Of a stretch of 64,000 nt of DNA, positions 1-64,000 are shown in pieces. The stretch's first letter is position 1; the number at the start of each line of letters is the position of its first letter. The position numbers and the translations under genes were made by a program. The notes beneath the pieces are model-generated. The model worked only from the letters and a program-made list of their open reading frames with translations, had not been told where the DNA came from and did no database searches. This DNA is from Pedococcus cremeus (GTDB lineage Bacteria > Actinomycetota > Actinomycetes > Actinomycetales > Dermatophilaceae). The stretch spans positions 1-64,000 of the forward strand of contig NZ_FOHB01000011.1 of assembly GCF_900111375.1 (NCBI RefSeq), in the 5' to 3' direction.

Positions 1-318
1 CGCCGGCTCGCCTGCGAGGCCGACCTGATCCCCGCCGTCCTCGGCACCAACAGCGAGCTGCTCGACGTCGGCCGCCGCAAACGCCTCGTCCCACCCGCCA
101 TCCGGTTGGCCGCCTGGCTGCGCGACCGCGGCTGCACCTGGCCCGGCTGCACCGTGCCCGCGCAGTGGTGCGACGCCCACCACGGCACCCCCTGGTGGCA
201 GGGCGGCCACACGTCGCTGGCCAACACCGCCCTGCTCTGCGGCCGGCACCACACCCTGGTCCACGACCGCGACCTGACCTGCACCATCACCGACACCCAG
301 GTCACCTGGCACCTGTGA
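1..318 (+). CDS. HNH endonuclease, C-terminal part (5' end outside window)
   Basis: The reading frame is open from the first base and ends at TGA 316-318, leaving the last 105 residues of a larger protein. The segment contains a zinc-type HNH core: paired cysteines in RGCTWPGC, the CDAHH motif about ten residues later, a GG-HTS-LAN-LLC stretch, and the closing CGRHH. This order is typical of the DUF222-HNH proteins that occur in many copies in actinomycete genomes. The DUF222 part would lie upstream and is not visible. Function is presumed DNA cleavage, but the cellular role of these proteins is largely unknown. All HNH residues appear intact. The family assignment is firm; the role is inference. 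Confidence 0.85.
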   Translation, partial: RRLACEADLIPAVLGTNSELLDVGRRKRLVPPAIRLAAWLRDRGCTWPGCTVPAQWCDAHHGTPWWQGGHTSLANTALLCGRHHTLVHDRDLTCTITDTQVTWHL

Positions 319-500
319 CGGCCCCGCCCCACACCCCGCCCACTGCCGGCGGGGCCTGCGGCATGTCCGAGGGTCATGGCCACCCCCGGGGAGCACACGC
401 GGCATACCGTGCGTGGAACCATGCTGGGAGCCGCGCACGGTCGGTGCGGAGAGTCCGAAAGGCCCGGGCGCCGACCCAGCCCCGCCGGTACGGTCGGGCC

Positions 501-704
501 ATGCGATACGAGTACAAGGTCGTGCAGCTTCGCGAGGGCCTCATCGGCGGCAAGATGTCGGCGGACAAGCTGGAGAAGGTCCTCAACGAGTGGGCCGCCC
601 AGGGCTGGCACCTGCGGACCATCACCACGGCCGAGGTCAAGGGCCGCGTCGGTCCCGGTGGCACGGAAGGTGTGCTGGTCACGTTCGAGCGCCCGGTGGG
701 CTGA
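501..704 (+). CDS. DUF4177 domain protein
   Basis: This is a 67-residue protein beginning MRYEYKVVQLREGLIGGK, which fits the small DUF4177 family (an N-terminal YEYKVV strand, a helix with LEKVLNEWAAQGW, then a second sheet ending LVTFERP). It has no signal peptide or membrane segment and is probably a small cytoplasmic single-domain protein. ATG 501 is chosen because the family consensus starts there. The stop lies three bases before the aminotransferase start, so the two are probably co-transcribed. No biochemical function is established for the family as far as I know. Confidence 0.8.
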   Translation: MRYEYKVVQLREGLIGGKMSADKLEKVLNEWAAQGWHLRTITTAEVKGRVGPGGTEGVLVTFERPVG

Positions 705-707
705 GTC

Positions 708-1952
708 GTGCCGCACTCGTCGGCCGAGCACATCGAGCTCACCGAGCGGTACGCCGCCCACAACTACCACCCGCTTCCGGTGGTGCTGGAGAGTGGCGAG
801 GGCTGCTGGGTCACCGACGTCGAGGGACGGCGGTACCTCGACTGCCTGGCCGGCTACTCGGCGCTCAACTTCGGCCACTGCCACCCGCGCCTCGTCGCCC
901 GCGCCACCGAGCAGCTGCAGAAGCTCACCCTGACCAGCCGGGCGTTCTACAACGACGAGTTCGGCCCCTTCGCGCGTGACCTCGCAGCGCTGACCGGCAA
1001 GGACATGGTGCTCCCCATGAACACCGGCGCCGAAGCCGTCGAGACGGCGATCAAGGTGAGCCGGCGCTGGGGCTACCAGGTCAAGGGGGTGCCGGCCGGC
1101 CGCGCCAGCATCATCACGATGGACGGCAACTTCCACGGCCGCACCACCACCATCGTCAGCTTCTCGACCGACCACGTCGCGACCGCTGACTACGGGCCGT
1201 TCACGCCGGGCTTCCCGCGGGTGAAGTACGGCGACGTCGACGCCATCGCCAACGCGGTCGACGAGACCACCGTCGCGGTGCTGTTCGAGCCGGTGCAGGG
1301 GGAGGGCGGGGTCATCCTGCCGCCGGACGGGTTCCTGCGCGACCTGCGGGCGCTGTGCCGTGAGCGCGACATCCTCATGGTGGCCGACGAAGTGCAGTCC
1401 GGGCTCGGACGCGCGGGCACCACGTTCGCCTGCGACCGCGAGGGCGTCACCCCCGACATCTACATCCTCGGCAAGGCCCTCGGGGGCGGCCTCTACCCGG
1501 TGTCGGCCATCGCGGCCGACGCCGACATCCTCGGCGTCATCACCCCAGGCAGCCACGGATCGACCTTCGGCGGCAACCCGCTGGCGGCGGCCGTCGGCAG
1601 GGAGGTGATCGCGATGCTGGAGGAGGGGGAGTACCAGCAGCGGGCACAGGTGCTCGGGGCCCGGCTCGAGGCCGGTCTGCGCACCATGGTCGGACAAGGC
1701 GTCGTCGGCATCCGGGTGCGGGGACTGTGGGCCGGGGTCGACCTCGACCCGGGCCTGCTGAGCGGGCGTGAGCTGTGCGAGGGCCTGCTCGAGCGCGGTG
1801 TGCTGGCCAAGGACACGCACGGGTCGACGATCCGCCTGGCGCCGCCGCTCGTCGCCACCGAGGAGGAGATCGACATCCTGCTCGACGCGCTGCGCGACAC
1901 CCTGGACGAGGCCCAGTCCCAGGAGGCCCAGTCCCAGCAGGCCCAGCCCTAG
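708..1952 (+). CDS. rocD: ornithine--oxo-acid aminotransferase
   Basis: This is a 414-residue class III PLP aminotransferase that converts ornithine and 2-oxoglutarate to glutamate semialdehyde and glutamate (arginine/ornithine catabolism, proline link). The substrate and cofactor motifs are intact: NTGAEAVETAIK near residue 105, the VADEVQSGLGR motif with the PLP-contacting Asp, and LGKALGGG with the Schiff-base Lys near residue 256. GTG 708 follows the DUF4177 stop by three bases. Length and start (HIELTERYAAHNYHPLPVV) match the ornithine aminotransferase subgroup better than acetylornithine transaminases. The last 14 residues are a Gln/Ala/Ser-rich tail encoded by a 15-bp tandem repeat, not part of the normal fold. 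Confidence 0.93.
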   Translation: MPHSSAEHIELTERYAAHNYHPLPVVLESGEGCWVTDVEGRRYLDCLAGYSALNFGHCHPRLVARATEQLQKLTLTSRAFYNDEFGPFARDLAALTGKDMVLPMNTGAEAVETAIKVSRRWGYQVKGVPAGRASIITMDGNFHGRTTTIVSFSTDHVATADYGPFTPGFPRVKYGDVDAIANAVDETTVAVLFEPVQGEGGVILPPDGFLRDLRALCRERDILMVADEVQSGLGRAGTTFACDREGVTPDIYILGKALGGGLYPVSAIAADADILGVITPGSHGSTFGGNPLAAAVGREVIAMLEEGEYQQRAQVLGARLEAGLRTMVGQGVVGIRVRGLWAGVDLDPGLLSGRELCEGLLERGVLAKDTHGSTIRLAPPLVATEEEIDILLDALRDTLDEAQSQEAQSQQAQP

Positions 1953-1967
1953 GAGGCCCATTCCACG
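1908..1967 (+). repeat. 15-bp tandem repeat spanning the rocD stop codon
   Basis: There are four consecutive 15-bp units at 1908-1922, 1923-1937, 1938-1952 and 1953-1967. The first two are identical (GAGGCCCAGTCCCAG); the third and fourth are degenerate. The rocD stop TAG (1950-1952) occupies the position that is CAG in units one and two, so termination appears to come from a base change inside the repeat. Confidence 0.9.
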
Positions 1968-2030
1968 GCGTCCGCGAGCTCGAGGGCCGCCGTGCGCATG
2001 GCCGAGAGGCTGCTTCGCAGAGCGTCCCGA

Positions 2031-2036
2031 TACCCT
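2031..2036 (+). promoter_or_regulatory. candidate -10 element, leaderless start
   Basis: TACCCT matches the actinobacterial TANNNT -10 pattern and is followed after exactly seven bases by the GTG start at 2044. There is no Shine-Dalgarno sequence between them, so the mRNA may begin at the start codon. I see no good -35 element. Confidence 0.35.
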
Positions 2037-2043
2037 TTCCGAC

Positions 2044-2409
2044 GTGCTGTTCCCCCTGACCGTGGCCCTCTACGCCGCGTCGGCCGTCCTCGCCGCGATG
2101 GCAGGCTGGTACGCGTGGCGTGACCGGCTCATCGACGACCGGGTACTGCTCGTCGCCGGGCTGCTCGAGGTCGGCCTGCTGGTGCAGGCGGTCGTGGTGC
2201 TGGTCAGCGTCGGGGACGTCGGCGGGGGCGGCGCCGAGAAGGCGACGTACGCGGCATACGGGCTGACCCTGCCCTTCGTCCCGCCGGCGGTCGCGTTCCT
2301 CGCGATCAAGGAGAAGACCCGCTGGGCGATGGGCGTCGTCGCGGCCGGCGCGTTCGCGGTGGCGATCATGACCGGCCGCCTGCAGCAGATCTGGGACCTT
2401 CATGTCTGA
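2044..2409 (+). CDS. small integral membrane protein, unknown function
   Basis: This 121-residue protein starts at GTG 2044 (VLFPLTVALYAASAVLAAM). It has about four hydrophobic segments: 3-22, 33-55, a segment following a Gly-rich loop (GDVGGGGAEK), and a last one ending near TGRLQQIWDLHV. I do not recognise a named family, although similar short four-helix proteins occur next to one another in actinomycetes. Its last eight bases overlap the start of the next membrane protein gene, so the two are probably translated together. The start codon is the first plausible one in the frame after the aminotransferase. Confidence 0.65.
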   Translation: MLFPLTVALYAASAVLAAMAGWYAWRDRLIDDRVLLVAGLLEVGLLVQAVVVLVSVGDVGGGGAEKATYAAYGLTLPFVPPAVAFLAIKEKTRWAMGVVAAGAFAVAIMTGRLQQIWDLHV

Positions 2410-2815
2410 GGAACGGGTGAGCACCCGGTCGGGACCGGGCGTGGTGCTGGTGGCGGTGTATGCCGTGATGGCGCTGGCTGCGACCGGACGGTCGGTCCTC
2501 CAGATCACCGAGTACTTCTCGCGGGCCCCGGTGGCCTACCTGCTCTCCGCGCTGGCGGCGGTGATCTACATCGTGGCCACCGTCGCGCTGGCGCGGGGGA
2601 GCCGCACGTCGTGGCGCGTGGCGCTGGCGGCGATCCTCATCGAGCTGGTCGGGGTGCTCGTCATCGGTCTCGTCTCCTACTTGGTGCCCGAGGCCTTCCC
2701 CGACAAGACGGTGTGGTCGCACTTCGGGTCCGGCTACGGCTACGTGCCGCTCGTGCTGCCGGTGCTCGGTCTGCTCTGGCTGCGCCGCACCCGCACCACC
2801 GCTCAGCGCCGGTAG
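2402..2815 (+). CDS. integral membrane protein, unknown function
   Basis: This 137-residue protein has four predicted membrane helices (about 14-33, 44-64, 73-98 and 109-126) and basic ends. ATG 2402 overlaps the end of the upstream membrane protein gene by eight bases, indicating a two-gene operon. The loop EAFPDKTVWSHFGSGYGYVPLVLP between helices three and four is conserved-looking and aromatic-rich. No catalytic motif is visible. It runs convergently into the GH16-like gene and the two coding ends overlap by 13 bases. I have no functional assignment. Confidence 0.7.
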   Translation: MSEERVSTRSGPGVVLVAVYAVMALAATGRSVLQITEYFSRAPVAYLLSALAAVIYIVATVALARGSRTSWRVALAAILIELVGVLVIGLVSYLVPEAFPDKTVWSHFGSGYGYVPLVLPVLGLLWLRRTRTTAQRR

Positions 2816-3600
2816 CAGCGGACCCAGTCGACGGCGAGCAGGGGCACGACCTCCTCGTCGTCACCGGTGGACCAGTCGGGAAAGTCGAAGACGGCCACCA
2901 TCGCCTGCATCGGGTAGGTCGGCGGTCCCTGGCAGGTGCGCACCAGCGTGCCGTCAACGAGGAAGTCGACCCGGTCGGGCAGCCAGTCGACGGCGTAGGT
3001 GTGGAACTCGGCGACGTCGAGCGGCAGGCGCACCGCGGCGAAGTCCTCCCGCACCTGCGGGTCGCGGAAGGAATGCAGGCCGGTGCCGACGGCGGTCGAG
3101 CCGTCGGGTCGGACGGCGTTGCCGAACACCTCGACCACGCAGATCTCCGCCGACTGCTCCGGCACCTGCTCCAGACCCACCAGCCAGAAGGAGACCATCG
3201 ATCGGGGCGTCACCTCGCCGCGCAGGCGGACCTCGAGCAGCCCACCCCTGGGCGTCCAACCCCAGAACGGCGCCTGCTGCTCCCGGACCGTCAGGCCGGT
3301 TCGGTAGGGCTGTTGACCGGAGGTGCTGCCCACGGGTCCGGACGCGTTGCCGGACTGCACGCCCGAGACCCGGAGCGGGGGACGGTGGTCGGGGCCGCAC
3401 CACAGCCCCTGCTGCGGTGGGATGGTCAGGACGAGGCAGGAGTCGCGCACCTCGTAGGTCGCGGCGGATGCCGCGAGGGAGCTCCATGCCGGCAGGTAGT
3501 GCGGCAGCCAGACCCCGCGATCGAGGTCCGGCCGGTCGAACTCGTCGGCGAAGACCCTCTCGAGCCCCTCGGTGGGCGGCGTGGACGCCATGCCGACCAT
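2803..3600 (-). CDS. glycoside hydrolase family 16-like protein
   Basis: This 265-residue protein has the concanavalin-like jelly-roll features of GH16: FADEFDRPDLDRGVW near the N-terminus, WTPRGGLLEVRLR in the middle, and the sugar-binding strands EFHTYAVDWLPDRVDFLVDG near the end. The canonical catalytic signature ExDxxE appears here as AEICVVEVFG, so the two glutamates are present but the intervening Asp is Cys. No secretion signal is visible, unusual for a polysaccharide hydrolase. From memory, a subgroup of actinobacterial cytoplasmic GH16-like proteins carries the same EIC change; whether they are active is unclear to me. It overlaps the convergent membrane protein gene by 13 bases. Confidence 0.75.
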   Translation of the reverse strand: MVGMASTPPTEGLERVFADEFDRPDLDRGVWLPHYLPAWSSLAASAATYEVRDSCLVLTIPPQQGLWCGPDHRPPLRVSGVQSGNASGPVGSTSGQQPYRTGLTVREQQAPFWGWTPRGGLLEVRLRGEVTPRSMVSFWLVGLEQVPEQSAEICVVEVFGNAVRPDGSTAVGTGLHSFRDPQVREDFAAVRLPLDVAEFHTYAVDWLPDRVDFLVDGTLVRTCQGPPTYPMQAMVAVFDFPDWSTGDDEEVVPLLAVDWVRCYRR

Positions 3601-3625
3601 GGTGCGGCCGCCGTGCCCCTGGTGC

Positions 3626-3940
3626 CTAGGCGGACCGGGCTCGCTCGATCCGCTCGAGCAGCCGGACCGTCACGGTGTCACCGGCCTCCTTGCCGATGGC
3701 ACGGCGCACCGCCGTCTTGACGGGCAGCTTGTGGTTGCCGTCGCCGAGGGCCATGAAGGAGCTCTCGAACGGCTGGCCGTCGACCGTGCCGCGGACCCTG
3801 ACCAGGCCGCGGGTGCCGAAGTAGCTGGCCGACTCGGGCCAGACCACATAGGTCCAGCCGCCGGTGGCCGAACTCTTCTCCAGGGTGGCAGTGAACTCGA
3901 TGTCCATGCCGTCAAGACCGTTCCTGGACGGCGAACTCAT
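3626..3940 (-). CDS. DUF1905 domain protein
   Basis: This 104-residue protein has the DUF1905 beta-barrel pattern: [20 protein letters not shown], then a Gly-rich strand, and [25 protein letters not shown] near the end. ATG 3940 is preceded by GGAGG eight bases upstream (minus strand), which supports it over the in-frame ATG at 3907. It is 37 bases downstream of the deazaflavin oxidoreductase gene on the same strand, so a short operon is likely. The function of DUF1905 proteins is not settled; many sit with stress-related or YdeI-type genes. Confidence 0.8.
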
Positions 3941-3977
3941 CGCGCAGCCCTCCGCCCTTGCGGGTCAGTCCCGGTGG

Positions 3978-4430
3978 TCAGTCCTCATCGGAGCTCTCGT
4001 CGTGGGGCTCGAGCAGGAGCACGGGGATCACCCGGTCGGTCTTCTCCTGGTACTCCGCGTAGGGCGGGAACGCCTCGACGCAGCGCTCCCACCACTCCTC
4101 GCGCTCGGCGCCGTCGATCTCCCGCGCTCTCGCCGTCCAGGTGCTGGTGTCGTCCTGGAGGTCGATCACCGGGTTCTTGCGCAGGTTCGCGTACCACTTC
4201 GGGTGCTCGGGGGCGCCGCCCTGGCTGGCCACGGCGGCATACACGCCGTGGTGCTCCACGCGCATGAGCGGCACCTTGCGCACCTTGCCGGAGAGGCCGT
4301 GCAGGGTGAGGAGCACGACCGGGCGGTCCATGATCTGCACCGCCCGCGTGGTGCCCGACTCCTCGATGGCCTCGACCTGCTCGCGGACCCACGCGCGCGG
4401 GCTCGGGACGTACTCACCCTGGATCGTCAT
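3978..4430 (-). CDS. F420 (deazaflavin)-dependent nitroreductase-family oxidoreductase
   Basis: This 150-residue protein of the Ddn-like split-barrel family uses reduced F420 as hydride donor. The core motif spans SGKVRKVPLMRVEHHGVYAAV (about 61-81), then GGAPEHPKWYANLRKNP, both typical of this family's cofactor-binding face. The start MTIQGEYVPSP is chosen because these proteins begin a few residues before the helix RAWVREQVEAIEESG. The C-terminus is acidic (EPHDESSDED). It implies that the host makes coenzyme F420, consistent with an actinomycete. The natural substrate cannot be read from sequence. Confidence 0.85.
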   Translation of the reverse strand: MTIQGEYVPSPRAWVREQVEAIEESGTTRAVQIMDRPVVLLTLHGLSGKVRKVPLMRVEHHGVYAAVASQGGAPEHPKWYANLRKNPVIDLQDDTSTWTARAREIDGAEREEWWERCVEAFPPYAEYQEKTDRVIPVLLLEPHDESSDED

Positions 4431-4482
4431 GTCACCATCAAAACAGGGGCTGGATGCAGCCGCTCGACGGGTCCTGGTGCCA

Positions 4483-5820
4483 CTAGCGGACCGGGGTCTG
4501 GAGCCGGAACAGCCGCCACACCCCCGGGACGCCCTTGAGCTGGTGCTCACCGCACTCGGTGAACCGCAGACCGGCGCCGGCGAGCATGGTGCGCACCGTG
4601 TCGGTGACCAGCACGTCACCGGGGCCGGCCGAGGATGCCACGCGAGCCGCGATGTGGACGGTCACCCCCATGACGTCGTCGTCGCGGACCAGGATCTCCC
4701 CGGCGTGCACTCCTGCCCGGACCTGAAGGCCGTATGCCGGTGCGTCGGTGACGATCTCCGAGCCGCACCGCAAGGCCGCGGACGGCACCGGGAAGGTGGC
4801 GAGGAACCCGTCGCCCGTGGTGTCGACCTCGTGGCCGCCGAAGCGGTCGATCGACCGGCGGACCGCTGCACGGTGTGCCGACAGCAGGTGCCCCCAGCTG
4901 ACGTCGCCCGTCCGGGCCAGCTCCTGGGTCGAGCCCACCACGTCGGTGAAGAGGAGGGCGGCGACCTGTGTCGCGGCACTGCTGAGGTTTCGCGTGCCGG
5001 TGAGGTGTTCCTCGGTCTCGTCGATCACCTCGTCGGTCGGCACGATGCTGGTCAGCGGCAGACGGGCGTGGACGATCTTCAGGGTCGCGTTGGCGAGCTG
5101 GCTCGCGAGCCACTCGATGGACTCCTGGGTCACGAGCGGGAAGTCGCTGTCGTGCAGCAGGAGCACTGGGGCCCGAACGTGTGCGAGGTGCGGTCGCAGG
5201 TCCACCCGGGTGTAGGCCTCGAGCAGACGGACGGCGGCGGTAGGGGTCGCCGAAGCCGACTCGTAGCGGCTCCACCAGTCGAGCACACGCGGGTTGGCGG
5301 CGAGCTCCGGTGCGAGACGCTGCAGCATGACCGCCTGTCCCCACCCGCCGGCGGCCAGCACCTCGGTGGTGGCGGATACATCCGGTCGTGACCAGCCCGT
5401 CACGCCGTCCTCACCCGGCTGCCCCGTCGCGGTGACCTCGCCGGCCACCACCATCTCGACACGGTCGGGGTGACGAGCCGCGGTGGCGAGCGCGGCAGCT
5501 CCGGCGTCCAGCCAGCCGATGAGGACGGCCCGCTCGCTGCCCGCAGCGTCCATGACCGCCACGATGTCGTCGCTCGCCTGCTCGAGCGAGAGGCTCTCGG
5601 TGCTGCGCTCGGACAACCCGCTGCCCCGCTTGTCGAAGGTGATCAGGCGGCCGAGTGAGGACAGGCGTTCCAACAGGAGCGCGTGCTCCGGGTGCTCCCA
5701 GAAGACGTCCAGGTTGGAGGCGAAGGCAGGGGAGAACACCAGGTCCCTGGGCCCCTGGCCGCACACCTTGTACGCGAGGTCACCGGTGGCGGTGGGCGCG
5801 TACTGGGTCCGTGGGATCAC
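4483..5820 (-). CDS. alpha/beta-hydrolase-like domain fused to class III adenylate/guanylate cyclase
   Basis: This 445-residue protein has two domains. Residues 1-265 follow the alpha/beta hydrolase fold ([12 protein letters not shown] at 61-72), but the nucleophile elbow reads IGWLDAG with Leu104 where Ser is expected, and the C-terminal His is also missing (LPLTSIVP at 254-261). Residues 285-445 are a class III cyclase domain: [10 protein letters not shown] with metal Asp293, [10 protein letters not shown] with Asp337, and VHIAARV, where the usual transition-state Asn is His. GTG 5820 has AGGAGG just upstream. The hydrolase half therefore looks like a ligand-sensing pseudo-enzyme controlling a cyclic nucleotide cyclase, but activity is uncertain given the Asn-to-His change, which I believe recurs in actinobacterial relatives. 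Confidence 0.85.
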
Positions 5821-6042
5821 CGGTCCTCCTTGCCTGTCACGCGGTACCGCTCACTATGGCGCGTGCTGCATCGGGCGACCAGATGTCTCGACAGGAAGCG
5901 GCATGCTCGGAGAAGCGGAGGGGAACGAATGTGGACGGGTCGGAAGTCCTGTGGTCACCAGCGGCAAGCACTGACAGGGTGGTCCCTGCACGGCATACGG
6001 CATCGCGTGCTCGCGCGGTGCCCGGGGTGTGAGGAGTGTTGG
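5821..6042. promoter_or_regulatory. divergent intergenic region, cyclase fusion and phosphoketolase
   Basis: This 222-bp stretch between divergently transcribed genes should hold promoters for both. It contains CTGACA (5971-5976) followed after 17 bases by a weak CATACG, and a small perfect inverted repeat CAGGG-TGGT-CCCTG (5975-5988) that overlaps it and could be an operator. GAGGAG lies upstream of the phosphoketolase ATG. None of this is strong. Confidence 0.3.
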
Positions 6043-8436
6043 ATGCGCAGGGTGACGGCAGGCGAGCACGGGCAGGTCCTCGACGAGCAGGCGCTGGCGG
6101 GGGTCGACGCGTACTTCCGCGCGACCAACTACCTGTCCGTGGGGCAGATCTACCTGATGGACAACCCGCTGCTCAAGGAGCCGCTCGCGGCCGAGCACAT
6201 CAAGCCGCGGCTGCTGGGGCACTGGGGCACCACCCCCGGTCTGAACCTCATCTACGCGCACTGCAACCGGGTGATTCGCGAGCGCGACCTCGACATGATC
6301 TACATCATCGGCCCGGGGCACGGCGGCCCGGCCATCGCGTCGAACGCCTGGCTGGAGGGCAGCTACAGCGACGCCTACCCCTCGATCCGACGGGACGCAG
6401 GCGGGATGCAGCGGCTGTTCCGGCAGTTCTCCTTCCCCGGCGGAATCCCGAGCCACGTGGCACCCGAGCTGCCGGGGTCGATCCACGAGGGCGGTGAGCT
6501 CGGCTACTCGCTGGCGCACGCGTTCGGTGCGGCCTTCGACAACCCCGACCTGGTCGTGACGTGCGTCGTCGGTGACGGTGAGGCCGAGACGGGCGCGCTC
6601 GCGACGTCATGGCAGTCGACCCGTTTCCTCGACGCGTCGCGCGACGGTGCCGTGCTGCCGATCCTGCACCTCAACGGCTACAAGATCGCCAATCCCACGG
6701 TGCTGTCGCGGATCGGGGACGAGGCGCTCGAGAAGCTGCTCCAGGGCTGCGGGTGGAAGCCGTACCTCGTGGAGGGCGACGAGCCCGAACTGGTGCACCA
6801 GGCGATGGCCGCGACCCTCGACAGGGTGCTCGACGAGATCAAGGGCATCCAGGCGCAGGCCCGCGCGGAGTCAGGGGCACCGTCTCCGGGTGAGCCCGAG
6901 GTGCTGTGGCCGATGATCGTGCTGAAGACGCCGAAGGGCTGGACCGGCCCCGACAAGGTCGATGGTGTGCAGGTGCAGGGCACCTGGCGCGCCCACCAGG
7001 TGCCGTTGGCGTCGGTGCGCGGGAACGTCGAGCACACGGCGGTGCTCGAGCAGTGGCTGCGCAGCTACCGCCCGGAGGAGCTGTTCGACGAGCAGGGCCG
7101 GCCCGTCGAGCTGCTGCAGGAGTGGGCGCCGAAATGGGACCGCCGGATGGGCGCGAACCCGCACGCCAACGGCGGTCGCCTGATGGTCGACCTCGACCTG
7201 CCGGACTTCCGCGACTTCGGGGTCGAGGTGCCGCGCCCGGGTGGAAGCGTGGCCGAGGCGACCCGTGTCATGGGCGGCTTCGTGGCCGAGGTCATGCGGC
7301 GGAACATGCACAACTTCCGGCTGTTCGGGCCGGACGAGACCGCATCGAACCGGCTGGCCGCGGTCTTCGAGGTGACCAACAAGACCTGGAACGCACAGGT
7401 GCTGCCGACCGACGAGCACCTCGCGCCCGACGGCCGCGTCATGGAGGTGCTGTCGGAGCACCTGTGCCAGGGCTGGCTCGAGGGCTACCTGCTGACCGGT
7501 CGGCACGGCCTGTTCAGCTGCTACGAGGCGTTCATCCACATCATCGACTCGATGTTCAACCAGCACGCCAAGTGGCTCAAGGTCACGCGCAACATCGAGT
7601 GGCGTGCTTCCATCCCGTCGCTCAACTACCTGCTCACCTCGCACGTGTGGCGCCAGGACCACAACGGGTTCTCGCACCAGGACCCCGGGTTCATCGACCA
7701 CGTGGTGAACAAGAAGGCCGAGGTCATCCGGGTCTACCTCCCGCCGGACGGGAACTGCCTGCTCTCGGTGGCCGACCACTGCCTGCGCAGCCGCGACTAC
7801 GTCAACGTGGTCGTGGCCGGCAAGCAGTTGCAGCCGAACTGGCTCACGGTCGACGAGGCGGCGGCCCACTGCGCGCGCGGCCTCGGCGTGTGGGAGTGGG
7901 CGAGCAACGACGACGGCGATCCCGACGTGGTGCTCGGGTGCGCCGGAGACGTGCCGACGCTGGAGGTGCTGGCCGCGGCCGACCTGCTGCGCCAGTACCT
8001 GCCTGACCTGAAGGTCCGTGTGGTGAATGTCGTGGACCTCATGAAGCTGCAGTCGGCGAGCGAGCACCCGCACGGGCTGCCGGACGCCGAGTTCGACGCG
8101 ATCTTCACCCCCGACAAGCCCATCATCTTCGCCTACCACGGGTACCCGTGGCTCATCCACCGCCTGACCTACCGGCGGACCAACCACGACAACGTGCACG
8201 CGCGCGGCTACAAGGAGGAGGGCACCACGACGACGCCCTTTGACATGGTCGTCATGAACGACATGGACCGCTACAAGCTGGTCATGGACGTCATCGACCG
8301 GGTGCCCGGACTGGCGACCAAGGCCGCGGTGGTGCGCCAGCAGATGGTCGACAAGCGGGCCGTCCACCACCGGTACGTGCGCGAGCACGGCGAGGACATG
8401 CCGGAGGTGCGCGACTGGACGTGGCCGGAGTCATGA
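6043..8436 (+). CDS. xfp: phosphoketolase (xylulose 5-phosphate/fructose 6-phosphate)
   Basis: This 797-residue TPP enzyme cleaves xylulose 5-P (and often fructose 6-P) with phosphate to acetyl-phosphate plus glyceraldehyde 3-P (or erythrose 4-P). Family signatures are present: [16 protein letters not shown] near 24-39, [10 protein letters not shown], the [10 protein letters not shown] motif near 88-98, the TPP-binding [10 protein letters not shown] near 175-184, and SHQDPGF in the second half. The length equals that of typical XFP. ATG 6043 with GAGGAG about eight bases upstream is preferred to earlier in-frame starts. The stop overlaps the acetate kinase start (ATGA), so the two enzymes form a direct acetyl-phosphate to acetate plus ATP route. 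Confidence 0.95.
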
Positions 8437-9542
8437 CCGGTCGGGGGTCGGCCGAACGTGTCCTGGTCGTCAATGCCGGGTCGTCCAGCCTGAAGCTGAG
8501 TGTGCTCGACCGAGACGACGCCGTGGTCGAGAAGCACGAGATCGACCACTGGGACGACGGCGACGCCTCCGTGCTCCACGAGGTGGCCGGCGGCTGGTCC
8601 TTCGACGCCGTGGGGCACCGGGTGGTCCACGGCGCCGAGATGACCGAGCCGGTGGTGGTCGACGACGCGGTGCGTGGGCAGATCGAGGCGCTGACGTCGC
8701 TCGCCCCGCTGCACCAGCCGCGTGCGCTCGCGGGCATCGACGCGACGCGCAAGGCGTTCGGTGACGTGCCATCGGTGGCGTGCTTCGACACCGCCTTCCA
8801 CGGCACGATGCCCGCTGCAGCGGCGACGTATGCCGTGCCGGCAGCCTGGCGGGAACGGTGGCCCCTGCGCCGGTTCGGCTTCCACGGGCTCTCGCACGCG
8901 TATGCCGCCCGGCGCACCGCCGCGCTCGTGGGGCGTCCCGTGGAGGACCTGCGCATCGTGACCTGCCACCTGGGGGCAGGGGCGTCGTTGTGCGCGGTGG
9001 CCGGCGGGCGGAGCGTGGACACGACCATGGGGTTCACGCCGCTGGAGGGCCTGGTGATGGCCACCCGTTCGGGGACGGTCGACCCCGGGATGGTGCTGTG
9101 GCTGCTGCGCGAGGGCGGGTTGTCCGCCGACGAGGTGAACGACGCCCTCGAGCACGACTCGGGCATCAAGGCGCTCGCAGGGACGTCGGACCAGTCGGAG
9201 GTGCTCACCCGAGCCGGGACCGGCGATGAGGCTGCCGAAACTGCGGTCGACGTCTACGTGCACCGGTTGGTGCGCGAGATGGGCGCGATGGTGGCGTCGC
9301 TCGGTGGGGTCGACGCGATCACGTTCACCGGTGGGGTGGGGGAGAACTCGGCGTCGGTCCGGGAGCGGGCCGTGACGGGGCTCGGGTTCACCGGGGCGCG
9401 AATCTCCGCATCAGCCAACGAGTCTCCGGAGCTCGACGCACTCGTCCACGACACCGAGAGCCCTGTCGCCGTCGCAGTCGTCGAGGCGCGTGAGGATGTC
9501 GAGATCGCACAGCTGGTTCGACAGGTCACGGCCAAAGGTTGA
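8433..9542 (+). CDS. ackA: acetate kinase
   Basis: This 369-residue protein of the ASKHA fold interconverts acetyl-phosphate plus ADP and acetate plus ATP. It shows [13 protein letters not shown] at the N-terminus (phosphate 1 motif), [55 protein letters not shown] and [10 protein letters not shown], all standard for AckA. ATG 8433 overlaps the phosphoketolase stop by four bases; a GTG at 8421 would add four residues but loses the ATGA coupling. No phosphotransacetylase gene is adjacent, so the substrate here is probably acetyl-phosphate made by the phosphoketolase. It is slightly shorter than the roughly 400-residue enterobacterial enzyme, as in other actinomycetes. Confidence 0.95.
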
Positions 9543-9605
9543 GCCGCCTGCGGGCCTGGGCGGGTGACGTCTTGGCCGCGCCAGCCAACGCGCCGGCTCT
9601 CGACG

Positions 9606-10547
9606 TCAGTTGGTGTAGAGCCGGGCCTTGGCCTCGCGGACCTGGAGCGTGGTGACGGGCTCGTCCTGGAGGTCGGCGATGGTGTCGATGTCGACCCACT
9701 CGCCGCCGTTGACGCGGAACTGTCCGGTGAGGCGGGAGTCGACGCTGACTGCAGCGGCGTCGATCGGCTTGGCGTAGGTGTGCTTGACGCTGCCGTCGGG
9801 GTAGCCGCCACCGGCGTCCTCGACGGGGCCGGAGGAGGTGCCGTCGCCGTAGTGGAAGGTGTAGGAGTGGGAGTCGACCTTGAACTCGACCGACCACGAC
9901 AGGAGCTTGACGGGGGCGCTGACCTCGCCGGGCTCGAGTCCGTTGTCGCGGGGCCAGGTCGCCTCGTAGTAGGTGGGCAGGTTGACGAGGGTGACGTTGC
10001 CCTTGGGCTCGATCTTGACGGTGGGCTTGGAGAACGGCAGTCGCCGGAACGCTTCCTGGATCTGCCCCATGGTCGGAACCGGCGGCGGTGCCGGTGCCTC
10101 CGAGGGTGCGGTCTCGGTGCCGCAGGAGTCTCCTACTAGCTGCCACGGAGAATCGGCCGGTTCCGTTGCGCGACGCCAGACGTAGTAGAGCGGGTTGTCC
10201 GACGGTGGTGTCCGATACCGGCAGGCGGTCAGGGCGTAAGAGCAGTTTGTTACGTCCTCACTGCCTTCGACGCTGCGAGCACGATTCGCGCCGCACGCGA
10301 GAACAAGTCGGTATTCGAAGCGTGGTTTCGAATCTTTCACCTGTGCAGCGTTCTTCACCGGATCGGATGCCTTTGCAGGCGGGTCGGGCTTCGATGTGGC
10401 GGTCTCCTGCCGCGTCTCTACGTATGTGTTGATGTAGTAGTTGTCGGCTTTGCCACTTGGGCCCGGCTTGGTTGCGGCGCTTGCGCCCGCATCTGAACAC
10501 AAGGCAGCCAAGAGCATGGCCGCAACTGTGGCGCCGACGCGGACCAT
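9606..10547 (-). CDS. secreted PKD-like domain protein
   Basis: This 313-residue protein starts MVRVGATVAAMLLAALCSDA, which reads as a signal peptide. The central part is Cys-containing and rich in charged residues. The C-terminal third has a PKD-like strand pattern: SVEFKVDSHSYTFHYGDG followed by HTYAKPIDAAAVSV. The start ATG shares one base with the stop of the upstream DUF6318 lipoprotein gene (TGATG), so the two are translationally coupled and probably act together at the cell surface. In related genomes I recall the same pairing of a DUF6318 lipoprotein with a PKD-type secreted protein. Function is unknown. Confidence 0.7.
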   Translation of the reverse strand: MVRVGATVAAMLLAALCSDAGASAATKPGPSGKADNYYINTYVETRQETATSKPDPPAKASDPVKNAAQVKDSKPRFEYRLVLACGANRARSVEGSEDVTNCSYALTACRYRTPPSDNPLYYVWRRATEPADSPWQLVGDSCGTETAPSEAPAPPPVPTMGQIQEAFRRLPFSKPTVKIEPKGNVTLVNLPTYYEATWPRDNGLEPGEVSAPVKLLSWSVEFKVDSHSYTFHYGDGTSSGPVEDAGGGYPDGSVKHTYAKPIDAAAVSVDSRLTGQFRVNGGEWVDIDTIADLQDEPVTTLQVREAKARLYTN

Positions 10548-11170
10548 CAACCCGTCACCAATTTCGAGTCGCTCACCTTCCACCCGTCAGTACGCCACAC
10601 GACAGAAGTCCTGAAGGCGAGCTTCGATCCCTTGCTGGTGGAGACGACGGTGCCGTCCTTGGCAATCACTTTGGAGGGCCGGTCTTCGGCAAGAACGTCC
10701 ACGACGTATCCGTCCTTGACCTTTGCAGGCGTCACCTGGCTCTGTTTGACCTTCAACGATCGCCAGTTGACGTGTTGGCCCCGCTCCTTCATGGCATCGG
10801 CCTTCTGAGCGAACGCCTGGCAAGAGACGCACTCGGGGGTTGCAAGGTCCCGCAACTGGCTCGAGTCGGCACGGAATTGTGAATCGCTGAGTACTGCGTA
10901 GTAGAACTCAGCGAACGCCTGGGCGCCTTCTTCGGTGTGGGCTCGGGCAGCAGCCGGCACGTTCACCGTCGCCGTGGACGACGACGTGGCACTGCCGGAG
11001 CTCGACGTGGGGCTCGTGCTCGAGCTGGAGGACGAAGTGCTCGTGGACCCCGCCGAGGTGGGGGTCGGCTCAGCATCGGCTCCGTCGCTGCAGCTCGTCA
11101 CGGCCAGCGCTGCAGCCAGGCTGGCGGCGGCGATGGCGGCCTTCGCGTATCCGGTCAAAACTCTCCCCAT
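10547..11170 (-). CDS. DUF6318 family lipoprotein
   Basis: This 207-residue protein begins MGRVLTGYAKAAIAAASL and has a lipobox (AVTSC) near residue 24, followed by a Ser/Thr-rich linker of about 45 residues suited to spanning the wall. The folded part contains EFYYAVLSDSQFRADSSQ and TPECVSCQAFA, the paired-Cys signature I associate with DUF6318, and ends with VVWRTDGWKVSDSKLV. ATG 11170 is selected because an upstream in-frame start would put 28 residues in front of the signal sequence. It is the first gene of a two-gene operon with the PKD-like protein. Likely a surface lipoprotein of unknown function. Confidence 0.8.
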   Translation of the reverse strand: MGRVLTGYAKAAIAAASLAAALAVTSCSDGADAEPTPTSAGSTSTSSSSSSTSPTSSSGSATSSSTATVNVPAAARAHTEEGAQAFAEFYYAVLSDSQFRADSSQLRDLATPECVSCQAFAQKADAMKERGQHVNWRSLKVKQSQVTPAKVKDGYVVDVLAEDRPSKVIAKDGTVVSTSKGSKLAFRTSVVWRTDGWKVSDSKLVTG

Positions 11171-11400
11171 CTCGACCCGGGCGGCGTCGCCCGTCGCGGC
11201 AGTTCGGCACCGAGTGTAGAGGTTTGCCGCTTTTGGACCATTTGGCTTGTCCACAGGCGGGCCCCACCAATCCCCGCTGCGTTGCTACAAGGACCAACGA
11301 AGACGCCGGCGCGAAGTCACGCCAGGTTCCTCGAGCGGAGGTGCCGTCTGGGGTGCGGGGGAGGGCGGGCGGGGAAGAGGATCGGGCCTGACGAGTAGGA

Positions 11401-11456
11401 CCACAGTGCAGAGGGGCCCGGCCCGCCGGACCGGGCCCTTCTGCGTTCCCCTGTGG
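11401..11456. other. long perfect-type hairpin, function unknown
   Basis: Outer arms CCACAG/CTGTGG enclose an inner stem of 15 pairs (11407-11421 with 11431-11445) that has only G-T type mismatches, around a nine-base loop CCCGCCGGA. It is 230 bp upstream of the minus-strand lipoprotein start and 140 bp before the riboswitch, so it terminates no gene that I can identify. It could be a terminator or the end of an unrecognised small RNA. Confidence 0.5.
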
Positions 11457-11578
11457 TGTCCCCACGGGGCAGTCTGCGTCAGGTCCGGCGCCGGCGCCAC
11501 CGCCTTTACCCGACTCGGAAGACCTCGTTACCCGTCCGAGATGAGAGACGGCGCTCCACCTTCAGGTCGCGTTATGCC

Positions 11579-11584
11579 TATCAT
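11579..11584 (+). promoter_or_regulatory. -10 element for metY riboswitch transcript
   Basis: TATCAT fits TANNNT and lies seven bases before the point where the SAM-IV consensus begins, so transcription should start about 11591. No clear -35 element is visible at 17-18 bp spacing. Confidence 0.45.
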
Positions 11585-11587
11585 CAC

Positions 11588-11705
11588 GGCAGGTCATGAG
11601 TGTCAGCGCGAAGCCCCGGCTCGCTGACCGGCAACCCTCCAACCGCGGTGGGGTGCCCCGGGTGAAGACCTGGCGTGAGGCGACAGCCGAGCGCAAGCGC
11701 GGGAG
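11588..11705 (+). promoter_or_regulatory. SAM-IV riboswitch upstream of metY
   Basis: The sequence follows the actinobacterial SAM-IV aptamer: GGTCATGAGTG at 11592, the GCGAAGCCCCGGCTCGC block, the CGGCAACCCTCC motif, then GGTGGGGTGCCCCGGGTG, closing with GACC (11667-11670), which pairs with the opening GGTC. The trailing GCGCAAGCGCGG element is shared with the second copy at 35.2 kb. It binds S-adenosylmethionine and should turn down metY when SAM is plentiful. Identification is from remembered consensus, not a covariance search. Confidence 0.88.
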
Positions 11706-11723
11706 ACCTCATCACGTGTCCCG

Positions 11724-11772
11724 CACCGTCACCGACGGTGCTCATCACCGCCGTCGGTGACGCCCTTCGGGC
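11724..11772 (+). promoter_or_regulatory. candidate expression platform (alternative hairpins) of metY riboswitch
   Basis: Two mutually exclusive stems are visible. A short one pairs CACCGTC (11724-11730) with GACGGTG (11734-11740). A longer one pairs GTCACCGACGG (11728-11738) with CCGTCGGTGAC (11751-11761). A small hairpin GCCC-TTC-GGGC (11762-11772) follows. The longer stem could act as a terminator and the short one as its competitor. The functional reading is inference. Confidence 0.45.
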
Positions 11773-11880
11773 ACTCCGGCACGTTCGACGACCGAGGTGC
11801 CCACGGGCGTCCTGGGCGCAAGCCCGACTCGTGCACACGGCATACGACTGACACATGAACTGATGCGAAAGGCACCCCTG

Positions 11881-13203
<1,323 letters not shown>

Positions 13204-13245
13204 CACCAAGAACCGCCTGGCGGGGGAACCGCAGGGGCGTGCCGC

Positions 13246-13275
13246 GGGGCCGGGTCGCAGTGGCGACCCGGCCCC
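13246..13275. terminator. bidirectional terminator hairpin
   Basis: A perfect 13-bp stem (GGGGCCGGGTCGC with GCGACCCGGCCCC) closes a four-base loop. It lies between the convergent ends of metY (13203) and the phosphatase gene (13307). There is no T-run, as is common for actinobacterial terminators. Confidence 0.75.
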
Positions 13276-13306
13276 CGGTCATGAGCGGGTCAGTCCGGTG
13301 CGGGCC

Positions 13307-13924
13307 TCATGCCTGCAGGCTGGCGCCCATCGGCTCACCGGCCCAGCTCGTGCAGACCCATCCCGAGGAGTCGACCTCGACCTCCACGGCCTCACCGTTG
13401 TCCAACGGGTGGGAGTCGACGAACGCCGCGTTCACGTTGCGCGCCAAGTGGGCCAGCCCGAGCTCGATGATCCCGCCGTGCGATACGAGCAGCACCGCCT
13501 CACCGCGGAACCGGTCAGCGACCTCCTCGACGACGCGCTGCAGCCGCCCGACGACGTCGTGGCCGGTCTCGCCGAAGATCGTGCCGTCGAGGTCGCCGTC
13601 GAGCCAGGCGGCGTAGACGTCACCAGGCTCGTCCTCCTGCCGCAGCGGCGGGGTCCACCGCTCGTCGTTGATGAGCTCCCGCAGACGGTCGTCCGGCACG
13701 ACCTCGAGCTCGAGCCGGTCGGCCACGATGTCGGCGGTCTGCCGGGCCCGCAGCATGGTGCTCGACCACACGGCCGCAACCCGCAGGCTGGCCGCGACGG
13801 CGGCCAGCGCCTCCGCCTGCGCCACACCGCGTTTCGTCAGCGTGCGTGGGCTCTCTCCGTCCGGCGTCGACGCGGCACCGTGACGGGCCAGCACGATCCG
13901 TGCCGGGCACTGCAGGTCTGCCAT
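13307..13924 (-). CDS. histidine phosphatase superfamily protein (MSMEG_4193-like)
   Basis: This 205-residue protein belongs to the phosphoglycerate mutase-like superfamily: IVLARHGAAS holds the RHG phospho-His motif, ARQTADIVA follows, and LLVSHGGIIELGLAHL carries the second catalytic His. ATG 13924 (MADLQCPARIVLARHG) is used because an upstream in-frame start adds a basic tail with no motif. It lies seven bases downstream of the nirK stop on the same strand, so it may be co-transcribed with the nitrite reductase operon, although no link in function is apparent. The substrate cannot be predicted. Confidence 0.85.
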   Translation of the reverse strand: MADLQCPARIVLARHGAASTPDGESPRTLTKRGVAQAEALAAVAASLRVAAVWSSTMLRARQTADIVADRLELEVVPDDRLRELINDERWTPPLRQEDEPGDVYAAWLDGDLDGTIFGETGHDVVGRLQRVVEEVADRFRGEAVLLVSHGGIIELGLAHLARNVNAAFVDSHPLDNGEAVEVEVDSSGWVCTSWAGEPMGASLQA

Positions 13925-13931
13925 GGGACTC

Positions 13932-16610
13932 CTATCGGGTGATCCGGAAGACGCCGTGCGCACCGCGCTCCGCATCCACCATGATGTGCGAAACGAACGG
14001 GTAGTCGCCCGCTTCCGGGAAACTCAGCTCCACGAACCCACCCTGCGCCGGCTGCAGCGCCAGGGCCTGGGCGCCCCCGACCGTACCCGCCGAGCCACGG
14101 CGAGTCAGGTAGCTGCCCTCCAGGAACACGGTGTCGAACTGGGAGCCGACTACGTGGAACGAGCTCGGCCGGTTCGGCCCGGCGTCCAGCACCCAGACGC
14201 GCACCCGCTCGCCGGCCCGAGCCTTCAGCTGGTCGTGGTCGTACTGGTTGGCGAAACCGTTGAACACCGTGGCATCCGGTCGCTCGGCCGCCACCTTCGC
14301 CGGGTCGGCGGTCCCACCCTGCGCGCCGAGGTAGAGCTCGGACTGCACCAGCAGGTACTCGCGGTCGACCCGCGGCAGCCTCGGCGGGTCGATGACGACC
14401 GCGCCGAACATGCCGTTGGCGATGTGCAACGACATCGGCATGGAGCTGCAGTGGTACATCCAGATGCCGGCACGCTGCGCGGTGAACGAGAACGTCAGCG
14501 ACCCACCCGGCGCGATGGTGCGCATCGGGGCGTCGGGTGCCAGGGCGCCCGCGTGGAAGTCGATGGAGTGGCCCATGCCGGCGTCGTTGCGCAGCGTCAC
14601 CTCGAACCGGTCGCCGACACGTCCGTGCAGCACCGGGCCGGGGGCCGTGCCGTTGAAGGTCCACAGCCGTTGCCGTACACCCACGGCCACCTCGCGCTCC
14701 ACCTCCTGCGCGACGAGCGAGACACGGTGCACCCGCGAACCAGGCGCCGGGGCGAGCCGAGCGTCGCGGGCGGTGAACCCTGCAGGGGGCTTGGCCAGGA
14801 AGTCCGGCCGCACCGCCGCACCTCTCGCAGCGGAGTCGTGCGGCATCGTGCCGCCCTGCGTCGTGCCGCCCTGCATCGTGCCGCCCTGCCTCGGGCTGTG
14901 GTGCGCGTTTCCTGACTTGGGCGACGCCGCGGCCGGCACGTCAACCACGTTGACGGAGAACACCATTCCCATCTGCCGGTGCCCGACGATCGTGCACCAC
15001 CCGTCGAGGTCGCGGCCCACGACGTCGACCTGCACCCGTCCGGTCTGCCCGGTGGAGAGGCGCCCCGTGCTCTGGCCGGTCTCCAGCGCCAGGTCGTGTA
15101 CGTCGCTGTCGCGGTTGACCACCTCGATGACGAGCCGGTTCCCGGCGGGCACGTCGACGGAGTCGGGGTGGAACCGCATGTCGCGCGCCTCGACGCGCAC
15201 CGACGTCGTGTGACCGGTGGCGGCGACACCAGCCGAGGCGGCCGAGGCGGTCCCGAGCGCGGTCGGGTCGACCGCGGCCCCGAGCGCGACCGCCAGCACC
15301 ACGGCCGAGAGACCGGCCATGGCCCATCCGGTATGCCGCGTGCGCACCTCCGCGAGTGGCTCGGGCTGGTGCCGTGCCCGGGTCGGCGCGGCGGTGCTTT
15401 CACTGCGTCGGGCAGTTCTGAGCGCCAACGGCAGGAGGACGAGGAAGGAGGCGTAGGCCGCCAGCACCAGGGCGGAGACCAGCACCCGCACGACACTCGG
15501 TGCCGGCAGCAGGAGCAGCACGAGACCGGCGTTCGCGACCACGACCCGCAGAGCAGCCCCACGCTCGAGCACGTCGGTGGTGGCCCGCACGACCGACGGC
15601 CCCCCACCGCGCACGACCGGCAGCAGGTAGGTCAGGGCACCGAGGAGCACCTGGGCGGCGAACCCGGCGGCCAGCGGGACGGCCACGCGGTGGGTCGCCT
15701 CGCCCGCCGCGGCCCAGTCCGGCGCCAGGAGCACCAGCCCCGCCAGCCAGGCGAGTGACACCGCGAGCCACGCCACCGCCGCGAGCACCGACCACGCGGC
15801 ATACGTCTGTGGTGGTTTGGCGCGTGCGGCGCTGAGCATCGGCCGCAGCGACCACAGGGCGGCGGCGAGGTAACCGAGGAGGGCCACACCGGTGACGACG
15901 CGGACGCCGGCGAGGGCGGCGGCGATGACGAGCACGAGGGACACGACGAGGACGGGGAGGGCCTGGCGCGACTGGCGCTCGGCACCCTCGGCGATCCGCG
16001 TGCGCAGGATGGTGGGCCACAGGGTCAGGAGCGTGCCGAGCACCGTGAGCCCGAGCCAGCCGAGGACGTTGACGGCCACGTGGGCGAGCACGAGCCGGCC
16101 GTGGAGCAGCTCGCCGAGGTGCCGCGCCAGCAGCGTGCCGAGCGCGGCCCCCACGGGCAGGCACGCCGACGCCGCGACGTAGTAGCGCACCGAGGCGCCG
16201 AAGCGGGACGGCAGCGCCCGGTGGCCCTGCAGGGCGATGGCGACACCGTGGGCGGCAGCCGCGCCCCCCACGCCCACTGCTCCGGCCAGCGTGAGCGTCC
16301 AGGTGCCGGTGACGATCCCGGCGACGACAGCGAGCACCCCGGCGTTGAGGACCACCAGCCGCACGACCTGCCCGCGCCGTGAGGGGGAAGGGTTCTTCAG
16401 GAGGGCGTCGGCGAAGTGGGCGCTCCAGACGAACACGGCGTTGGTCACCGCGCCCAGCAGCAGCAGGTGCACCAGCAGCCAGCGGGACTCGGGCACGAAC
16501 GGGTGGGCGAGCGAGACGCCGAGCAGGCCCACCAGCCAGGCGATGACGCCGCTGTTGGCGGCCAGGTGCCAGCGCAGGCGCGGACCCGAGCGCCCGGGCC
16601 CTGCGGTCAT
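13932..16610 (-). CDS. nirK: membrane-anchored cupredoxin/copper nitrite reductase fusion
   Basis: This 892-residue protein has three parts. Residues 1-440 are polytopic (about 11-12 helices). Residues 475-560 form a cupredoxin with a complete type 1 copper set His505, Cys539, His544, Met549 (GWCTIVGHRQMGM). Residues 620-892 are a two-domain copper nitrite reductase: GHSIDFHAG gives type 1 His681, catalytic Asp684 and type 2 His686; MYHCSSMPMSLHIANGM gives type 2 His720 and type 1 Cys721, His729, Met734; FHVVG His819 matches the catalytic His; SHIMVD His875 is the third type 2 ligand. It should reduce nitrite to NO outside the membrane. Start ATG 16610 overlaps the NnrS-like gene stop by four bases. 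A Met/Gly-rich linker (GGTMQGGTTQGGTM) joins the copper domains. Confidence 0.88.
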   Translation of the reverse strand: MTAGPGRSGPRLRWHLAANSGVIAWLVGLLGVSLAHPFVPESRWLLVHLLLLGAVTNAVFVWSAHFADALLKNPSPSRRGQVVRLVVLNAGVLAVVAGIVTGTWTLTLAGAVGVGGAAAAHGVAIALQGHRALPSRFGASVRYYVAASACLPVGAALGTLLARHLGELLHGRLVLAHVAVNVLGWLGLTVLGTLLTLWPTILRTRIAEGAERQSRQALPVLVVSLVLVIAAALAGVRVVTGVALLGYLAAALWSLRPMLSAARAKPPQTYAAWSVLAAVAWLAVSLAWLAGLVLLAPDWAAAGEATHRVAVPLAAGFAAQVLLGALTYLLPVVRGGGPSVVRATTDVLERGAALRVVVANAGLVLLLLPAPSVVRVLVSALVLAAYASFLVLLPLALRTARRSESTAAPTRARHQPEPLAEVRTRHTGWAMAGLSAVVLAVALGAAVDPTALGTASAASAGVAATGHTTSVRVEARDMRFHPDSVDVPAGNRLVIEVVNRDSDVHDLALETGQSTGRLSTGQTGRVQVDVVGRDLDGWCTIVGHRQMGMVFSVNVVDVPAAASPKSGNAHHSPRQGGTMQGGTTQGGTMPHDSAARGAAVRPDFLAKPPAGFTARDARLAPAPGSRVHRVSLVAQEVEREVAVGVRQRLWTFNGTAPGPVLHGRVGDRFEVTLRNDAGMGHSIDFHAGALAPDAPMRTIAPGGSLTFSFTAQRAGIWMYHCSSMPMSLHIANGMFGAVVIDPPRLPRVDREYLLVQSELYLGAQGGTADPAKVAAERPDATVFNGFANQYDHDQLKARAGERVRVWVLDAGPNRPSSFHVVGSQFDTVFLEGSYLTRRGSAGTVGGAQALALQPAQGGFVELSFPEAGDYPFVSHIMVDAERGAHGVFRITR

Positions 16611-17767
16611 CGGGCCGCTCCCACCGTGAGCGTCCCGTGAGAGGCAGGAACCTGGGGCGGGGGAGCGGTGTCGGGTGTGCCGGACGTCGGGCGTCGTGGG
16701 CCTGGCTCGCGGCGCGATGATGCCGACCACACCATCACCCCGAGGAAGAGCAGGACGGCGGCCGCGTTGCCGATGCCACCGGCCCGGCGCGCCACCTCGA
16801 CGCCCCAGGCATCACCGACAAGCGCGCGCACGACGAGCGAGGCCTGGAGCAGCAGCGCGGGGGCGTACATGGAGGCCCGGTAGGGGAGCCGGACCCGCAG
16901 GACCGCCGGGAGGATGACCGGCGCGTGGGCCATGATCATCGACAGCGTGAAGCCGAGGAAGACGCCGTGCACGGCCGCGTCGTAGGCCGGTCCGTCGAGC
17001 ACCGGCCCGGCAAGCAGCCAGGTGCCGCCGGCCACCGCGAGCCACGCGTAGCCCGCCAGCAGGCAGACGGCGATGAAGCGCGGCAGGCCCCTGGCGCGCA
17101 CCGTGCGGCGGGCCACGTCGTGCACGGCCAGCCAGCCGACGAGGATGAGGAGGGACGCGCCGAGCAGGGGGAACCCGGCCGTCGGCCACAGCAGTGAGGC
17201 GACCGCGGACACCGTGACTGCTGCGGCGGTCAGCACCAGCGCGGCCGCGCTGCCTGAGCTGAGGATCTGCAGGCGCGCCAGCTCGAGCCGCTCTCCGGCG
17301 ATGGTGAGGACGACGAAGCCCGCCAGCCAGGGCAGCAGCCGGGGCACCGGGACGGAGCCGAGCCACAGGAGGGCGCCACCCGTGGCCAGCACCGCGCCCA
17401 GCGCCTGGATGAGCACAGCGTCGTCGCGCTGACGGCGCCAGAGCGCCACGTAGACCATGGCCAGTGCGGCAGCGCCGGCGGTCAACAGCGACTGGCCTGC
17501 GCGCAGCGGCAGGGGCGCCACGAGCAGGAGGCCACCGACCCCGAGGAGGGCCGGGGCGGCATACCCCGCGGGTCGTCGCAGGGCGACGGCGCGCTCCAGC
17601 GCGACCAGGGTGCCGACGAAACCCAGCACGAGCAGCGGTCCGTGCACGACGGGGAGCCGCTGCGAGAGCGGCAGGGCGGGGGCGCCGAGCAGCCGCAGGC
17701 CGGCGTCGACCCCCAGCAGCAGGGCCAGGCCCGCGGGGAGGAGGAACGGCAGCCGACGCCAGCTCAC
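16607..17767 (-). CDS. NnrS-like polytopic membrane protein
   Basis: This 386-residue protein is almost wholly hydrophobic, with about 12 helices and a Pro/Arg-rich cytoplasmic tail. The segment VHGVFLGFTLSMIMAHAPVILP with conserved His residues resembles the haem-copper-binding NnrS family, which protects denitrifiers against NO stress. GTG 17767 overlaps the regulator stop by four bases (GTGA), and its own stop overlaps nirK (ATGA), so regulator, NnrS-like protein and nitrite reductase are made from one coupled message. The family assignment rests on topology, this motif and context; I am moderately sure. Confidence 0.7.
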   Translation of the reverse strand: MSWRRLPFLLPAGLALLLGVDAGLRLLGAPALPLSQRLPVVHGPLLVLGFVGTLVALERAVALRRPAGYAAPALLGVGGLLLVAPLPLRAGQSLLTAGAAALAMVYVALWRRQRDDAVLIQALGAVLATGGALLWLGSVPVPRLLPWLAGFVVLTIAGERLELARLQILSSGSAAALVLTAAAVTVSAVASLLWPTAGFPLLGASLLILVGWLAVHDVARRTVRARGLPRFIAVCLLAGYAWLAVAGGTWLLAGPVLDGPAYDAAVHGVFLGFTLSMIMAHAPVILPAVLRVRLPYRASMYAPALLLQASLVVRALVGDAWGVEVARRAGGIGNAAAVLLFLGVMVWSASSRREPGPRRPTSGTPDTAPPPQVPASHGTLTVGAAR

Positions 17768-18501
17768 GGCTGGTCGCCGCCGGTCCGGGCCGTCGCCCCG
17801 GTGAGGTGGAGGAGGCAGGCGCCCGGCTCGGCGAACGGCACGAGGGACGTCTCGTCGCTGCGGGTGTGCCACGACTCGAGAGCGCCGCGCACGATGCCGA
17901 GGTGCACCGAGCAGACGACCTCCGGCTCCTCCCGGGCGGCGGCGATCAGTGGGCACTGGCGCAGCCGCACGGTCTGGACGCGGCTGTCGGCGGTGGGGTC
18001 GAAGCCCAGCCCGGTGAGGAGGTCGACCACCTCGCGCCGGGCGCCGGCAGGGGAGGACGGCGCCACTCGCTCGGACGCCAGCTGCTCGCCCCAGGCCCGG
18101 CCGGCCTCGACGGCGTCGTCGCGCGGGTGGGCGCTGGTCCGGGCGAGCTGCATCGCGAGGGCCGTTGCGAGACCGGCGTACTCGCGCACCACGGGCTGCT
18201 GCACCTCGGTCGCGGCGTACAGCCAGGCCGGCCGTCCGCGGCCGGAGGACTCCGCCCGCTCGCGCGTCGCCAGTCCGGCCTCGACGAGGGCGTCGAGGTG
18301 CTCACGCACCGTGTTGGTGTGCTGCCCGCTGCTCTCCGCCAACGCGGCCGCCGTGACCGGCCCGGCGAGGCAGGCCAGCTGGTCGAGCACCGCTGCGGCA
18401 GCCCGGCTCGGGGCCGCCCCCGCGGCGGCCGTCGCCGATGCCGGGCGTGGACCGAGGCCGGGGGTCGACAGTCGCTGCTCGAGGCTGGTTGGAATATTCA
18501 C
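17764..18501 (-). CDS. winged-helix transcriptional regulator with C-terminal cysteines
   Basis: This 245-residue protein has a winged HTH at about 35-100 (VTAAALAESSGQHTNTVREHL, then the wing SSGRGRPAWLY). The C-terminal half has Cys183, Cys197 and Cys229 (RQCPLI, VVCSVH, GACLLHL), reminiscent of SufR-type regulators that hold an iron-sulfur cluster; an extra Cys44 lies before the HTH. GTG 18501 is the first start after an AT-rich gap. It heads the operon with the NnrS-like and nirK genes and diverges from the hemerythrin gene, the classic position for a regulator of both. NO or redox sensing through a cluster is an inference. Confidence 0.75.
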   Translation of the reverse strand: MNIPTSLEQRLSTPGLGPRPASATAAAGAAPSRAAAAVLDQLACLAGPVTAAALAESSGQHTNTVREHLDALVEAGLATRERAESSGRGRPAWLYAATEVQQPVVREYAGLATALAMQLARTSAHPRDDAVEAGRAWGEQLASERVAPSSPAGARREVVDLLTGLGFDPTADSRVQTVRLRQCPLIAAAREEPEVVCSVHLGIVRGALESWHTRSDETSLVPFAEPGACLLHLTGATARTGGDQP

Positions 18502-18567
18502 GGAAACAAGTGTATTAAATAACCAGACGCCCTGCCACTCGCAGCAGGACCCCACCGGGAGGACATC
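18502..18567. promoter_or_regulatory. divergent promoter/operator region of the nitrite-NO module
   Basis: Only 66 bp separate two GTG starts and the sequence is conspicuously AT-rich for this genome (GTGTATTAAATAACC at 18510-18524). Just inside the regulator, AATA-TTCAC (18493-18501) and GTG-TATT (18510-18516) form an imperfect inverted repeat. It is the likely binding site of the divergently encoded regulator. The GGGAGGA Shine-Dalgarno for the hemerythrin gene is at 18557-18563. Confidence 0.45.
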
Positions 18568-19413
18568 GTGGACACCGTCGTCATCGCATCGACCGAGCAG
18601 GACGCCGCCGCCGTCGAGGCGGTCAAGAGCCACCACGCAGAGATGGCCGGCACGTTGCAGGCCCTGGCCCGCCGGGTGGCCTCCGCCGCTGACGACGAGA
18701 CGGCGCTCGCCGCCCGCGACGACCTGGTGCGCTGGGCCCAGCGCGACCTCGTGCCGCACGCCCTCGCCGAGGAGAAGGCGATGTACCCGCCGGCCCACCG
18801 CGACGACCGGGCCCGCCTGCTCATCGACGCGATGCTGGCCGAGCACCAGCTGATCCTCTCCCTGGTCGAGGGCCTCAGGACGGCACCGTCGCAGGTCGAG
18901 GCAGCCGCGGAGGCCCGCGCGCTGGCAGTGACCTTCGAGAGCCACCTCACCAAGGAGAACGAGCAGGTGCTGCCGCTGCTGGCCAGCTCGCCCGAGGTGT
19001 CGGTCGCCGGTGCGCTGGCCGGTATGCACGAGCTGCTCGGTGGGCATGACGACCACAGCGGCCACGCGCACGACCACGGCCCCGACCACGGGCGCGGGCA
19101 CGGCCACGAGGAGGCCGCGGCAGATGCGGCCACGACCACCGGCGGCTGCGGCGGTGCCTGCTCGTGTGGCGAGACCGACGGTGCCGAGCTGCCCGAGCTC
19201 GACGCCCGCACGGTGCCGCACGCCATCCGACACGCCACGATCTTCGGCGCCCTCGACGCCGTCCGGACCGGCTCCGGCATGGTGCTCGTCGCGCCCCACG
19301 ACCCGCAGCCGCTGCTCAAGCAGCTCGAGGGACGTGCGCCCGGTGCCTTCGCGGTCGACTACCTCGAGCGCGGCCCGGAAGCCTGGCGCCTGCGCTTCAT
19401 CCGCGTGGCCTGA
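18568..19413 (+). CDS. hemerythrin-like domain fused to DUF2249 by a His/Cys-rich linker
   Basis: This 281-residue protein has three segments. Residues 1-150 form a hemerythrin-like four-helix bundle with di-iron ligands His23, His64/Glu68 (HALAE), His93 and His126/Glu130 (HLTKE). Residues 155-205 are a linker with eight histidines between 160 and 180 and a GGCGGACSCGE patch. Residues 210-281 are DUF2249 (ELDARTVPHAIRH to VDYLERGPEAWRLRF), a domain common in nitrogen oxide loci. GTG 18568 has GGGAGGA upstream. The divergent nirK operon suggests binding or repair under NO. The linker looks metal-binding and is not a standard part of either domain. Confidence 0.85.
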   Translation: MDTVVIASTEQDAAAVEAVKSHHAEMAGTLQALARRVASAADDETALAARDDLVRWAQRDLVPHALAEEKAMYPPAHRDDRARLLIDAMLAEHQLILSLVEGLRTAPSQVEAAAEARALAVTFESHLTKENEQVLPLLASSPEVSVAGALAGMHELLGGHDDHSGHAHDHGPDHGRGHGHEEAAADAATTTGGCGGACSCGETDGAELPELDARTVPHAIRHATIFGALDAVRTGSGMVLVAPHDPQPLLKQLEGRAPGAFAVDYLERGPEAWRLRFIRVA

Positions 19414-19466
19414 CCTTCCACAGGGTGGCCTGACCCGCCGCCCGAGTGTCCTGACGCCCCACCCCC

Positions 19467-19504
19467 GCGCCGGGCACGGCACCCCCCTCGGCCGTGCCCG
19501 GCGC
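19467..19504 (+). terminator. terminator hairpin after hemerythrin gene
   Basis: A perfect 14-bp stem (19467-19480 with 19491-19504) closes a ten-base loop ACCCCCCTCG. It is located 53 bp after the hemerythrin-DUF2249 stop. Confidence 0.75.
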
Positions 19505-19584
19505 CACCCTGTCCCGGTGGGGTCCGGCCAGACCCTGTGGACAACCGGCCGGCCCCGGCCACGGATCGGCCTAGCCTCGCCGTC

Positions 19585-19875
19585 ATGCCTGAGATCGCGG
19601 TCAGCGCCGACGACCTCGTCCGGCTCGGCGACGAGCTGGAGGAGGTCCGCGCGTTCCTCGCCGCCCTCGGCCGGGTGACCGGCGTGGAGCCGTGGGCGTT
19701 CGGGCCGGGTGACACGGGTGGGGCGGTGACCGACGTGCTCGGCAACTGGGAGCGCTACCGGCTGCTCCTCGCGCGCCGCCTCGAGTCGCTCGGGCTGGCG
19801 GCCCACACGGCCGGCGCCGGCTACGTCGAGGTGGAGGCCCGGGTGGCCGACGCGATGGGGGGACCGTTGCGGTGA
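19585..19875 (+). CDS. small ESX/WXG100-like protein
   Basis: This 96-residue, mostly helical protein starts at ATG 19585 (MPEIAVSADDLVRLGDELEEV). The two predicted helices separated by a Gly-rich turn (GPGDTGGAVTDVLGNWERYR) and the overall length resemble WXG100-like partners of type VII secretion, although the exact WXG is replaced by NWE. Seven bases before the ATG is TAGCCT, a possible -10, suggesting a leaderless message. The stop overlaps the next gene (GTGA) and the two are surely one unit. The family assignment is inference from size, helicity and the neighbour. Confidence 0.6.
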   Translation: MPEIAVSADDLVRLGDELEEVRAFLAALGRVTGVEPWAFGPGDTGGAVTDVLGNWERYRLLLARRLESLGLAAHTAGAGYVEVEARVADAMGGPLR

Positions 19876-21089
19876 GAGGCGGCTACGCGCCGATCCCGGG
19901 GAGCCCCGACGTCGTGGAGGGCTTCGCCGCCGGGTTGCGCGCCGAGGCACAGCGCGTCGCCTCGGCGCAGGAACGGCTGCTGGCCCTGCGACACGGCTCG
20001 AGGTGGGACAGCCCGGCTGGGCGGGCCTTCGCCGCCGAGGTCGTCGCGCTGCCACCGGTGCTCGACGCGGTGGCCCAGCGGTATGCCGGCGCCGCGGCTG
20101 CCCTGCGCGAGTTTGCCTGCGCGTTCCGCGAGGCCCAGCAGGAGTGCAACCTCGCCATCACCCTGCGGGAGAGGGGACTGCTGCGGCGCGACCGGTACCT
20201 CGAGGCGCTGGGCCGCGCGGAGACCAGCGAGCTGCCGCAGGAGCGGGCCCGGGTGCCGGAGCTGCAACGGCTGATGGTGGAGGCTGCTGGTGAGGTGCTC
20301 GACAACGAGCGCCGGTGGTGCGCCGCGCGCAAGCGGTTCGACGAGGCCGACCGCCGGTGCAGCCGGCTCCTCGGTGGTCTCGCCCACGATTCCCTGACCG
20401 ACTCGCTGCAGTACGACACCGTCAAGGGTGCCGCCCGGCTGTCCGACTCGGTCAGCGCCAACGCCGCGTGTGCCGCGCTCGTCCCCACCTGGCGGCCGGT
20501 GGCGGTGGCGGTCGGCGCGACAGCGACCGCCAGCGGGTTCCTGCTCGACGGTGTCGTCAAGGTCGCCTACGACGAGGGGCAGTGGAGCACCCTGGCCGAG
20601 GAGGCGGCCCTCGACACGGTCGGCTTCGCCACCGGGGCGCTGCGCGCCGGTGCCCTCGCACGCGGCCTCTCGGGCAAGACGCAGGGGCCGGTCGGGTTCA
20701 GCAGCGCGGGGGATCGGCTGCGACACGGCCTGGCCTCCGAGGCTCGAGACGGCGTCCCGTGGCGCGTCAGGCCGGCGCCCAAGGCCACCACGCCGCCGAA
20801 CCCTCCACCGGGCGCTCCGCCGGGCACTCCGCCGGGCGCATACCGGCCGCTCCCGCTGCGGCAGCGGGTGCGCGCCGCCGCCAGGGAACGGGCCATGCGC
20901 CCCGTGCGTGCCGCCCGAGCCGACTGGGCGAGTGCCACCCGCAGCGGGGCGGACGCCCGGACCATGCTGCTCACGGCCTGGGGCCTGAAGGGCGGCACGA
21001 CTGCCTACACGCGGGGGAAGCAGGTCAACCAGGCGTGGGAGAAGGCTCAGGAGCGCAGCAGGGCCAGGGTGGCCAGGGCGCGGCCGTAG
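19872..21089 (+). CDS. putative type VII-secreted-like protein
   Basis: This 405-residue protein starts at GTG 19872, overlapping the upstream stop. The first 180 residues are helical, with a SRWDSPAGRAFAAEV motif of the W-x-G type near residue 42, followed by a long coiled region (RERGLLRRDRYLEALGRAE to ARKRFDEADRRCSRL). A hydrophobic Ala/Gly-rich middle (about 205-275) is followed by a Pro-rich linker (NPPPGAPPGTPPGAYRP) and a basic C-terminus. The arrangement matches putative T7SS-secreted proteins of actinomycetes. No toxin domain is recognised at the end. Its last 43 bases overlap the convergent LuxR-type gene on the opposite strand. Confidence 0.6.
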   Translation: MRGGYAPIPGSPDVVEGFAAGLRAEAQRVASAQERLLALRHGSRWDSPAGRAFAAEVVALPPVLDAVAQRYAGAAAALREFACAFREAQQECNLAITLRERGLLRRDRYLEALGRAETSELPQERARVPELQRLMVEAAGEVLDNERRWCAARKRFDEADRRCSRLLGGLAHDSLTDSLQYDTVKGAARLSDSVSANAACAALVPTWRPVAVAVGATATASGFLLDGVVKVAYDEGQWSTLAEEAALDTVGFATGALRAGALARGLSGKTQGPVGFSSAGDRLRHGLASEARDGVPWRVRPAPKATTPPNPPPGAPPGTPPGAYRPLPLRQRVRAAARERAMRPVRAARADWASATRSGADARTMLLTAWGLKGGTTAYTRGKQVNQAWEKAQERSRARVARARP

Positions 21090-21841
21090 TCGGTGCCGTC
21101 GTGCTCCACGCCGAGGTCGCGCAGCAGGTCGCTGACGTGGTGGTCGGTGGTCCTCGTCGACAGCCGGAGGGCCTCGGCGATGCCGGCGTTGGAGCGTCCC
21201 TCCGCCACCAGCGTGAGCACCTGCAGGTCGCGTTGTCCCAGGCCGGCGAGGGGTGCCGATGCGCGGCGTGCGGCCACCATCGACTCGACCACCTCGGGCG
21301 AGAGCGCCAGGCCGCCTCGTGCCACGCGCCACAGGGCATCGAGCAGACCGAGGACGTCGCGCTCCGTTCCCTTGAGCAGGTAGCCACTGCCAGGGCCCGC
21401 GCCGTCGAGCAGGGCCAGCACGTGCTCGTGCCGGAGGTGGTCCGCCACCACGAGGCATCCCAGCAAGGGCTGTTCGGCCTTCAGCCGGAGCACCGCGGCG
21501 ACACCGGACCCTGGGCCGCTGGCCCGGAGGTCAGCCTCGACGACGACGACGTCCGGGGCGTGCCGGCCGACCGACTCGAGGAGGCTCGGCAGCTCGCCGA
21601 CCGACGAGACCACCTCCACGCCACCGGTCCGCAGCAGGAAGCCGAGGCCGTCTCGGAAGCTGCACGACTCGTCGGCGACGACCACACGCAGGACCTGGGC
21701 GGCGGGCGCAGCGGCTCCGCGTCGCCCGCTCACGGCGGCACGGGGCTCTCCCGGCTCCTGCTGGAACCGGGAGAGACCCACTGGCTGCGGCGACCGCTCA
21801 CCTGAGCGGCTGTCCCGACGGGTGACTCGTTCGCTCCTCAC
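21047..21841 (-). CDS. LuxR/NarL-type response regulator with atypical receiver
   Basis: This 264-residue protein has an N-terminal receiver-like domain at about 50-165 (VVVADES acidic pair at 57-58, YLLKGTE Lys near 157) after a 48-residue basic extension, and a LuxR HTH at about 198-255 (LGQRDLQVLTLVAEGRSNAGIAEALRL split over helix and turn). The phospho-acceptor position in PDVVVVEADL is Glu102 instead of Asp, so normal phosphorylation is unlikely and the protein may be constitutively active or ligand-controlled. GTG 21841 overlaps the stop of the ScyD-like gene (GTGA), so both are co-translated. No sensor kinase gene is nearby. Confidence 0.85.
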   Translation of the reverse strand: MRSERVTRRDSRSGERSPQPVGLSRFQQEPGEPRAAVSGRRGAAAPAAQVLRVVVADESCSFRDGLGFLLRTGGVEVVSSVGELPSLLESVGRHAPDVVVVEADLRASGPGSGVAAVLRLKAEQPLLGCLVVADHLRHEHVLALLDGAGPGSGYLLKGTERDVLGLLDALWRVARGGLALSPEVVESMVAARRASAPLAGLGQRDLQVLTLVAEGRSNAGIAEALRLSTRTTDHHVSDLLRDLGVEHDGTDYGRALATLALLRS

Positions 21842-22971
21842 CTGCGAATCTCGACGACCCGGCCCTTGCCGGTGACCTTGCCGGTCTTCTGGTCCATCGG
21901 GGCCATGGTCCCGGCGTAGAGGTGGCCGGCGCTGTACTCCACCGACAGGGCGCCCGGCAGCGTCAGGAAGGGTCGCGGCTTGCCCTGGTGGACGGTGGAG
22001 ATCCGTCCAGCGAACAGCTCCGTGACGAAGATGGTGCGGCCGGCCAGCGCGAGGTTGGTGGCCCCGGCGAAGCCGGTGGCGATCCGCAGCGTCTGACCGG
22101 TGTAGCCGTTGACCACGTACACCGACCCCCGGGCGCCGAGGCTCGGGTCCTCCGGGCCGCCGGGCAGGGTGGTGACGTACAGCAGCCCGTGCGGTCCGAC
22201 CTCGACGTCGGTCGGTACGGGTTCGAACGCGTAGGTCGCGCCGACGACACAGGACGGCAGGTGGTTGGCGGCTGCCGCGGCCTTGGTGATCTTCACCGGC
22301 TGCGGCGGCAGGACTGCCAGCGTGGAGATGTGGCCCTGGTTGTCGACCTTGACGAGGTCGTTGCCACCGGCGTCGGCGACGACCCAGTAGTCACCCCACT
22401 GCACGACGGAGTACGGGTGGGAGTCCTTGATGCCCGTGTAGCTCGCCGGGGGAGCGTCCGGCCCCAGCTTCTTGAACGCGTCGATCTGGCACTGGGTCGG
22501 GTTCTTGATCCCGTAGTGGACGTCACCGTCGGGGTTTGCGCTCTTCTCGTAGTCCGAGAGGGAGAAGCGGCGGGTGCCGACGTCGGACCGGGTCAGGTTG
22601 AGCCACGACTCGCCCTTGGCGTGGTCGGTCGACGTCCACGCGAGGGTGCGGCCGGCCCGCGACCAGGCCAGGCCCGCCACGTCGCTGTCCTTACCCGGGA
22701 AGGTCGCAACGGTGCTCAGAGTGCCGTTCGATCGGATCCGCGACACCGTCTGAGTGCCGCCGTCGGCGACGTAGACGCCGTGGTCGTGGTTGATGTAGCC
22801 GTTGCGCACCGCGATCTGGAACGGTGCGATCACACGGTCGGTGAGGGTGACCACCCTGGGTGCCCTCGGTGCCTTGGTGGCGGTGGTGGGGTGGGCGCTC
22901 GCCCCGGTGGCGCCTACGAGCGCGATCGTCGTGGAGGCGACGACCGCGATGGACAAGCGGCTGGTGCGCAT
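21838..22971 (-). CDS. secreted ScyD/ScyE-like beta-propeller protein
   Basis: This 377-residue protein has a clear signal peptide (MRTSRLSIAVVASTTIALVG, cleavage near ASAHP). The mature part consists of repeated NHL/beta-propeller-like blades: DHGVYVADGGTQTVSRI, DYWVVADAGGNDLVKVD, PHGLLYVTTLPGGPED, GRTIFVTELFAGRIS. This spacing and the final GRVVEIRR fit the ScyD/ScyE family annotated in many actinomycetes. ATG 22971 is preferred over a GTG at 23004 because it places the signal sequence at the N-terminus with GGGAG in front. The downstream LuxR-type regulator gene is translationally coupled. Role unknown; probably an extracytoplasmic binding protein. Confidence 0.8.
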   Translation of the reverse strand: MRTSRLSIAVVASTTIALVGATGASAHPTTATKAPRAPRVVTLTDRVIAPFQIAVRNGYINHDHGVYVADGGTQTVSRIRSNGTLSTVATFPGKDSDVAGLAWSRAGRTLAWTSTDHAKGESWLNLTRSDVGTRRFSLSDYEKSANPDGDVHYGIKNPTQCQIDAFKKLGPDAPPASYTGIKDSHPYSVVQWGDYWVVADAGGNDLVKVDNQGHISTLAVLPPQPVKITKAAAAANHLPSCVVGATYAFEPVPTDVEVGPHGLLYVTTLPGGPEDPSLGARGSVYVVNGYTGQTLRIATGFAGATNLALAGRTIFVTELFAGRISTVHQGKPRPFLTLPGALSVEYSAGHLYAGTMAPMDQKTGKVTGKGRVVEIRR

Positions 22972-23078
22972 CGGTGTTCTCCCATCGTTCTCCCCGCCGT
23001 TCACGGGATCGTTCTCGACGCTAACGACGGGGCCGGAAACCTCCGTACAGCATCGCCACTAGGGATCAGGGACTGGCC

Positions 23079-23100
23079 CGCTCGCCCAATTGGGTGAGCG
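23079..23100. promoter_or_regulatory. 22-bp near-perfect palindrome between divergent genes
   Basis: CGCTCGCCCAATTGGGTGAGCG is symmetric about AATT with one mismatched pair. It lies 108 bp upstream of the ScyD-like gene start and 36 bp upstream of the HrpA start. It has the size and symmetry of a dimeric HTH operator. The co-encoded LuxR-type regulator is a candidate binder, by proximity only. Confidence 0.45.
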
Positions 23101-23123
23101 CGTGGGGCCGTCGGCTGCGCACG

Positions 23124-23129
23124 TATGCT
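23124..23129 (+). promoter_or_regulatory. candidate -10 element for leaderless hrpA transcript
   Basis: TATGCT is followed after seven bases by ATG 23136, the same spacing as the TATGCT that precedes the metX riboswitch start. No ribosome binding site precedes the ATG. Confidence 0.4.
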
Positions 23130-23135
23130 GGCCGC

Positions 23136-26100
23136 ATGTCCAGCCCGCGCTCCGACGACCCCGCGTCGGGCGGGTCCCCGCAGGCCCGGGAGCGGAAGGC
23201 CGAGGCCCGGGAACGGAAGCCCGAGGCCCGGGAACGGAACGTCGAGCGGGGGACGGACGGCCGGGGTGCGTCCCGTCGTGGTGGAGGCGGCCGAGGCGCG
23301 CGGCGTCCGCGCGGACCACAGCGGCCACCGCGCCGGGCGGTTCCCGTTCCCGACCTGCACTACCCGGAGCACCTGCCGGTGGTGGAGCGCAAGGACGACA
23401 TCGCGGCGGCCATCCGCGACCACCAGGTCGTCGTCGTCGCGGGCGAGACCGGCTCGGGCAAGACCACCCAGCTGCCGAAGATCTGCCTCGAGATCGGCCG
23501 CGGCCGCGAGGGGCTCATCGGCCACACCCAGCCGCGGCGCATCGCCGCCCGCTCGGTGGCCGAGCGCATCGCCGAGGAGCTGGAGGTCGAGCTCGGCGGT
23601 GCGATCGGCTACCAGGTCCGGTTCACCGACCTCGCCAGCGACAACACGCTGGTCAAGGTCATGACCGACGGCATCCTCCTGAACGAGATGCAGCACGACC
23701 GCGACCTGCGCAAGTACGACACGATCATCATCGACGAGGCGCACGAGCGGTCGCTCAACATCGACTTCATCCTCGGCTACCTCAAGCAGCTGCTGCCGCG
23801 CCGGCCGGACCTCAAGGTCGTCATCACCTCGGCGACCATCGACCCCGACAAGTTCGCCCGCCACTTCGCGCAGCCGGACGGCACGCCCGCACCGGTCGTC
23901 GAGGTCTCCGGTCGCACGTACCCGGTGGAGGTCCGCTACCGCCCACTGGTCGACCCCGACCGCGAGGACGCCGAGGAGCGCGACCAGGTCACCGGGGTCT
24001 GCGACGCCGTCGAGGAGCTGTGGACCGAGAACCGGGGCGACGGGGGCGGCCAGGACATCCTGGTCTTCCTGTCGGGGGAGCGCGAGATCCGTGACACCGC
24101 AGACGCGCTCGCCTCGATGGGACTGCCCGACACCGAGGTGCTCCCGCTGTTCGCGCGGCTCTCGGCAGCCGAGCAGCACCGGGTCTTCAGCCGCCACGGT
24201 GGCCGCCGGGTCGTCCTTGCCACCAACGTCGCCGAGACGTCGCTGACCGTGCCGGGCATCCGCTACGTCGTCGACGCCGGCACCGCGCGCATCTCCCGCT
24301 ACAGCCAGCGCACCAAGGTCCAGCGCCTGCCGATCGAGCCGGTCTCGCAGGCCAGTGCCAACCAGCGCGCCGGCCGGTGCGGCCGCGTCGCCGACGGCAT
24401 CTGCGTCCGGCTCTACTCCGAGGACGACTTCCAGAGCCGGCCGGAGTTCACCGAGCCGGAGATCCAGCGCACCAGCCTCGCGTCGGTCATCCTCCAGATG
24501 ACCTCGCTCGGCCTCGGTGACATCGCCGCGTTCCCGTTCGTCGACGCCCCCGACTCGCGGCAGGTCGCCGACGGCGTCCGCCTCCTCGAGGAGCTCCAGG
24601 CCTTCGACACCGGGTATGCCGCGGAGGCGGCGCCCGCGGGCCCCGCACCGAAGCGGGGACGGGGCCGCGGACGACGGCTCACGGCATACGGGAAGGCACT
24701 GGCGCGGCTGCCCGTGGACCCGCGGCTGGGACGCATGCTGCTCGAGGCGGACAAGCTCGGGTGCACCCGTGAGGTGCTCGTCATCGTCGCGGCACTGTCG
24801 ATGCAGGACCCGCGCGAGCGGCCGGCCGACAAGCAGACCCAGGCCGACCAGTCGCACGCGCGGTTCCGCGACGAGCACTCCGACTTCATCTCCCTGCTCA
24901 CCCTGTGGCGCTACCTCAAGGAGCAGCAGAAGGCGTTGAGCGGCAGCGCCTTCCGCCGCATGTGCAAGGCCGAGTTCCTGCACTACCTGCGCGTGCGCGA
25001 GTGGCAGGACCTGCACACCCAGCTGCGCCAGGCGTGCCGGCAGCAGGGCCTCGACCCCGACCGGGCAACCGCGGCCCGGGACGAGGAGCCGAAGGCTGAC
25101 GTCATCCACCAGGCGCTGCTCGCCGGGCTGCTCTCGCACGTCGGCCTGCGCGATGAGGTCAAGCGCGACTACCTCGGCGCCCGCGGGGCCCGGTTCGCCA
25201 TCTCGCCGGGCTCGACGCTGTTCCGGCGGCAGCCGACCTGGGTGATGTCGGCCGAGCTGGTGGAGACGAGCCGGCTGTGGGCACGCACGAACGCCCGGAT
25301 CGACCCGGTCTGGGCGGAGCGGCTGGCCGCCCACCTGGTCAAGCGCACCTACAGCGAGCCGCGCTGGTCACGGAAACAGGGCGCGGCCCTGGCCACCGAG
25401 CGGGTGACGCTGTACGGCGTCCCGCTGGTCGCGGCGCGCACCGTGCAGTACGGGCGGATCAACCCCGAGGAGTCGCGCGACCTGTTCATCCGGCACGCGC
25501 TGGTGGAGGGCGACTGGGAGACCCACCACGAGTTCTTCCGCGCGAACCGCGCTCTGCTGCAACGCCTCTCAGAGCTCGAGGAGAGGGCACGCCGGCGGGA
25601 CCTCATCGTCGACGACGAGACGCTCGTCGAGTTCTACGACCGGCGCGTCCCGGCCGGCGTCGTGTCGGCACGGCACTTCGACAGCTGGTGGAAGAAGGCG
25701 CGTCGCGAGACACCGGACCTGTTGACGTTCACCGAGGAGCTGCTGACGAGCGAGTCGGCCGAGGAGGTCTCCGCCGGCGACTACCCCCGAACCTGGCGGC
25801 AGGGTGGCCTCGAGCTGCCCTTGACCTACCAGTTCGAGCCGGGCGCGGCGGCCGACGGCGTGACGGTGCACATCCCCGTGCAGGTGCTCAACCAGGTGCA
25901 CGACGAGGGGTTCGACTGGCAGGTCCCCGGGCTGCGCGCCGACCTCGCCACCGCCCTGCTGAAGTCGCTGCCCAAGGCCACCCGCCGGCACTTCGTGCCC
26001 ACGCCCGACCACGCCGCCGCTGCTCTGCGTGACGCCCAGCCGGGTGGTGGACGACGGCTGGTCGACGAGCTCTCACGGGTGCTGCACGCGCGTACGGGCG

Positions 26101-27146
26101 TGCAGGTGCCCCAGCAGGAGTGGGACGTCACCCGGGTGCCCGACCACCTGCGCATCACCTTCAGCGTCGACGACGACCGCGGCCGTTCGCTCGCCGGCGG
26201 CAAGGACCTCGAGCAGCTGAAGGCGCAGCTGGCCGGCCAGGTGCAGCGCCGGATGTCGCGCGCAGGCGCGGCGATCGAGCGCAAGGGCCTGAAGCAGTGG
26301 GACTTCGGTGCCCTGCCCCCGACGTTCGAGACGCGGTCCGGCGGCCAGGTGGTGCAGGGATACCCGGCGCTCGTGGACCGTGGAGACTCCGTCGACCTGC
26401 TCGTGCTGCCGGGGGAGCGGGAGGCTGAGGCGGCCACCCGGCTCGGGGTGCGGCGCCTGCTCCTGCTCAACACGTCGGCGCCGTGGAAGCGCGTCCTCGC
26501 CCGGCTCACCAACACCCAGAAGCTGACGCTGGGCAGCAACCCCCACGGCAGCGTGCCGGCCCTGCTGGAGGACTGCCTCGCGTGCGCCGTCGACGCCGTC
26601 GTGGCCGAGCGCCGGCCCGGACCGGTGCGCGACCCGGAGGCGTTCGAGGACGTGCTCTCCGCGGTGCGCACCCACGTCGTCACGCGGGTGCTGAACGTCG
26701 TCGACGAGGTCGAGCCGGCGCTCGTCCTCGCCCGTGAGGTGGAGCAACGGCTGGCGGCGCTCCATGGCCCGGCGGTGGCCCCGCTGGCCGCCGACCTGCA
26801 GGCACAGCTGCACAGCCTGGTCTACCCGGGCTTCGTCGCCGACACGGGCCTGGCCCGGCTGCCGCACCTGCGCCGCTACCTGCGCGGGATGCTGCAGCGC
26901 ATCGAGAAGGCTCCGACCGCCCTGGCCCGCGACGCACAGGGGCAGGAGGTCGTCGACCGGGTCGAGGAGGCCTACGCCGACCTCCTCGACTCCCTGGCAC
27001 CCGTGGACCGCCGCTCGCAGCCCGTGCTCGACGTGGGCTGGATGATCGAGGAGCTGCGGGTCAGCCTGTTCGCCAACGGCCTCGGCACCGCGCAGCCGGT
27101 CTCGGAGAAGCGGATCCGCAAGGCGATGGCCGCCCTGGCCTCCTGA
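23136..27146 (+). CDS. hrpA: ATP-dependent RNA helicase HrpA
   Basis: This 1336-residue DEAH-box helicase has Walker A GETGSGKTTQ at about 103-112, the PRRIAARSVAERIAEEL block, DEAH at 200-203 (IIIDEAHERSLN), SATID for motif III, and the motif V/VI region NVAETSLTVPGIRYVVDAG and QRAGRCGR. The long C-terminus (DUF3418-type) is complete, ending KRIRKAMAALAS, so the protein is full-length for HrpA. ATG 23136 is chosen; the first 70 residues are a basic, disordered tail with a repeated RERK/PEARER unit encoded by an 18-bp repeat (about 23186-23240). It acts in RNA remodelling and mRNA processing or decay. Confidence 0.95.
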   Translation: MSSPRSDDPASGGSPQARERKAEARERKPEARERNVERGTDGRGASRRGGGGRGARRPRGPQRPPRRAVPVPDLHYPEHLPVVERKDDIAAAIRDHQVVVVAGETGSGKTTQLPKICLEIGRGREGLIGHTQPRRIAARSVAERIAEELEVELGGAIGYQVRFTDLASDNTLVKVMTDGILLNEMQHDRDLRKYDTIIIDEAHERSLNIDFILGYLKQLLPRRPDLKVVITSATIDPDKFARHFAQPDGTPAPVVEVSGRTYPVEVRYRPLVDPDREDAEERDQVTGVCDAVEELWTENRGDGGGQDILVFLSGEREIRDTADALASMGLPDTEVLPLFARLSAAEQHRVFSRHGGRRVVLATNVAETSLTVPGIRYVVDAGTARISRYSQRTKVQRLPIEPVSQASANQRAGRCGRVADGICVRLYSEDDFQSRPEFTEPEIQRTSLASVILQMTSLGLGDIAAFPFVDAPDSRQVADGVRLLEELQAFDTGYAAEAAPAGPAPKRGRGRGRRLTAYGKALARLPVDPRLGRMLLEADKLGCTREVLVIVAALSMQDPRERPADKQTQADQSHARFRDEHSDFISLLTLWRYLKEQQKALSGSAFRRMCKAEFLHYLRVREWQDLHTQLRQACRQQGLDPDRATAARDEEPKADVIHQALLAGLLSHVGLRDEVKRDYLGARGARFAISPGSTLFRRQPTWVMSAELVETSRLWARTNARIDPVWAERLAAHLVKRTYSEPRWSRKQGAALATERVTLYGVPLVAARTVQYGRINPEESRDLFIRHALVEGDWETHHEFFRANRALLQRLSELEERARRRDLIVDDETLVEFYDRRVPAGVVSARHFDSWWKKARRETPDLLTFTEELLTSESAEEVSAGDYPRTWRQGGLELPLTYQFEPGAAADGVTVHIPVQVLNQVHDEGFDWQVPGLRADLATALLKSLPKATRRHFVPTPDHAAAALRDAQPGGGRRLVDELSRVLHARTGVQVPQQEWDVTRVPDHLRITFSVDDDRGRSLAGGKDLEQLKAQLAGQVQRRMSRAGAAIERKGLKQWDFGALPPTFETRSGGQVVQGYPALVDRGDSVDLLVLPGEREAEAATRLGVRRLLLLNTSAPWKRVLARLTNTQKLTLGSNPHGSVPALLEDCLACAVDAVVAERRPGPVRDPEAFEDVLSAVRTHVVTRVLNVVDEVEPALVLAREVEQRLAALHGPAVAPLAADLQAQLHSLVYPGFVADTGLARLPHLRRYLRGMLQRIEKAPTALARDAQGQEVVDRVEEAYADLLDSLAPVDRRSQPVLDVGWMIEELRVSLFANGLGTAQPVSEKRIRKAMAALAS

Positions 27147-27174
27147 CGAACGCCCTCCTCGGCCCTGCCGTCGT

Positions 27175-27244
27175 CCGGTCAGTCCGGGGCCGCTCGACCT
27201 CTCGGCGCACCGGTCAGCCCGGGGCCGCCCGACCTCTCGGCGCG
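27175..27244. repeat. 35-bp tandem duplication downstream of hrpA
   Basis: Two adjacent 35-bp copies (27175-27209 and 27210-27244), each starting CCGGTCAG and ending CTCTCGGCGC plus one variable base, differ at three positions. They fill most of the 169 bp between hrpA and the PAC2 gene. No ORF or hairpin accounts for them. Confidence 0.85.
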
Positions 27245-27315
27245 CAGGTGAGGAACACCTTGGCAGACTGTGGTGTTGATCCCTCGAGAAGGACCACCCT
27301 GAGAGAGGTTTGACC

Positions 27316-28245
27316 GTGCAGAACCCGTCCGAGCTCTACCGCTTCGAGACCGACGCCGAACCGCAGGAGCTGCGGGCCTCGGTGATGATCGTGACGCTCG
27401 GTGGCTTCGTCGACGCCGGCAACACCCAGCGCCTCCTGAGCGACCACCTGCTGGCCACGACCGAGGGGTCCGTGGTGGCCTCCTTCGACGTCGACCAGCT
27501 GCTCGACTACCGCGGTCGCCGCCCCGGCATGGTCTTCGACACCAACCGCTGGCTCAGCTACGAGGACCCCTGCCTGGCCCTGCACCGCCTCGTCGACCGC
27601 GACGGCACCCCGTTCTTCCTGCTCACCGGCCCCGAGCCGGACTACCAGTGGGAGCGGGTCGTCGAGGCCATCCGCCAGCTCGTCGTGGCCCTGGGCGTCG
27701 ACCTCGTCGTCAGCGCGCACGGCATCCCGATGGCGGTCCCGCACACCCGTCCGATCGGCATGACGGCCCACGCCACCGACCCCCGCCTGATCCCTGAGCA
27801 GCTCAACCCGTTCGGCCGCGTCGAGGTGCCCGGCAGCCTGGCGTCGCTGCTCGAGCTGCGACTGGGGGAGTCGGGCCACGACGCGATGGGCTTCGCCATC
27901 CACGTGCCGCACTACCTGGCGCAGTCCGAGTTCGCCGACGGCGCAGTGACCGCGCTCAACGCGATCACCGGCGCCACCGCGCTCAACCTGCCGATCGACG
28001 ACCTGGTGGCGGCGGCCGGGCTCAACCGCGCCGAGATCGCCCAGGAGCTCGCCGGGTCCGAGGAGGTCGCCCAGGTGGTGGCCGCCCTCGAGCGCCAGTA
28101 CGACACCTTCGTCGAGGGCCTGCAGAAGCCGAGCCTGCTCGCCACCGACGTCAGCGAGCTGCCCTCGGCCGACGAGATCGGCGCCGAGCTCGAGCAGTTC
28201 CTGCGCAACGTGGCCGAAGACGACGACGAAGGCCCGACCGCCTGA
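27316..28245 (+). CDS. PAC2 family (proteasome assembly chaperone-like) protein
   Basis: This roughly 309-residue protein of the PAC2/DUF75 family resembles archaeal and eukaryotic proteasome assembly chaperones. Typical features are ASVMIVTLGGFVDAGNTQRLL near the N-terminus, FDVDQLLDYRGRRPGMVFD, the GPEPDYQWERVV block, and GIPMAVPHTRPIGMTAHAT. The C-terminal acidic tail follows a helix. GTG 27316 is preferred because AGAGAGG is seven bases upstream; a TTG at 27310 would add two residues. Many actinomycetes have proteasomes, so a related role is plausible, but bacterial PAC2 proteins are not well characterised to my knowledge. A strong terminator follows. Confidence 0.85.
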   Translation: MQNPSELYRFETDAEPQELRASVMIVTLGGFVDAGNTQRLLSDHLLATTEGSVVASFDVDQLLDYRGRRPGMVFDTNRWLSYEDPCLALHRLVDRDGTPFFLLTGPEPDYQWERVVEAIRQLVVALGVDLVVSAHGIPMAVPHTRPIGMTAHATDPRLIPEQLNPFGRVEVPGSLASLLELRLGESGHDAMGFAIHVPHYLAQSEFADGAVTALNAITGATALNLPIDDLVAAAGLNRAEIAQELAGSEEVAQVVAALERQYDTFVEGLQKPSLLATDVSELPSADEIGAELEQFLRNVAEDDDEGPTA

Positions 28246-28261
28246 CGGAGAAGCACCGAAC

Positions 28262-28306
28262 AACGCCGAAGGGGCGGGGACCGCGTGTCCCCGCCCCTTC
28301 GGCGTT
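28262..28306. terminator. strong bidirectional terminator hairpin
   Basis: A perfect 20-bp stem (AACGCCGAAGGGGCGGGGAC with its complement) closes a five-base loop CGCGT. It lies between the PAC2 gene and the convergent DUF1206 gene. Confidence 0.9.
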
Positions 28307-28334
28307 CCTGCCGCGACGAGGCGGTGTGCCGCGG

Positions 28335-29135
28335 TCAGACGCGCGCGTGTCGCGCCCGGGTGAAGCTGTAGATGCCGTAGGCGGCGATGCCGAGAGCCAC
28401 GGCGGTCAGCAGACCCGGGCCGAACGGCTGGTCCTTCAGCGTGCGCAGGGCACCGTCGAGGCCCTTGGCCTCCTTGGGGTTGGCGTGCAGCGCAGCGAGC
28501 CCGAAGAGCACGCCGACGACGGTCAGTGCCACCCCCTTGGCGATGTAGCCGACGACACCGAGGCGGACCGCCCAGGTGCCGGGGTCGTCCTCGAGGTCCT
28601 TCAGGAACCCCTCGGTCGCGCCCTTCCACACGTGGTAGACACCCACGCCGATGACGACGAGGCCGACGATGCCCACGAGCCACTGGCCGCCCGGCTTGCT
28701 CATCAGCTGCTGGGTGAGGTCCACGGTCTGGCTCTTGCTGCTGCTGGACTTCCCGCGGGCGAAGGTGAACGTCGTCCACGCCAGCGCGAGGTAGACGACC
28801 GCCTTGCTGAAGGACTTGACCTTGGACATCCAGGCGTCCTTGTCGGAGCCCGGGTGGCCGAAGGCGGCGTCGGCCAGCTGCCACAACCCGAGGCCGAGGA
28901 AGCCGAGCACGCCGACCCACAGCGCCAGCTTGCCGGCGCCGTTGCCGGCCAGCGACTGCAGCGCCCCGCTCTGGTCGGCGCTCTTCCCCGACCCTCCGAT
29001 GCCCCAGGCGACCTGCAGCGCGATCCACCCGATGAGCAGGTGGAGCAGGCCGCTGACGGCGTAGCCGACCCGGGCCGCGGTCTCGAGGGCGGGGTGGTCG
29101 CTCGCCTGCCGCGCGGTGCTGATGACGTCACTCAT
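28335..29135 (-). CDS. DUF1206 membrane protein
   Basis: This 266-residue protein has six predicted helices arranged as three related pairs, matching the internal threefold repeat of DUF1206 (ARVGYAVSGLLHLLIGWIAL, then KAVVYLALAWTTFTFARG, then LGVVGYIAKGVALTVVGVL). The repeated pattern of aromatic-Gly near each pair start is visible. ATG 29135 (MSDVISTARQASDHP) is used in preference to a start two codons earlier. It lies 21 bases after the DNA polymerase gene and is probably the last gene of the sseA-sufE-polymerase run. Function unknown. Confidence 0.85.
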   Translation of the reverse strand: MSDVISTARQASDHPALETAARVGYAVSGLLHLLIGWIALQVAWGIGGSGKSADQSGALQSLAGNGAGKLALWVGVLGFLGLGLWQLADAAFGHPGSDKDAWMSKVKSFSKAVVYLALAWTTFTFARGKSSSSKSQTVDLTQQLMSKPGGQWLVGIVGLVVIGVGVYHVWKGATEGFLKDLEDDPGTWAVRLGVVGYIAKGVALTVVGVLFGLAALHANPKEAKGLDGALRTLKDQPFGPGLLTAVALGIAAYGIYSFTRARHARV

Positions 29136-29156
29136 GCGCACAGCGTGGCACGGACC

Positions 29157-30935
29157 TCACTCCTTGGCCTCCGACCAGCGGTTGACCACCGCCGTGTCGG
29201 CCACGAACCGCACCTGCGTCGAGCCGGTCCACCGGCGCGCGCTGTCGTTCAGCGCGGTCACCACCCGGGCACGGGCATCCTCGGCGTGCTCCGCGGGCAC
29301 GTGCACGAGCAGCTCGTCGTGCAGGCAGAGCACGATCTGGGCCCCGAGGTCGCGGGTCGTGGCCCGCACGGTGGCCGCCCACGCCTTGAACAGCTCGGCC
29401 GCAGCGCCCTGGATGACCGCGTTGCGGGCGTAGCGACCCCGGGCCGCGGCCCGCGCCGGGTCGTCGCCGAGGGCCGCGTCACCGGGCTGGCCGAAGGGCA
29501 GGAAGCCCCCGGTGTGGACGGCACGGCCACCGAAGGTGCGCAGCACCTCGCGGCGCACGCCCGCGGCATACATCTGGTCGAGGTAGGCCATGGCGGTGGG
29601 GTACGCGCGCTCGAGTCCCTTGAGCGCGTCGGCGGCCGCGCCCCGGCGGCCGCCGTACATGGCGCCCAGCACCGCGACCTTGGCGACCGCCCGTTCCACA
29701 CCCAGGGTCTGGGCGACCGGCGCGTACAGGTCGTCGGAGAGGGTGGCCGCGGCGAACGCCCGGTCACCCGACACCGCTGCCAGCACACGGGGCTCGATCT
29801 GCCCGAGGTCGGCACGGACGAGGACGTGGCCGGGCTGCGCGGCGACGGCCGGCCGCAGCGAGGTCGGCAGGTTGTGCAGGCCGTTCTGGGCGGTCATCCG
29901 CCCCGCCGCGCCGTCGCAGGCGGTCCAGGAGCCGCGCAGCCGGTCGTCGGCCCCGACGTGGGCCTCGAGCCAGGGGTAGCCGTAGGTGGTGGCGATGCGC
30001 TCGGCCGTGCGCCAGTCCAGCAGCGCCGCGACCAGCGGGTGGGTGTCGCGGTAGGGCGCCAGCACCCCCTTGCGGGTGTTGGGCACGTCGACGCCCACGC
30101 TGAGCAGCAGCTCGCGCACCTGCACCGGGTTGCGCAGGTCGGTGTGCTCGCGCCCGGGTGCGAGCCGCAGCACGACGGCATCGCGCTCGGCGCGCACCTC
30201 ACGGGCGTGCCGCTCGTCGCGGGGCCGCGGTCCGGCTGCCTCGGCGATGAGGCGCTCGGCGGCGGGCCGGTCGATGGGCAGCCCGTCGCGCTCCAGCTCG
30301 AGGCACAGCAGGGCCGCAGCCGACTCCGAGTGCGCGGTCGCGACGGCTCGCGGCCCCAGGCGCCTGAGCTGGGCCTCCTGCGTGGCCGCGCAGTCCAGCG
30401 CGGAGCGGCCCCAGGCGACCAGCCGCTCGGCCGTCAGCGGCCAGGCCGGCGTGCCGACGTCGGGTCGCAGGTAGCCGTCGGCGCGCACCGGGTCGTCGAG
30501 GACGACGGGCTCGCCCTCGCCGCCGGGGGACTCGTCGACGCCGAAGTCGAACAGGTCGCCGGCCGAGGCCGCGGGCAGGGCTGCGGCGTCCAGCTCCCGA
30601 GCGTGCGCCCAGGCCACCTGCGGTGAGGCTTCCCACCCTCCCGAGAGCAGGCGGTGCGCCTCGGCGACGTCCCAGCAGCGGGCCAGCGGGAGGCGGGCGG
30701 ACACGAGGGCCCGGGCGTCGGTGCCGGCCCCCCACCAGGTCCAGCGCGGCGACCGGTCGCGCTCGAGGCGCTCGACGACGGCGACCACCTCTTCGACCGG
30801 CCCGACCTGCACCAGGTCGTCACCGACGACGGCGAGCAGCGCCGGCGTGGTGGAGGAGGAGGGCGGCGCGGCCACCACCGCGACGCGGCCGGATGGCGAC
30901 GCGACGACCGGGGTCGCGCCGGCAGCGGCGGTCAT
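29157..30935 (-). CDS. family A DNA polymerase (3'-5' exonuclease-like/polymerase)
   Basis: This 592-residue protein has the polymerase motifs of the DNA polymerase I family: motif A RADLGQIEPRVLA with Asp376, the finger segment ERAVAKVAVLGAMYG, and motif C LHDELLV (His539, Asp540, Glu541). The catalytic acids are intact, so polymerase activity is plausible. The N-terminal 190 residues occupy the position of the exonuclease domain but I see no clear DEDD catalytic set, so proofreading is doubtful. It is shorter than full PolA and has no 5' nuclease domain, matching the second family A polymerase seen in actinomycetes. It lies seven bases after sufE. Confidence 0.85.
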   Translation of the reverse strand: MTAAAGATPVVASPSGRVAVVAAPPSSSTTPALLAVVGDDLVQVGPVEEVVAVVERLERDRSPRWTWWGAGTDARALVSARLPLARCWDVAEAHRLLSGGWEASPQVAWAHARELDAAALPAASAGDLFDFGVDESPGGEGEPVVLDDPVRADGYLRPDVGTPAWPLTAERLVAWGRSALDCAATQEAQLRRLGPRAVATAHSESAAALLCLELERDGLPIDRPAAERLIAEAAGPRPRDERHAREVRAERDAVVLRLAPGREHTDLRNPVQVRELLLSVGVDVPNTRKGVLAPYRDTHPLVAALLDWRTAERIATTYGYPWLEAHVGADDRLRGSWTACDGAAGRMTAQNGLHNLPTSLRPAVAAQPGHVLVRADLGQIEPRVLAAVSGDRAFAAATLSDDLYAPVAQTLGVERAVAKVAVLGAMYGGRRGAAADALKGLERAYPTAMAYLDQMYAAGVRREVLRTFGGRAVHTGGFLPFGQPGDAALGDDPARAAARGRYARNAVIQGAAAELFKAWAATVRATTRDLGAQIVLCLHDELLVHVPAEHAEDARARVVTALNDSARRWTGSTQVRFVADTAVVNRWSEAKE

Positions 30936-30942
30936 CGGCTGC

Positions 30943-31410
30943 TCAGGCAGCCCGGGACTTCAGCGCGACCTGCCGCTTGATGCGGCTGAGCATGCCCACC
31001 ATGCCCCGCAGCCGCAGCGGGGAGACCGCCTCGGCGAGCGAGAACCGGTAGGGCGCGTCCTCGGGCACGGCGAGGATCTCGTCGACCGAGAGGCCGTCGA
31101 GCCCCTGGTGCAGGATGCCGGCGAAGCCGCGGGTGGTCGGTGCCTCGGGAGGGGCGGAGAAGAACAGCGAGACGACCCGCTTGCCCGGCTCGGGCGCGGA
31201 CTCCTCGTCGACCTCGACGGTGAGGAACAGCGGCGACTGGCACTCGTGCACCTGTTCCATCGACTCGGGGGCCGCGGCATACCGCTCCGGCAGCGCCGGC
31301 AGCTCCTCGCTGAACTCCAGCAGCAGCTGGAGCCGCTCGGGGACGGGCAGCTCCGCGAAGTCCTCGGCGATCTCCGCCAGCTCGGCGGGCAGACCGGTGG
31401 TGTCGGGCAC
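30943..31410 (-). CDS. SufE family sulfur acceptor protein
   Basis: This 155-residue protein has the SufE fold signature [17 protein letters not shown] with the persulfide-accepting Cys57, followed by [21 protein letters not shown] and [19 protein letters not shown], the conserved SufE C-terminus. It takes sulfur from a cysteine desulfurase for iron-sulfur or related assembly. GTG 31410 lies nine bases after the sulfurtransferase gene stop, the usual actinobacterial pairing of a rhodanese and a SufE protein, implying sulfur transfer between them. No sufS gene is in the window. Confidence 0.9.
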
Positions 31411-31419
31411 GGGGACCGC

Positions 31420-32316
31420 CTACTTCTTCTCGACGGGCACGCGCACGGCGTTGCCCCACTCGGTCCACGAGCCGTCGTAGTTGCGCACGTCCTCGAACCC
31501 GAGCAGGTGGGTCAGCACGAACCAGGTGTGCGAGGAGCGCTCGCCGATGCGGCAGTAGGCCACGGTCGGCTCCTGCGGCTTCAGGCCCTGCTCCTGCAGG
31601 TAGATCGCCTCGAGCTCCTCACGCGACTTGAACGTGCCGTCCTCGTTGGCCGCGCGCGCCCACGGCACCGACTTGGCGCCGGGGATGTGGCCGCCCCGCA
31701 TGGCGCCCTCCTGCGGGTAGTCGGGCATGTGCAGCAGCTCGCCGGAGTACTCGCCGGGGGAGCGCACGTCGACCAGGGGCTGGCCGAGGTGGGCCAGCAC
31801 GTCGTCCTTGAAGGCGCGGATCGGGGCGTCGACGCGCTCGACGACGGGGTAGTCGGCCGGCTGCGGCGTCGGCACGTCCTTGGTCATCTCGCGGCCCTCG
31901 GCGACCCACTTCGCGCGGCCGCCGTCGAGCAGCCGCACGTCCTCGTGGCCGAAGAGGGTCATGACCCACAGCGCGTACGCGGCCCACCAGTTGTTCTTGT
32001 CGCCGTAGATGACGACGGTGGTGTCGCGTCCGATCCCGCGGGCGGACATGACCTTCGCGAACTGCTCGCTGTCGACGTAGTCGCGCGTCACCTGGTCGTT
32101 GAGGTCCTGGTGCCAGTCGAGCTTGAGCGCACCGGGGATGTGGCCGGTGTCGTAGAGCAGGACGTCCTCGTCGGACTCGAGCACCACGATGCCGTCGGGG
32201 TTTCCGGCCTCGAGCTGCTCCGCCAGCCACGCCGTGGAGACCAGCCGCTCGGGGTGGGCGTAGTCGGCGAACTTCGACTCGGGAACCTGCTGCTCAGGGG
32301 TCTGCGCGTCAGCCAT
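31420..32316 (-). CDS. sseA: thiosulfate/3-mercaptopyruvate sulfurtransferase
   Basis: This 298-residue tandem rhodanese has an N-terminal inactive repeat ([25 protein letters not shown] split across strand and loop) and a C-terminal active repeat with the catalytic loop [13 protein letters not shown], Cys255. The CRIGERS loop, rather than CGSGVTA, is that of the actinobacterial CysA/SseA group. [13 protein letters not shown] marks the second domain start. The product sulfane sulfur probably passes to the SufE protein encoded next. The gene is preceded by a divergent EcsC gene 70 bp away. Length and motifs are normal. Confidence 0.92.
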
Positions 32317-32386
32317 GCGCCCACGATAGACCGGCAGGTCCGGGCGCCCCGTGGCAGGATGGCCGCACCGTCACGAGGAGGGCGAA

Positions 32387-33127
32387 ATGGGCATTCTGGA
32401 CCTTGACCGCGGCAAGCACGGCGAGACGTCGACCGCCGCGGGGAAGCGACCGTCGGCGCTCGAGCAGGCCGGCGCCGGCCCACAGGACCACGGCGCGTTC
32501 GGCAACGGCGTCGTGCGGGTCATCGAGGGCATCCTCGACACCGGCATCGACGGCAGGGGACCGTTCCACTCGGCGCAGCAGGTCGCCGACGTCGCCCTGT
32601 CGAACCACCCCGACAGCGAGCAGGCGATCGACGTGATCGTCTCCTCGCACCTCAAGCTCGCAGCCGCCGGCGGCTTCGCCACCGGGCTCGGCGGGTTCGT
32701 CACGCTGCCGGTCGCGCTGCCGGCCAACGTGGTCGAGTTCTACCTCGTGGCCACCCGCATGGTGGCGGCCGTCGCCTCGGCCCGGGGCTACGACCTGCGC
32801 CAGCCGCAGATCCGCTCGGCCGTCCTGCTCACCCTCGTCGGCGCCGACTCCGACGACCTGCTCAAGAAGGCCGGCGTGGCCACCACCGGCCGGCTCTCCA
32901 ACCTCGCCGCACAGCGCCTGCCCGGGCCGGCCCTGATGGTGGTCAACAAGGCCGTCGCGTTCCGCCTCATCAGCCAGGTCGGCAAGAAGGCGCTGGTGCG
33001 CATGGGCAAGGCCGTCCCCTTCGTCGGTGGTGCCGTGGGCGCGGGCCTCGACGCCTACCTCCTCAAGCGGATCGCCGAGGAGGCGAGGCACGAGTTCCCG
33101 CGCCGCAGCCGCGGCCTGACCGCCTGA
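32387..33127 (+). CDS. EcsC family protein
   Basis: This 246-residue protein matches the EcsC family: helical and amphipathic, with the Gly-rich stretch AAGGFATGLGGFVTLPVALPAN and the C-terminal GKAVPFVGGAVGAGLDAYLLKRIAEEAR. ATG 32387 has GAGGAGGG a few bases upstream. It diverges from sseA. EcsC proteins are membrane-associated and linked to secretion or stress phenotypes in other bacteria, but no enzymatic role is known to me. A 16-bp hairpin follows the stop. Confidence 0.82.
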   Translation: MGILDLDRGKHGETSTAAGKRPSALEQAGAGPQDHGAFGNGVVRVIEGILDTGIDGRGPFHSAQQVADVALSNHPDSEQAIDVIVSSHLKLAAAGGFATGLGGFVTLPVALPANVVEFYLVATRMVAAVASARGYDLRQPQIRSAVLLTLVGADSDDLLKKAGVATTGRLSNLAAQRLPGPALMVVNKAVAFRLISQVGKKALVRMGKAVPFVGGAVGAGLDAYLLKRIAEEARHEFPRRSRGLTA

Positions 33128-33145
33128 CACCGACGACGGCGCCTG

Positions 33146-33181
33146 GGTATGCCGCCCGCTCACCCGAGCGGGCGGCATACC
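33146..33181 (+). terminator. terminator hairpin after EcsC gene
   Basis: A perfect 16-bp stem (GGTATGCCGCCCGCTC with its complement) closes a four-base loop ACCC. It starts 18 bp after the EcsC stop. Confidence 0.8.
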
Positions 33182-33226
33182 GCTGCTGGAAGCGGGTAGG
33201 GGAATGGTGTCGGCCACTCGGACGTT

Positions 33227-33253
33227 GGAACTGTGTTCCACTGGCTCAATGTT
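33227..33253 (+). promoter_or_regulatory. candidate ECF-type promoter for DUF1232 gene
   Basis: GGAAC (33227-33231) is followed after 19 bases by GTT (33251-33253), the spacing I associate with SigR/SigH-type promoters in actinomycetes. GGAAC also forms a small inverted repeat with GTTCC (33235-33239). The start codon is 35 bp downstream with GGGAG in front of it. Confidence 0.3.
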
Positions 33254-33287
33254 CGGCCGACCGTGCCCGGACGATGGGAGATCACCG

Positions 33288-33725
33288 ATGGCCATGTCTC
33301 GCTGGGGAGTGTTCCGCACCCTCGCCACCGCCCTGCGTACCGCCGTCCGGCCAGGGGGTCCGAGCATGGGGGAGCGGCTCTCCGCCCTGCCGCGCCTGCT
33401 GCGCGCCACCGTCCGCGGTGAGTACCGCGGCGCCACGGCCGGCAAGCTCTTCCTCGTCGCCGCGGCGGCCGCCTACGTGCTGTCGCCCTTCGACCTGGTG
33501 CCCGAGGCCTTCCTCAGCATCTTCGGCCTCGCGGACGACGCGGTGGTCGTGACCTGGATCGCCGCGACCATCGTCAACGAGACCGACGCCTTCCTCGCCT
33601 GGGAGCGAGGGACGGCCGCTGACTCGCGCACCGGTTGGAGCGGCGGCGCCCGGAGCGCGCGCGAGCGTGCGCCGCGTGGCGCCTCGGCGCAGGCGCAGAC
33701 GGTGCCCGGCGAGGTCGTCCGCTGA
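33288..33725 (+). CDS. DUF1232 (YkvA-like) protein
   Basis: This 145-residue protein has the DUF1232 core AYVLSPFDLVPEAFLSIFGLADDAVVV, a membrane-embedded turn-helix found in YkvA-like proteins. The N-terminus (MAMSRWGVFRTLATALRTA) is amphipathic and basic; the C-terminal 45 residues are low-complexity, Arg/Ala/Gly-rich. ATG 33288 is preceded by GGGAG at a suitable distance, while an earlier in-frame GTG lacks one. Function is unknown; some family members respond to stress. Confidence 0.8.
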   Translation: MAMSRWGVFRTLATALRTAVRPGGPSMGERLSALPRLLRATVRGEYRGATAGKLFLVAAAAAYVLSPFDLVPEAFLSIFGLADDAVVVTWIAATIVNETDAFLAWERGTAADSRTGWSGGARSARERAPRGASAQAQTVPGEVVR

Positions 33726-33855
33726 GCTGACCTGACGCTGGCCTGACGGCCGTCGACGCCCCGGTTGTGCACAGCCACCCGGGGCGTCGTCACGTCCTCC
33801 ACAGGACCTCGACGGAGTCTCGTGGGGCTCCGGTGCGCGCCGCGACCGTGGGGCC

Positions 33856-35142
33856 ATGAACCCGATCAGGCTCCGCGGCCCCGCCGACGTCCTCGCCGTC
33901 CTCCCGTTCCAGCTCGGCTACCACCCGCACGAGGCCGTGGTCGTCGTGGCGGTGTCCCACCGGTCCATCGGGCTGGTCCAGCGCCTCGACCTCCCGCCCG
34001 CTGACGAGGTCGACGCTGCGGTCGACGCCCTCCTGCCCGCGCTGGAGCGCGAACGGCCCGAGGCCGTGCTGCTGGTGGGCTACGAGTCGGCGCAATCCAG
34101 TGCGGTGCCGGTGCTCGACGCCCTGCGCGACGCCTGCGAGCAGCGGGGCATGGAGGTGCTGGACCGCCTGCTCGTGCGGGAGGGGCGCTGGTATGCCGTG
34201 GACTGCGCGACCGGCTGCTGTCCCGAGGGCGGGGCGCCGCTCCCGGCGCCGGAGGACACCCCGGCAGTGGCCGACTTCGTGGCCATGGAGACCGCACCCC
34301 TGTCGGACCGGGAGGCGGTGACCCGCCAGCTCGACCCCGACCCGGTCCGGTCCGCCGAGGTGGCGGCGGCGATCCGGCAGGTGGGACCCCGCACCACGTG
34401 GCGGGCCGCCGGCCGGACCCTCGGCAGGGCGCCGGCCGGCGCGGCGTTCGGGTTGGCGCGAGGTGACCTCCCCGACCCGGTCACCGGAGCGCTGCCGTTG
34501 CCCCCGCCGCCGACGGTGCCCCCGTTCCTGCGGGTGGTGGGGAGCAGGAGCTGCAAGGAGCCTCCGGCCGAGGTCCTCGACGGTGACCTCGAGCGCGAGG
34601 CCGAGTGGGCGGCGGAAGCGGCAGCAGCCGAGCGTGCCCGGGACGCCCGACGGCTGCGCCAGCTCTCCGGCTGGGCGGTGGTGTGCGACGTGTCGGCCGG
34701 ACGGCCGCCCCTCGACGGCCTGGCCCCCGAGGAGGTGGCCGACCTCGCGCTCTCCCTGCGCGACGTCCACCTGCGTGACGGGCTCATCGCCTGGTTCAGC
34801 CCGGGGACCCTGCCGCTGGAGGCCCTCGACGGCGACCTGCCCGACCAGCTGCGCAGCTGCCTGCCGCGGGCCTCGTGGGTCGGGGCCCGCCGCAGCCGGG
34901 GTCGAGCCATTGCGGCCCGCCGGCTGCAGGGCCGCCTGGTCGAGCTGTGCCGGATGCTGCCGGCGGAGGAGGCCGCCCCGGCCCTGACCGTGCTGGCCCA
35001 CGTGGCGTGGTGCGTGCTGGGCGACGGAGCCCTGGCCCGGGCCGCCGTCGAGCGGGCCCTGGCGCTCGAACCCGACTACCGGCTGGCCCAGTTGGTGGCC
35101 GCCATGGTCAACGTCGCCTTCCGCCCGACCGTCACGGCCTGA
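33856..35142 (+). CDS. DUF4192 family protein
   Basis: This 428-residue protein begins MNPIRLRGPADVLAVLPFQL followed by GYHPHEAVVVVAVS, the usual DUF4192 N-terminus. The conserved Cys cluster WYAVDCATGCCPEGG (about 114-128) is present and could bind metal. The C-terminal part has TPR-like helices (LAHVAWCVLGDGALARAAVERALALEPDYRLAQL). Cytoplasmic, no signal. The family is widespread in actinomycetes and of unknown function. It is followed by the metX riboswitch 70 bp downstream, with no clear terminator between. Confidence 0.82.
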   Translation: MNPIRLRGPADVLAVLPFQLGYHPHEAVVVVAVSHRSIGLVQRLDLPPADEVDAAVDALLPALERERPEAVLLVGYESAQSSAVPVLDALRDACEQRGMEVLDRLLVREGRWYAVDCATGCCPEGGAPLPAPEDTPAVADFVAMETAPLSDREAVTRQLDPDPVRSAEVAAAIRQVGPRTTWRAAGRTLGRAPAGAAFGLARGDLPDPVTGALPLPPPPTVPPFLRVVGSRSCKEPPAEVLDGDLEREAEWAAEAAAAERARDARRLRQLSGWAVVCDVSAGRPPLDGLAPEEVADLALSLRDVHLRDGLIAWFSPGTLPLEALDGDLPDQLRSCLPRASWVGARRSRGRAIAARRLQGRLVELCRMLPAEEAAPALTVLAHVAWCVLGDGALARAAVERALALEPDYRLAQLVAAMVNVAFRPTVTA

Positions 35143-35201
35143 CGGCACCGGCGCAGCGTCCAGAAACCGGACAGCGGGGACCACGTGACGGGCGCCGGTC
35201 C

Positions 35202-35207
35202 TATGCT
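35202..35207 (+). promoter_or_regulatory. -10 element for metX riboswitch transcript
   Basis: TATGCT, a TANNNT match, lies seven bases before the start of the SAM-IV consensus, predicting transcription start near 35214. No clear -35 at normal spacing. Confidence 0.45.
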
Positions 35208-35212
35208 GGGCG

Positions 35213-35324
35213 CCAAGGTCACGAGTTCCAGCGCGAAGCCCCGGCTCGCTGGACGGCAACCCTCCTCGCGGTGGGGTGCCCCGGGTGAGGACCGGGCCGC
35301 GGCGACCGTCGCGGCAAGCGCGAC
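35213..35324 (+). promoter_or_regulatory. SAM-IV riboswitch upstream of metX
   Basis: This is the second copy of the aptamer at 11.6 kb: GGTCACGAGTTCCAGCG, GCGAAGCCCCGGCTCGC, CGGCAACCCTCC, GGTGGGGTGCCCCGGGTG and closing GACC (35290-35293), which pairs with GGTC (35217-35220). The trailing GGCAAGCGCG is also shared. It should lower homoserine O-acetyltransferase expression when SAM is high. Confidence 0.88.
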
Positions 35325-35337
35325 CACAGGAGCTGTG
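35325..35337 (+). promoter_or_regulatory. hairpin covering the metX ribosome binding site
   Basis: CACAG-GAG-CTGTG forms a 5-bp stem containing the AGGAG Shine-Dalgarno of metX (ATG 35342). It sits immediately after the aptamer, so the riboswitch could act on translation. The metY copy has a longer terminator-like structure instead. The mechanism is inference. Confidence 0.4.
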
Positions 35338-35341
35338 CCCC

Positions 35342-36517
35342 ATGACCACCACGTCGTCGACTCCTCGACTCTCCTCGGGAGCCTGGCTCTCCGCGGGGGC
35401 GTGGCGCGAGGGCGACCCGGTGGGGGACCGGCGGTTCGTCTCGGTGGGACCCGTCGAGCTCGAGGCCGGCGGGCGCCTGCCTGACGTCACCGTCGCCTAC
35501 GAGACGTGGGGCACCCTCAACGAGGCCCGCGACAACGCCATCCTGGTCGAGCACGCCCTCACCGGCGACAGCCACGTCTCCGGTCCGGCCGGACCGGGGC
35601 ACGCGACGCCGGGCTGGTGGGACGGGCTCATCGGCCCCGGCTGCCCCTTCGACACCGACCGCCACTTCGTCGTCGCCGCCAACGTGCTCGGCGGCTGCCA
35701 GGGCACCACGGGCCCCGCCTCGACGGCGCCCGACGGCCGGCCGTGGGGGAGCAGGTTCCCGTTCGTGACCATCCGCGACCAGGTGGCGGTGGAGGCCCGG
35801 CTCGCCGAGCTGCTCGGCATCGAGCGCTGGAACGCGGTCCTCGGCGGGTCGATGGGCGGCATGCGCTCGCTGGAGTGGGCGGTCACCCATCCGGAGCGCG
35901 TCGAGACGGCCATCGTGCTGGCCTCGACCGCCTACGCCACGGCCGAGCAGATCGCCTGGTGCCAGCCGCAGCTGCTCGCCATCCGCAGCGACCCCGCCTT
36001 CCACGGCGGCGACTACTACGAGCGGGGCGCCGGCCCCGAGCAGGGTCTCGGCATCGCCCGGCGGATCGCCCACGTGACCTACCGCAGCGAGCTCGAGCTG
36101 CACGAGCGGTTCGGCCGGCTGCCCCAGGGCGCCGAGCAGCCCGTCGGGGGTGGGGGCCGCTACGCCGTCGAGAGCTACCTCGACCACCACGCGGGCAAGA
36201 TCGCGGCCCGTTTCGACGCCAACTCCTACCTCGTGCTCACCGAGGCGATGAACTCCCACGACGTCGGCCGCGACCGTGGCGGCGTCGCGGCAGCGCTCAG
36301 GCGCGTCATGGGACGCCTGGTCGTGGCCAGCGTCGACTCCGACCGGCTGTACCCGCCGCGGCTGTCCGAGGAGATCGCCGCCGCGGTGCCCCACGCCGAG
36401 CACGTCAGCATCACCTCCCCGTACGGGCACGACGGGTTCCTCATCGAGACCGAGCAGGTGGGAGCCATCCTCCGCCAAGCGGTCGCGCGACCGGCCGGGG
36501 CAGAGGAAATCCGGTAG
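35342..36517 (+). CDS. metX: homoserine O-acetyltransferase
   Basis: This 391-residue alpha/beta hydrolase-fold acyltransferase makes O-acetylhomoserine for methionine synthesis. Catalytic triad: Ser170 in LGGSMGGMRSLEW, Asp334 in VDSDRLYPP and His363 in GHDGFLIE. Early motifs LPDVTVAYETWG and NAILVEHALTGDSHV are typical. ATG 35342 follows the riboswitch and its RBS hairpin; earlier in-frame starts lie inside the aptamer. The product feeds MetY, encoded 23 kb away under a sister riboswitch. Acetyl versus succinyl specificity cannot be proved from sequence, but actinobacterial members are generally acetyltransferases. Confidence 0.93.
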   Translation: MTTTSSTPRLSSGAWLSAGAWREGDPVGDRRFVSVGPVELEAGGRLPDVTVAYETWGTLNEARDNAILVEHALTGDSHVSGPAGPGHATPGWWDGLIGPGCPFDTDRHFVVAANVLGGCQGTTGPASTAPDGRPWGSRFPFVTIRDQVAVEARLAELLGIERWNAVLGGSMGGMRSLEWAVTHPERVETAIVLASTAYATAEQIAWCQPQLLAIRSDPAFHGGDYYERGAGPEQGLGIARRIAHVTYRSELELHERFGRLPQGAEQPVGGGGRYAVESYLDHHAGKIAARFDANSYLVLTEAMNSHDVGRDRGGVAAALRRVMGRLVVASVDSDRLYPPRLSEEIAAAVPHAEHVSITSPYGHDGFLIETEQVGAILRQAVARPAGAEEIR

Positions 36518-36571
36518 CGTCTGGCCACCGGGCCACCCCCAGCCGCCCGGACGCCGAACAAGGAGGTTCCT

Positions 36572-36979
36572 GTGGCCATCGTTGTGGGTTACGTGCCTAC
36601 GAAGGAAGGTCGCGCTGCTCTGCGTCGCGCCGCCGACGAGTCCCTGCTCCGCAAGACGAAGCTGATCGTGATCAACTCCAACCGCGGTGGCAAGGACTAT
36701 GACGCCAAGGAGGCCGAGCGCTTCGAGAAGGAGCTCCACAACGTCCAGCACGAGCTCGACGAGGTCGGGATCGAGCACGAGGTCCGGCAGCTGGTCCGCG
36801 GCAACGAGCCCGCCGAGGACCTCATCGCGGTGGCCGAGGAGACCTCGGCCGACTTCATCGTCATCGGCCTGCGCCGGCGCACCCCGGTGGGCAAGCTGAT
36901 CCTGGGCTCGAACGCCCAGCGGATCCTGCTCGACGCGTCCTGCCCGGTGCTCGCCGTCAAGGCCGAGCCCGAGGCCTGA
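36572..36979 (+). CDS. universal stress protein (UspA family)
   Basis: This is a 135-residue single-domain USP: MAIVVGYVPTKEGRAALRRA, then GLRRRTPVGKLILGSNAQRILL, which supplies the Gly-rich ATP-binding pattern, and CPVLAVKAEP at the end. GTG 36572 has a strong AAGGAGG nine bases upstream. It lies 54 bp after metX and may be partly read through from it, but the strong ribosome site suggests efficient independent translation. A small palindrome CCCGCACGCGTGCGGG (36985-37000) follows and could be a weak terminator. Confidence 0.88.
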   Translation: MAIVVGYVPTKEGRAALRRAADESLLRKTKLIVINSNRGGKDYDAKEAERFEKELHNVQHELDEVGIEHEVRQLVRGNEPAEDLIAVAEETSADFIVIGLRRRTPVGKLILGSNAQRILLDASCPVLAVKAEPEA

Positions 36980-37086
36980 CCGGACCCGCACGCGTGCGGG
37001 CCGATACGCGAGCCCGTGCGCGGCATACCGGTGGTCCGTTTGGCGGGTTTTGCCGCTCCGGTGCGAGAGCAGGGGCCGACTCGTTT

Positions 37087-37092
37087 TACAAT
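37087..37092 (+). promoter_or_regulatory. candidate -10 element for the principal sigma factor gene
   Basis: TACAAT within the unusually AT-rich GTTTTACAATGTC is the best -10 match in the 258-bp leader. It predicts a 5' leader of about 140 nt. I see no strong -35 element at 16-18 bp. Confidence 0.45.
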
Positions 37093-37147
37093 GTCACTTA
37101 CGCATACCGGCGAGCAGGTCCCCCGCAGCCCCTGAGAGCCGGTTGTC

Positions 37148-37234
37148 GTGAATACTTCCGCCTCCGCTGTTGTTGTCATGGTCGTGCGCTTCGGCCCTGA
37201 TGGCGTGCGCTGCTCTGTCCGCGACGAAAGGTAG
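37148..37234 (+). CDS. short upstream ORF in the sigma factor leader
   Basis: A 28-codon ORF from GTG 37148 reads VNTSASAVVVMVVRF then GPDGVRCSVRDER and stops at TAG 37232-37234, three bases before the sigma factor GTG. Its last codons (GAA AGG) form the only Shine-Dalgarno-like sequence of the sigma gene, so its translation would directly affect sigma factor initiation. Its own start has only a weak purine stretch upstream. It is either a regulatory leader peptide or a chance ORF. Confidence 0.35.
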   Translation: MNTSASAVVVMVVRFGPDGVRCSVRDER

Positions 37235-37237
37235 TCC

Positions 37238-38893
<1,656 letters not shown>

Positions 38894-38917
38894 TCGGCAC
38901 CGCTGCCACCAGGCGCA

Positions 38918-38954
38918 AACAGGCCAGGTCGTCCTTCGGGGTGCCTGGCCTGTT
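38918..38954 (+). terminator. terminator hairpin after sigma factor gene
   Basis: An 11-bp perfect stem AACAGGCCAGG/CCTGGCCTGTT closes a loop that contains its own small CC-TTCG-GG type hairpin. It starts 25 bp after the stop. Confidence 0.75.
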
Positions 38955-39040
38955 GGCGTCCTGCGCAGTGGCTGACGCGGAGGTCTATGGTGGGGAAGGC
39001 GGCGTGGCCGCGATCCACGGGTCTGGAGGGGGCGCCGGAG

Positions 39041-40003
39041 ATGCCGAATGTCCCGTTCTCCACCGAGGACCTGCTGGCCTCCATCGGGCAGGCTGTCATC
39101 GCGACGGACCTCGACGGCGTGGTGCTCTACTGGAACGCTGCCGCCGAGGACCTGTACGGGTGGACGGCCGAGGAGGCGCTGGGGCGCAACATCGCCACCC
39201 TGACCGTGCCCACGATGTCCGAGCAGATGGCTGCCGACATCATGCTGGCGCTGCGCACTGGGGCGCGTTGGTCCGGAGGGTTCGCGGTGAGCGGCCGGGA
39301 CGGCTCCGTCTTCCCCGCCCTCGTCACGGATGCCGGGATCCACGTCGACGGGGAGCTCGTCGGCATCGTGGGCGTGTCGGCCCATCTCGGCACGGCGCTC
39401 AGACCGCTGTTGGAGCGCTCGACGGATGCCGCGCTGGTGGTGCGCACAGACGGCATCGTCACCTATGCGAGCCCGGCCGTGACCGCCCTGTTCGGTTGGC
39501 AGGAGTCAGCGGTGATGGGCCAGTCGTTCATCCCCCTGGTGCATCCCGACGACCGCGCACCCCTCGCAGAGTTCCTCACCCAGGTGACCGAGCGACCCGG
39601 TGGCTACGCCCCCCTCACCCTGCGGATCCGCCACGAGGACGGGTCGTGGACGTGGGTCGAGGCTGCTCTGACCAACCTGTTGGACGACCCGGTCGTGCGC
39701 GGTGTGGTATGCAACCTCCACCGGAGCATCAGCCGCCCCGCCCAGGAACGGGCTGAAGAGCGGATCGCCCAGCTGCAGCGGGCCCTGGACTCCAGGGTGG
39801 TCATCGAGCAGGCGAAGGGCTTCCTCGCTGCGCGGGAGGGCACCGTCCCCGACCTCGCGTTCGAGCGCCTGCGCAGCCATGCGAGGGCGCACGACCTCAG
39901 CGTGCGCGAGGTGGCCCAACGGCTCCTGGACGGGGAGCTGGACCTCGGACCCACAGCCCGGACCTCGCCCCCGACGCCACCACATGGTACAAAGGGCTCG
40001 TAA
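39041..40003 (+). CDS. PAS-PAS-ANTAR RNA-binding regulator
   Basis: This 320-residue protein has two PAS domains (about 8-115 with VIATDLDGVVLYWNAAAEDLYGW split by a turn, and 125-240 with ALVVRTDGIVTYASPAV and LVHPDDRAPL) followed by a C-terminal ANTAR domain (about 252-305: LDSRVVIEQAKGFLAAREG, LRSHARAHDLSVREVAQRLL). ANTAR domains bind paired hairpins in mRNA and act as antiterminators, so this is probably a ligand- or redox-sensed RNA regulator. ATG 39041 has GGAGGGGG upstream; an ATG at 38987 would add 18 residues. Its target is not evident here. Confidence 0.87.
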   Translation: MPNVPFSTEDLLASIGQAVIATDLDGVVLYWNAAAEDLYGWTAEEALGRNIATLTVPTMSEQMAADIMLALRTGARWSGGFAVSGRDGSVFPALVTDAGIHVDGELVGIVGVSAHLGTALRPLLERSTDAALVVRTDGIVTYASPAVTALFGWQESAVMGQSFIPLVHPDDRAPLAEFLTQVTERPGGYAPLTLRIRHEDGSWTWVEAALTNLLDDPVVRGVVCNLHRSISRPAQERAEERIAQLQRALDSRVVIEQAKGFLAAREGTVPDLAFERLRSHARAHDLSVREVAQRLLDGELDLGPTARTSPPTPPHGTKGS

Positions 40004-40036
40004 GCCTTAGACCCGGCTCCTCCATCGAACGGCGGT

Positions 40037-41449
40037 GTGATGGCCGGGTTCTCGACCGATGGTCTGGCGTTCTCCGTCCGGGTCCACGAGGTGCTCTGTT
40101 GGCGCGCCGGTCCCGTCTGGGCTGTCAGCCTCCCCGAACTGGGCCGTGCCTCTGTAGCCGGTCGTCTGTCCGAGGTCGAGGGTGTGGCCCGGGCGCTGGT
40201 CGGTGATTCCGACCGGCCGCCGGCAGGCATGGGCTTCGACATCGTGTTCCTGCCGGACACCCTCACCGCTGCCCTCGGCGCAGCTGACACGGCACGCTCA
40301 GAGACCGACGGCCGCGGGCTCGATACCGTACGTCGGTCACTGGGACGGCGGCTGGCCCGCGACGGCCTGGCACCGACTGACGTCGCGGCAGCTCTCGGGG
40401 TGGCTCCGGAGCGAGCCGAGGAACGCGTGGGCGCCCCACCCGGTGAGGGGCGGCCGGCGGGGCCGTCGCCCTCCGTGCGGCTGTCGCCCCACAAGGCTCG
40501 TGCGACGCGACCTGCCGAACCGACGCCGCACGCCGGCTACCGGCACGAGGCACTGCTCTATCGCGACGACGACGAGTTCCTCGCAGGAACGGTGCCCTTC
40601 ATCGAGGAGGCGCTGGCGCTGGGCCAGCCCGTCATGGTGGCCCTCCCCGAGCCCCATCTGACGCTGGTCCGCCAGGAGCTCGGTGCGGCGGCCTCGACGG
40701 TCCGGTTCGTCGACATGGGCCACCTCGGAGCCAACCCGGCGCGGATCATTCCCGCCTGGCGGGAGTTCATCGACGAAGCCTGCCGAGACGGGCAGGAGGC
40801 GCGCGGGATCGCTGAGCCGCTGTGGCAGGGACGCCACGCGGCCGAGGTCGCCGAGTGCCAGCTCCACGAGGCCCTCCTCGACCTCGCCGTGGAGCCCTCG
40901 CAGCCCCTGTGGTTGCGCTGCGCCTATGACGTCCAGCGGCTCGGGTCGCCGGAGTCCGAGGGTGCCCTGCACAGCCACCAGGCCATCGTCGGGGGGACCC
41001 CCCACTCCCACGACGCCGGCCGCCCAGAGCCGCCGGGCATTGGCACGTTCAACGAGAAGCTCCCCGATCCGCCCCCCTCTGCCGACGTGCTGGACTTCGG
41101 GCCGGCCAACCTCATGGTCGTCCGGTCGCGGGTCGCCGAGCAGACGTCAGCCGTCGGTCTGGACCCCGAGCGAGCGGCGGACCTCACGCTCGCGGTCTGG
41201 GAGCTCGCCGTGAACAGCACCGAGTACGGCGGCGGACCGGCGGCGCTGCGTATCTGGCGCGAGCCGGACGCCCTGGTCTGCGAGGTCGCCGACCCGGGCC
41301 ACATCGACGACTACCTCGTGGGACGGCGCACCCCGGACCCCACGTCGCTCGGTCAGCGCGGCGTGTGGCTCGTCAACCAGCTGTGCGACCTCGTCCAGCT
41401 CCGCTCCGGCACCGAGGGCACGACAGCGCGCATCTTCACCTGGCTGTAG
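40037..41449 (+). CDS. HicB-like / MEDS / HATPase (RsbW-like) fusion protein
   Basis: This is a 470-residue protein with three parts. Residues 10-130 resemble the actinobacterial HicB-like antitoxin fold: WAVSLPELGRASVAGRLSEVEGVARAL then LARDGLAPTDVAAALGV, a helix-turn-helix-like tail. Residues 168-310 are a MEDS (DcmR-type sensory) domain: GYRHEALLYRDDDEFLAGTVPF, VDMGHLGANPARII. Residues 350-470 are a GHKL ATPase of the anti-sigma type: LTLAVWELAVNSTEYGGG (N box) and VCEVADPGH (G1 box), ending TTARIFTWL. No His kinase phospho-acceptor is visible. It lies 33 bp after the PAS-ANTAR gene. MEDS plus HATPase is a known actinobacterial pairing; the HicB-like front is unusual. Start could be GTG 40037 or ATG 40040. 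Confidence 0.8.
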   Translation: MMAGFSTDGLAFSVRVHEVLCWRAGPVWAVSLPELGRASVAGRLSEVEGVARALVGDSDRPPAGMGFDIVFLPDTLTAALGAADTARSETDGRGLDTVRRSLGRRLARDGLAPTDVAAALGVAPERAEERVGAPPGEGRPAGPSPSVRLSPHKARATRPAEPTPHAGYRHEALLYRDDDEFLAGTVPFIEEALALGQPVMVALPEPHLTLVRQELGAAASTVRFVDMGHLGANPARIIPAWREFIDEACRDGQEARGIAEPLWQGRHAAEVAECQLHEALLDLAVEPSQPLWLRCAYDVQRLGSPESEGALHSHQAIVGGTPHSHDAGRPEPPGIGTFNEKLPDPPPSADVLDFGPANLMVVRSRVAEQTSAVGLDPERAADLTLAVWELAVNSTEYGGGPAALRIWREPDALVCEVADPGHIDDYLVGRRTPDPTSLGQRGVWLVNQLCDLVQLRSGTEGTTARIFTWL

Positions 41450-41579
41450 GCGGTCCCTGCGCCGGCCGTGGCGGGCGTCGGCAGGTCGAGGAGGGCGCGG
41501 GACCTGCGGCCCTAGCCGGTGGGCGCGGTGGAGGCGTGTGCTGGTGGTGGCGCGGAGGGCAGCGCCAGAGGTGGTTGTC

Positions 41580-43178
41580 ATGGCTGGCGGTCGGACACAG
41601 GAACTCGTCGTGGGGTGGCTGGCGACCGTGGCCGCCGTCGCGGCGCTGCTCACGGGCAGCCTCCTCACCGCCCCAGCCGCCCGCGCGGCGACCCTTCTCG
41701 GCAACGACGTGTCGTGGCCGCAGTGCGACAAGGCTGTCGGCGGCCTCGGCCTGCCCATGCCGCCGGACACCGCGGCGTTCGCCGTCATCGGGCTCACCAA
41801 GGGCCTGCCCTTCACCGAGAACCCCTGCCTCGCCGACCAGGTCGCGTGGGCGACCCAGCACGGCACCCCGACCCACGCCTACACGATCGCCGCCTTCCCC
41901 ACGACGGCGCAGCTGGGCACCTACGGCACCCAGGGGCCGTGGCGGGCCACCACCCGGGCCGGGCAGCTGTCCAACGTCGGCTACGCCGAGGCCCGCTTCG
42001 CCCTGCAGAGCCTCCAGGCCGTCCCGTTCACGCCACCCGTCGTGTGGGTCGACGTCGAACCGCGCCCCGCCCAGCCGTGGCCGTCCGACACCACGGCCCA
42101 GCGCCGCGAGAACCGCTACGTCGTCGAGGGGCTGATGCGCGGGCTGCGCGACGCGGGCGTCGCCTACGGCCTCTACTCGTATGCCGCGGGCTGGCAGGCC
42201 ATCACCGGTTCCTGGTGGCTCCCCGGCGTGCCGGTGTGGGCCACGGCGGGCCGGCTCGACTACCCGGATGAGGCCCTCGACCGTTGCACCCAGGCCAGCT
42301 TCTCCGGCGGGCGGGTGGTCCTCTCCCAGTGGTACGACGACGTGGCGGACTACGACCGCACCTGTGAGCCGTACGCCTTCACCCCGCTGCCCGTGCCGGC
42401 GTCGACGCTGTCGATGTCGACGGCCGACTTCAACGGTGACTGGGTCGGTGACGTGCTCGCGCGCACCGCGACCGGCGACCTTCGCCTGTATGCCGGTGCG
42501 GCGGGCACCCGTCTCGCCGCCGGCCTGCGGATCGGCAGCGGCTGGAACGGGCTGAGCCTGCTGGAGACGCCCGGTGACGTCGACGGCGACGGCCCGCTCG
42601 ACGTCCTGGCCCGCGAGGCGTCGACGGGGTACCTGTGGCTGTACCGCGGTGACAGCCACGGGGCCTGGCTGCCCCGCGTTCGCGTTGGCACCGGGTGGAA
42701 CGTGTTCAACGCCCTGGTCGGCCCCGGCGACTTCACGGGTGACCAACGGGTCGACCTGCTCGCACGCCGTGCGTCGACGGGTGAGCTGTGGCTCTACGCC
42801 GGCAACGGGAAGGGCGGGTGGAAGCCGGCCGTGCGGGTCGGGACCGGCTGGAACGCGTTCAACGCCCTCGTCGGCCCGGGCGACGTCAACGGTGACGGTG
42901 CGGCCGACGTGCTCGCTCGTCGTGCCTCGACCGGCGACCTGTGGCTCTACCCCGGCAACGGGAAGGGCGGCTGGAAGCCTGCCGTGCGGATCGGCACCGG
43001 CTGGAACGGCATGACCGCGATCATGAGCCCCGGGGACCTCGACGGCGACCGCGTGCCCGACGTCGTGGCGCGCGACCGGTCCGGCGTCCTGTGGCTGTAC
43101 CCCCGCACCGCCAGCGGGACCTGGCGGCCGCGGGTGCGGCTCGGCGCCGGCTGGAACAGCCTGAACGCGCTGTTCTGA
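41580..43178 (+). CDS. secreted DUF1906/GH25-like protein with FG-GAP repeats
   Basis: This 532-residue protein has a signal peptide (VVGWLATVAAVAALLTG to ARA, about residue 35). Residues 38-265 resemble the Rv2525c-like TIM-barrel domain: LLGNDVSWPQCDKA, FAVIGLTKG, WVDVEPRPAQPW, YGLYSYAAGWQ. The C-terminal 260 residues are about five FG-GAP/VCBS-type blades with a 51-residue period (GDVNGDGAADVLARRASTG, LWLYPGNGKGGWKP), each with a Ca-binding-like DxNGDG loop. ATG 41580 follows AGAGGTGG. It is likely a cell-wall or extracellular protein acting on glycans, but the exact activity is not shown. The strongest repeats are near-identical at DNA level. Confidence 0.82.
   Translation: MAGGRTQELVVGWLATVAAVAALLTGSLLTAPAARAATLLGNDVSWPQCDKAVGGLGLPMPPDTAAFAVIGLTKGLPFTENPCLADQVAWATQHGTPTHAYTIAAFPTTAQLGTYGTQGPWRATTRAGQLSNVGYAEARFALQSLQAVPFTPPVVWVDVEPRPAQPWPSDTTAQRRENRYVVEGLMRGLRDAGVAYGLYSYAAGWQAITGSWWLPGVPVWATAGRLDYPDEALDRCTQASFSGGRVVLSQWYDDVADYDRTCEPYAFTPLPVPASTLSMSTADFNGDWVGDVLARTATGDLRLYAGAAGTRLAAGLRIGSGWNGLSLLETPGDVDGDGPLDVLAREASTGYLWLYRGDSHGAWLPRVRVGTGWNVFNALVGPGDFTGDQRVDLLARRASTGELWLYAGNGKGGWKPAVRVGTGWNAFNALVGPGDVNGDGAADVLARRASTGDLWLYPGNGKGGWKPAVRIGTGWNGMTAIMSPGDLDGDRVPDVVARDRSGVLWLYPRTASGTWRPRVRLGAGWNSLNALF
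42755..43010 (+). repeat. 153-bp in-frame tandem repeats within FG-GAP domain
   Basis: Consecutive copies with a 153-bp (51-codon) period, for example GTGGCTCTAC at 42788 and again at 42941, each followed by GGCAACGGGAAGGGCGG, differ at few positions. The high DNA identity suggests recent duplication or gene conversion of blades. Confidence 0.75.
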
Positions 43179-43228
43179 GTCGTCAGCGTTCTCCGGGCCG
43201 TCAGCCGTCCGCCCTCAGCCGTCAGCCC

Positions 43229-45604
43229 TCAGCTGCGGCCGAGGCGGGACCGCACCGAGTCCCAGGCTCGCTGCACCGGCTCGGTCACGGCCGCCCGCCG
43301 CTCGCGCCACTCCACGAGCCCGTCCTGCGGCCAGAGCAGGGCCCGCACCCGGTCGCGCCGCCGCCGCACCCCGGACACCGCGTGCACGACGCGCTCGGCG
43401 TCCTCGCGGATGTCGACGAGCGTGGTCCCCGGCCGGGCGTAGCGTGACTGCTCCACCGTGTCGACGACGCGCTTGAGGGAGGCGACCTCGGCGCCCTCGA
43501 GGTAGGCCTCGCGCTGGTAGAAGCGGCCGGCCTGGCGTGGGGTGCTGCCCCGGGGCGCGACGACCCCGAGGTCGCCGATCCGCTCCACCATCGCCTGCCA
43601 CTCCACCTCGACGCGCTGGGCGTCGTCGGGCGCCTCGTGCAGCCGTCGGCGGCGCCGCAGCCGCGCGGCCACCGGCACGGCGACCGTGCCTGCCACGCCG
43701 ACGACGAGGCCGAGGAGCACCCAGCCGAGCAGGGTGAGCCGGCCCGAGGACCACCAGGCCGAGAGCACACCGGTGTCGGCGCTGCCGGACGTGGTGGCCC
43801 GGTCGGAGGCACCCGGGTCGTTGGCGCCGTTGTCGCGGCGGGGTGCCGACGTGGCCGACACGCTGGGTGCGTCCGTGGCGGTCGACTGGGTGTCGGGCGT
43901 CTGCACCTCTTCGAGGGAGTACGGCGGCGCCTGGCCGCTGCGCGAGGCAGGCGTCGGTTCGAACCGGAGCCAGCCTGCGCCCTCGAAGTACAGCTCCGGC
44001 CAGGCGTGGGCGTCGGCCGCGCGCACGGTGTAGGTGCCCTTGTCCAGGGTGCCGGGGAGGAACCCGATGGCCATGCGCGCGGGGATGCCGGCGGCCCGCG
44101 CCATCATCACCATGGCGGTGGCGAACTGCACGCAGTAGCCCTGCCGCGTGGTGAGGAAGTGCGTGATCGGGTCCATGGGCACGTCGCGCCCGGTCTCGTC
44201 GCGCACCGGCCCGGCGAGCTGGAGCGAGTAGGTGTAGGCCGAGCTGCGGAAGTGCTCCTGGATCGCCATGGCGGCCTCGATCCGCGTCGCCCCCTCGGGC
44301 ACCACCTGGCGCACGAGCGACTCCACGGTCGGTGCGGACTCCCGGTCGACGCGGAGGGCGTCGAAGCGCTGGCTGTCGGAGAGCCGGTCGGTGGTGGGCT
44401 GCTCCAGCAGCGCGCGCGGCGGGTCGAGGGCGACGTAGTCCATCCGGTACGACGTCACCGACCGGTTGGTGCGCAGCACCTGGGTCTGCGGGTCGACTCC
44501 CCAGGAGGCGTCGTCGACCTCGCCGGCCACCAGCGGGTAGGGCGCCGCGAGCTGGGGTGCCTGCAGGCGCGAGTCGTCGACGCTGATCCGGTAGCGCTTG
44601 CGGGGGACGTCGCTGGAGATGTCGTCGGGCAGGGCCACGCGAGGGCGAGGGCTCAGCTCGCTGTCGCTGCGGTCGGGGCGCCACTCTCCGCCGCGGTAGG
44701 TGGTCAGGACACCGACCCGCAGGGGAGTGGGCGACGCCGCGGTGGTGGTGTACGACAGCACGGGGGACTGCGACCGGTCCTCGAGGCTGCGCGTCAGGTC
44801 GAGCGTGCTGTTGAGCCCGATCTGCCCGTCGCTGAAGCCGGTGGAGTCGGTCGCCCTGCCGAGCCCGTCGACGAGGTACCGCGTCGGCAGGTGGGGGGTG
44901 ACGACCGGCAGCACGACGGCCGCAGCCAGGGCAGCCACGCCGAGGGTCCGCCCGAGGGACGCGAAGCCCATGGTGCCGTCGCGGTCGGACGTGGCGCGGC
45001 CCCGGCTCTGCAGCGGCGCCGTGGTGCTCCAGCGGCGCACCGAGGCGATGCCCTGACGCCCGACCATGATGAGCCACACGCCCGCGGCGATCACGAAGTA
45101 GACCGGGTGCAGCGAGCTGCCGGAGTTGGACGCCGAGATGAGGAACGCGGTGAGGAGGGGCAGCCCGGCGAGGGCCGGGGAGCGCCGCATGACGGCGAGG
45201 TGGTCCACGAGCATCGCCGTCAGGCCCATGGCCAGCCCGACGCCGAGGATGATGCCGCGGTTGGTCGGTGCCGGCGCCGCGTAGTTCTGGATCGTCTCGC
45301 GGGCGTCCACCAGCAGGTTGTTGAACGCCAGCACCGTGTCCACGCCGGGCAGGCCGTGCCAGAGGTGCCCGCGGCCGTAGATCCAGCCCGCGCCGACCAC
45401 GAGGGCCACGAGCTGCACGAACAGCACCCCCGTCTTGGAGGTGGTCAGCCACCGGCCCAGCAGCCCGGCCGCGGCCACGAACGCGACCATGAGCATGGTC
45501 GGCCGGATCCAGTCGTCGGGGGTGAACAGCGTCGTCAGCGGCCAGCTCACCACGGCGGTGGCCAGGGCGGCGATCGCCGTGTCGGCCAGGCGGGTGCGGC
45601 TCAT
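43229..45604 (-). CDS. DUF3488 transglutaminase-like membrane protein (TgpA type)
   Basis: This 791-residue protein has an N-terminal membrane region with about six to seven helices (DUF3488 part), a large external domain containing a transglutaminase-like fold with Cys491 in RQGYCVQFATAMVMMAR and His533 in DAHAWPELYFE, a disordered Ser/Thr/Pro linker, one more membrane helix (LTLLGWVLLGLVVGVAGTVA) and a cytoplasmic helical tail. This order matches TgpA-type proteins. The start ATG overlaps the DUF58 gene stop (ATGA). With MoxR and DUF58 partners it forms a common actinobacterial operon of unclear function, possibly wall- or protein-maturation related. Confidence 0.88.
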   Translation of the reverse strand: MSRTRLADTAIAALATAVVSWPLTTLFTPDDWIRPTMLMVAFVAAAGLLGRWLTTSKTGVLFVQLVALVVGAGWIYGRGHLWHGLPGVDTVLAFNNLLVDARETIQNYAAPAPTNRGIILGVGLAMGLTAMLVDHLAVMRRSPALAGLPLLTAFLISASNSGSSLHPVYFVIAAGVWLIMVGRQGIASVRRWSTTAPLQSRGRATSDRDGTMGFASLGRTLGVAALAAAVVLPVVTPHLPTRYLVDGLGRATDSTGFSDGQIGLNSTLDLTRSLEDRSQSPVLSYTTTAASPTPLRVGVLTTYRGGEWRPDRSDSELSPRPRVALPDDISSDVPRKRYRISVDDSRLQAPQLAAPYPLVAGEVDDASWGVDPQTQVLRTNRSVTSYRMDYVALDPPRALLEQPTTDRLSDSQRFDALRVDRESAPTVESLVRQVVPEGATRIEAAMAIQEHFRSSAYTYSLQLAGPVRDETGRDVPMDPITHFLTTRQGYCVQFATAMVMMARAAGIPARMAIGFLPGTLDKGTYTVRAADAHAWPELYFEGAGWLRFEPTPASRSGQAPPYSLEEVQTPDTQSTATDAPSVSATSAPRRDNGANDPGASDRATTSGSADTGVLSAWWSSGRLTLLGWVLLGLVVGVAGTVAVPVAARLRRRRRLHEAPDDAQRVEVEWQAMVERIGDLGVVAPRGSTPRQAGRFYQREAYLEGAEVASLKRVVDTVEQSRYARPGTTLVDIREDAERVVHAVSGVRRRRDRVRALLWPQDGLVEWRERRAAVTEPVQRAWDSVRSRLGRS

Positions 45605-46857
45605 GCCGGTACCGGGTTCGACGCCCCGGCCAGTGCCGCCCAGGCCGAGGGGAGCTGGTCGTCGGCACCGACCACCACCGCGCTCCAGCCGGCACTGCGG
45701 AGCACCGCGACGCACGCCGGTTCGGTGGGCGCGTTCGTGGGCCTGCGCTGGCCGCCGAAGCTGGCGGAGTCGACCACCATGGCGAGGCCGGTGCCACCCG
45801 GCTGGCGGAGGGCCGCGACCTGCCGGGCGAGGTCCTCGTCGAGCGCGGTGACCACCGCGATGACCAGGCCACCCGAGGAGGTCACCGGGTGGGCTGCGTG
45901 CAGGACCTCCGCGAACTGCTCGGGCTGCCCCGCCTGGGCCTCTGCCAGCACCTCGAGCGCGTGGTCGAGGTCGATGGCGGCGCCCGCGCGCCCGTCGTCG
46001 GCGGTCTCGTCGGTGACGAGGTGCACGGCATACCCCTGCTCGGACAGGTGTGCGGTGACGGACGCCGCGGCGGTGACCGCCCACTCGAGGGAGCTCGAGC
46101 TGCCGCTGCCGCGGTGACCCGCGGCGCGTGAGTCGACCACGACGACGGCGCGCCGCCGGGCGGGCCGGTCCTCCTGGCGGACCATGAGGTCGCCCGTCTT
46201 CGCCGTCGACGGCCAGTGGATGCGGCGCAGGTCGTCGCCGTCGCGGTAGGCGCGGATGGAGACGTCGTCCTCGCCGTGCAGGGCCACCATGTGGGGGATC
46301 GCTCCCTCGGCGCCGATGCCGCTGCCCGGCGGTCGTCCCGAGCCGAGCGGCACGATGCGCGGGAGCACGAGGATGTCGCCGGCCCCGCTGATGGCCGCCA
46401 CCCGGGTGCTGAGGCCGAACGGGTCGCGCAGCCGCACCCCGAGCGGGCCGAGCCGGTGCCGCCCGCGCACGTGGGAGCGCACGGTGTAGTGGATCTCCTG
46501 GCGGTCGCCGCGGCGCAGGCGCGAGACGACGAAGCGGGGGCGGTCGCCGAGCGCGTAGTCGAGCTGCTCCTCGGCCATGAGGAGCGGGCTGGCGCTGGGT
46601 CCGGCGTTCTCGATGGTGACGGTGACCGTCGACGGCTCGTCGACCTGCACCCGGCTGGGGCGGGGGGTGCGGTCGAGGGCGAAGCGCAGGTCGTGGCGCC
46701 GCATGATCAGCGCGCTGAACAGCGGGAGCGCGATGAGGAGGATGCCGATGCGGGTCAGGTCCGAGAAGCCGAGCCCGATGCCGCACAGCGCCAGCGTGAT
46801 GCCGGCGGACACGAAGGCACGGCCGCGTGTCGTCAGCAGGTCGCGGAGCCGGCGCAC
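45601..46857 (-). CDS. DUF58 domain protein
   Basis: This 418-residue protein has two N-terminal membrane helices (about 12-52), a beta-rich region, and the DUF58 signature YRDGDDLRRIHWPSTAKTGDLMVRQ followed by a von Willebrand A-like fold (RRAVVVVDSRAAG with a MIDAS-like Asp-x-Ser, then VTAAASVTAHLSEQ). DUF58 proteins pair with MoxR AAA+ ATPases, and the moxR gene ends 15 bases upstream. The stop overlaps the transglutaminase gene. GTG 46857 is the first start in frame. Likely a membrane-anchored partner of MoxR. Confidence 0.88.
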   Translation of the reverse strand: MRRLRDLLTTRGRAFVSAGITLALCGIGLGFSDLTRIGILLIALPLFSALIMRRHDLRFALDRTPRPSRVQVDEPSTVTVTIENAGPSASPLLMAEEQLDYALGDRPRFVVSRLRRGDRQEIHYTVRSHVRGRHRLGPLGVRLRDPFGLSTRVAAISGAGDILVLPRIVPLGSGRPPGSGIGAEGAIPHMVALHGEDDVSIRAYRDGDDLRRIHWPSTAKTGDLMVRQEDRPARRRAVVVVDSRAAGHRGSGSSSSLEWAVTAAASVTAHLSEQGYAVHLVTDETADDGRAGAAIDLDHALEVLAEAQAGQPEQFAEVLHAAHPVTSSGGLVIAVVTALDEDLARQVAALRQPGGTGLAMVVDSASFGGQRRPTNAPTEPACVAVLRSAGWSAVVVGADDQLPSAWAALAGASNPVPA

Positions 46858-46872
46858 GACGTCCCCCTTCCC

Positions 46873-47952
<1,080 letters not shown>

Positions 47953-48341
47953 GTCCGATGTCCCTTCGTCGATGTCGCTCGATCTTCCCCCACAACGCTC
48001 CACCACGACAGGGTTATGCCGCGGTGCACCTCTCGGGAACGCGTCGGGGGCCGTCATGGTGCCCGGTCGACGGCCTCCCGGGGCCCGTTTCCTGCCGATC
48101 CGCGCCAGATCGTCACCGCCCGGTGACCCGGCGGCCTCCTCGCGCGGCTCTCTTCTCCTCCGACGAGGTGCGTGTGCGGAGATCCTCCCCACTTCCCTCC
48201 ACCGCGCTGACCTGCACTGACGCGACACCTCGAACGGGAAAATCGCGCATTCTGGTCGTGAAGTGGATAACGGTGGAGTAAAGTGGGGCGCATCAGAGGC
48301 CGATGGTGCCACGCAGCACGCCAGAGGGGAGGTGGAGGCGC
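47953..48341. other. 389-bp divergent region, moxR and mraZ
   Basis: There is no coding gene of note. It must hold promoters for both directions. Bases 47953-48240 show no feature that I can name. The mraZ promoter and MraZ boxes occupy 48256-48288. Confidence 0.6.
48256..48288 (+). promoter_or_regulatory. mraZ promoter with three phased MraZ boxes
   Basis: Three GTGG(A/G) motifs start at 48263, 48273 and 48283, a perfect 10-bp period (GTGGA-TAACG-GTGGA-GTAAA-GTGGG). This is the arrangement of binding boxes for MraZ, which autorepresses the dcw operon. A possible promoter, TCGTGA (48256-48261), 17 bp, TAAAGT (48279-48284), overlaps them, so bound MraZ would block RNA polymerase. Confidence 0.75.
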
Positions 48342-48773
48342 GTGTTTCTCGGGACCCACAACCCCAAGCTGGACGAGAAGGGGCGGCTCTTCCTCCCTGC
48401 CAAGTTCCGCGACCGGCTCGCCGACGGCCTCGTCGTCACCCGCGGCCAGGAGCGCTGCCTCTACGTGTTCCCGATGGACGAGTTCGTGCGTCTCGCCGGG
48501 CAGATGCAGCAGGCGCCCACCACCAGCAAGGCCGCCCGCGACTACATGCGCGTCTTCCTCTCCGGCGCCTCCGACGAGGTGCCCGACAAGCAGGGCCGCG
48601 TGACCATCCCGGCGGCGCTGCGCGAGTACGCCGGGCTGTCCAAGGACTGCACCGTCATCGGTACCGGTGCCCGCGTCGAGGTGTGGGACACCGCCGCCTG
48701 GAACGCCTACCTCGAGAGCACCGAGCAGGCCTTCTCCGACCAGAGCGAGGAGGTGATCCCCGGACTCCTCTGA
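48342..48773 (+). CDS. mraZ: transcriptional regulator MraZ
   Basis: This 143-residue protein has two AbrB-like swapped hairpin domains: [25 protein letters not shown] at the N-terminus (split for length, [10 protein letters not shown] is the core) and [20 protein letters not shown] in the second half. GTG 48342 matches the family start (MFLGTH) and has GGAGGTGGAGG upstream, whereas an earlier in-frame ATG at 48303 would add 13 residues. It binds the repeats upstream of its own gene and opens the dcw cluster. Confidence 0.94.
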
Positions 48774-48790
48774 CGTAAGAGCCGGCGGTC

Positions 48791-48878
48791 CCTGGAGCCA
48801 GGTCTCCAGCCGCTTCGCCACCCGAGGCGACTTCCCCCGTCTCGGGCGACAAAGCGGATGGAGACCTGACCGCAGGGG
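48791..48878 (+). promoter_or_regulatory. mraW-type structured RNA between mraZ and rsmH
   Basis: In the 194-bp gap, CAGGTCTCCAGCCGCTT (48799-48815) pairs with AAGCGGATGGAGACCTG (48852-48868) with a single mismatch. The enclosed region contains a second hairpin, CCCGAG/CTCGGG, around GCGACTTCCCCCGT. The position directly upstream of the mraW (rsmH) gene and the sequence block match what I remember of the actinobacterial mraW RNA motif. Function of that motif is unknown; peptidoglycan operon control is presumed. Confidence 0.7.
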
Positions 48879-48967
48879 CCACCCACAGGCCGCACGCGGC
48901 ATACGACCCCCCACCCCCAGCCACCGCAGCACCGCACCCCAGCACCACCCACAGGAAGTAGACGCGC

Positions 48968-49948
48968 ATGGACAGCCGAGGACGCGCCGAGGACCGGCAC
49001 ATCCCTGTGCTGCGCGACCGCATCCTCGACCTGCTGGAGCCCGCGCTCACCGAGCCGGGCTCGGTCTACGTCGACGGCACCCTCGGCATGGGAGGGCACG
49101 CGCAGGCGGTACTCGAGCGCTGCCCGAACGCGCGCGTCGTCGGCATCGACCGCGACCAGGAGGCGCTCGCGCTGGCGGGGGAGCGGCTGGCTGCGTGGGG
49201 TGACCGCGTCACGCTGGTGCACGCCGTCTACGACGAGGTCGCCACGGTGGTGGCCGACCTCGGCATCGACGGGGTGCAGGCCGCCCTGTTCGACCTCGGG
49301 GTCTCGTCGCTGCAGCTCGACGAGGCAGACCGCGGCTTCGCCTACAGCCAGGACGCGCCGCTCGACATGCGGATGGACCAGAGCCGGGGGCTGACCGCGG
49401 CCGACGTGCTCAACACCTACGAGGCGGCCGAGCTCGAGCGCATCCTGCGCGAGTACGGCGAGGAGCGGTTCGCCCGCAAGATCGCCGCGGCGGTGGTGCG
49501 CGAGCGGGCCGTCGAGCCGTTCACCACCTCCGGCCGCCTGGTCGAGCTGCTGAAGAAGGTCGTGCCGGCCGCCTCGCAGAAGAGCGGCGGGCACCCCGGC
49601 AAGCGCACCTTCCAGGCGCTGCGCATCGAGGTCAACGCGGAGCTGTCCGCCTGGGCGTCGGCGCTGCCCGCTGCCGTCGAGACGCTCGCGGTCGGCGGAC
49701 GGGTCGCCGTGCTCAGCTACCACTCGCTCGAGGACCGCATCACCAAGCGCGTCTTCGCCGCCGGCGCCCGCAGCAGCGCTCCCGAGGGACTCCCCGTCGA
49801 GCTGCCGGAGCACCGGCCCTACCTGCGGCTGCTCACGCGCGGGGCCGAGGAGCCCAGCGCGGAGGAGAAGGCCGCCAACCCCAGATCTGCGTCGGCCCGG
49901 CTCCGGGTCGCCGAGAAGACACGCTCCACGAAGGGACAGCACCGATGA
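48968..49948 (+). CDS. rsmH: 16S rRNA (cytosine(1402)-N(4))-methyltransferase
   Basis: This 326-residue SAM-dependent methyltransferase has [13 protein letters not shown], then [16 protein letters not shown] (SAM-binding glycine motif), [39 protein letters not shown] and [15 protein letters not shown], all typical of RsmH (MraW). It methylates C1402 of 16S rRNA. ATG 48968 has AGGAAG upstream. The stop overlaps the ftsL start (ATGA). It is second gene of the dcw cluster, as usual. Confidence 0.95.
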
Positions 49949-50667
49949 GCCAGATGACTGCGACGGCGAGGGTCGCATCACGGGCACCCCAGCGCCGTTC
50001 GACGGCACCACAGCCGCTCCGGGTCGTCCCCGGCAAGGCCGGACACCCGGGCAGCGCGATGTTCGCCGCCCTCTGCATGCTCCTGCTGGTCGGCGGCCTG
50101 ATGGGCCTGCTCATGCTCAACACCACGATGGCCGAGGGCTCCTTCACCCTGCACAAGCTCCAGGCCACCTCGGGACAGCTGACCGACACCGAGGAGGCCC
50201 TCACCGCGGCCATCGACGCGCAGAAGGCGCCGGCCAACCTCGCCGCGCGCGCCTCGAAGCTGGGCATGGTGCCCGCCGACTCCGCAGCCTTCCTGCGGCT
50301 CAGCGACGGCGCCGTGCTCGGCGTGGCGAAGCCGGCGAAGAAGCAGGCCGGCTTTACCGTGGTGACGGCTCCCCAGGCGAAGGCCCACTCCCACAGCGGG
50401 ACGTCGGCCACGCCGGCGAAGGGCGCCGCAGCCGGGCCGAGGACCACCGTGACACGCAAGGGGGACGTGACGACGACGACCATGGTGGTGACCAAGCCGG
50501 ACGGCTCCGTCGTGACCACCCGCACCAGCGTCAACGCGCGCACGAGGAACACGACGAGCACCACCTCCACGACCCACCCCGCCCAGACCGCCCGTACGCC
50601 CGACCGTGGGCAGACCGGCCAGAAGAGGCAGAACGGCCGCACCCCGGCGGCGACGCCGTCGCGCTGA
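49945..50667 (+). CDS. ftsL: FtsL-like cell division protein
   Basis: This 240-residue protein has a cytoplasmic basic N-terminus, one membrane helix (about 32-57, [20 protein letters not shown]), a short periplasmic helix-like zipper ([20 protein letters not shown]) and a long, low-complexity Thr/Lys/Gln tail that varies between species. The position between rsmH and ftsI and the topology identify it as FtsL, whose sequence is poorly conserved. The ATG overlaps the rsmH stop. The tail of over 100 residues is longer than in most FtsL proteins. Confidence 0.75.
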
Positions 50668-50680
50668 CGGCCCCGGCCCA

Positions 50681-50799
50681 CAGCAGCACCCCCGCACCAG
50701 CAGCACCCCCGCACCAGCAAGACTCCCGCCAGCAGCACCCCGCACCAGCAGCACCCCGCACCCGTAGCGACGCCAGCAGCAACCCCACCAGCATCGACC
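50681..50799 (+). repeat. degenerate 16-17 bp tandem repeats between ftsL and ftsI
   Basis: Units of the form CAGCAGCACCCCCGCAC occur at 50681-50697, 50698-50714, 50715-50729 (degenerate), 50730-50745 and 50746-50761, with partial copies to about 50799. They fill the only long gap within an otherwise tightly coupled cluster. The strand is purine-poor and C-rich, and I see no stable hairpin. Confidence 0.85.
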
Positions 50800-50812
50800 C
50801 AGAGGTATCGAC

Positions 50813-52933
50813 GTGACGCAGCCCCGAGGCACCCGGCCGGGCCAGGCCGGCTCGGCGTCGAAGGGCGCGACGCGTCGGGCGGCACCGCGGCGCGAGGGCG
50901 CCCCGCACCCCAAGGCGGCCCCGAAGGCCGGGCAGGTCCGGCAGGTCGGCGGCCAGGGCGCGGCGGGCCAGCGGCGCGTGCCCCCGGTGAGCGCCCGGCA
51001 GGGCGCCGGCACCGGACGGCCGGCGCAGCGACCGACACGACCGGCCCGCCCCGAACGGGGCCCCGAGAACCGCGCCTCCGCGCCGCGGCACCCGGGTGGT
51101 CGCAAGCCGAAGTCCCTGCGACTCGGCACGGCCAACCCCCGCCGCCGGATGCGGGTCATGGTGTGGACGGTCCTGTTCGTCTTCAGCATCTTCGCCGCGC
51201 AGCTGCTGCGCCTGCAGGGGTTCGACGCCGCGGCGACCTCGGCCGACGCGCTGTCGTCGCGCACGGCCAAGGTGCCCATCCCCGCGATGCGCGGTCGCAT
51301 CCTCGACTCGCAGGGCACCGTGCTCGCGTCGAGCATCGAGCGGCGCACGGTGACGGTGGACCAGACCGCGGTGGCGCAGTACAAGAAGAGCGTCAACGGC
51401 GTCTACCAGGTGGTGGGCGCGGCCGGCGCGGCCGCCGACCTCGCGCCCCTGGTCGGCATGTCGGCCGCCGAGCTGACTCCCGTCCTGACCGGCCACGCCC
51501 GCTACCGCGTGGTCGCCAAGAACATCACCCCGCTGAACTGGCGCAAGATCTCAGCCCTCGGGATCCCGGGCATCTACAGCGAGCCGACCCCCGACCGGAA
51601 CTACCCGACCTCCACCGCCGCGGCCTCGCTCGTGGGCTTCCTGCGCTCCGACGGCAGCGCCGGCGCCGGTGTCGAGGTCATGCTCGACAAGTCGCTGTCC
51701 GGCAAGGACGGCCACACCGTCTACGAGCAGGCGCTCGACGGCCGGGTGATCCCCACCGGTCACCAGCAGACCACCCCGGCCGTGCCCGGGCGCGACGTCA
51801 AGCTCACCATCAACTCCGACCTCCAGTGGTTCGCGCAGAACGCGTTGGCGCAGAAGGTGATCCAGACCAACGCGCTGTCGGGCACCGTCGTGGTGCAGAA
51901 CGTGAGGACGGGCGAGCTGCTGGCCGTCGCGTCGTACCCGACGTTCGACCCGAACCAGCCGGGGCAGAGCCAGGACAACTGGACCAACAAGGCGTTCAAC
52001 GAGGTCTACGAGCCCGGCTCGACCGCCAAGGTCATGACCGCGTCAGCCGCCATCGAGGAGGGCGTCGTCTCGCCCTCGACCGTCGTGGAGGTGCCCAACC
52101 GGATCCGCCGCAACGGCACCGAGTTCAAGGACAGCCACGACCACCCGACCGAGTACCTCACGTTCGCCGGCGTGCTCGCCCAGTCGAGCAACATCGGCAC
52201 GGTCCTCGCGGGCGAGCAGATGAAGGCGACCACGCTGCACGACTACTTCTACCGGTTCGGGCTCGGCCAGACCTCGGGCATGGGGTTCCCCGGCGAGGGC
52301 GAGGGGCTGCTCGAGCCGGTCAAGGACTGGGACGGCAGCCAGCGCTACACGATCATGTACGGCCAGGGTGTCTCGGTGAACGCGCTCCAGGCGACCGGCG
52401 TCTTCCAGACCATCGCCAATGGCGGGGTCCGGATCCCGCCCCGGCTCATCGCCGACGTGGGCGACGGCAAGGGCGGCTGGGTCAAGGCCGAGCCGGCCAA
52501 GCCGGTGCGGGTCGTGTCGGCGAAGACCGCGAAGACCGTCCGCGACATGCTCGAGGGCGTCGTCGGCAACGAGGGCACCGCGCCCGAGGCGAAGATCCCC
52601 GGCTACCGCGTGGCCGGCAAGACCGGCACCGCCGACCGCTACGACCCCAAGCAGGGCCGGTACTCCGGCAAGACCGCCAGCTTCATCGGCTTCGCCCCGG
52701 CCGACGACCCCCAGCTGGTCGTCTCGGTGACCCTCCAGAGGCCGATCAAGGGCTACTTCGGCGGCGTCGTGGCCGGCCCGGTGTTCCGTGACGTCATGAC
52801 CTACGCCCTGCAGGAGCTCAAGATCCCGCCGACGAACACCAAGCCGCCCAAGGTCCGCATCAAGGAGGAGGAGACGCCCGCCAAGGACGACCCCACCGTG
52901 CTGCGCGACCGCAAGTCCGGCGGCGTCCGCTGA
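50813..52933 (+). CDS. ftsI: peptidoglycan transpeptidase FtsI (PBP3 type)
   Basis: This 706-residue class B penicillin-binding protein starts at GTG 50813 with AGAGG upstream. It has a 100-residue basic, disordered N-terminus, a membrane helix (MVWTVLFVFSIFAAQLLRL), a PBP dimerisation domain (MRGRILDSQGTVLASS) and the transpeptidase domain: EPGSTAKVMTA with active Ser403 and Lys406, SSN in AQSSNIGTV, and KTG at 603-605. It cross-links septal peptidoglycan and works with FtsW. Motifs are intact. The basic N-terminal extension is characteristic of actinobacterial FtsI. Confidence 0.95.
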   Translation: MTQPRGTRPGQAGSASKGATRRAAPRREGAPHPKAAPKAGQVRQVGGQGAAGQRRVPPVSARQGAGTGRPAQRPTRPARPERGPENRASAPRHPGGRKPKSLRLGTANPRRRMRVMVWTVLFVFSIFAAQLLRLQGFDAAATSADALSSRTAKVPIPAMRGRILDSQGTVLASSIERRTVTVDQTAVAQYKKSVNGVYQVVGAAGAAADLAPLVGMSAAELTPVLTGHARYRVVAKNITPLNWRKISALGIPGIYSEPTPDRNYPTSTAAASLVGFLRSDGSAGAGVEVMLDKSLSGKDGHTVYEQALDGRVIPTGHQQTTPAVPGRDVKLTINSDLQWFAQNALAQKVIQTNALSGTVVVQNVRTGELLAVASYPTFDPNQPGQSQDNWTNKAFNEVYEPGSTAKVMTASAAIEEGVVSPSTVVEVPNRIRRNGTEFKDSHDHPTEYLTFAGVLAQSSNIGTVLAGEQMKATTLHDYFYRFGLGQTSGMGFPGEGEGLLEPVKDWDGSQRYTIMYGQGVSVNALQATGVFQTIANGGVRIPPRLIADVGDGKGGWVKAEPAKPVRVVSAKTAKTVRDMLEGVVGNEGTAPEAKIPGYRVAGKTGTADRYDPKQGRYSGKTASFIGFAPADDPQLVVSVTLQRPIKGYFGGVVAGPVFRDVMTYALQELKIPPTNTKPPKVRIKEEETPAKDDPTVLRDRKSGGVR

Positions 52934-52945
52934 CGGTGGGGCCGG

Positions 52946-52951
52946 TAGTCT
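52946..52951 (+). promoter_or_regulatory. candidate internal -10 element before murE
   Basis: TAGTCT is eight bases before the GTG at 52960 and could make a leaderless murE message within the cluster. The evidence is only the -10 match and spacing. Confidence 0.25.
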
Positions 52952-52959
52952 CCTCCTTC

Positions 52960-54498
52960 GTGTCCACCCCCCGTCCTGCCGCCGTGCGCGCCACCCCGCT
53001 CGCGGCCGTGGCAGCCCTCGTGGGGGCGCCGGCCCCGGCCGGCGACGCCGTGGTCACGGGAGTCACCCTGAACTCGCGCGCGGTCACCACCGGCGACCTG
53101 TATGCCGCCCTCCCGGGCGCCAACGCGCACGGTGCCACCTTCGCAGGGGCGGCCGTGGAGGGCGGGGCCGTGGCGGTGCTGACCGACGCGGCCGGAGCGC
53201 ACCTGCTCGACGAGGCCGGGCTCGACGTGCCCCGCGTCGTGGTCGAGGAGCCCCGGGCGGTGCTCGGCGCCGTCGCGTCGCGCGTCTATGGCACCGAGCA
53301 CCAGCCGCTACGGACGTACGGCATCACCGGCACCAACGGCAAGACCACCACGGCATATCTCGTCAGCTCGGCCCTGCACGCCCTCGGGCAGACCACGGGC
53401 CTGATCGGCACCGTGGAGACCCGCATCGGCGACGAGCGGGTCAAGAGCGTGCGCACCACCCCGGAGGCCACCGACCTGCACGCACTGCTGGCGGTGATGG
53501 CCGAACGCCGCCTCGACGCCTGCGTCATGGAGGTCTCGAGCCACGCCCTCGACCTGCACCGGGTCGACGGCGTCGTCTACGACGTGGCCGTGTTCACCAA
53601 CCTCTCGCAGGACCACCTCGACTTCCACGGCGGGATGCGCGAGTACTTCCTGGCCAAGGCCGCCCTCTTCACCCCGCAGCGGTCGCGTCAGGCCGTCGTC
53701 TGCGTCGACGACGAGTGGGGCCGCGAGCTGGCCGGCCTGGCCTCCGTGCCGGTCACGACGCTCACCTCGTGCGCCGACGTGCCGGCCGACTGGCGCCTGG
53801 TCGCCGACGAGCTCGACCCCGCGGCGTTCACGCTCTCCGACGGGAGCACCACGCTGCGGCTGCGCTCGGCCCTGCCCGGCGACTTCAACCGGGTCAACAC
53901 CGCCCTGGCCGCCCTCGCCCTGCTGGTCTCCGGCCACGAGGCTGCGGAGGTGGAGCGCGCCTGCGCCGCCGACCCGGACGTGCCCGGCCGCATGGAACCC
54001 GTGGCGGTTCCCGGCGGTGAGCACCTGCCTCGCTGCGTGGTCGACTACGCCCACACGCCCGAGGCGGTGGCTGCGGCCCTGCGCGCGCTGCGGCCCACGA
54101 CCACCGGGAAGCTCGCCGTCGTGATCGGTGCCGGGGGCGACCGCGACCGCGGCAAGCGGGCCGCCATGGGCCGGGCCGCTGCCGAGCACGCCGACCTCGT
54201 CTACGTCACCAACGACAACCCTCGCTCCGAGGACCCGGCCACCATCCGGGCGGCCGTCCTCCAGGGCGCGCGGGACGCCGCGACGACCGCCGAGCTCCAC
54301 GACGTGGACCGTCGCTCCGTGGCCATCGCCCAGGCCGTGCAGGCCGCCCACCGCTCCGGTCCCGGTGCCACCGTCGCCGTCGTGGGCAAGGGCCACGAGA
54401 CCGGCCAGGAGGTGGCCGGCACCATCTACCCGTTCGACGACCGTGAGGAAGTGCGCAAGGCCTTGCAGCAGCTCATCACCGGGGGAGCAGACGCATGA
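52960..54498 (+). CDS. murE: UDP-MurNAc-L-Ala-D-Glu--2,6-diaminopimelate ligase
   Basis: This 512-residue Mur ligase adds meso-diaminopimelate to the peptidoglycan stem. Motifs: P-loop [12 protein letters not shown] (about 125-136), MEVSSHALDLHRVDG, NLSQDHLDFHGGM, and YVTNDNPRSEDP with the DNPR that selects diaminopimelate over lysine. This implies A1gamma-type meso-DAP wall chemistry. I choose GTG 52960 (VSTPRPAAVRATPLAAVAAL); a GTG at 52936, two bases after ftsI, would add eight residues and is possible. The stop overlaps murF (ATGA). Confidence 0.94.
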   Translation: MSTPRPAAVRATPLAAVAALVGAPAPAGDAVVTGVTLNSRAVTTGDLYAALPGANAHGATFAGAAVEGGAVAVLTDAAGAHLLDEAGLDVPRVVVEEPRAVLGAVASRVYGTEHQPLRTYGITGTNGKTTTAYLVSSALHALGQTTGLIGTVETRIGDERVKSVRTTPEATDLHALLAVMAERRLDACVMEVSSHALDLHRVDGVVYDVAVFTNLSQDHLDFHGGMREYFLAKAALFTPQRSRQAVVCVDDEWGRELAGLASVPVTTLTSCADVPADWRLVADELDPAAFTLSDGSTTLRLRSALPGDFNRVNTALAALALLVSGHEAAEVERACAADPDVPGRMEPVAVPGGEHLPRCVVDYAHTPEAVAAALRALRPTTTGKLAVVIGAGGDRDRGKRAAMGRAAAEHADLVYVTNDNPRSEDPATIRAAVLQGARDAATTAELHDVDRRSVAIAQAVQAAHRSGPGATVAVVGKGHETGQEVAGTIYPFDDREEVRKALQQLITGGADA

Positions 54499-55910
54499 TC
54501 CCTTTGACCCTGAAGGAGATCGCAGACCTGACCGGGGGACGGCTGCACGGGACCGACGAGGCCGGGGCTGCCGCTCTCGTCGTCGACGGCCCGGTGGTCA
54601 CCGACTCGCGGGAGGCGGGGCCCGGTGGGCTCTACGTCGCCCGCGTGGGGGAGTCCATGGACGGCCACCAGTTCGTGGGTGACGCGCGTGCGGCGGGCGC
54701 CGTCGCGGCACTGACGACCCGCGAGGTCGAGGACCTGCCGTGCGTGGTCGTCGACGACGTGCAGGAGGCGTTCGCCGCCCTCGCGCGCGGCGTCATCGCC
54801 GCCCACGGCGAGCTCACCGTCATCGGCATCACCGGCTCCTCGGGCAAGACGAGCACCAAGGACCTGCTCGCCAGCGTGCTCTCCTCGGCCGCCCCCACCG
54901 TGGCGCCCGCCGGCTCGCTCAACAGCGAGGTCGGCGTGCCGCTGACGGTGTGCCGGGTCACCTCGCAGACCCGCTTCCTCGTCGTCGAGATGGGGGCCCG
55001 CGGCGTCGGGCACATCGAGTACCTCACCGGGATCGCCCGACCCCACATCGGCATCGTGCTCAACGTGGGCAGCGCGCACGTGGGCGAGTTCGGCTCGCGC
55101 GAGGCCATCGGCCGCGCCAAGTCCGAGCTCGTCGCGGCGCTCGAGCCGACCGGGCTGGCGGTGCTCAACGCCGACGACCCGATCGTCTCGGCCATGGCCG
55201 CGGCCACGCCGGCCCGGGTCGAGCTCGTCGGCACCGGCCCCGAGGCCGACCTGAGGGCCACCGACATCGCCCTCGACGAGGCCGGTCGCCCGTCGTTCAC
55301 CGTCTCCGGGCGGGGCGTCGACGGCGACGTGCGGGTCACCCTCCCGCTGCACGGCGAGCACCACGTCGGCAACGCCCTGGCCGTCATCGCGACCGCCCTG
55401 GAGTGCGGCCTGCCCATCGACGCCGTCGCCGCATCCATGGCCACCGCCACCCCCGCCAGCCGCTGGCGGATGGAGGTCACCGAGCGCCCCGACGGGGTCA
55501 CCGTCGTCAACGACGCCTACAACGCCAACCCCGAGTCCATGCGCGCGGCGCTGAAGGCGCTCGTCGCGATGGGCCACGGCCGCCGCACCTGGGCCGTGCT
55601 CGGCACCATGCTCGAGCTGGGCGACGAGTCCACCACCGAGCACGACGCGATCGGCCGGCTCGCCGTGCGGCTCAACATCTCGCGGCTCGTGGTCGTGGGG
55701 GAGACCGCCCGGCCCATGGCCACCGGGGCCCAGCACGAGGGCTCCTGGGGCGACGAGGCCACCTGGGTGCCGGACGCGGACGCGGCCTACGACCTGCTCG
55801 ACCGAGAGCTCGCACCCGGCGACGTCGTGTTGCTCAAGTCCAGCCGTGACGCCGGGCTACGGTGGCTCGGAGACCGACTGGCCATGACCAAGGAAGGCAA
55901 CCCGACGTGA
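54495..55910 (+). CDS. murF: UDP-MurNAc-tripeptide--D-Ala-D-Ala ligase
   Basis: This 471-residue Mur ligase completes the UDP-MurNAc-pentapeptide by adding D-Ala-D-Ala. Visible motifs: [17 protein letters not shown] at the start, the P-loop [16 protein letters not shown] (about 113-128), [32 protein letters not shown] and [14 protein letters not shown] 54495 overlaps murE; the stop overlaps mraY (GTGA). Length and motifs normal. Confidence 0.95.
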
Positions 55911-56989
55911 AGGCTGTCCTCATCGCGGCCGTCGTCTCACTGGTCGCCGCCCTCTTCGGCACGCCGATGTTCATCAAGTTCCTGGTGCGTCGCGGCTACG
56001 GGCAGTTCATCCGCGACGACGGCCCGACGTCGCACCACACCAAGCGCGGCACGCCCACCATGGGTGGAGCGGTCATCATCGCCGGCTCCCTCCTGGCCTA
56101 CGCCGTGGCCCACCTGGTCACCCTGACGCCGGTGACCATGAGCGGCCTGCTGGTGCTGTTCCTCATGGCCGGGCTGGGACTGGTCGGCTTCCTCGACGAC
56201 TACATCAAGATCAGCAAGCAGCGCAGCCTCGGCCTCCGGTCGGGGGAGAAGCTCGCCGGGCAGACGCTCGTGGCGGTGCTGTTCGCTGTGCTGGCGCTGC
56301 AGTTCCCCAACGACAAGTCGCGGACCCCGGCGTCGACGCACATCTCCTTCGTGCGGGACACCAACCTCGACCTGGCGTTCGCCGGCACGATCGTGGGCCT
56401 GATCCTCTTCGTCATCTGGGCCAACCTCATGATCGCCGGCACGTCCAACGGTGTGAACCTCACCGACGGCCTCGACGGCCTCGCCACCGGCGCCTCGGTG
56501 ATGGTGTTCGCGGCCTACGTGCTCATCGGCATCTGGCAGTTCAACCAGAACTGCCAGACCAACGCGGGCATCAAGTGCTACGAGGTGCGCGACGCCCACG
56601 ACCTGGCGGTGGTGGCGGCCTGCGGCATGGGCGCCTGCTTCGGGTTCCTGTGGTGGAACGCCTCGCCTGCCAAGATCTTCATGGGCGACACCGGCTCGCT
56701 GGCCCTCGGCGGCGCGATGGCCGGGCTGGCCATCACCACCCGCACCGAGCTGCTCGTCGTCATCCTGGGCGGCCTGTTCGTCGCCATCACCCTGTCGGTG
56801 ATCATCCAGGTCGGGTCGTTCAAGCTGACGGGCAAACGCGTCTTCCGGATGGCGCCCCTCCAGCACCACTTCGAGCTGGTGGGGTGGAACGAGGTCACCA
56901 TCGTCATCCGGTTCTGGATCATCGCCGGGCTCTTCGTGGCCCTCGGCCTCGGGCTCTTCTACGCAGAGTGGGTTGTGGGAGCGACGTGA
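55907..56989 (+). CDS. mraY: phospho-MurNAc-pentapeptide transferase
   Basis: This 360-residue membrane enzyme has about ten helices and transfers phospho-MurNAc-pentapeptide to undecaprenyl phosphate, giving lipid I. Motifs: [18 protein letters not shown] (split, GTPTMGG conserved), [17 protein letters not shown] with the DDxxK core, [22 protein letters not shown] and [16 protein letters not shown] 55907 overlaps the murF stop with AAGGAAGG upstream; the earlier ATG at 55862 lies inside murF. The stop overlaps murD (GTGA). Confidence 0.95.
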
Positions 56990-58488
56990 GCAGTGGACCC
57001 ATCGGGGGACGACTGGACGGGCTGACCAGCGCCGGCGCCGACTGGAGCGGACTGCGCGTGCTCGTCGCCGGTGTGGGGCTGAGCGGCTTCGCGGCCGCCG
57101 ACGCCCTGCACGAGCGCGGCGCCCGGGTCATCGCCGTCGACGGCGGCGACCCCGAGCGCAGCACCGCGCTGCGCGAGCGGGCCAACATCCTCGACATCCT
57201 GGGCGTCGACGTGCGGCTCGGCGCGGAGCACGTCGCGCACCTGCCGTACGAGACGCCCCTGGACCTCGTCGTCACGTCACCGGGCTGGCGCCCCGACCAG
57301 CCGCTCCTCGCCGAAGCCGCGCAGGCCGGCATACCGGTGTGGGGCGAGGTGGAGCTGGCCTGGCGGATGCGACCGGAGGTCGGCGCCGCGCCGTGGCTCA
57401 CGGTCACCGGCACCAACGGCAAGACCACCACCGTCAACATGCTCGCCTCGATGCTGCGCGCGGCCGGCCTGCGCGCCACCAGTGCCGGCAACGTCGGCAC
57501 TCCCATCCTCGAGGCGGTGCTGCACCCCGACCCCTACGACGTCATCGCGGTGGAGCTGTCGAGCTTCCAGCTGCACTGGTCGGACTCGCTCGCCCCGCAC
57601 GCCTCGGCCTGCCTGAACGTGGCCCCCGACCACGTCGACTGGCACGGCTCGTTCGAGGAGTACACCCGGGCCAAGGGCAAGGTCTACGCCAACACCAAGG
57701 TGGCCTGCGTCTACAACGTGCAGGACCCGGTGACCGAGCAGCTGGTCATGGACGCCGACGTGCAGGAGGGATGCCGCGCGATCGGGTTCACCCTCGGCGT
57801 GCCCGGCCTGTCGATGGTCGGCGTCGTCGAGGACGTCCTCGCCGACCGGGCCTTCGTCGAGCAGCGCAGGACCTCGGCCGCCGAGCTCGCCACCCTCGAG
57901 GACGTGCGGGGCAGCCAGGCGACCCTGGCGCCGCACTACCTCGCCAACGCCCTCGCGGCCGCTGCGCTCGCCCGCGCCTACGGCGTGCCGCCGGTCGCGG
58001 TCCGTGACGGCCTGCGCGCCTTCACGCCCGACCCGCACCGCATCGCCGACGCCGGCACGGTCGACGGTGTGCGCTACGTCGACGACTCCAAGGCGACCAA
58101 CCCACACGCCGCCGCCTCCTCGCTCAGCGCGTTCGAGCACGTGGTGTGGGTGGCCGGGGGTCTGCTCAAGGGCGCCGACGTCGACGACCTGGTCCGCGAG
58201 TCCGCGTCCCGGCTGCGCGGTGTGGTGCTGATCGGCAGGGACCGGGCCCAGATCGCCGAGGCGCTGGCCCGACACGCGCCGGATGTGCCGGTGGTCGACG
58301 TCCCCACCACGGACACTGGGGTCATGGACCTCGTCGTCGCGCACGCGGCCGACCTCGCCCAGCCGGGCGACGTCGTGCTGCTCGCGCCCGCGGCTGCCTC
58401 CATGGACATGTTCGAGAACTACGGCGCGCGCGGTGACGCCTTCGCCGAGGCCGTCGCCCGTCGGGCGGCTCGCGCCGAGGGGGAGTAG
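56986..58488 (+). CDS. murD: UDP-MurNAc-L-alanine--D-glutamate ligase
   Basis: This 500-residue Mur ligase starts at GTG 56986, overlapping the mraY stop. It has the dinucleotide-like [19 protein letters not shown], the P-loop [15 protein letters not shown] (about 135-149), [27 protein letters not shown], and the C-terminal [19 protein letters not shown] and [15 protein letters not shown]. It adds D-Glu to UDP-MurNAc-L-Ala. The first 17 residues before the Rossmann-like domain are an extension. It is followed after two bases by ftsW. Confidence 0.94.
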
Positions 58489-58490
58489 CC

Positions 58491-59774
58491 GTGAGCAGTG
58501 CCGCAGCCACCCCGGGGAAGGCGCGCCACACCGACTCGCGCCAGGCCGACTCCGGGCGCGTGGCCACGTGGCTCCAGCGCCTCGAGTCCCCGGTGACGAC
58601 CTACTACGTATTGCTCAGCGTCACCGGCGTGCTCGTCGTCATCGGGCTGATCATGGTGCTCTCCGCGTCGTCCATCGTGTCCTACAAGGCGAGCGACTCG
58701 TCCTACACGATCGCGATGCGACAGGCCCAGTTCGCCGCCGTCGGTGCCGTGTTCATGGCCATCGCGTCACGGATCTCCGTGTCCCGGTGGAAGCTCCTCG
58801 CCGTGCCGGCCCTGCTCGCGGCGATGGTCCTCCAGCTGCTCGTCTTCACGCCGCTCGGCAAGAGCGTGAACGGCAACACGAACTGGATCGGCGTCGGCGG
58901 GATGACCCTGCAGCCGTCGGAGATCGGCAAGCTCGGCCTGGTGCTGTTCGGCGCGGCCGTGCTGACCCGCAAGCGCAAGCTGCTCGGCAGCGTCAAGCAC
59001 GTGGTCGTCCCCTACCTCTTCCCGTTCGCCCTCGCTGCCATCGGCCTGGTCCTGCTCGGGCACGACCTCGGCACCGTCATCGTCATGTGCGCCATCGTCG
59101 GCGCGGTGCTCTTCACCGCGGGCGTCTCGTGGAAGCTGTTCGCCGTCGGTGTCGCCGGGTTCGCCGCCATGGCCGTGACGATGGTCTTCACCAGCGCCAA
59201 CCGGCTCTCACGCTTCGACGTGTGGCTCGGTCGCGACACCGACCCCTTCGGCGCCGCCCGCCAGCCGCTGCACGGCCGCTATGCCCTCGCCGACGGCGGC
59301 TGGTGGGGCGTCGGGCTCGGTGCCAGCCGCGAGAAGTGGCAGTGGCTCTCCGAGCCGCACAACGACTTCATCTACGCCATCATCGGCGAGGAGCTCGGCC
59401 TGCCCGGCACCCTCGTGGTGCTCGGGCTCTTCGTTGCGCTGGCGCTGGTCTGCTACCGCATCGTCCTGCGCACCGACGACCTCTTCGTGCGCCTGGCGAC
59501 CGGCGGCGTGATGGCGTGGATCGTCGTGCAGGCCATGGTCAACATCGGCGCGGTCATCGGCCTGCTGCCCGTCATCGGCGTCCCCCTGCCGCTGGTCTCC
59601 TCCGGCGGCTCGTCGCTCGTGACGACGATGATCGCCCTCGGCATGCTGCTCTCCTTCGCGCGCAGCGAACCCGGCTGCGCGGAGGCGCTCGCCGCGCGCC
59701 CCTCGGTGGTTCGCCGCTCGCTCGCCGTGCTGCCCACCCTGTCCGTCGGCCGTGCCCGGAAGGGGGACCGGTGA
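58491..59774 (+). CDS. ftsW: peptidoglycan polymerase FtsW (SEDS family)
   Basis: This 427-residue SEDS protein has about ten membrane helices. Typical motifs are GLIMVLSASSIVSYKA, WIGVGGMTLQPSEIGKLGLV (with the conserved Gly-x-x-x-QPSE turn), LLGHDLGTVIVMCAI with the key Asp region, ADGGWWGVGLGASREK, EPHNDFIYAIIGEELG and GVPLPLVSSGGSSLVTTM. It polymerises glycan strands at the septum with FtsI. GTG 58491 has GAGGGGGAG upstream within the murD end. The stop overlaps murG (GTGA). Confidence 0.95.
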   Translation: MSSAAATPGKARHTDSRQADSGRVATWLQRLESPVTTYYVLLSVTGVLVVIGLIMVLSASSIVSYKASDSSYTIAMRQAQFAAVGAVFMAIASRISVSRWKLLAVPALLAAMVLQLLVFTPLGKSVNGNTNWIGVGGMTLQPSEIGKLGLVLFGAAVLTRKRKLLGSVKHVVVPYLFPFALAAIGLVLLGHDLGTVIVMCAIVGAVLFTAGVSWKLFAVGVAGFAAMAVTMVFTSANRLSRFDVWLGRDTDPFGAARQPLHGRYALADGGWWGVGLGASREKWQWLSEPHNDFIYAIIGEELGLPGTLVVLGLFVALALVCYRIVLRTDDLFVRLATGGVMAWIVVQAMVNIGAVIGLLPVIGVPLPLVSSGGSSLVTTMIALGMLLSFARSEPGCAEALAARPSVVRRSLAVLPTLSVGRARKGDR

Positions 59775-60883
59775 CCGCTCTGCCCTCCTCGGTGCTGCTC
59801 GCTGGTGGGGGGTCGGCCGGCCACGTCTCGCCGCTGCTCGCCCTCGCCGACTGCCTGCGCCGGCGCAGGCCCGACCTGCGCGTGACCGCCCTCGGCACCG
59901 AGCAGGGCCTCGAGGCCAGGCTCGTCCCGGCCCGCGGCTACGACCTGCGCACCATCCCGAAGGTGCCGCTGCCGCGCCGCCCCTCCGGCGACCTGGCCCG
60001 ACTCCCGGGCAACCTGCGGGCCGCCGTCGCGGCCGCCGGCCGCGCGATCGACGAGACCGGTGCCGAGGTGGTGGTGGGCTTCGGCGGCTACGTCTCCACG
60101 CCGGCATACCTCGCGGCGCGCAAGCGCGGTGTGCCCATCGTCATCCACGAGCAGAACGCGCGGGCCGGGCTCGCGAACCGCCTCGGGGCGCGCTTCACCC
60201 GTCACGTCGCGACGACGTTCGCGTCCACCGCCCTGCGCGGCGCCACCGTCATCGGCATGCCGCTGCGCCAGGAGGTCGCGCTGCTCGACCGCGACGCGCG
60301 CCGCGGCGAGGGACTCGAGCAGTTCGGCCTCGACCCGCAGTGGCCCACCCTGCTGGTCACCGGTGGCTCCCTCGGTGCCCAGCGGCTCAACCAGGCCTTC
60401 CAGGAGCGGGTCGACGCGCTGCGCTCCTCCGGCATCCAGGTGCTTCACCTGACCGGCATCGGCAAGGAGTTCGAGCCGGTGTCGGAGGTCAGCGGGCCGC
60501 CGTACGTCGTGGCCGCCTACGCCGACCACATGGAGCTGGCGTATGCCGCGGCCGACCTCGTCGTCGCCCGCGCCGGCGCCAACACGGTCTGTGAGCTGAC
60601 CGCCGTCGGCCTGCCCGCGGTCTACGTCCCGCTGCCGATCGGCAACGGCGAGCAGCGGTTCAACGCGGCTGACGTCGTCTCCGCAGGGGGCGGCATCCTC
60701 GTCGCCGACGCCGACTTCACGCCCGCGTGGATCGACAGCCACCTCATCCCGCTGATGGGCGACGCCGAGCGGCTGTCGGCCATGGGAGAGGCGGCCGCGG
60801 GCGTGGGGGAGCGCGGCGCCGACGAGCTGCTCGCCGACATGGTGGCCGACGCGTACGCCGAGTCCGCGGGGAGCCGGCGGTGA
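59771..60883 (+). CDS. murG: UDP-GlcNAc--lipid I GlcNAc transferase
   Basis: This 370-residue GT-B fold enzyme makes lipid II from lipid I. It starts at GTG 59771 overlapping ftsW. Motifs: LLAGGGSAGHVSPLLALA (N-terminal glycine loop), VVVGFGGYVSTPAYLAA, IVIHEQNARAGLANR, LLVTGGSLGAQRLNQAF and AAADLVVARAGANTVCEL followed by PLPIGNGEQRFNA. All substrate motifs are intact. The stop overlaps murC (GTGA). Confidence 0.95.
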   Translation: MTALPSSVLLAGGGSAGHVSPLLALADCLRRRRPDLRVTALGTEQGLEARLVPARGYDLRTIPKVPLPRRPSGDLARLPGNLRAAVAAAGRAIDETGAEVVVGFGGYVSTPAYLAARKRGVPIVIHEQNARAGLANRLGARFTRHVATTFASTALRGATVIGMPLRQEVALLDRDARRGEGLEQFGLDPQWPTLLVTGGSLGAQRLNQAFQERVDALRSSGIQVLHLTGIGKEFEPVSEVSGPPYVVAAYADHMELAYAAADLVVARAGANTVCELTAVGLPAVYVPLPIGNGEQRFNAADVVSAGGGILVADADFTPAWIDSHLIPLMGDAERLSAMGEAAAGVGERGADELLADMVADAYAESAGSRR

Positions 60884-62316
60884 ACGGCACGAACGCGCGC
60901 TTCGACTTCCGCGCGCCGGTCCCGGCCCTCGACGACCTGGGCCGTGTGCACTTCATCGCCATCGGCGGCGCGGGCATGTCCGGGGTCGCCCGGGTCATGC
61001 TGGCCCGCGGCTGCACGGTGAGCGGCTCGGACGCCAAGGACTCACCGGTCATGGCCGCCCTGGCGGCCGAGGGGGCCGAGGTGCACGTCGGTCACGACCC
61101 CGCCCACCTCGACGGCGTCGACACGGTGGTCATCTCGTCGGCGATCCGCGAGACCAACGTCGAGCTGGCCACCGCGCGCGAGCGGGGCCTGCGGGTGCTC
61201 CACCGTTCGCAGGCCCTGGCGAGCACCATGGCGTCGTCGCGACGCGTCGCCATCGCCGGCGCCAACGGCAAGACCACCACGACGTCGATGCTCACCGTGG
61301 CCCTGCAGCACTGCGGGGCGGACCCGTCGTTCGCCGCCGGGGGAGAGCTGGCCAAGCACGGCACCAACGCCCACTGGGGCACCGGCGTCATCTTCGTCGC
61401 CGAGGCCGACGAGAGCGACGGCTCGTTCCTCGTCTACCGGCCCGAGGTCGCGGTGGTGACCAACGTCCAGCCGGACCACCTCGACTTCTACGGCACCTTC
61501 GACAACGTCAGGACGGCGTATGCCGAGTTCGCCGCCTCCGTGGTCGACGGCGGCCTCGTCGTGGCGTGCCACGACGACGCGGGCTCCCTCGCCCTCGCGG
61601 AGGCCGTCCGGGCGCAGGGGCGACGGGTGCTCACCTACGGGTTCTCGCCGGAGTCCGACCTGGTCCTCGGGGAGCCGCTGGGCCACGGCCTCATGGCGCG
61701 CACCGAGCTGAGGGACCCCGACGGACGGTCCTGGGACCTCCGGGTCAACATCCCCGGCCGCCACAACCTGCTCAACGCGGCGGCCGCCTTCGCGGCAGCC
61801 ACGCAGGGCCTGGGGCAGGACCCCGCGCAGGTGCTGCAGGGCCTGTTCTCCTTCACCGGCACCCGCAGGCGCTTCGAGCCCAAGGGCACGGCCGCCGGCG
61901 TGAGCGTCGTCGACGACTACGCCCACAACCCCGGCAAGGTGGCCGCCGTCGTCGGCACGGCAGCCGAGCTGGTCGGTGACGGGCGCCTCGTCGTCGTCTT
62001 CCAGCCGCACCTCTACTCGCGGACCCGCGACTTCGCGACCGAGTTCGCCGCAGCCCTGGCGCCGGCCGACATCGTGCTGCTCATGGAGGTCTACGGTGCC
62101 CGCGAGGACCCCATCCCGGGAGTCTCCTCCGAGCTCATCGCCGACGCCCTGCTGGCCCTGCGGCCCGACGCCGACGTCGAGGTCGTCTCCTCGTGGTCGG
62201 CCGTGGCCGGTGAGGCGGCCCGGCGCGCCCGTGCCGGGGACCTCGTCATGACGGTGGGGGCCGGCGACGTCACCATGGTCGGCCCGGAGATCCTGCGGGC
62301 GCTGCGGGACGCATGA
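60880..62316 (+). CDS. murC: UDP-N-acetylmuramate--L-alanine ligase
   Basis: This 478-residue Mur ligase adds the first amino acid, L-Ala, to UDP-MurNAc. VHFIAIGGAGMSGVARVML (about 19-37) is the MurC N-terminal motif; the P-loop is AIAGANGKTTTTSML (about 125-139); later motifs are AEADESDGSFLVYRP, TNVQPDHLDFYGTF, VVDDYAHNPGKVAAV and VFQPHLYSRTRDF. GTG 60880 overlaps the murG stop. The stop overlaps ftsQ (ATGA). No murB or ddl lies between murC and ftsQ, as in many actinomycetes. Confidence 0.95.
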   Translation: MNGTNARFDFRAPVPALDDLGRVHFIAIGGAGMSGVARVMLARGCTVSGSDAKDSPVMAALAAEGAEVHVGHDPAHLDGVDTVVISSAIRETNVELATARERGLRVLHRSQALASTMASSRRVAIAGANGKTTTTSMLTVALQHCGADPSFAAGGELAKHGTNAHWGTGVIFVAEADESDGSFLVYRPEVAVVTNVQPDHLDFYGTFDNVRTAYAEFAASVVDGGLVVACHDDAGSLALAEAVRAQGRRVLTYGFSPESDLVLGEPLGHGLMARTELRDPDGRSWDLRVNIPGRHNLLNAAAAFAAATQGLGQDPAQVLQGLFSFTGTRRRFEPKGTAAGVSVVDDYAHNPGKVAAVVGTAAELVGDGRLVVVFQPHLYSRTRDFATEFAAALAPADIVLLMEVYGAREDPIPGVSSELIADALLALRPDADVEVVSSWSAVAGEAARRARAGDLVMTVGAGDVTMVGPEILRALRDA

Positions 62317-63065
62317 GCCGGCGCACGAGCACACTCCCGCCGCGGGGCCTCGCCTCCTCGCGCGAGCGGTTCCAGGTCCGGGCGGACCGGGTCCGGCGCC
62401 GCCCGTGGCGGCTGACCGCCTGGGTGGTGGCGGTCCTGGCCCTCGTCGCCGGGCTCGTCTGGCTCGTCGCCTTCAGCCCCGTGCTCGCGGTCCGCACGGT
62501 GGAGGTGGTGGGCGTGCCGGCCGACGAGGTGAGGCCGATCAGGTCGCTGGCCGCGGTGCCCCTGGGCACCCCGTTGGCCCGGGTCGACGACACCGCGGTG
62601 GCCGACCGGGTGCGCCAGCGGGCCACCCTGGCCGACGTCTCGATCGAGCGGTCCTGGCCGTCCACGCTGGTCATCCACGCCAGCCCCCGGGTGCCCGTCC
62701 TGGTGGCCAAGAACCCTCAAGGTCAACTTCACGTTGTGGATTCTCGGGGGGTGGCATATGCGCAGGTCAGGACCGCTCCCAAGGGGGTTCCGATGGTGCA
62801 CACCGCCTCGAAGGCAGCCCTCTCCCGCGATGCCCTCATGGCGGCCGTCGACGTCGTTGAGGTGCTGCCGCCGGCCCTGCAGAAGGAGACGACCAACGTC
62901 ACCGTCAGCGGCGCCAACCTGGTGACGATGCGGGTGCGCGGCACTACCGTCGTCTGGGGCGGAGTGGGCCAGCCGGAGAAGAAGCTCGGCGTCATGACGG
63001 CGCTGCTGAAGGGCAGGCCGAAGCTCATCGACGTGAGCGCGCCGGACACCCCCGTCACGCGGTGA
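62313..63065 (+). CDS. ftsQ: cell division protein FtsQ
   Basis: This 250-residue bitopic protein has an Arg-rich cytoplasmic N-terminus, a membrane helix (about 33-54, TAWVVAVLALVAGLVWLVAF), then a POTRA domain (VRTVEVVGVPADEVRPIRSLA and TLADVSIERSWPSTLVIHASPRVPV) and the FtsQ beta domain (VVDSRGVAYAQVRTAPKGVP). It joins FtsB/FtsL at the divisome. ATG 62313 overlaps murC. Normal actinobacterial length. Confidence 0.93.
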   Translation: MSRRTSTLPPRGLASSRERFQVRADRVRRRPWRLTAWVVAVLALVAGLVWLVAFSPVLAVRTVEVVGVPADEVRPIRSLAAVPLGTPLARVDDTAVADRVRQRATLADVSIERSWPSTLVIHASPRVPVLVAKNPQGQLHVVDSRGVAYAQVRTAPKGVPMVHTASKAALSRDALMAAVDVVEVLPPALQKETTNVTVSGANLVTMRVRGTTVVWGGVGQPEKKLGVMTALLKGRPKLIDVSAPDTPVTR

Positions 63066-63451
63066 GCCGAACCTCGCGCGGGCTCGAGCAGGACCTCCCG
63101 GGCCCTGCGTTGGGGACTGCATCCGGCATGCGTCCGGTACTGCGTCCGGCATGGTGGAGGACCTCGACGTAGAGTGACCGTTGAGGCTTCTGTGGCGCCT
63201 GTGACAGGCCTCGTCCAGCCCTGGTCGTCGCCGGGCAAAAAGTCGCTCAAGCAGTCTCGCGACACGCGGGGGCGGCGGTTGATTGCGCCCACCTACCCGC
63301 ATAGCGTCTGCGACGGCAGGGTTGACATAATTCTAACCCTCTAGTGGACACTGAGGCTTTTGACTTGGACTCGGGTAACCGCGACGGGGCTGCAAGTGTG
63401 AACGTGCCGGCTCGAACCACCCAGAAACGCTTTCAGGAGAGGCCCACCGAC
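63066..63451 (+). other. 386-bp ftsQ-ftsZ intergenic region
   Basis: There is no gene here. Bases 63116-63155 hold an imperfect direct repeat of ACTGC(A/G)TCCGGCATG. An AT-rich element with TTGACA inside an inverted repeat lies at 63318-63340, and TTTTGACTTGG at 63357-63367 is a second possible -35 region. CAGGAGAGG before the ftsZ GTG is a strong ribosome site. The gap suggests that ftsZ has its own promoters. Confidence 0.6.
63318..63350 (+). promoter_or_regulatory. candidate ftsZ promoter overlapped by inverted repeat
   Basis: AGGGTT (63319-63324) and AACCCT (63335-63340) are perfect complements flanking GACATAATTCT. TTGACA (63322-63327) is a consensus -35, but 17 bp downstream is TGGACA, a poor -10. 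Alternatively CATAAT (63326-63331) is a near-consensus -10 without a good -35. The overlapping symmetry suggests a repressor or activator site. Confidence 0.45.
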
Positions 63452-64000
63452 GTGGCAGCACCACAGAACTACTTGGCCGTCATCAAGGTCGTCGGCATCG
63501 GCGGTGGTGGCGTCAACGCCATCAACCGGATGATCGAGGTTGGCCTCAAGGGCGTCGAGTTCATCGCCATCAACACCGACGCGCAGGCGCTCCTCATGAG
63601 TGACGCCGACGTCAAGCTCGACGTCGGCCGTGAGCTCACCCGCGGCCTCGGCGCCGGGGCCGACCCGGAGGTCGGCAAGAAGGCTGCCGAGGACCACGCG
63701 GAGGAGATCGAGGAGGTCCTCAAGGGGGCCGACATGGTCTTCGTCACCGCCGGCGAGGGTGGTGGGACCGGCACCGGTGGTGCGCCGGTCGTCGCCAAGA
63801 TCGCCCGGGGCCTCGGCGCCCTCACCATCGGTGTGGTCACCCGGCCGTTCACCTTCGAGGGCCGCCGCCGGGCCAACCAGGCCGAGTCCGGCATCCTCAA
63901 CCTCCGCGAGGAGGTCGACACGCTCATCGTCATCCCGAACGACCGGCTGCTGTCGATCAGCGACCGGGCCGTGTCGATGCTCGACGCCTTCCGCAGCGCC
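63452..64000 (+). CDS. ftsZ: cell division GTPase FtsZ, N-terminal part (cut by window end)
   Basis: The frame is open from GTG 63452 to the last base, giving 183 residues. It reads [20 protein letters not shown] then [20 protein letters not shown], the standard FtsZ N-terminus; NTDAQAL follows, and the tubulin signature [15 protein letters not shown] lies at about 101-115. [14 protein letters not shown] and [13 protein letters not shown] also match. FtsZ polymerises into the Z-ring that organises division. CAGGAGAGG gives the ribosome site. The T7 loop and C-terminal tail lie beyond the window. Confidence 0.95.

Follow-up and report, generated by a model that had tools for sequence, protein, structure and literature searches.

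In the 64,000-nucleotide stretch of Pedococcus cremeus DNA analysed here (the window), the forward-strand open reading frame at 40037-41449 encodes a 470-residue fusion protein in which ORF analysis, domain searches and homology recognise a HicB-like domain with a helix-turn-helix (HTH), a linker, a MEDS domain and an RsbW-type ATPase, in that order. The frame is open for 470 codons, starting at GTG 40037 or ATG 40040, and both the ORF and its N-terminal fusion are real, so that the three-part composition proposed originally (HicB-like, MEDS and anti-sigma-type ATPase) largely holds in Pfam, NCBIfam and family-profile searches. We consider it probable that the protein as a whole is an RsbA switch with a re-used HicB domain and that its linkage to sigA, the gene of the principal sigma factor, is incidental.

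The rear part belongs to the RsbA family

Pfam places MEDS (PF14417) at residues 169-315 (40541-40981, E 2.9e-28) and HATPase_c_2 (PF13581), an ATPase of the anti-sigma/serine-kinase type, at residues 356-466 (41102-41434, E 2e-14). Residues 168-467 cover positions 1-301 of the 303 in the NCBIfam profile NF041045 (RsbA family) and score 318 bits, the cut-off being 210; judged by sequence, this segment is an RsbA-family anti-sigma regulator, a known kind of protein. It shares with that family the full profile length, the ATPase motifs and about 50% identity to orthologs, and the protein differs from the family in its extra N-terminal HicB-HTH domain of about 130 residues and the linker that follows. 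The ATPase had been described as lacking a phospho-acceptor histidine, and a Pfam search of the 470-residue protein gives no HisKA domain. The N-box residues E388 and N392 and the G-box residues D418, G420, R440 and G441 are invariant among the aligned orthologs, and in the full-length structure model the ATPase matches SpoIIAB, RsbW and UsfX (Foldseek, E 7e-6 to 6e-5), anti-sigma kinases that have the ATPase fold in common with the fusion protein, which is itself multi-domain. The same model (md312b444e1c2) also gives weak Foldseek matches to RecA/RAD51 (E ~3e-3), possibly through the MEDS domain. The host genome carries six MEDS loci; three MEDS genes, at least two of them with an RsbA-type ATPase, are clustered on the reverse strand at G000:C6:82678-85482.

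The front domain resembles HicB antitoxins that carry an HTH

Residues 1-160 have no match in Pfam or NCBIfam. A search of 58 relatives recovered short stand-alone genes that match the front domain (residues ~14-133, 40076-40435) weakly but consistently (best E 9e-8); their products, of about 125 residues, align with it end to end, and all share a Trp and a Pro as well as an HTH at the C-terminal end. A profile of this family detects members in 62 of the 395 genomes searched from the class, and the window domain scores E 1.1e-43 against it, but the window sequence is itself a row of that profile. The profile matches TTHA1756, a HicB-like protein of solved structure (2yzt), at E 4e-4 and HicB proper (6g1c) more weakly (E 1.4), as well as the HTH regions of FliA/WhiG sigma factors; PF15919 (HicB_lk_antitox) matches 4 of 28 family members and generic HTH models in Pfam match most. 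At the sequence level, then, the front domain is a member of a widespread actinobacterial HicB-like family with a C-terminal HTH.

AlphaFold2 run with the family alignment predicts a strand-strand-strand-helix-strand core followed by a helical HTH (pLDDT 83). This model was folded separately; the full-length model, whose alignment placed the stand-alone rows away from the front domain, is unreliable there, with a pLDDT of mostly 23-52 through residue 90. Foldseek returned nothing significant for the front-domain model (2yzt at E 1.6), and the HicB assignment is therefore based on sequence profiles and gene pairing. Taken with the 2yzt and PF15919 matches, the profile and the predicted fold agree with the original proposal of a HicB-like fold with an HTH tail in the first ~130 residues. 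MEDS and the ATPase were recognised directly, whereas residues 1-160, searched alone, gave no direct match and proved HicB-like through their family.

The gene pairing comes from the stand-alone relatives. At about 20 of 33 loci a short HicA-like ORF lies directly upstream on the same strand, often overlapping by 4 nt, a count that is partly circular in that the HicA-like profile was built from 13 of those same sequences; as an independent check, PF07927 (HicA_toxin) matches 9 of 15 candidates (best E 2e-10). Because of this upstream ORF, the stand-alone proteins are most likely the antitoxin components of HicAB pairs. The HicB halves of these actinobacterial HicA-HicB(HTH) pairs (L089-L117, L002-L004 and L007) have no specific NCBIfam model and only partial Pfam matches.

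The fusion is very rare, with a second case in a distant lineage

Within the same family and order, orthologs that match the RsbA part start near residue 160. A pattern scan of genome contigs based on the window protein alone gave no match, while an alignment-based scan of an 84,980-species genome collection, using short conserved peptides, yielded 75 RsbA-family loci, one of which carries the front domain. This locus, L125 (contig G651:C130 of the Sporichthyaceae bacterium MGR_bin113 MAG), has the same domain order as the window protein (HicB-HTH, linker, MEDS, ATPase), and its N-terminal ATG is preceded by a perfect AGGAGG Shine-Dalgarno sequence. Searching 397 genomes of the phylum with L125 gave front-domain coverage in the window only, the fetched loci being devoid of the domain, and a 62%-identical RsbA from L125's own order has none. 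Viral contigs held no relative, and plasmids held RsbA parts with no front domain. Other long open frames with HicB matches (L118-L123) are not fusions. In the literature searched, which covers the field in part, no fusion of HicB to MEDS or to an anti-sigma protein was found.

Aligned over 124 residues, the front domains of the window and L125 show 33% identity, with whole-codon gaps only, and they are sisters in the domain tree (support 92/88, not starred), where the window branch is long (1.83). In the RsbA tree, a topology that unites the pair is not rejected (AU p 0.39; p 0.92 in a quick 81-row tree). The RsbA parts do not resolve, and these trees are compatible with one fusion event, with transfer or loss, as well as with two. 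The fusion is thus very rare, yet real. Orthologs starting at residue 160 had been named earlier as a sign of a mis-called start; nearly all of the orthologs do start there, but a mis-called start does not follow, since the distant L125 has the same order and a perfect Shine-Dalgarno sequence.

Possible readings of the front domain: relic or functional module

Codon bias across the front domain is weak (0.045, compared with 0.44 for the rest of the gene and 0.095 for one reverse frame), and its coding status consequently rests on protein homology and the second fusion. The Pro/Arg-rich low-complexity linker (40436-40540; pLDDT mostly below 60) shows no codon bias. No candidate start in the window, 40037 and 40040 included, has a strong Shine-Dalgarno sequence; a possible internal start, GTG at 40427-40429, is preceded about 5 nt upstream by GAGG and would give an RsbA-only product. 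No Rfam match and no promoter-like or terminator-like site was found around the fusion gene. The weak codon bias and the want of a strong Shine-Dalgarno sequence make for a serious rival explanation, in which an upstream hicB became continuous with rsbA once hicA and a stop codon had been lost; the front domain would then be a relic in decay, and the product an ordinary RsbA made from an internal start such as GTG 40427. The long branch of the window domain and the absence of the domain from nearly all orthologs point the same way. We nevertheless regard decay as unlikely, given that similarity persists at the protein level with no frameshift, that the order recurs in a second lineage behind a perfect Shine-Dalgarno sequence, and that the two front domains are sisters.

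The preferred reading, a re-used HicB domain, raises the question of what that domain would do. Pairing with an adjacent hicA gene, as seen for HicB antitoxins, is not found for the fusion gene, and neither the window nor the surroundings of the fusion in L125 contain a HicA-like ORF. PF07927 has no match in the host genome; this model sees only 9 of 15 members of the divergent HicA group, so that a HicA encoded elsewhere in the genome is conceivable. Within the HTH (40343-40432), 31 of 32 stand-alone proteins have a Gln in the recognition helix that aligns with Glu in the window protein (PERAEERV) and with Gly in L125. In view of the lack of a detected HicA and the loss of this Gln in both fusions, the front domain would have a role other than that of an antitoxin. 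It shares with actinobacterial HTH-type HicB antitoxins the domain itself, the conserved Trp and HTH positions and the predicted fold, and departs from them in its lack of a detected HicA, its junction to a signalling protein, the lost Gln and its strong divergence.

A DNA-tethered anti-sigma switch, in which the HicB-HTH part binds a specific operator in the manner of HicB repressors and either recruits the sensory kinase to a promoter or controls its own gene, would suit the predicted HTH fold and the generic HTH matches in Pfam across the family. MEDS is known to occur in combination with an HTH (PMC11507031), and an HTH domain is also present in some HicB proteins (PMC2701414). DcmR and similar regulators likewise have an HTH-bearing N terminus followed by MEDS, but there HTH and MEDS make up the entire protein, whereas in the fusion protein the HTH is preceded by a HicB-type domain and MEDS is followed by an ATPase. 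The substitution of the recognition-helix Gln by Glu in the window and Gly in L125 speaks against operator binding, and we hold such a tethered switch to be rather improbable.

The sigA neighbourhood

The fusion gene follows sigA (37238-38893) and a gene for a PAS-PAS-ANTAR RNA-binding regulator (38987-40003), both on the forward strand, and the 33-bp gap after the ANTAR stop codon is as first described. The original proposal was that the three genes could form one control unit. Across 13 other genomes the conserved part of sigA shows 97-100% identity in 12 and a partial match at 93% in the last, but the slot that follows it is occupied by unrelated genes in the relatives examined: going by their translations, flavodoxin-like and methyltransferase-like genes within the same genus, an ATP-sulfurylase-like gene in genome G074, and SDR-like and other genes in G030. 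G030 has an ATPase-only match (37% over 113 residues) near sigA on the other strand, and the close RsbA homologue of that genome lies on a different contig. Of the 14 genomes searched, one besides the host has a clear full relative of the PAS-PAS-ANTAR protein (50%), which no RsbA gene adjoins, and close RsbA relatives sit away from both sigA and ANTAR genes. In several genomes a TgpA-DUF58-MoxR block lies past the post-sigA slot; the interval between sigA and this block (38894-43285 in the window) is a variable insertion site across relatives. It also contains an FG-GAP repeat protein (41538-43178) whose N-terminal part has no Pfam match.

Although the common strand, the short gap and the absence of a terminator-like site between the ANTAR and fusion genes in a simple scan would suit a single sensory operon whose product acts on SigA, the differing post-sigA slot, the unlinked RsbA orthologs and the SigB-like sigmas of the host genome make this very improbable, and the linkage looks accidental on genomic comparison; co-transcription with the ANTAR gene is conceivable even so. 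To our knowledge, SigB/SigF-type sigmas are the targets of the RsbW-type proteins characterised to date.

Likely partners and implications

The two SigB-like sigma factors of the host genome are likelier partners than SigA. Their loci score 219 and 202 bits against TIGR02980, whose cut-off is higher (234). An RsbA paralogue (G000:C8:330408-331316) lies about 30-40 kb from both of these sigma genes (C8:361678-370889). No STAS or SigB gene adjoins the fusion gene; in G074 the RsbA ortholog adjoins a STAS gene, a PAS/GAF histidine kinase and response regulators, a typical partner-switch neighbourhood.

MEDS domains sense a small molecule or a stress state, and RsbW-like ATPases bind a SigB-type alternative sigma factor and phosphorylate a STAS anti-anti-sigma factor (partner switching). 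By the mechanism we propose, a HicB-type antitoxin domain became joined to the N terminus of an RsbA-family anti-sigma regulator, and the fusion protein would act as an anti-sigma kinase on a SigB-type factor. The HicB-HTH part may serve as a self-assembly or regulatory module or as a weak DNA tether. RsbA of Streptomyces is known as an RsbW homologue in SigB control (PMC8346170). Only tentatively do we suggest that, in two actinobacterial lineages, a partner-switching anti-sigma kinase took up the antitoxin domain to serve as a functional input or as a DNA tether, which would connect binding derived from toxin-antitoxin systems with the control of general stress sigma factors.

The fusion also leads to a HicA-HicB group that is widespread in actinobacteria and whose HicB half is poorly represented in the family libraries searched. 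Should the front domain be both translated and active, an antitoxin domain would have been re-used inside a sigma-factor switch, and this would offer a concrete path from addiction module to stress regulation.
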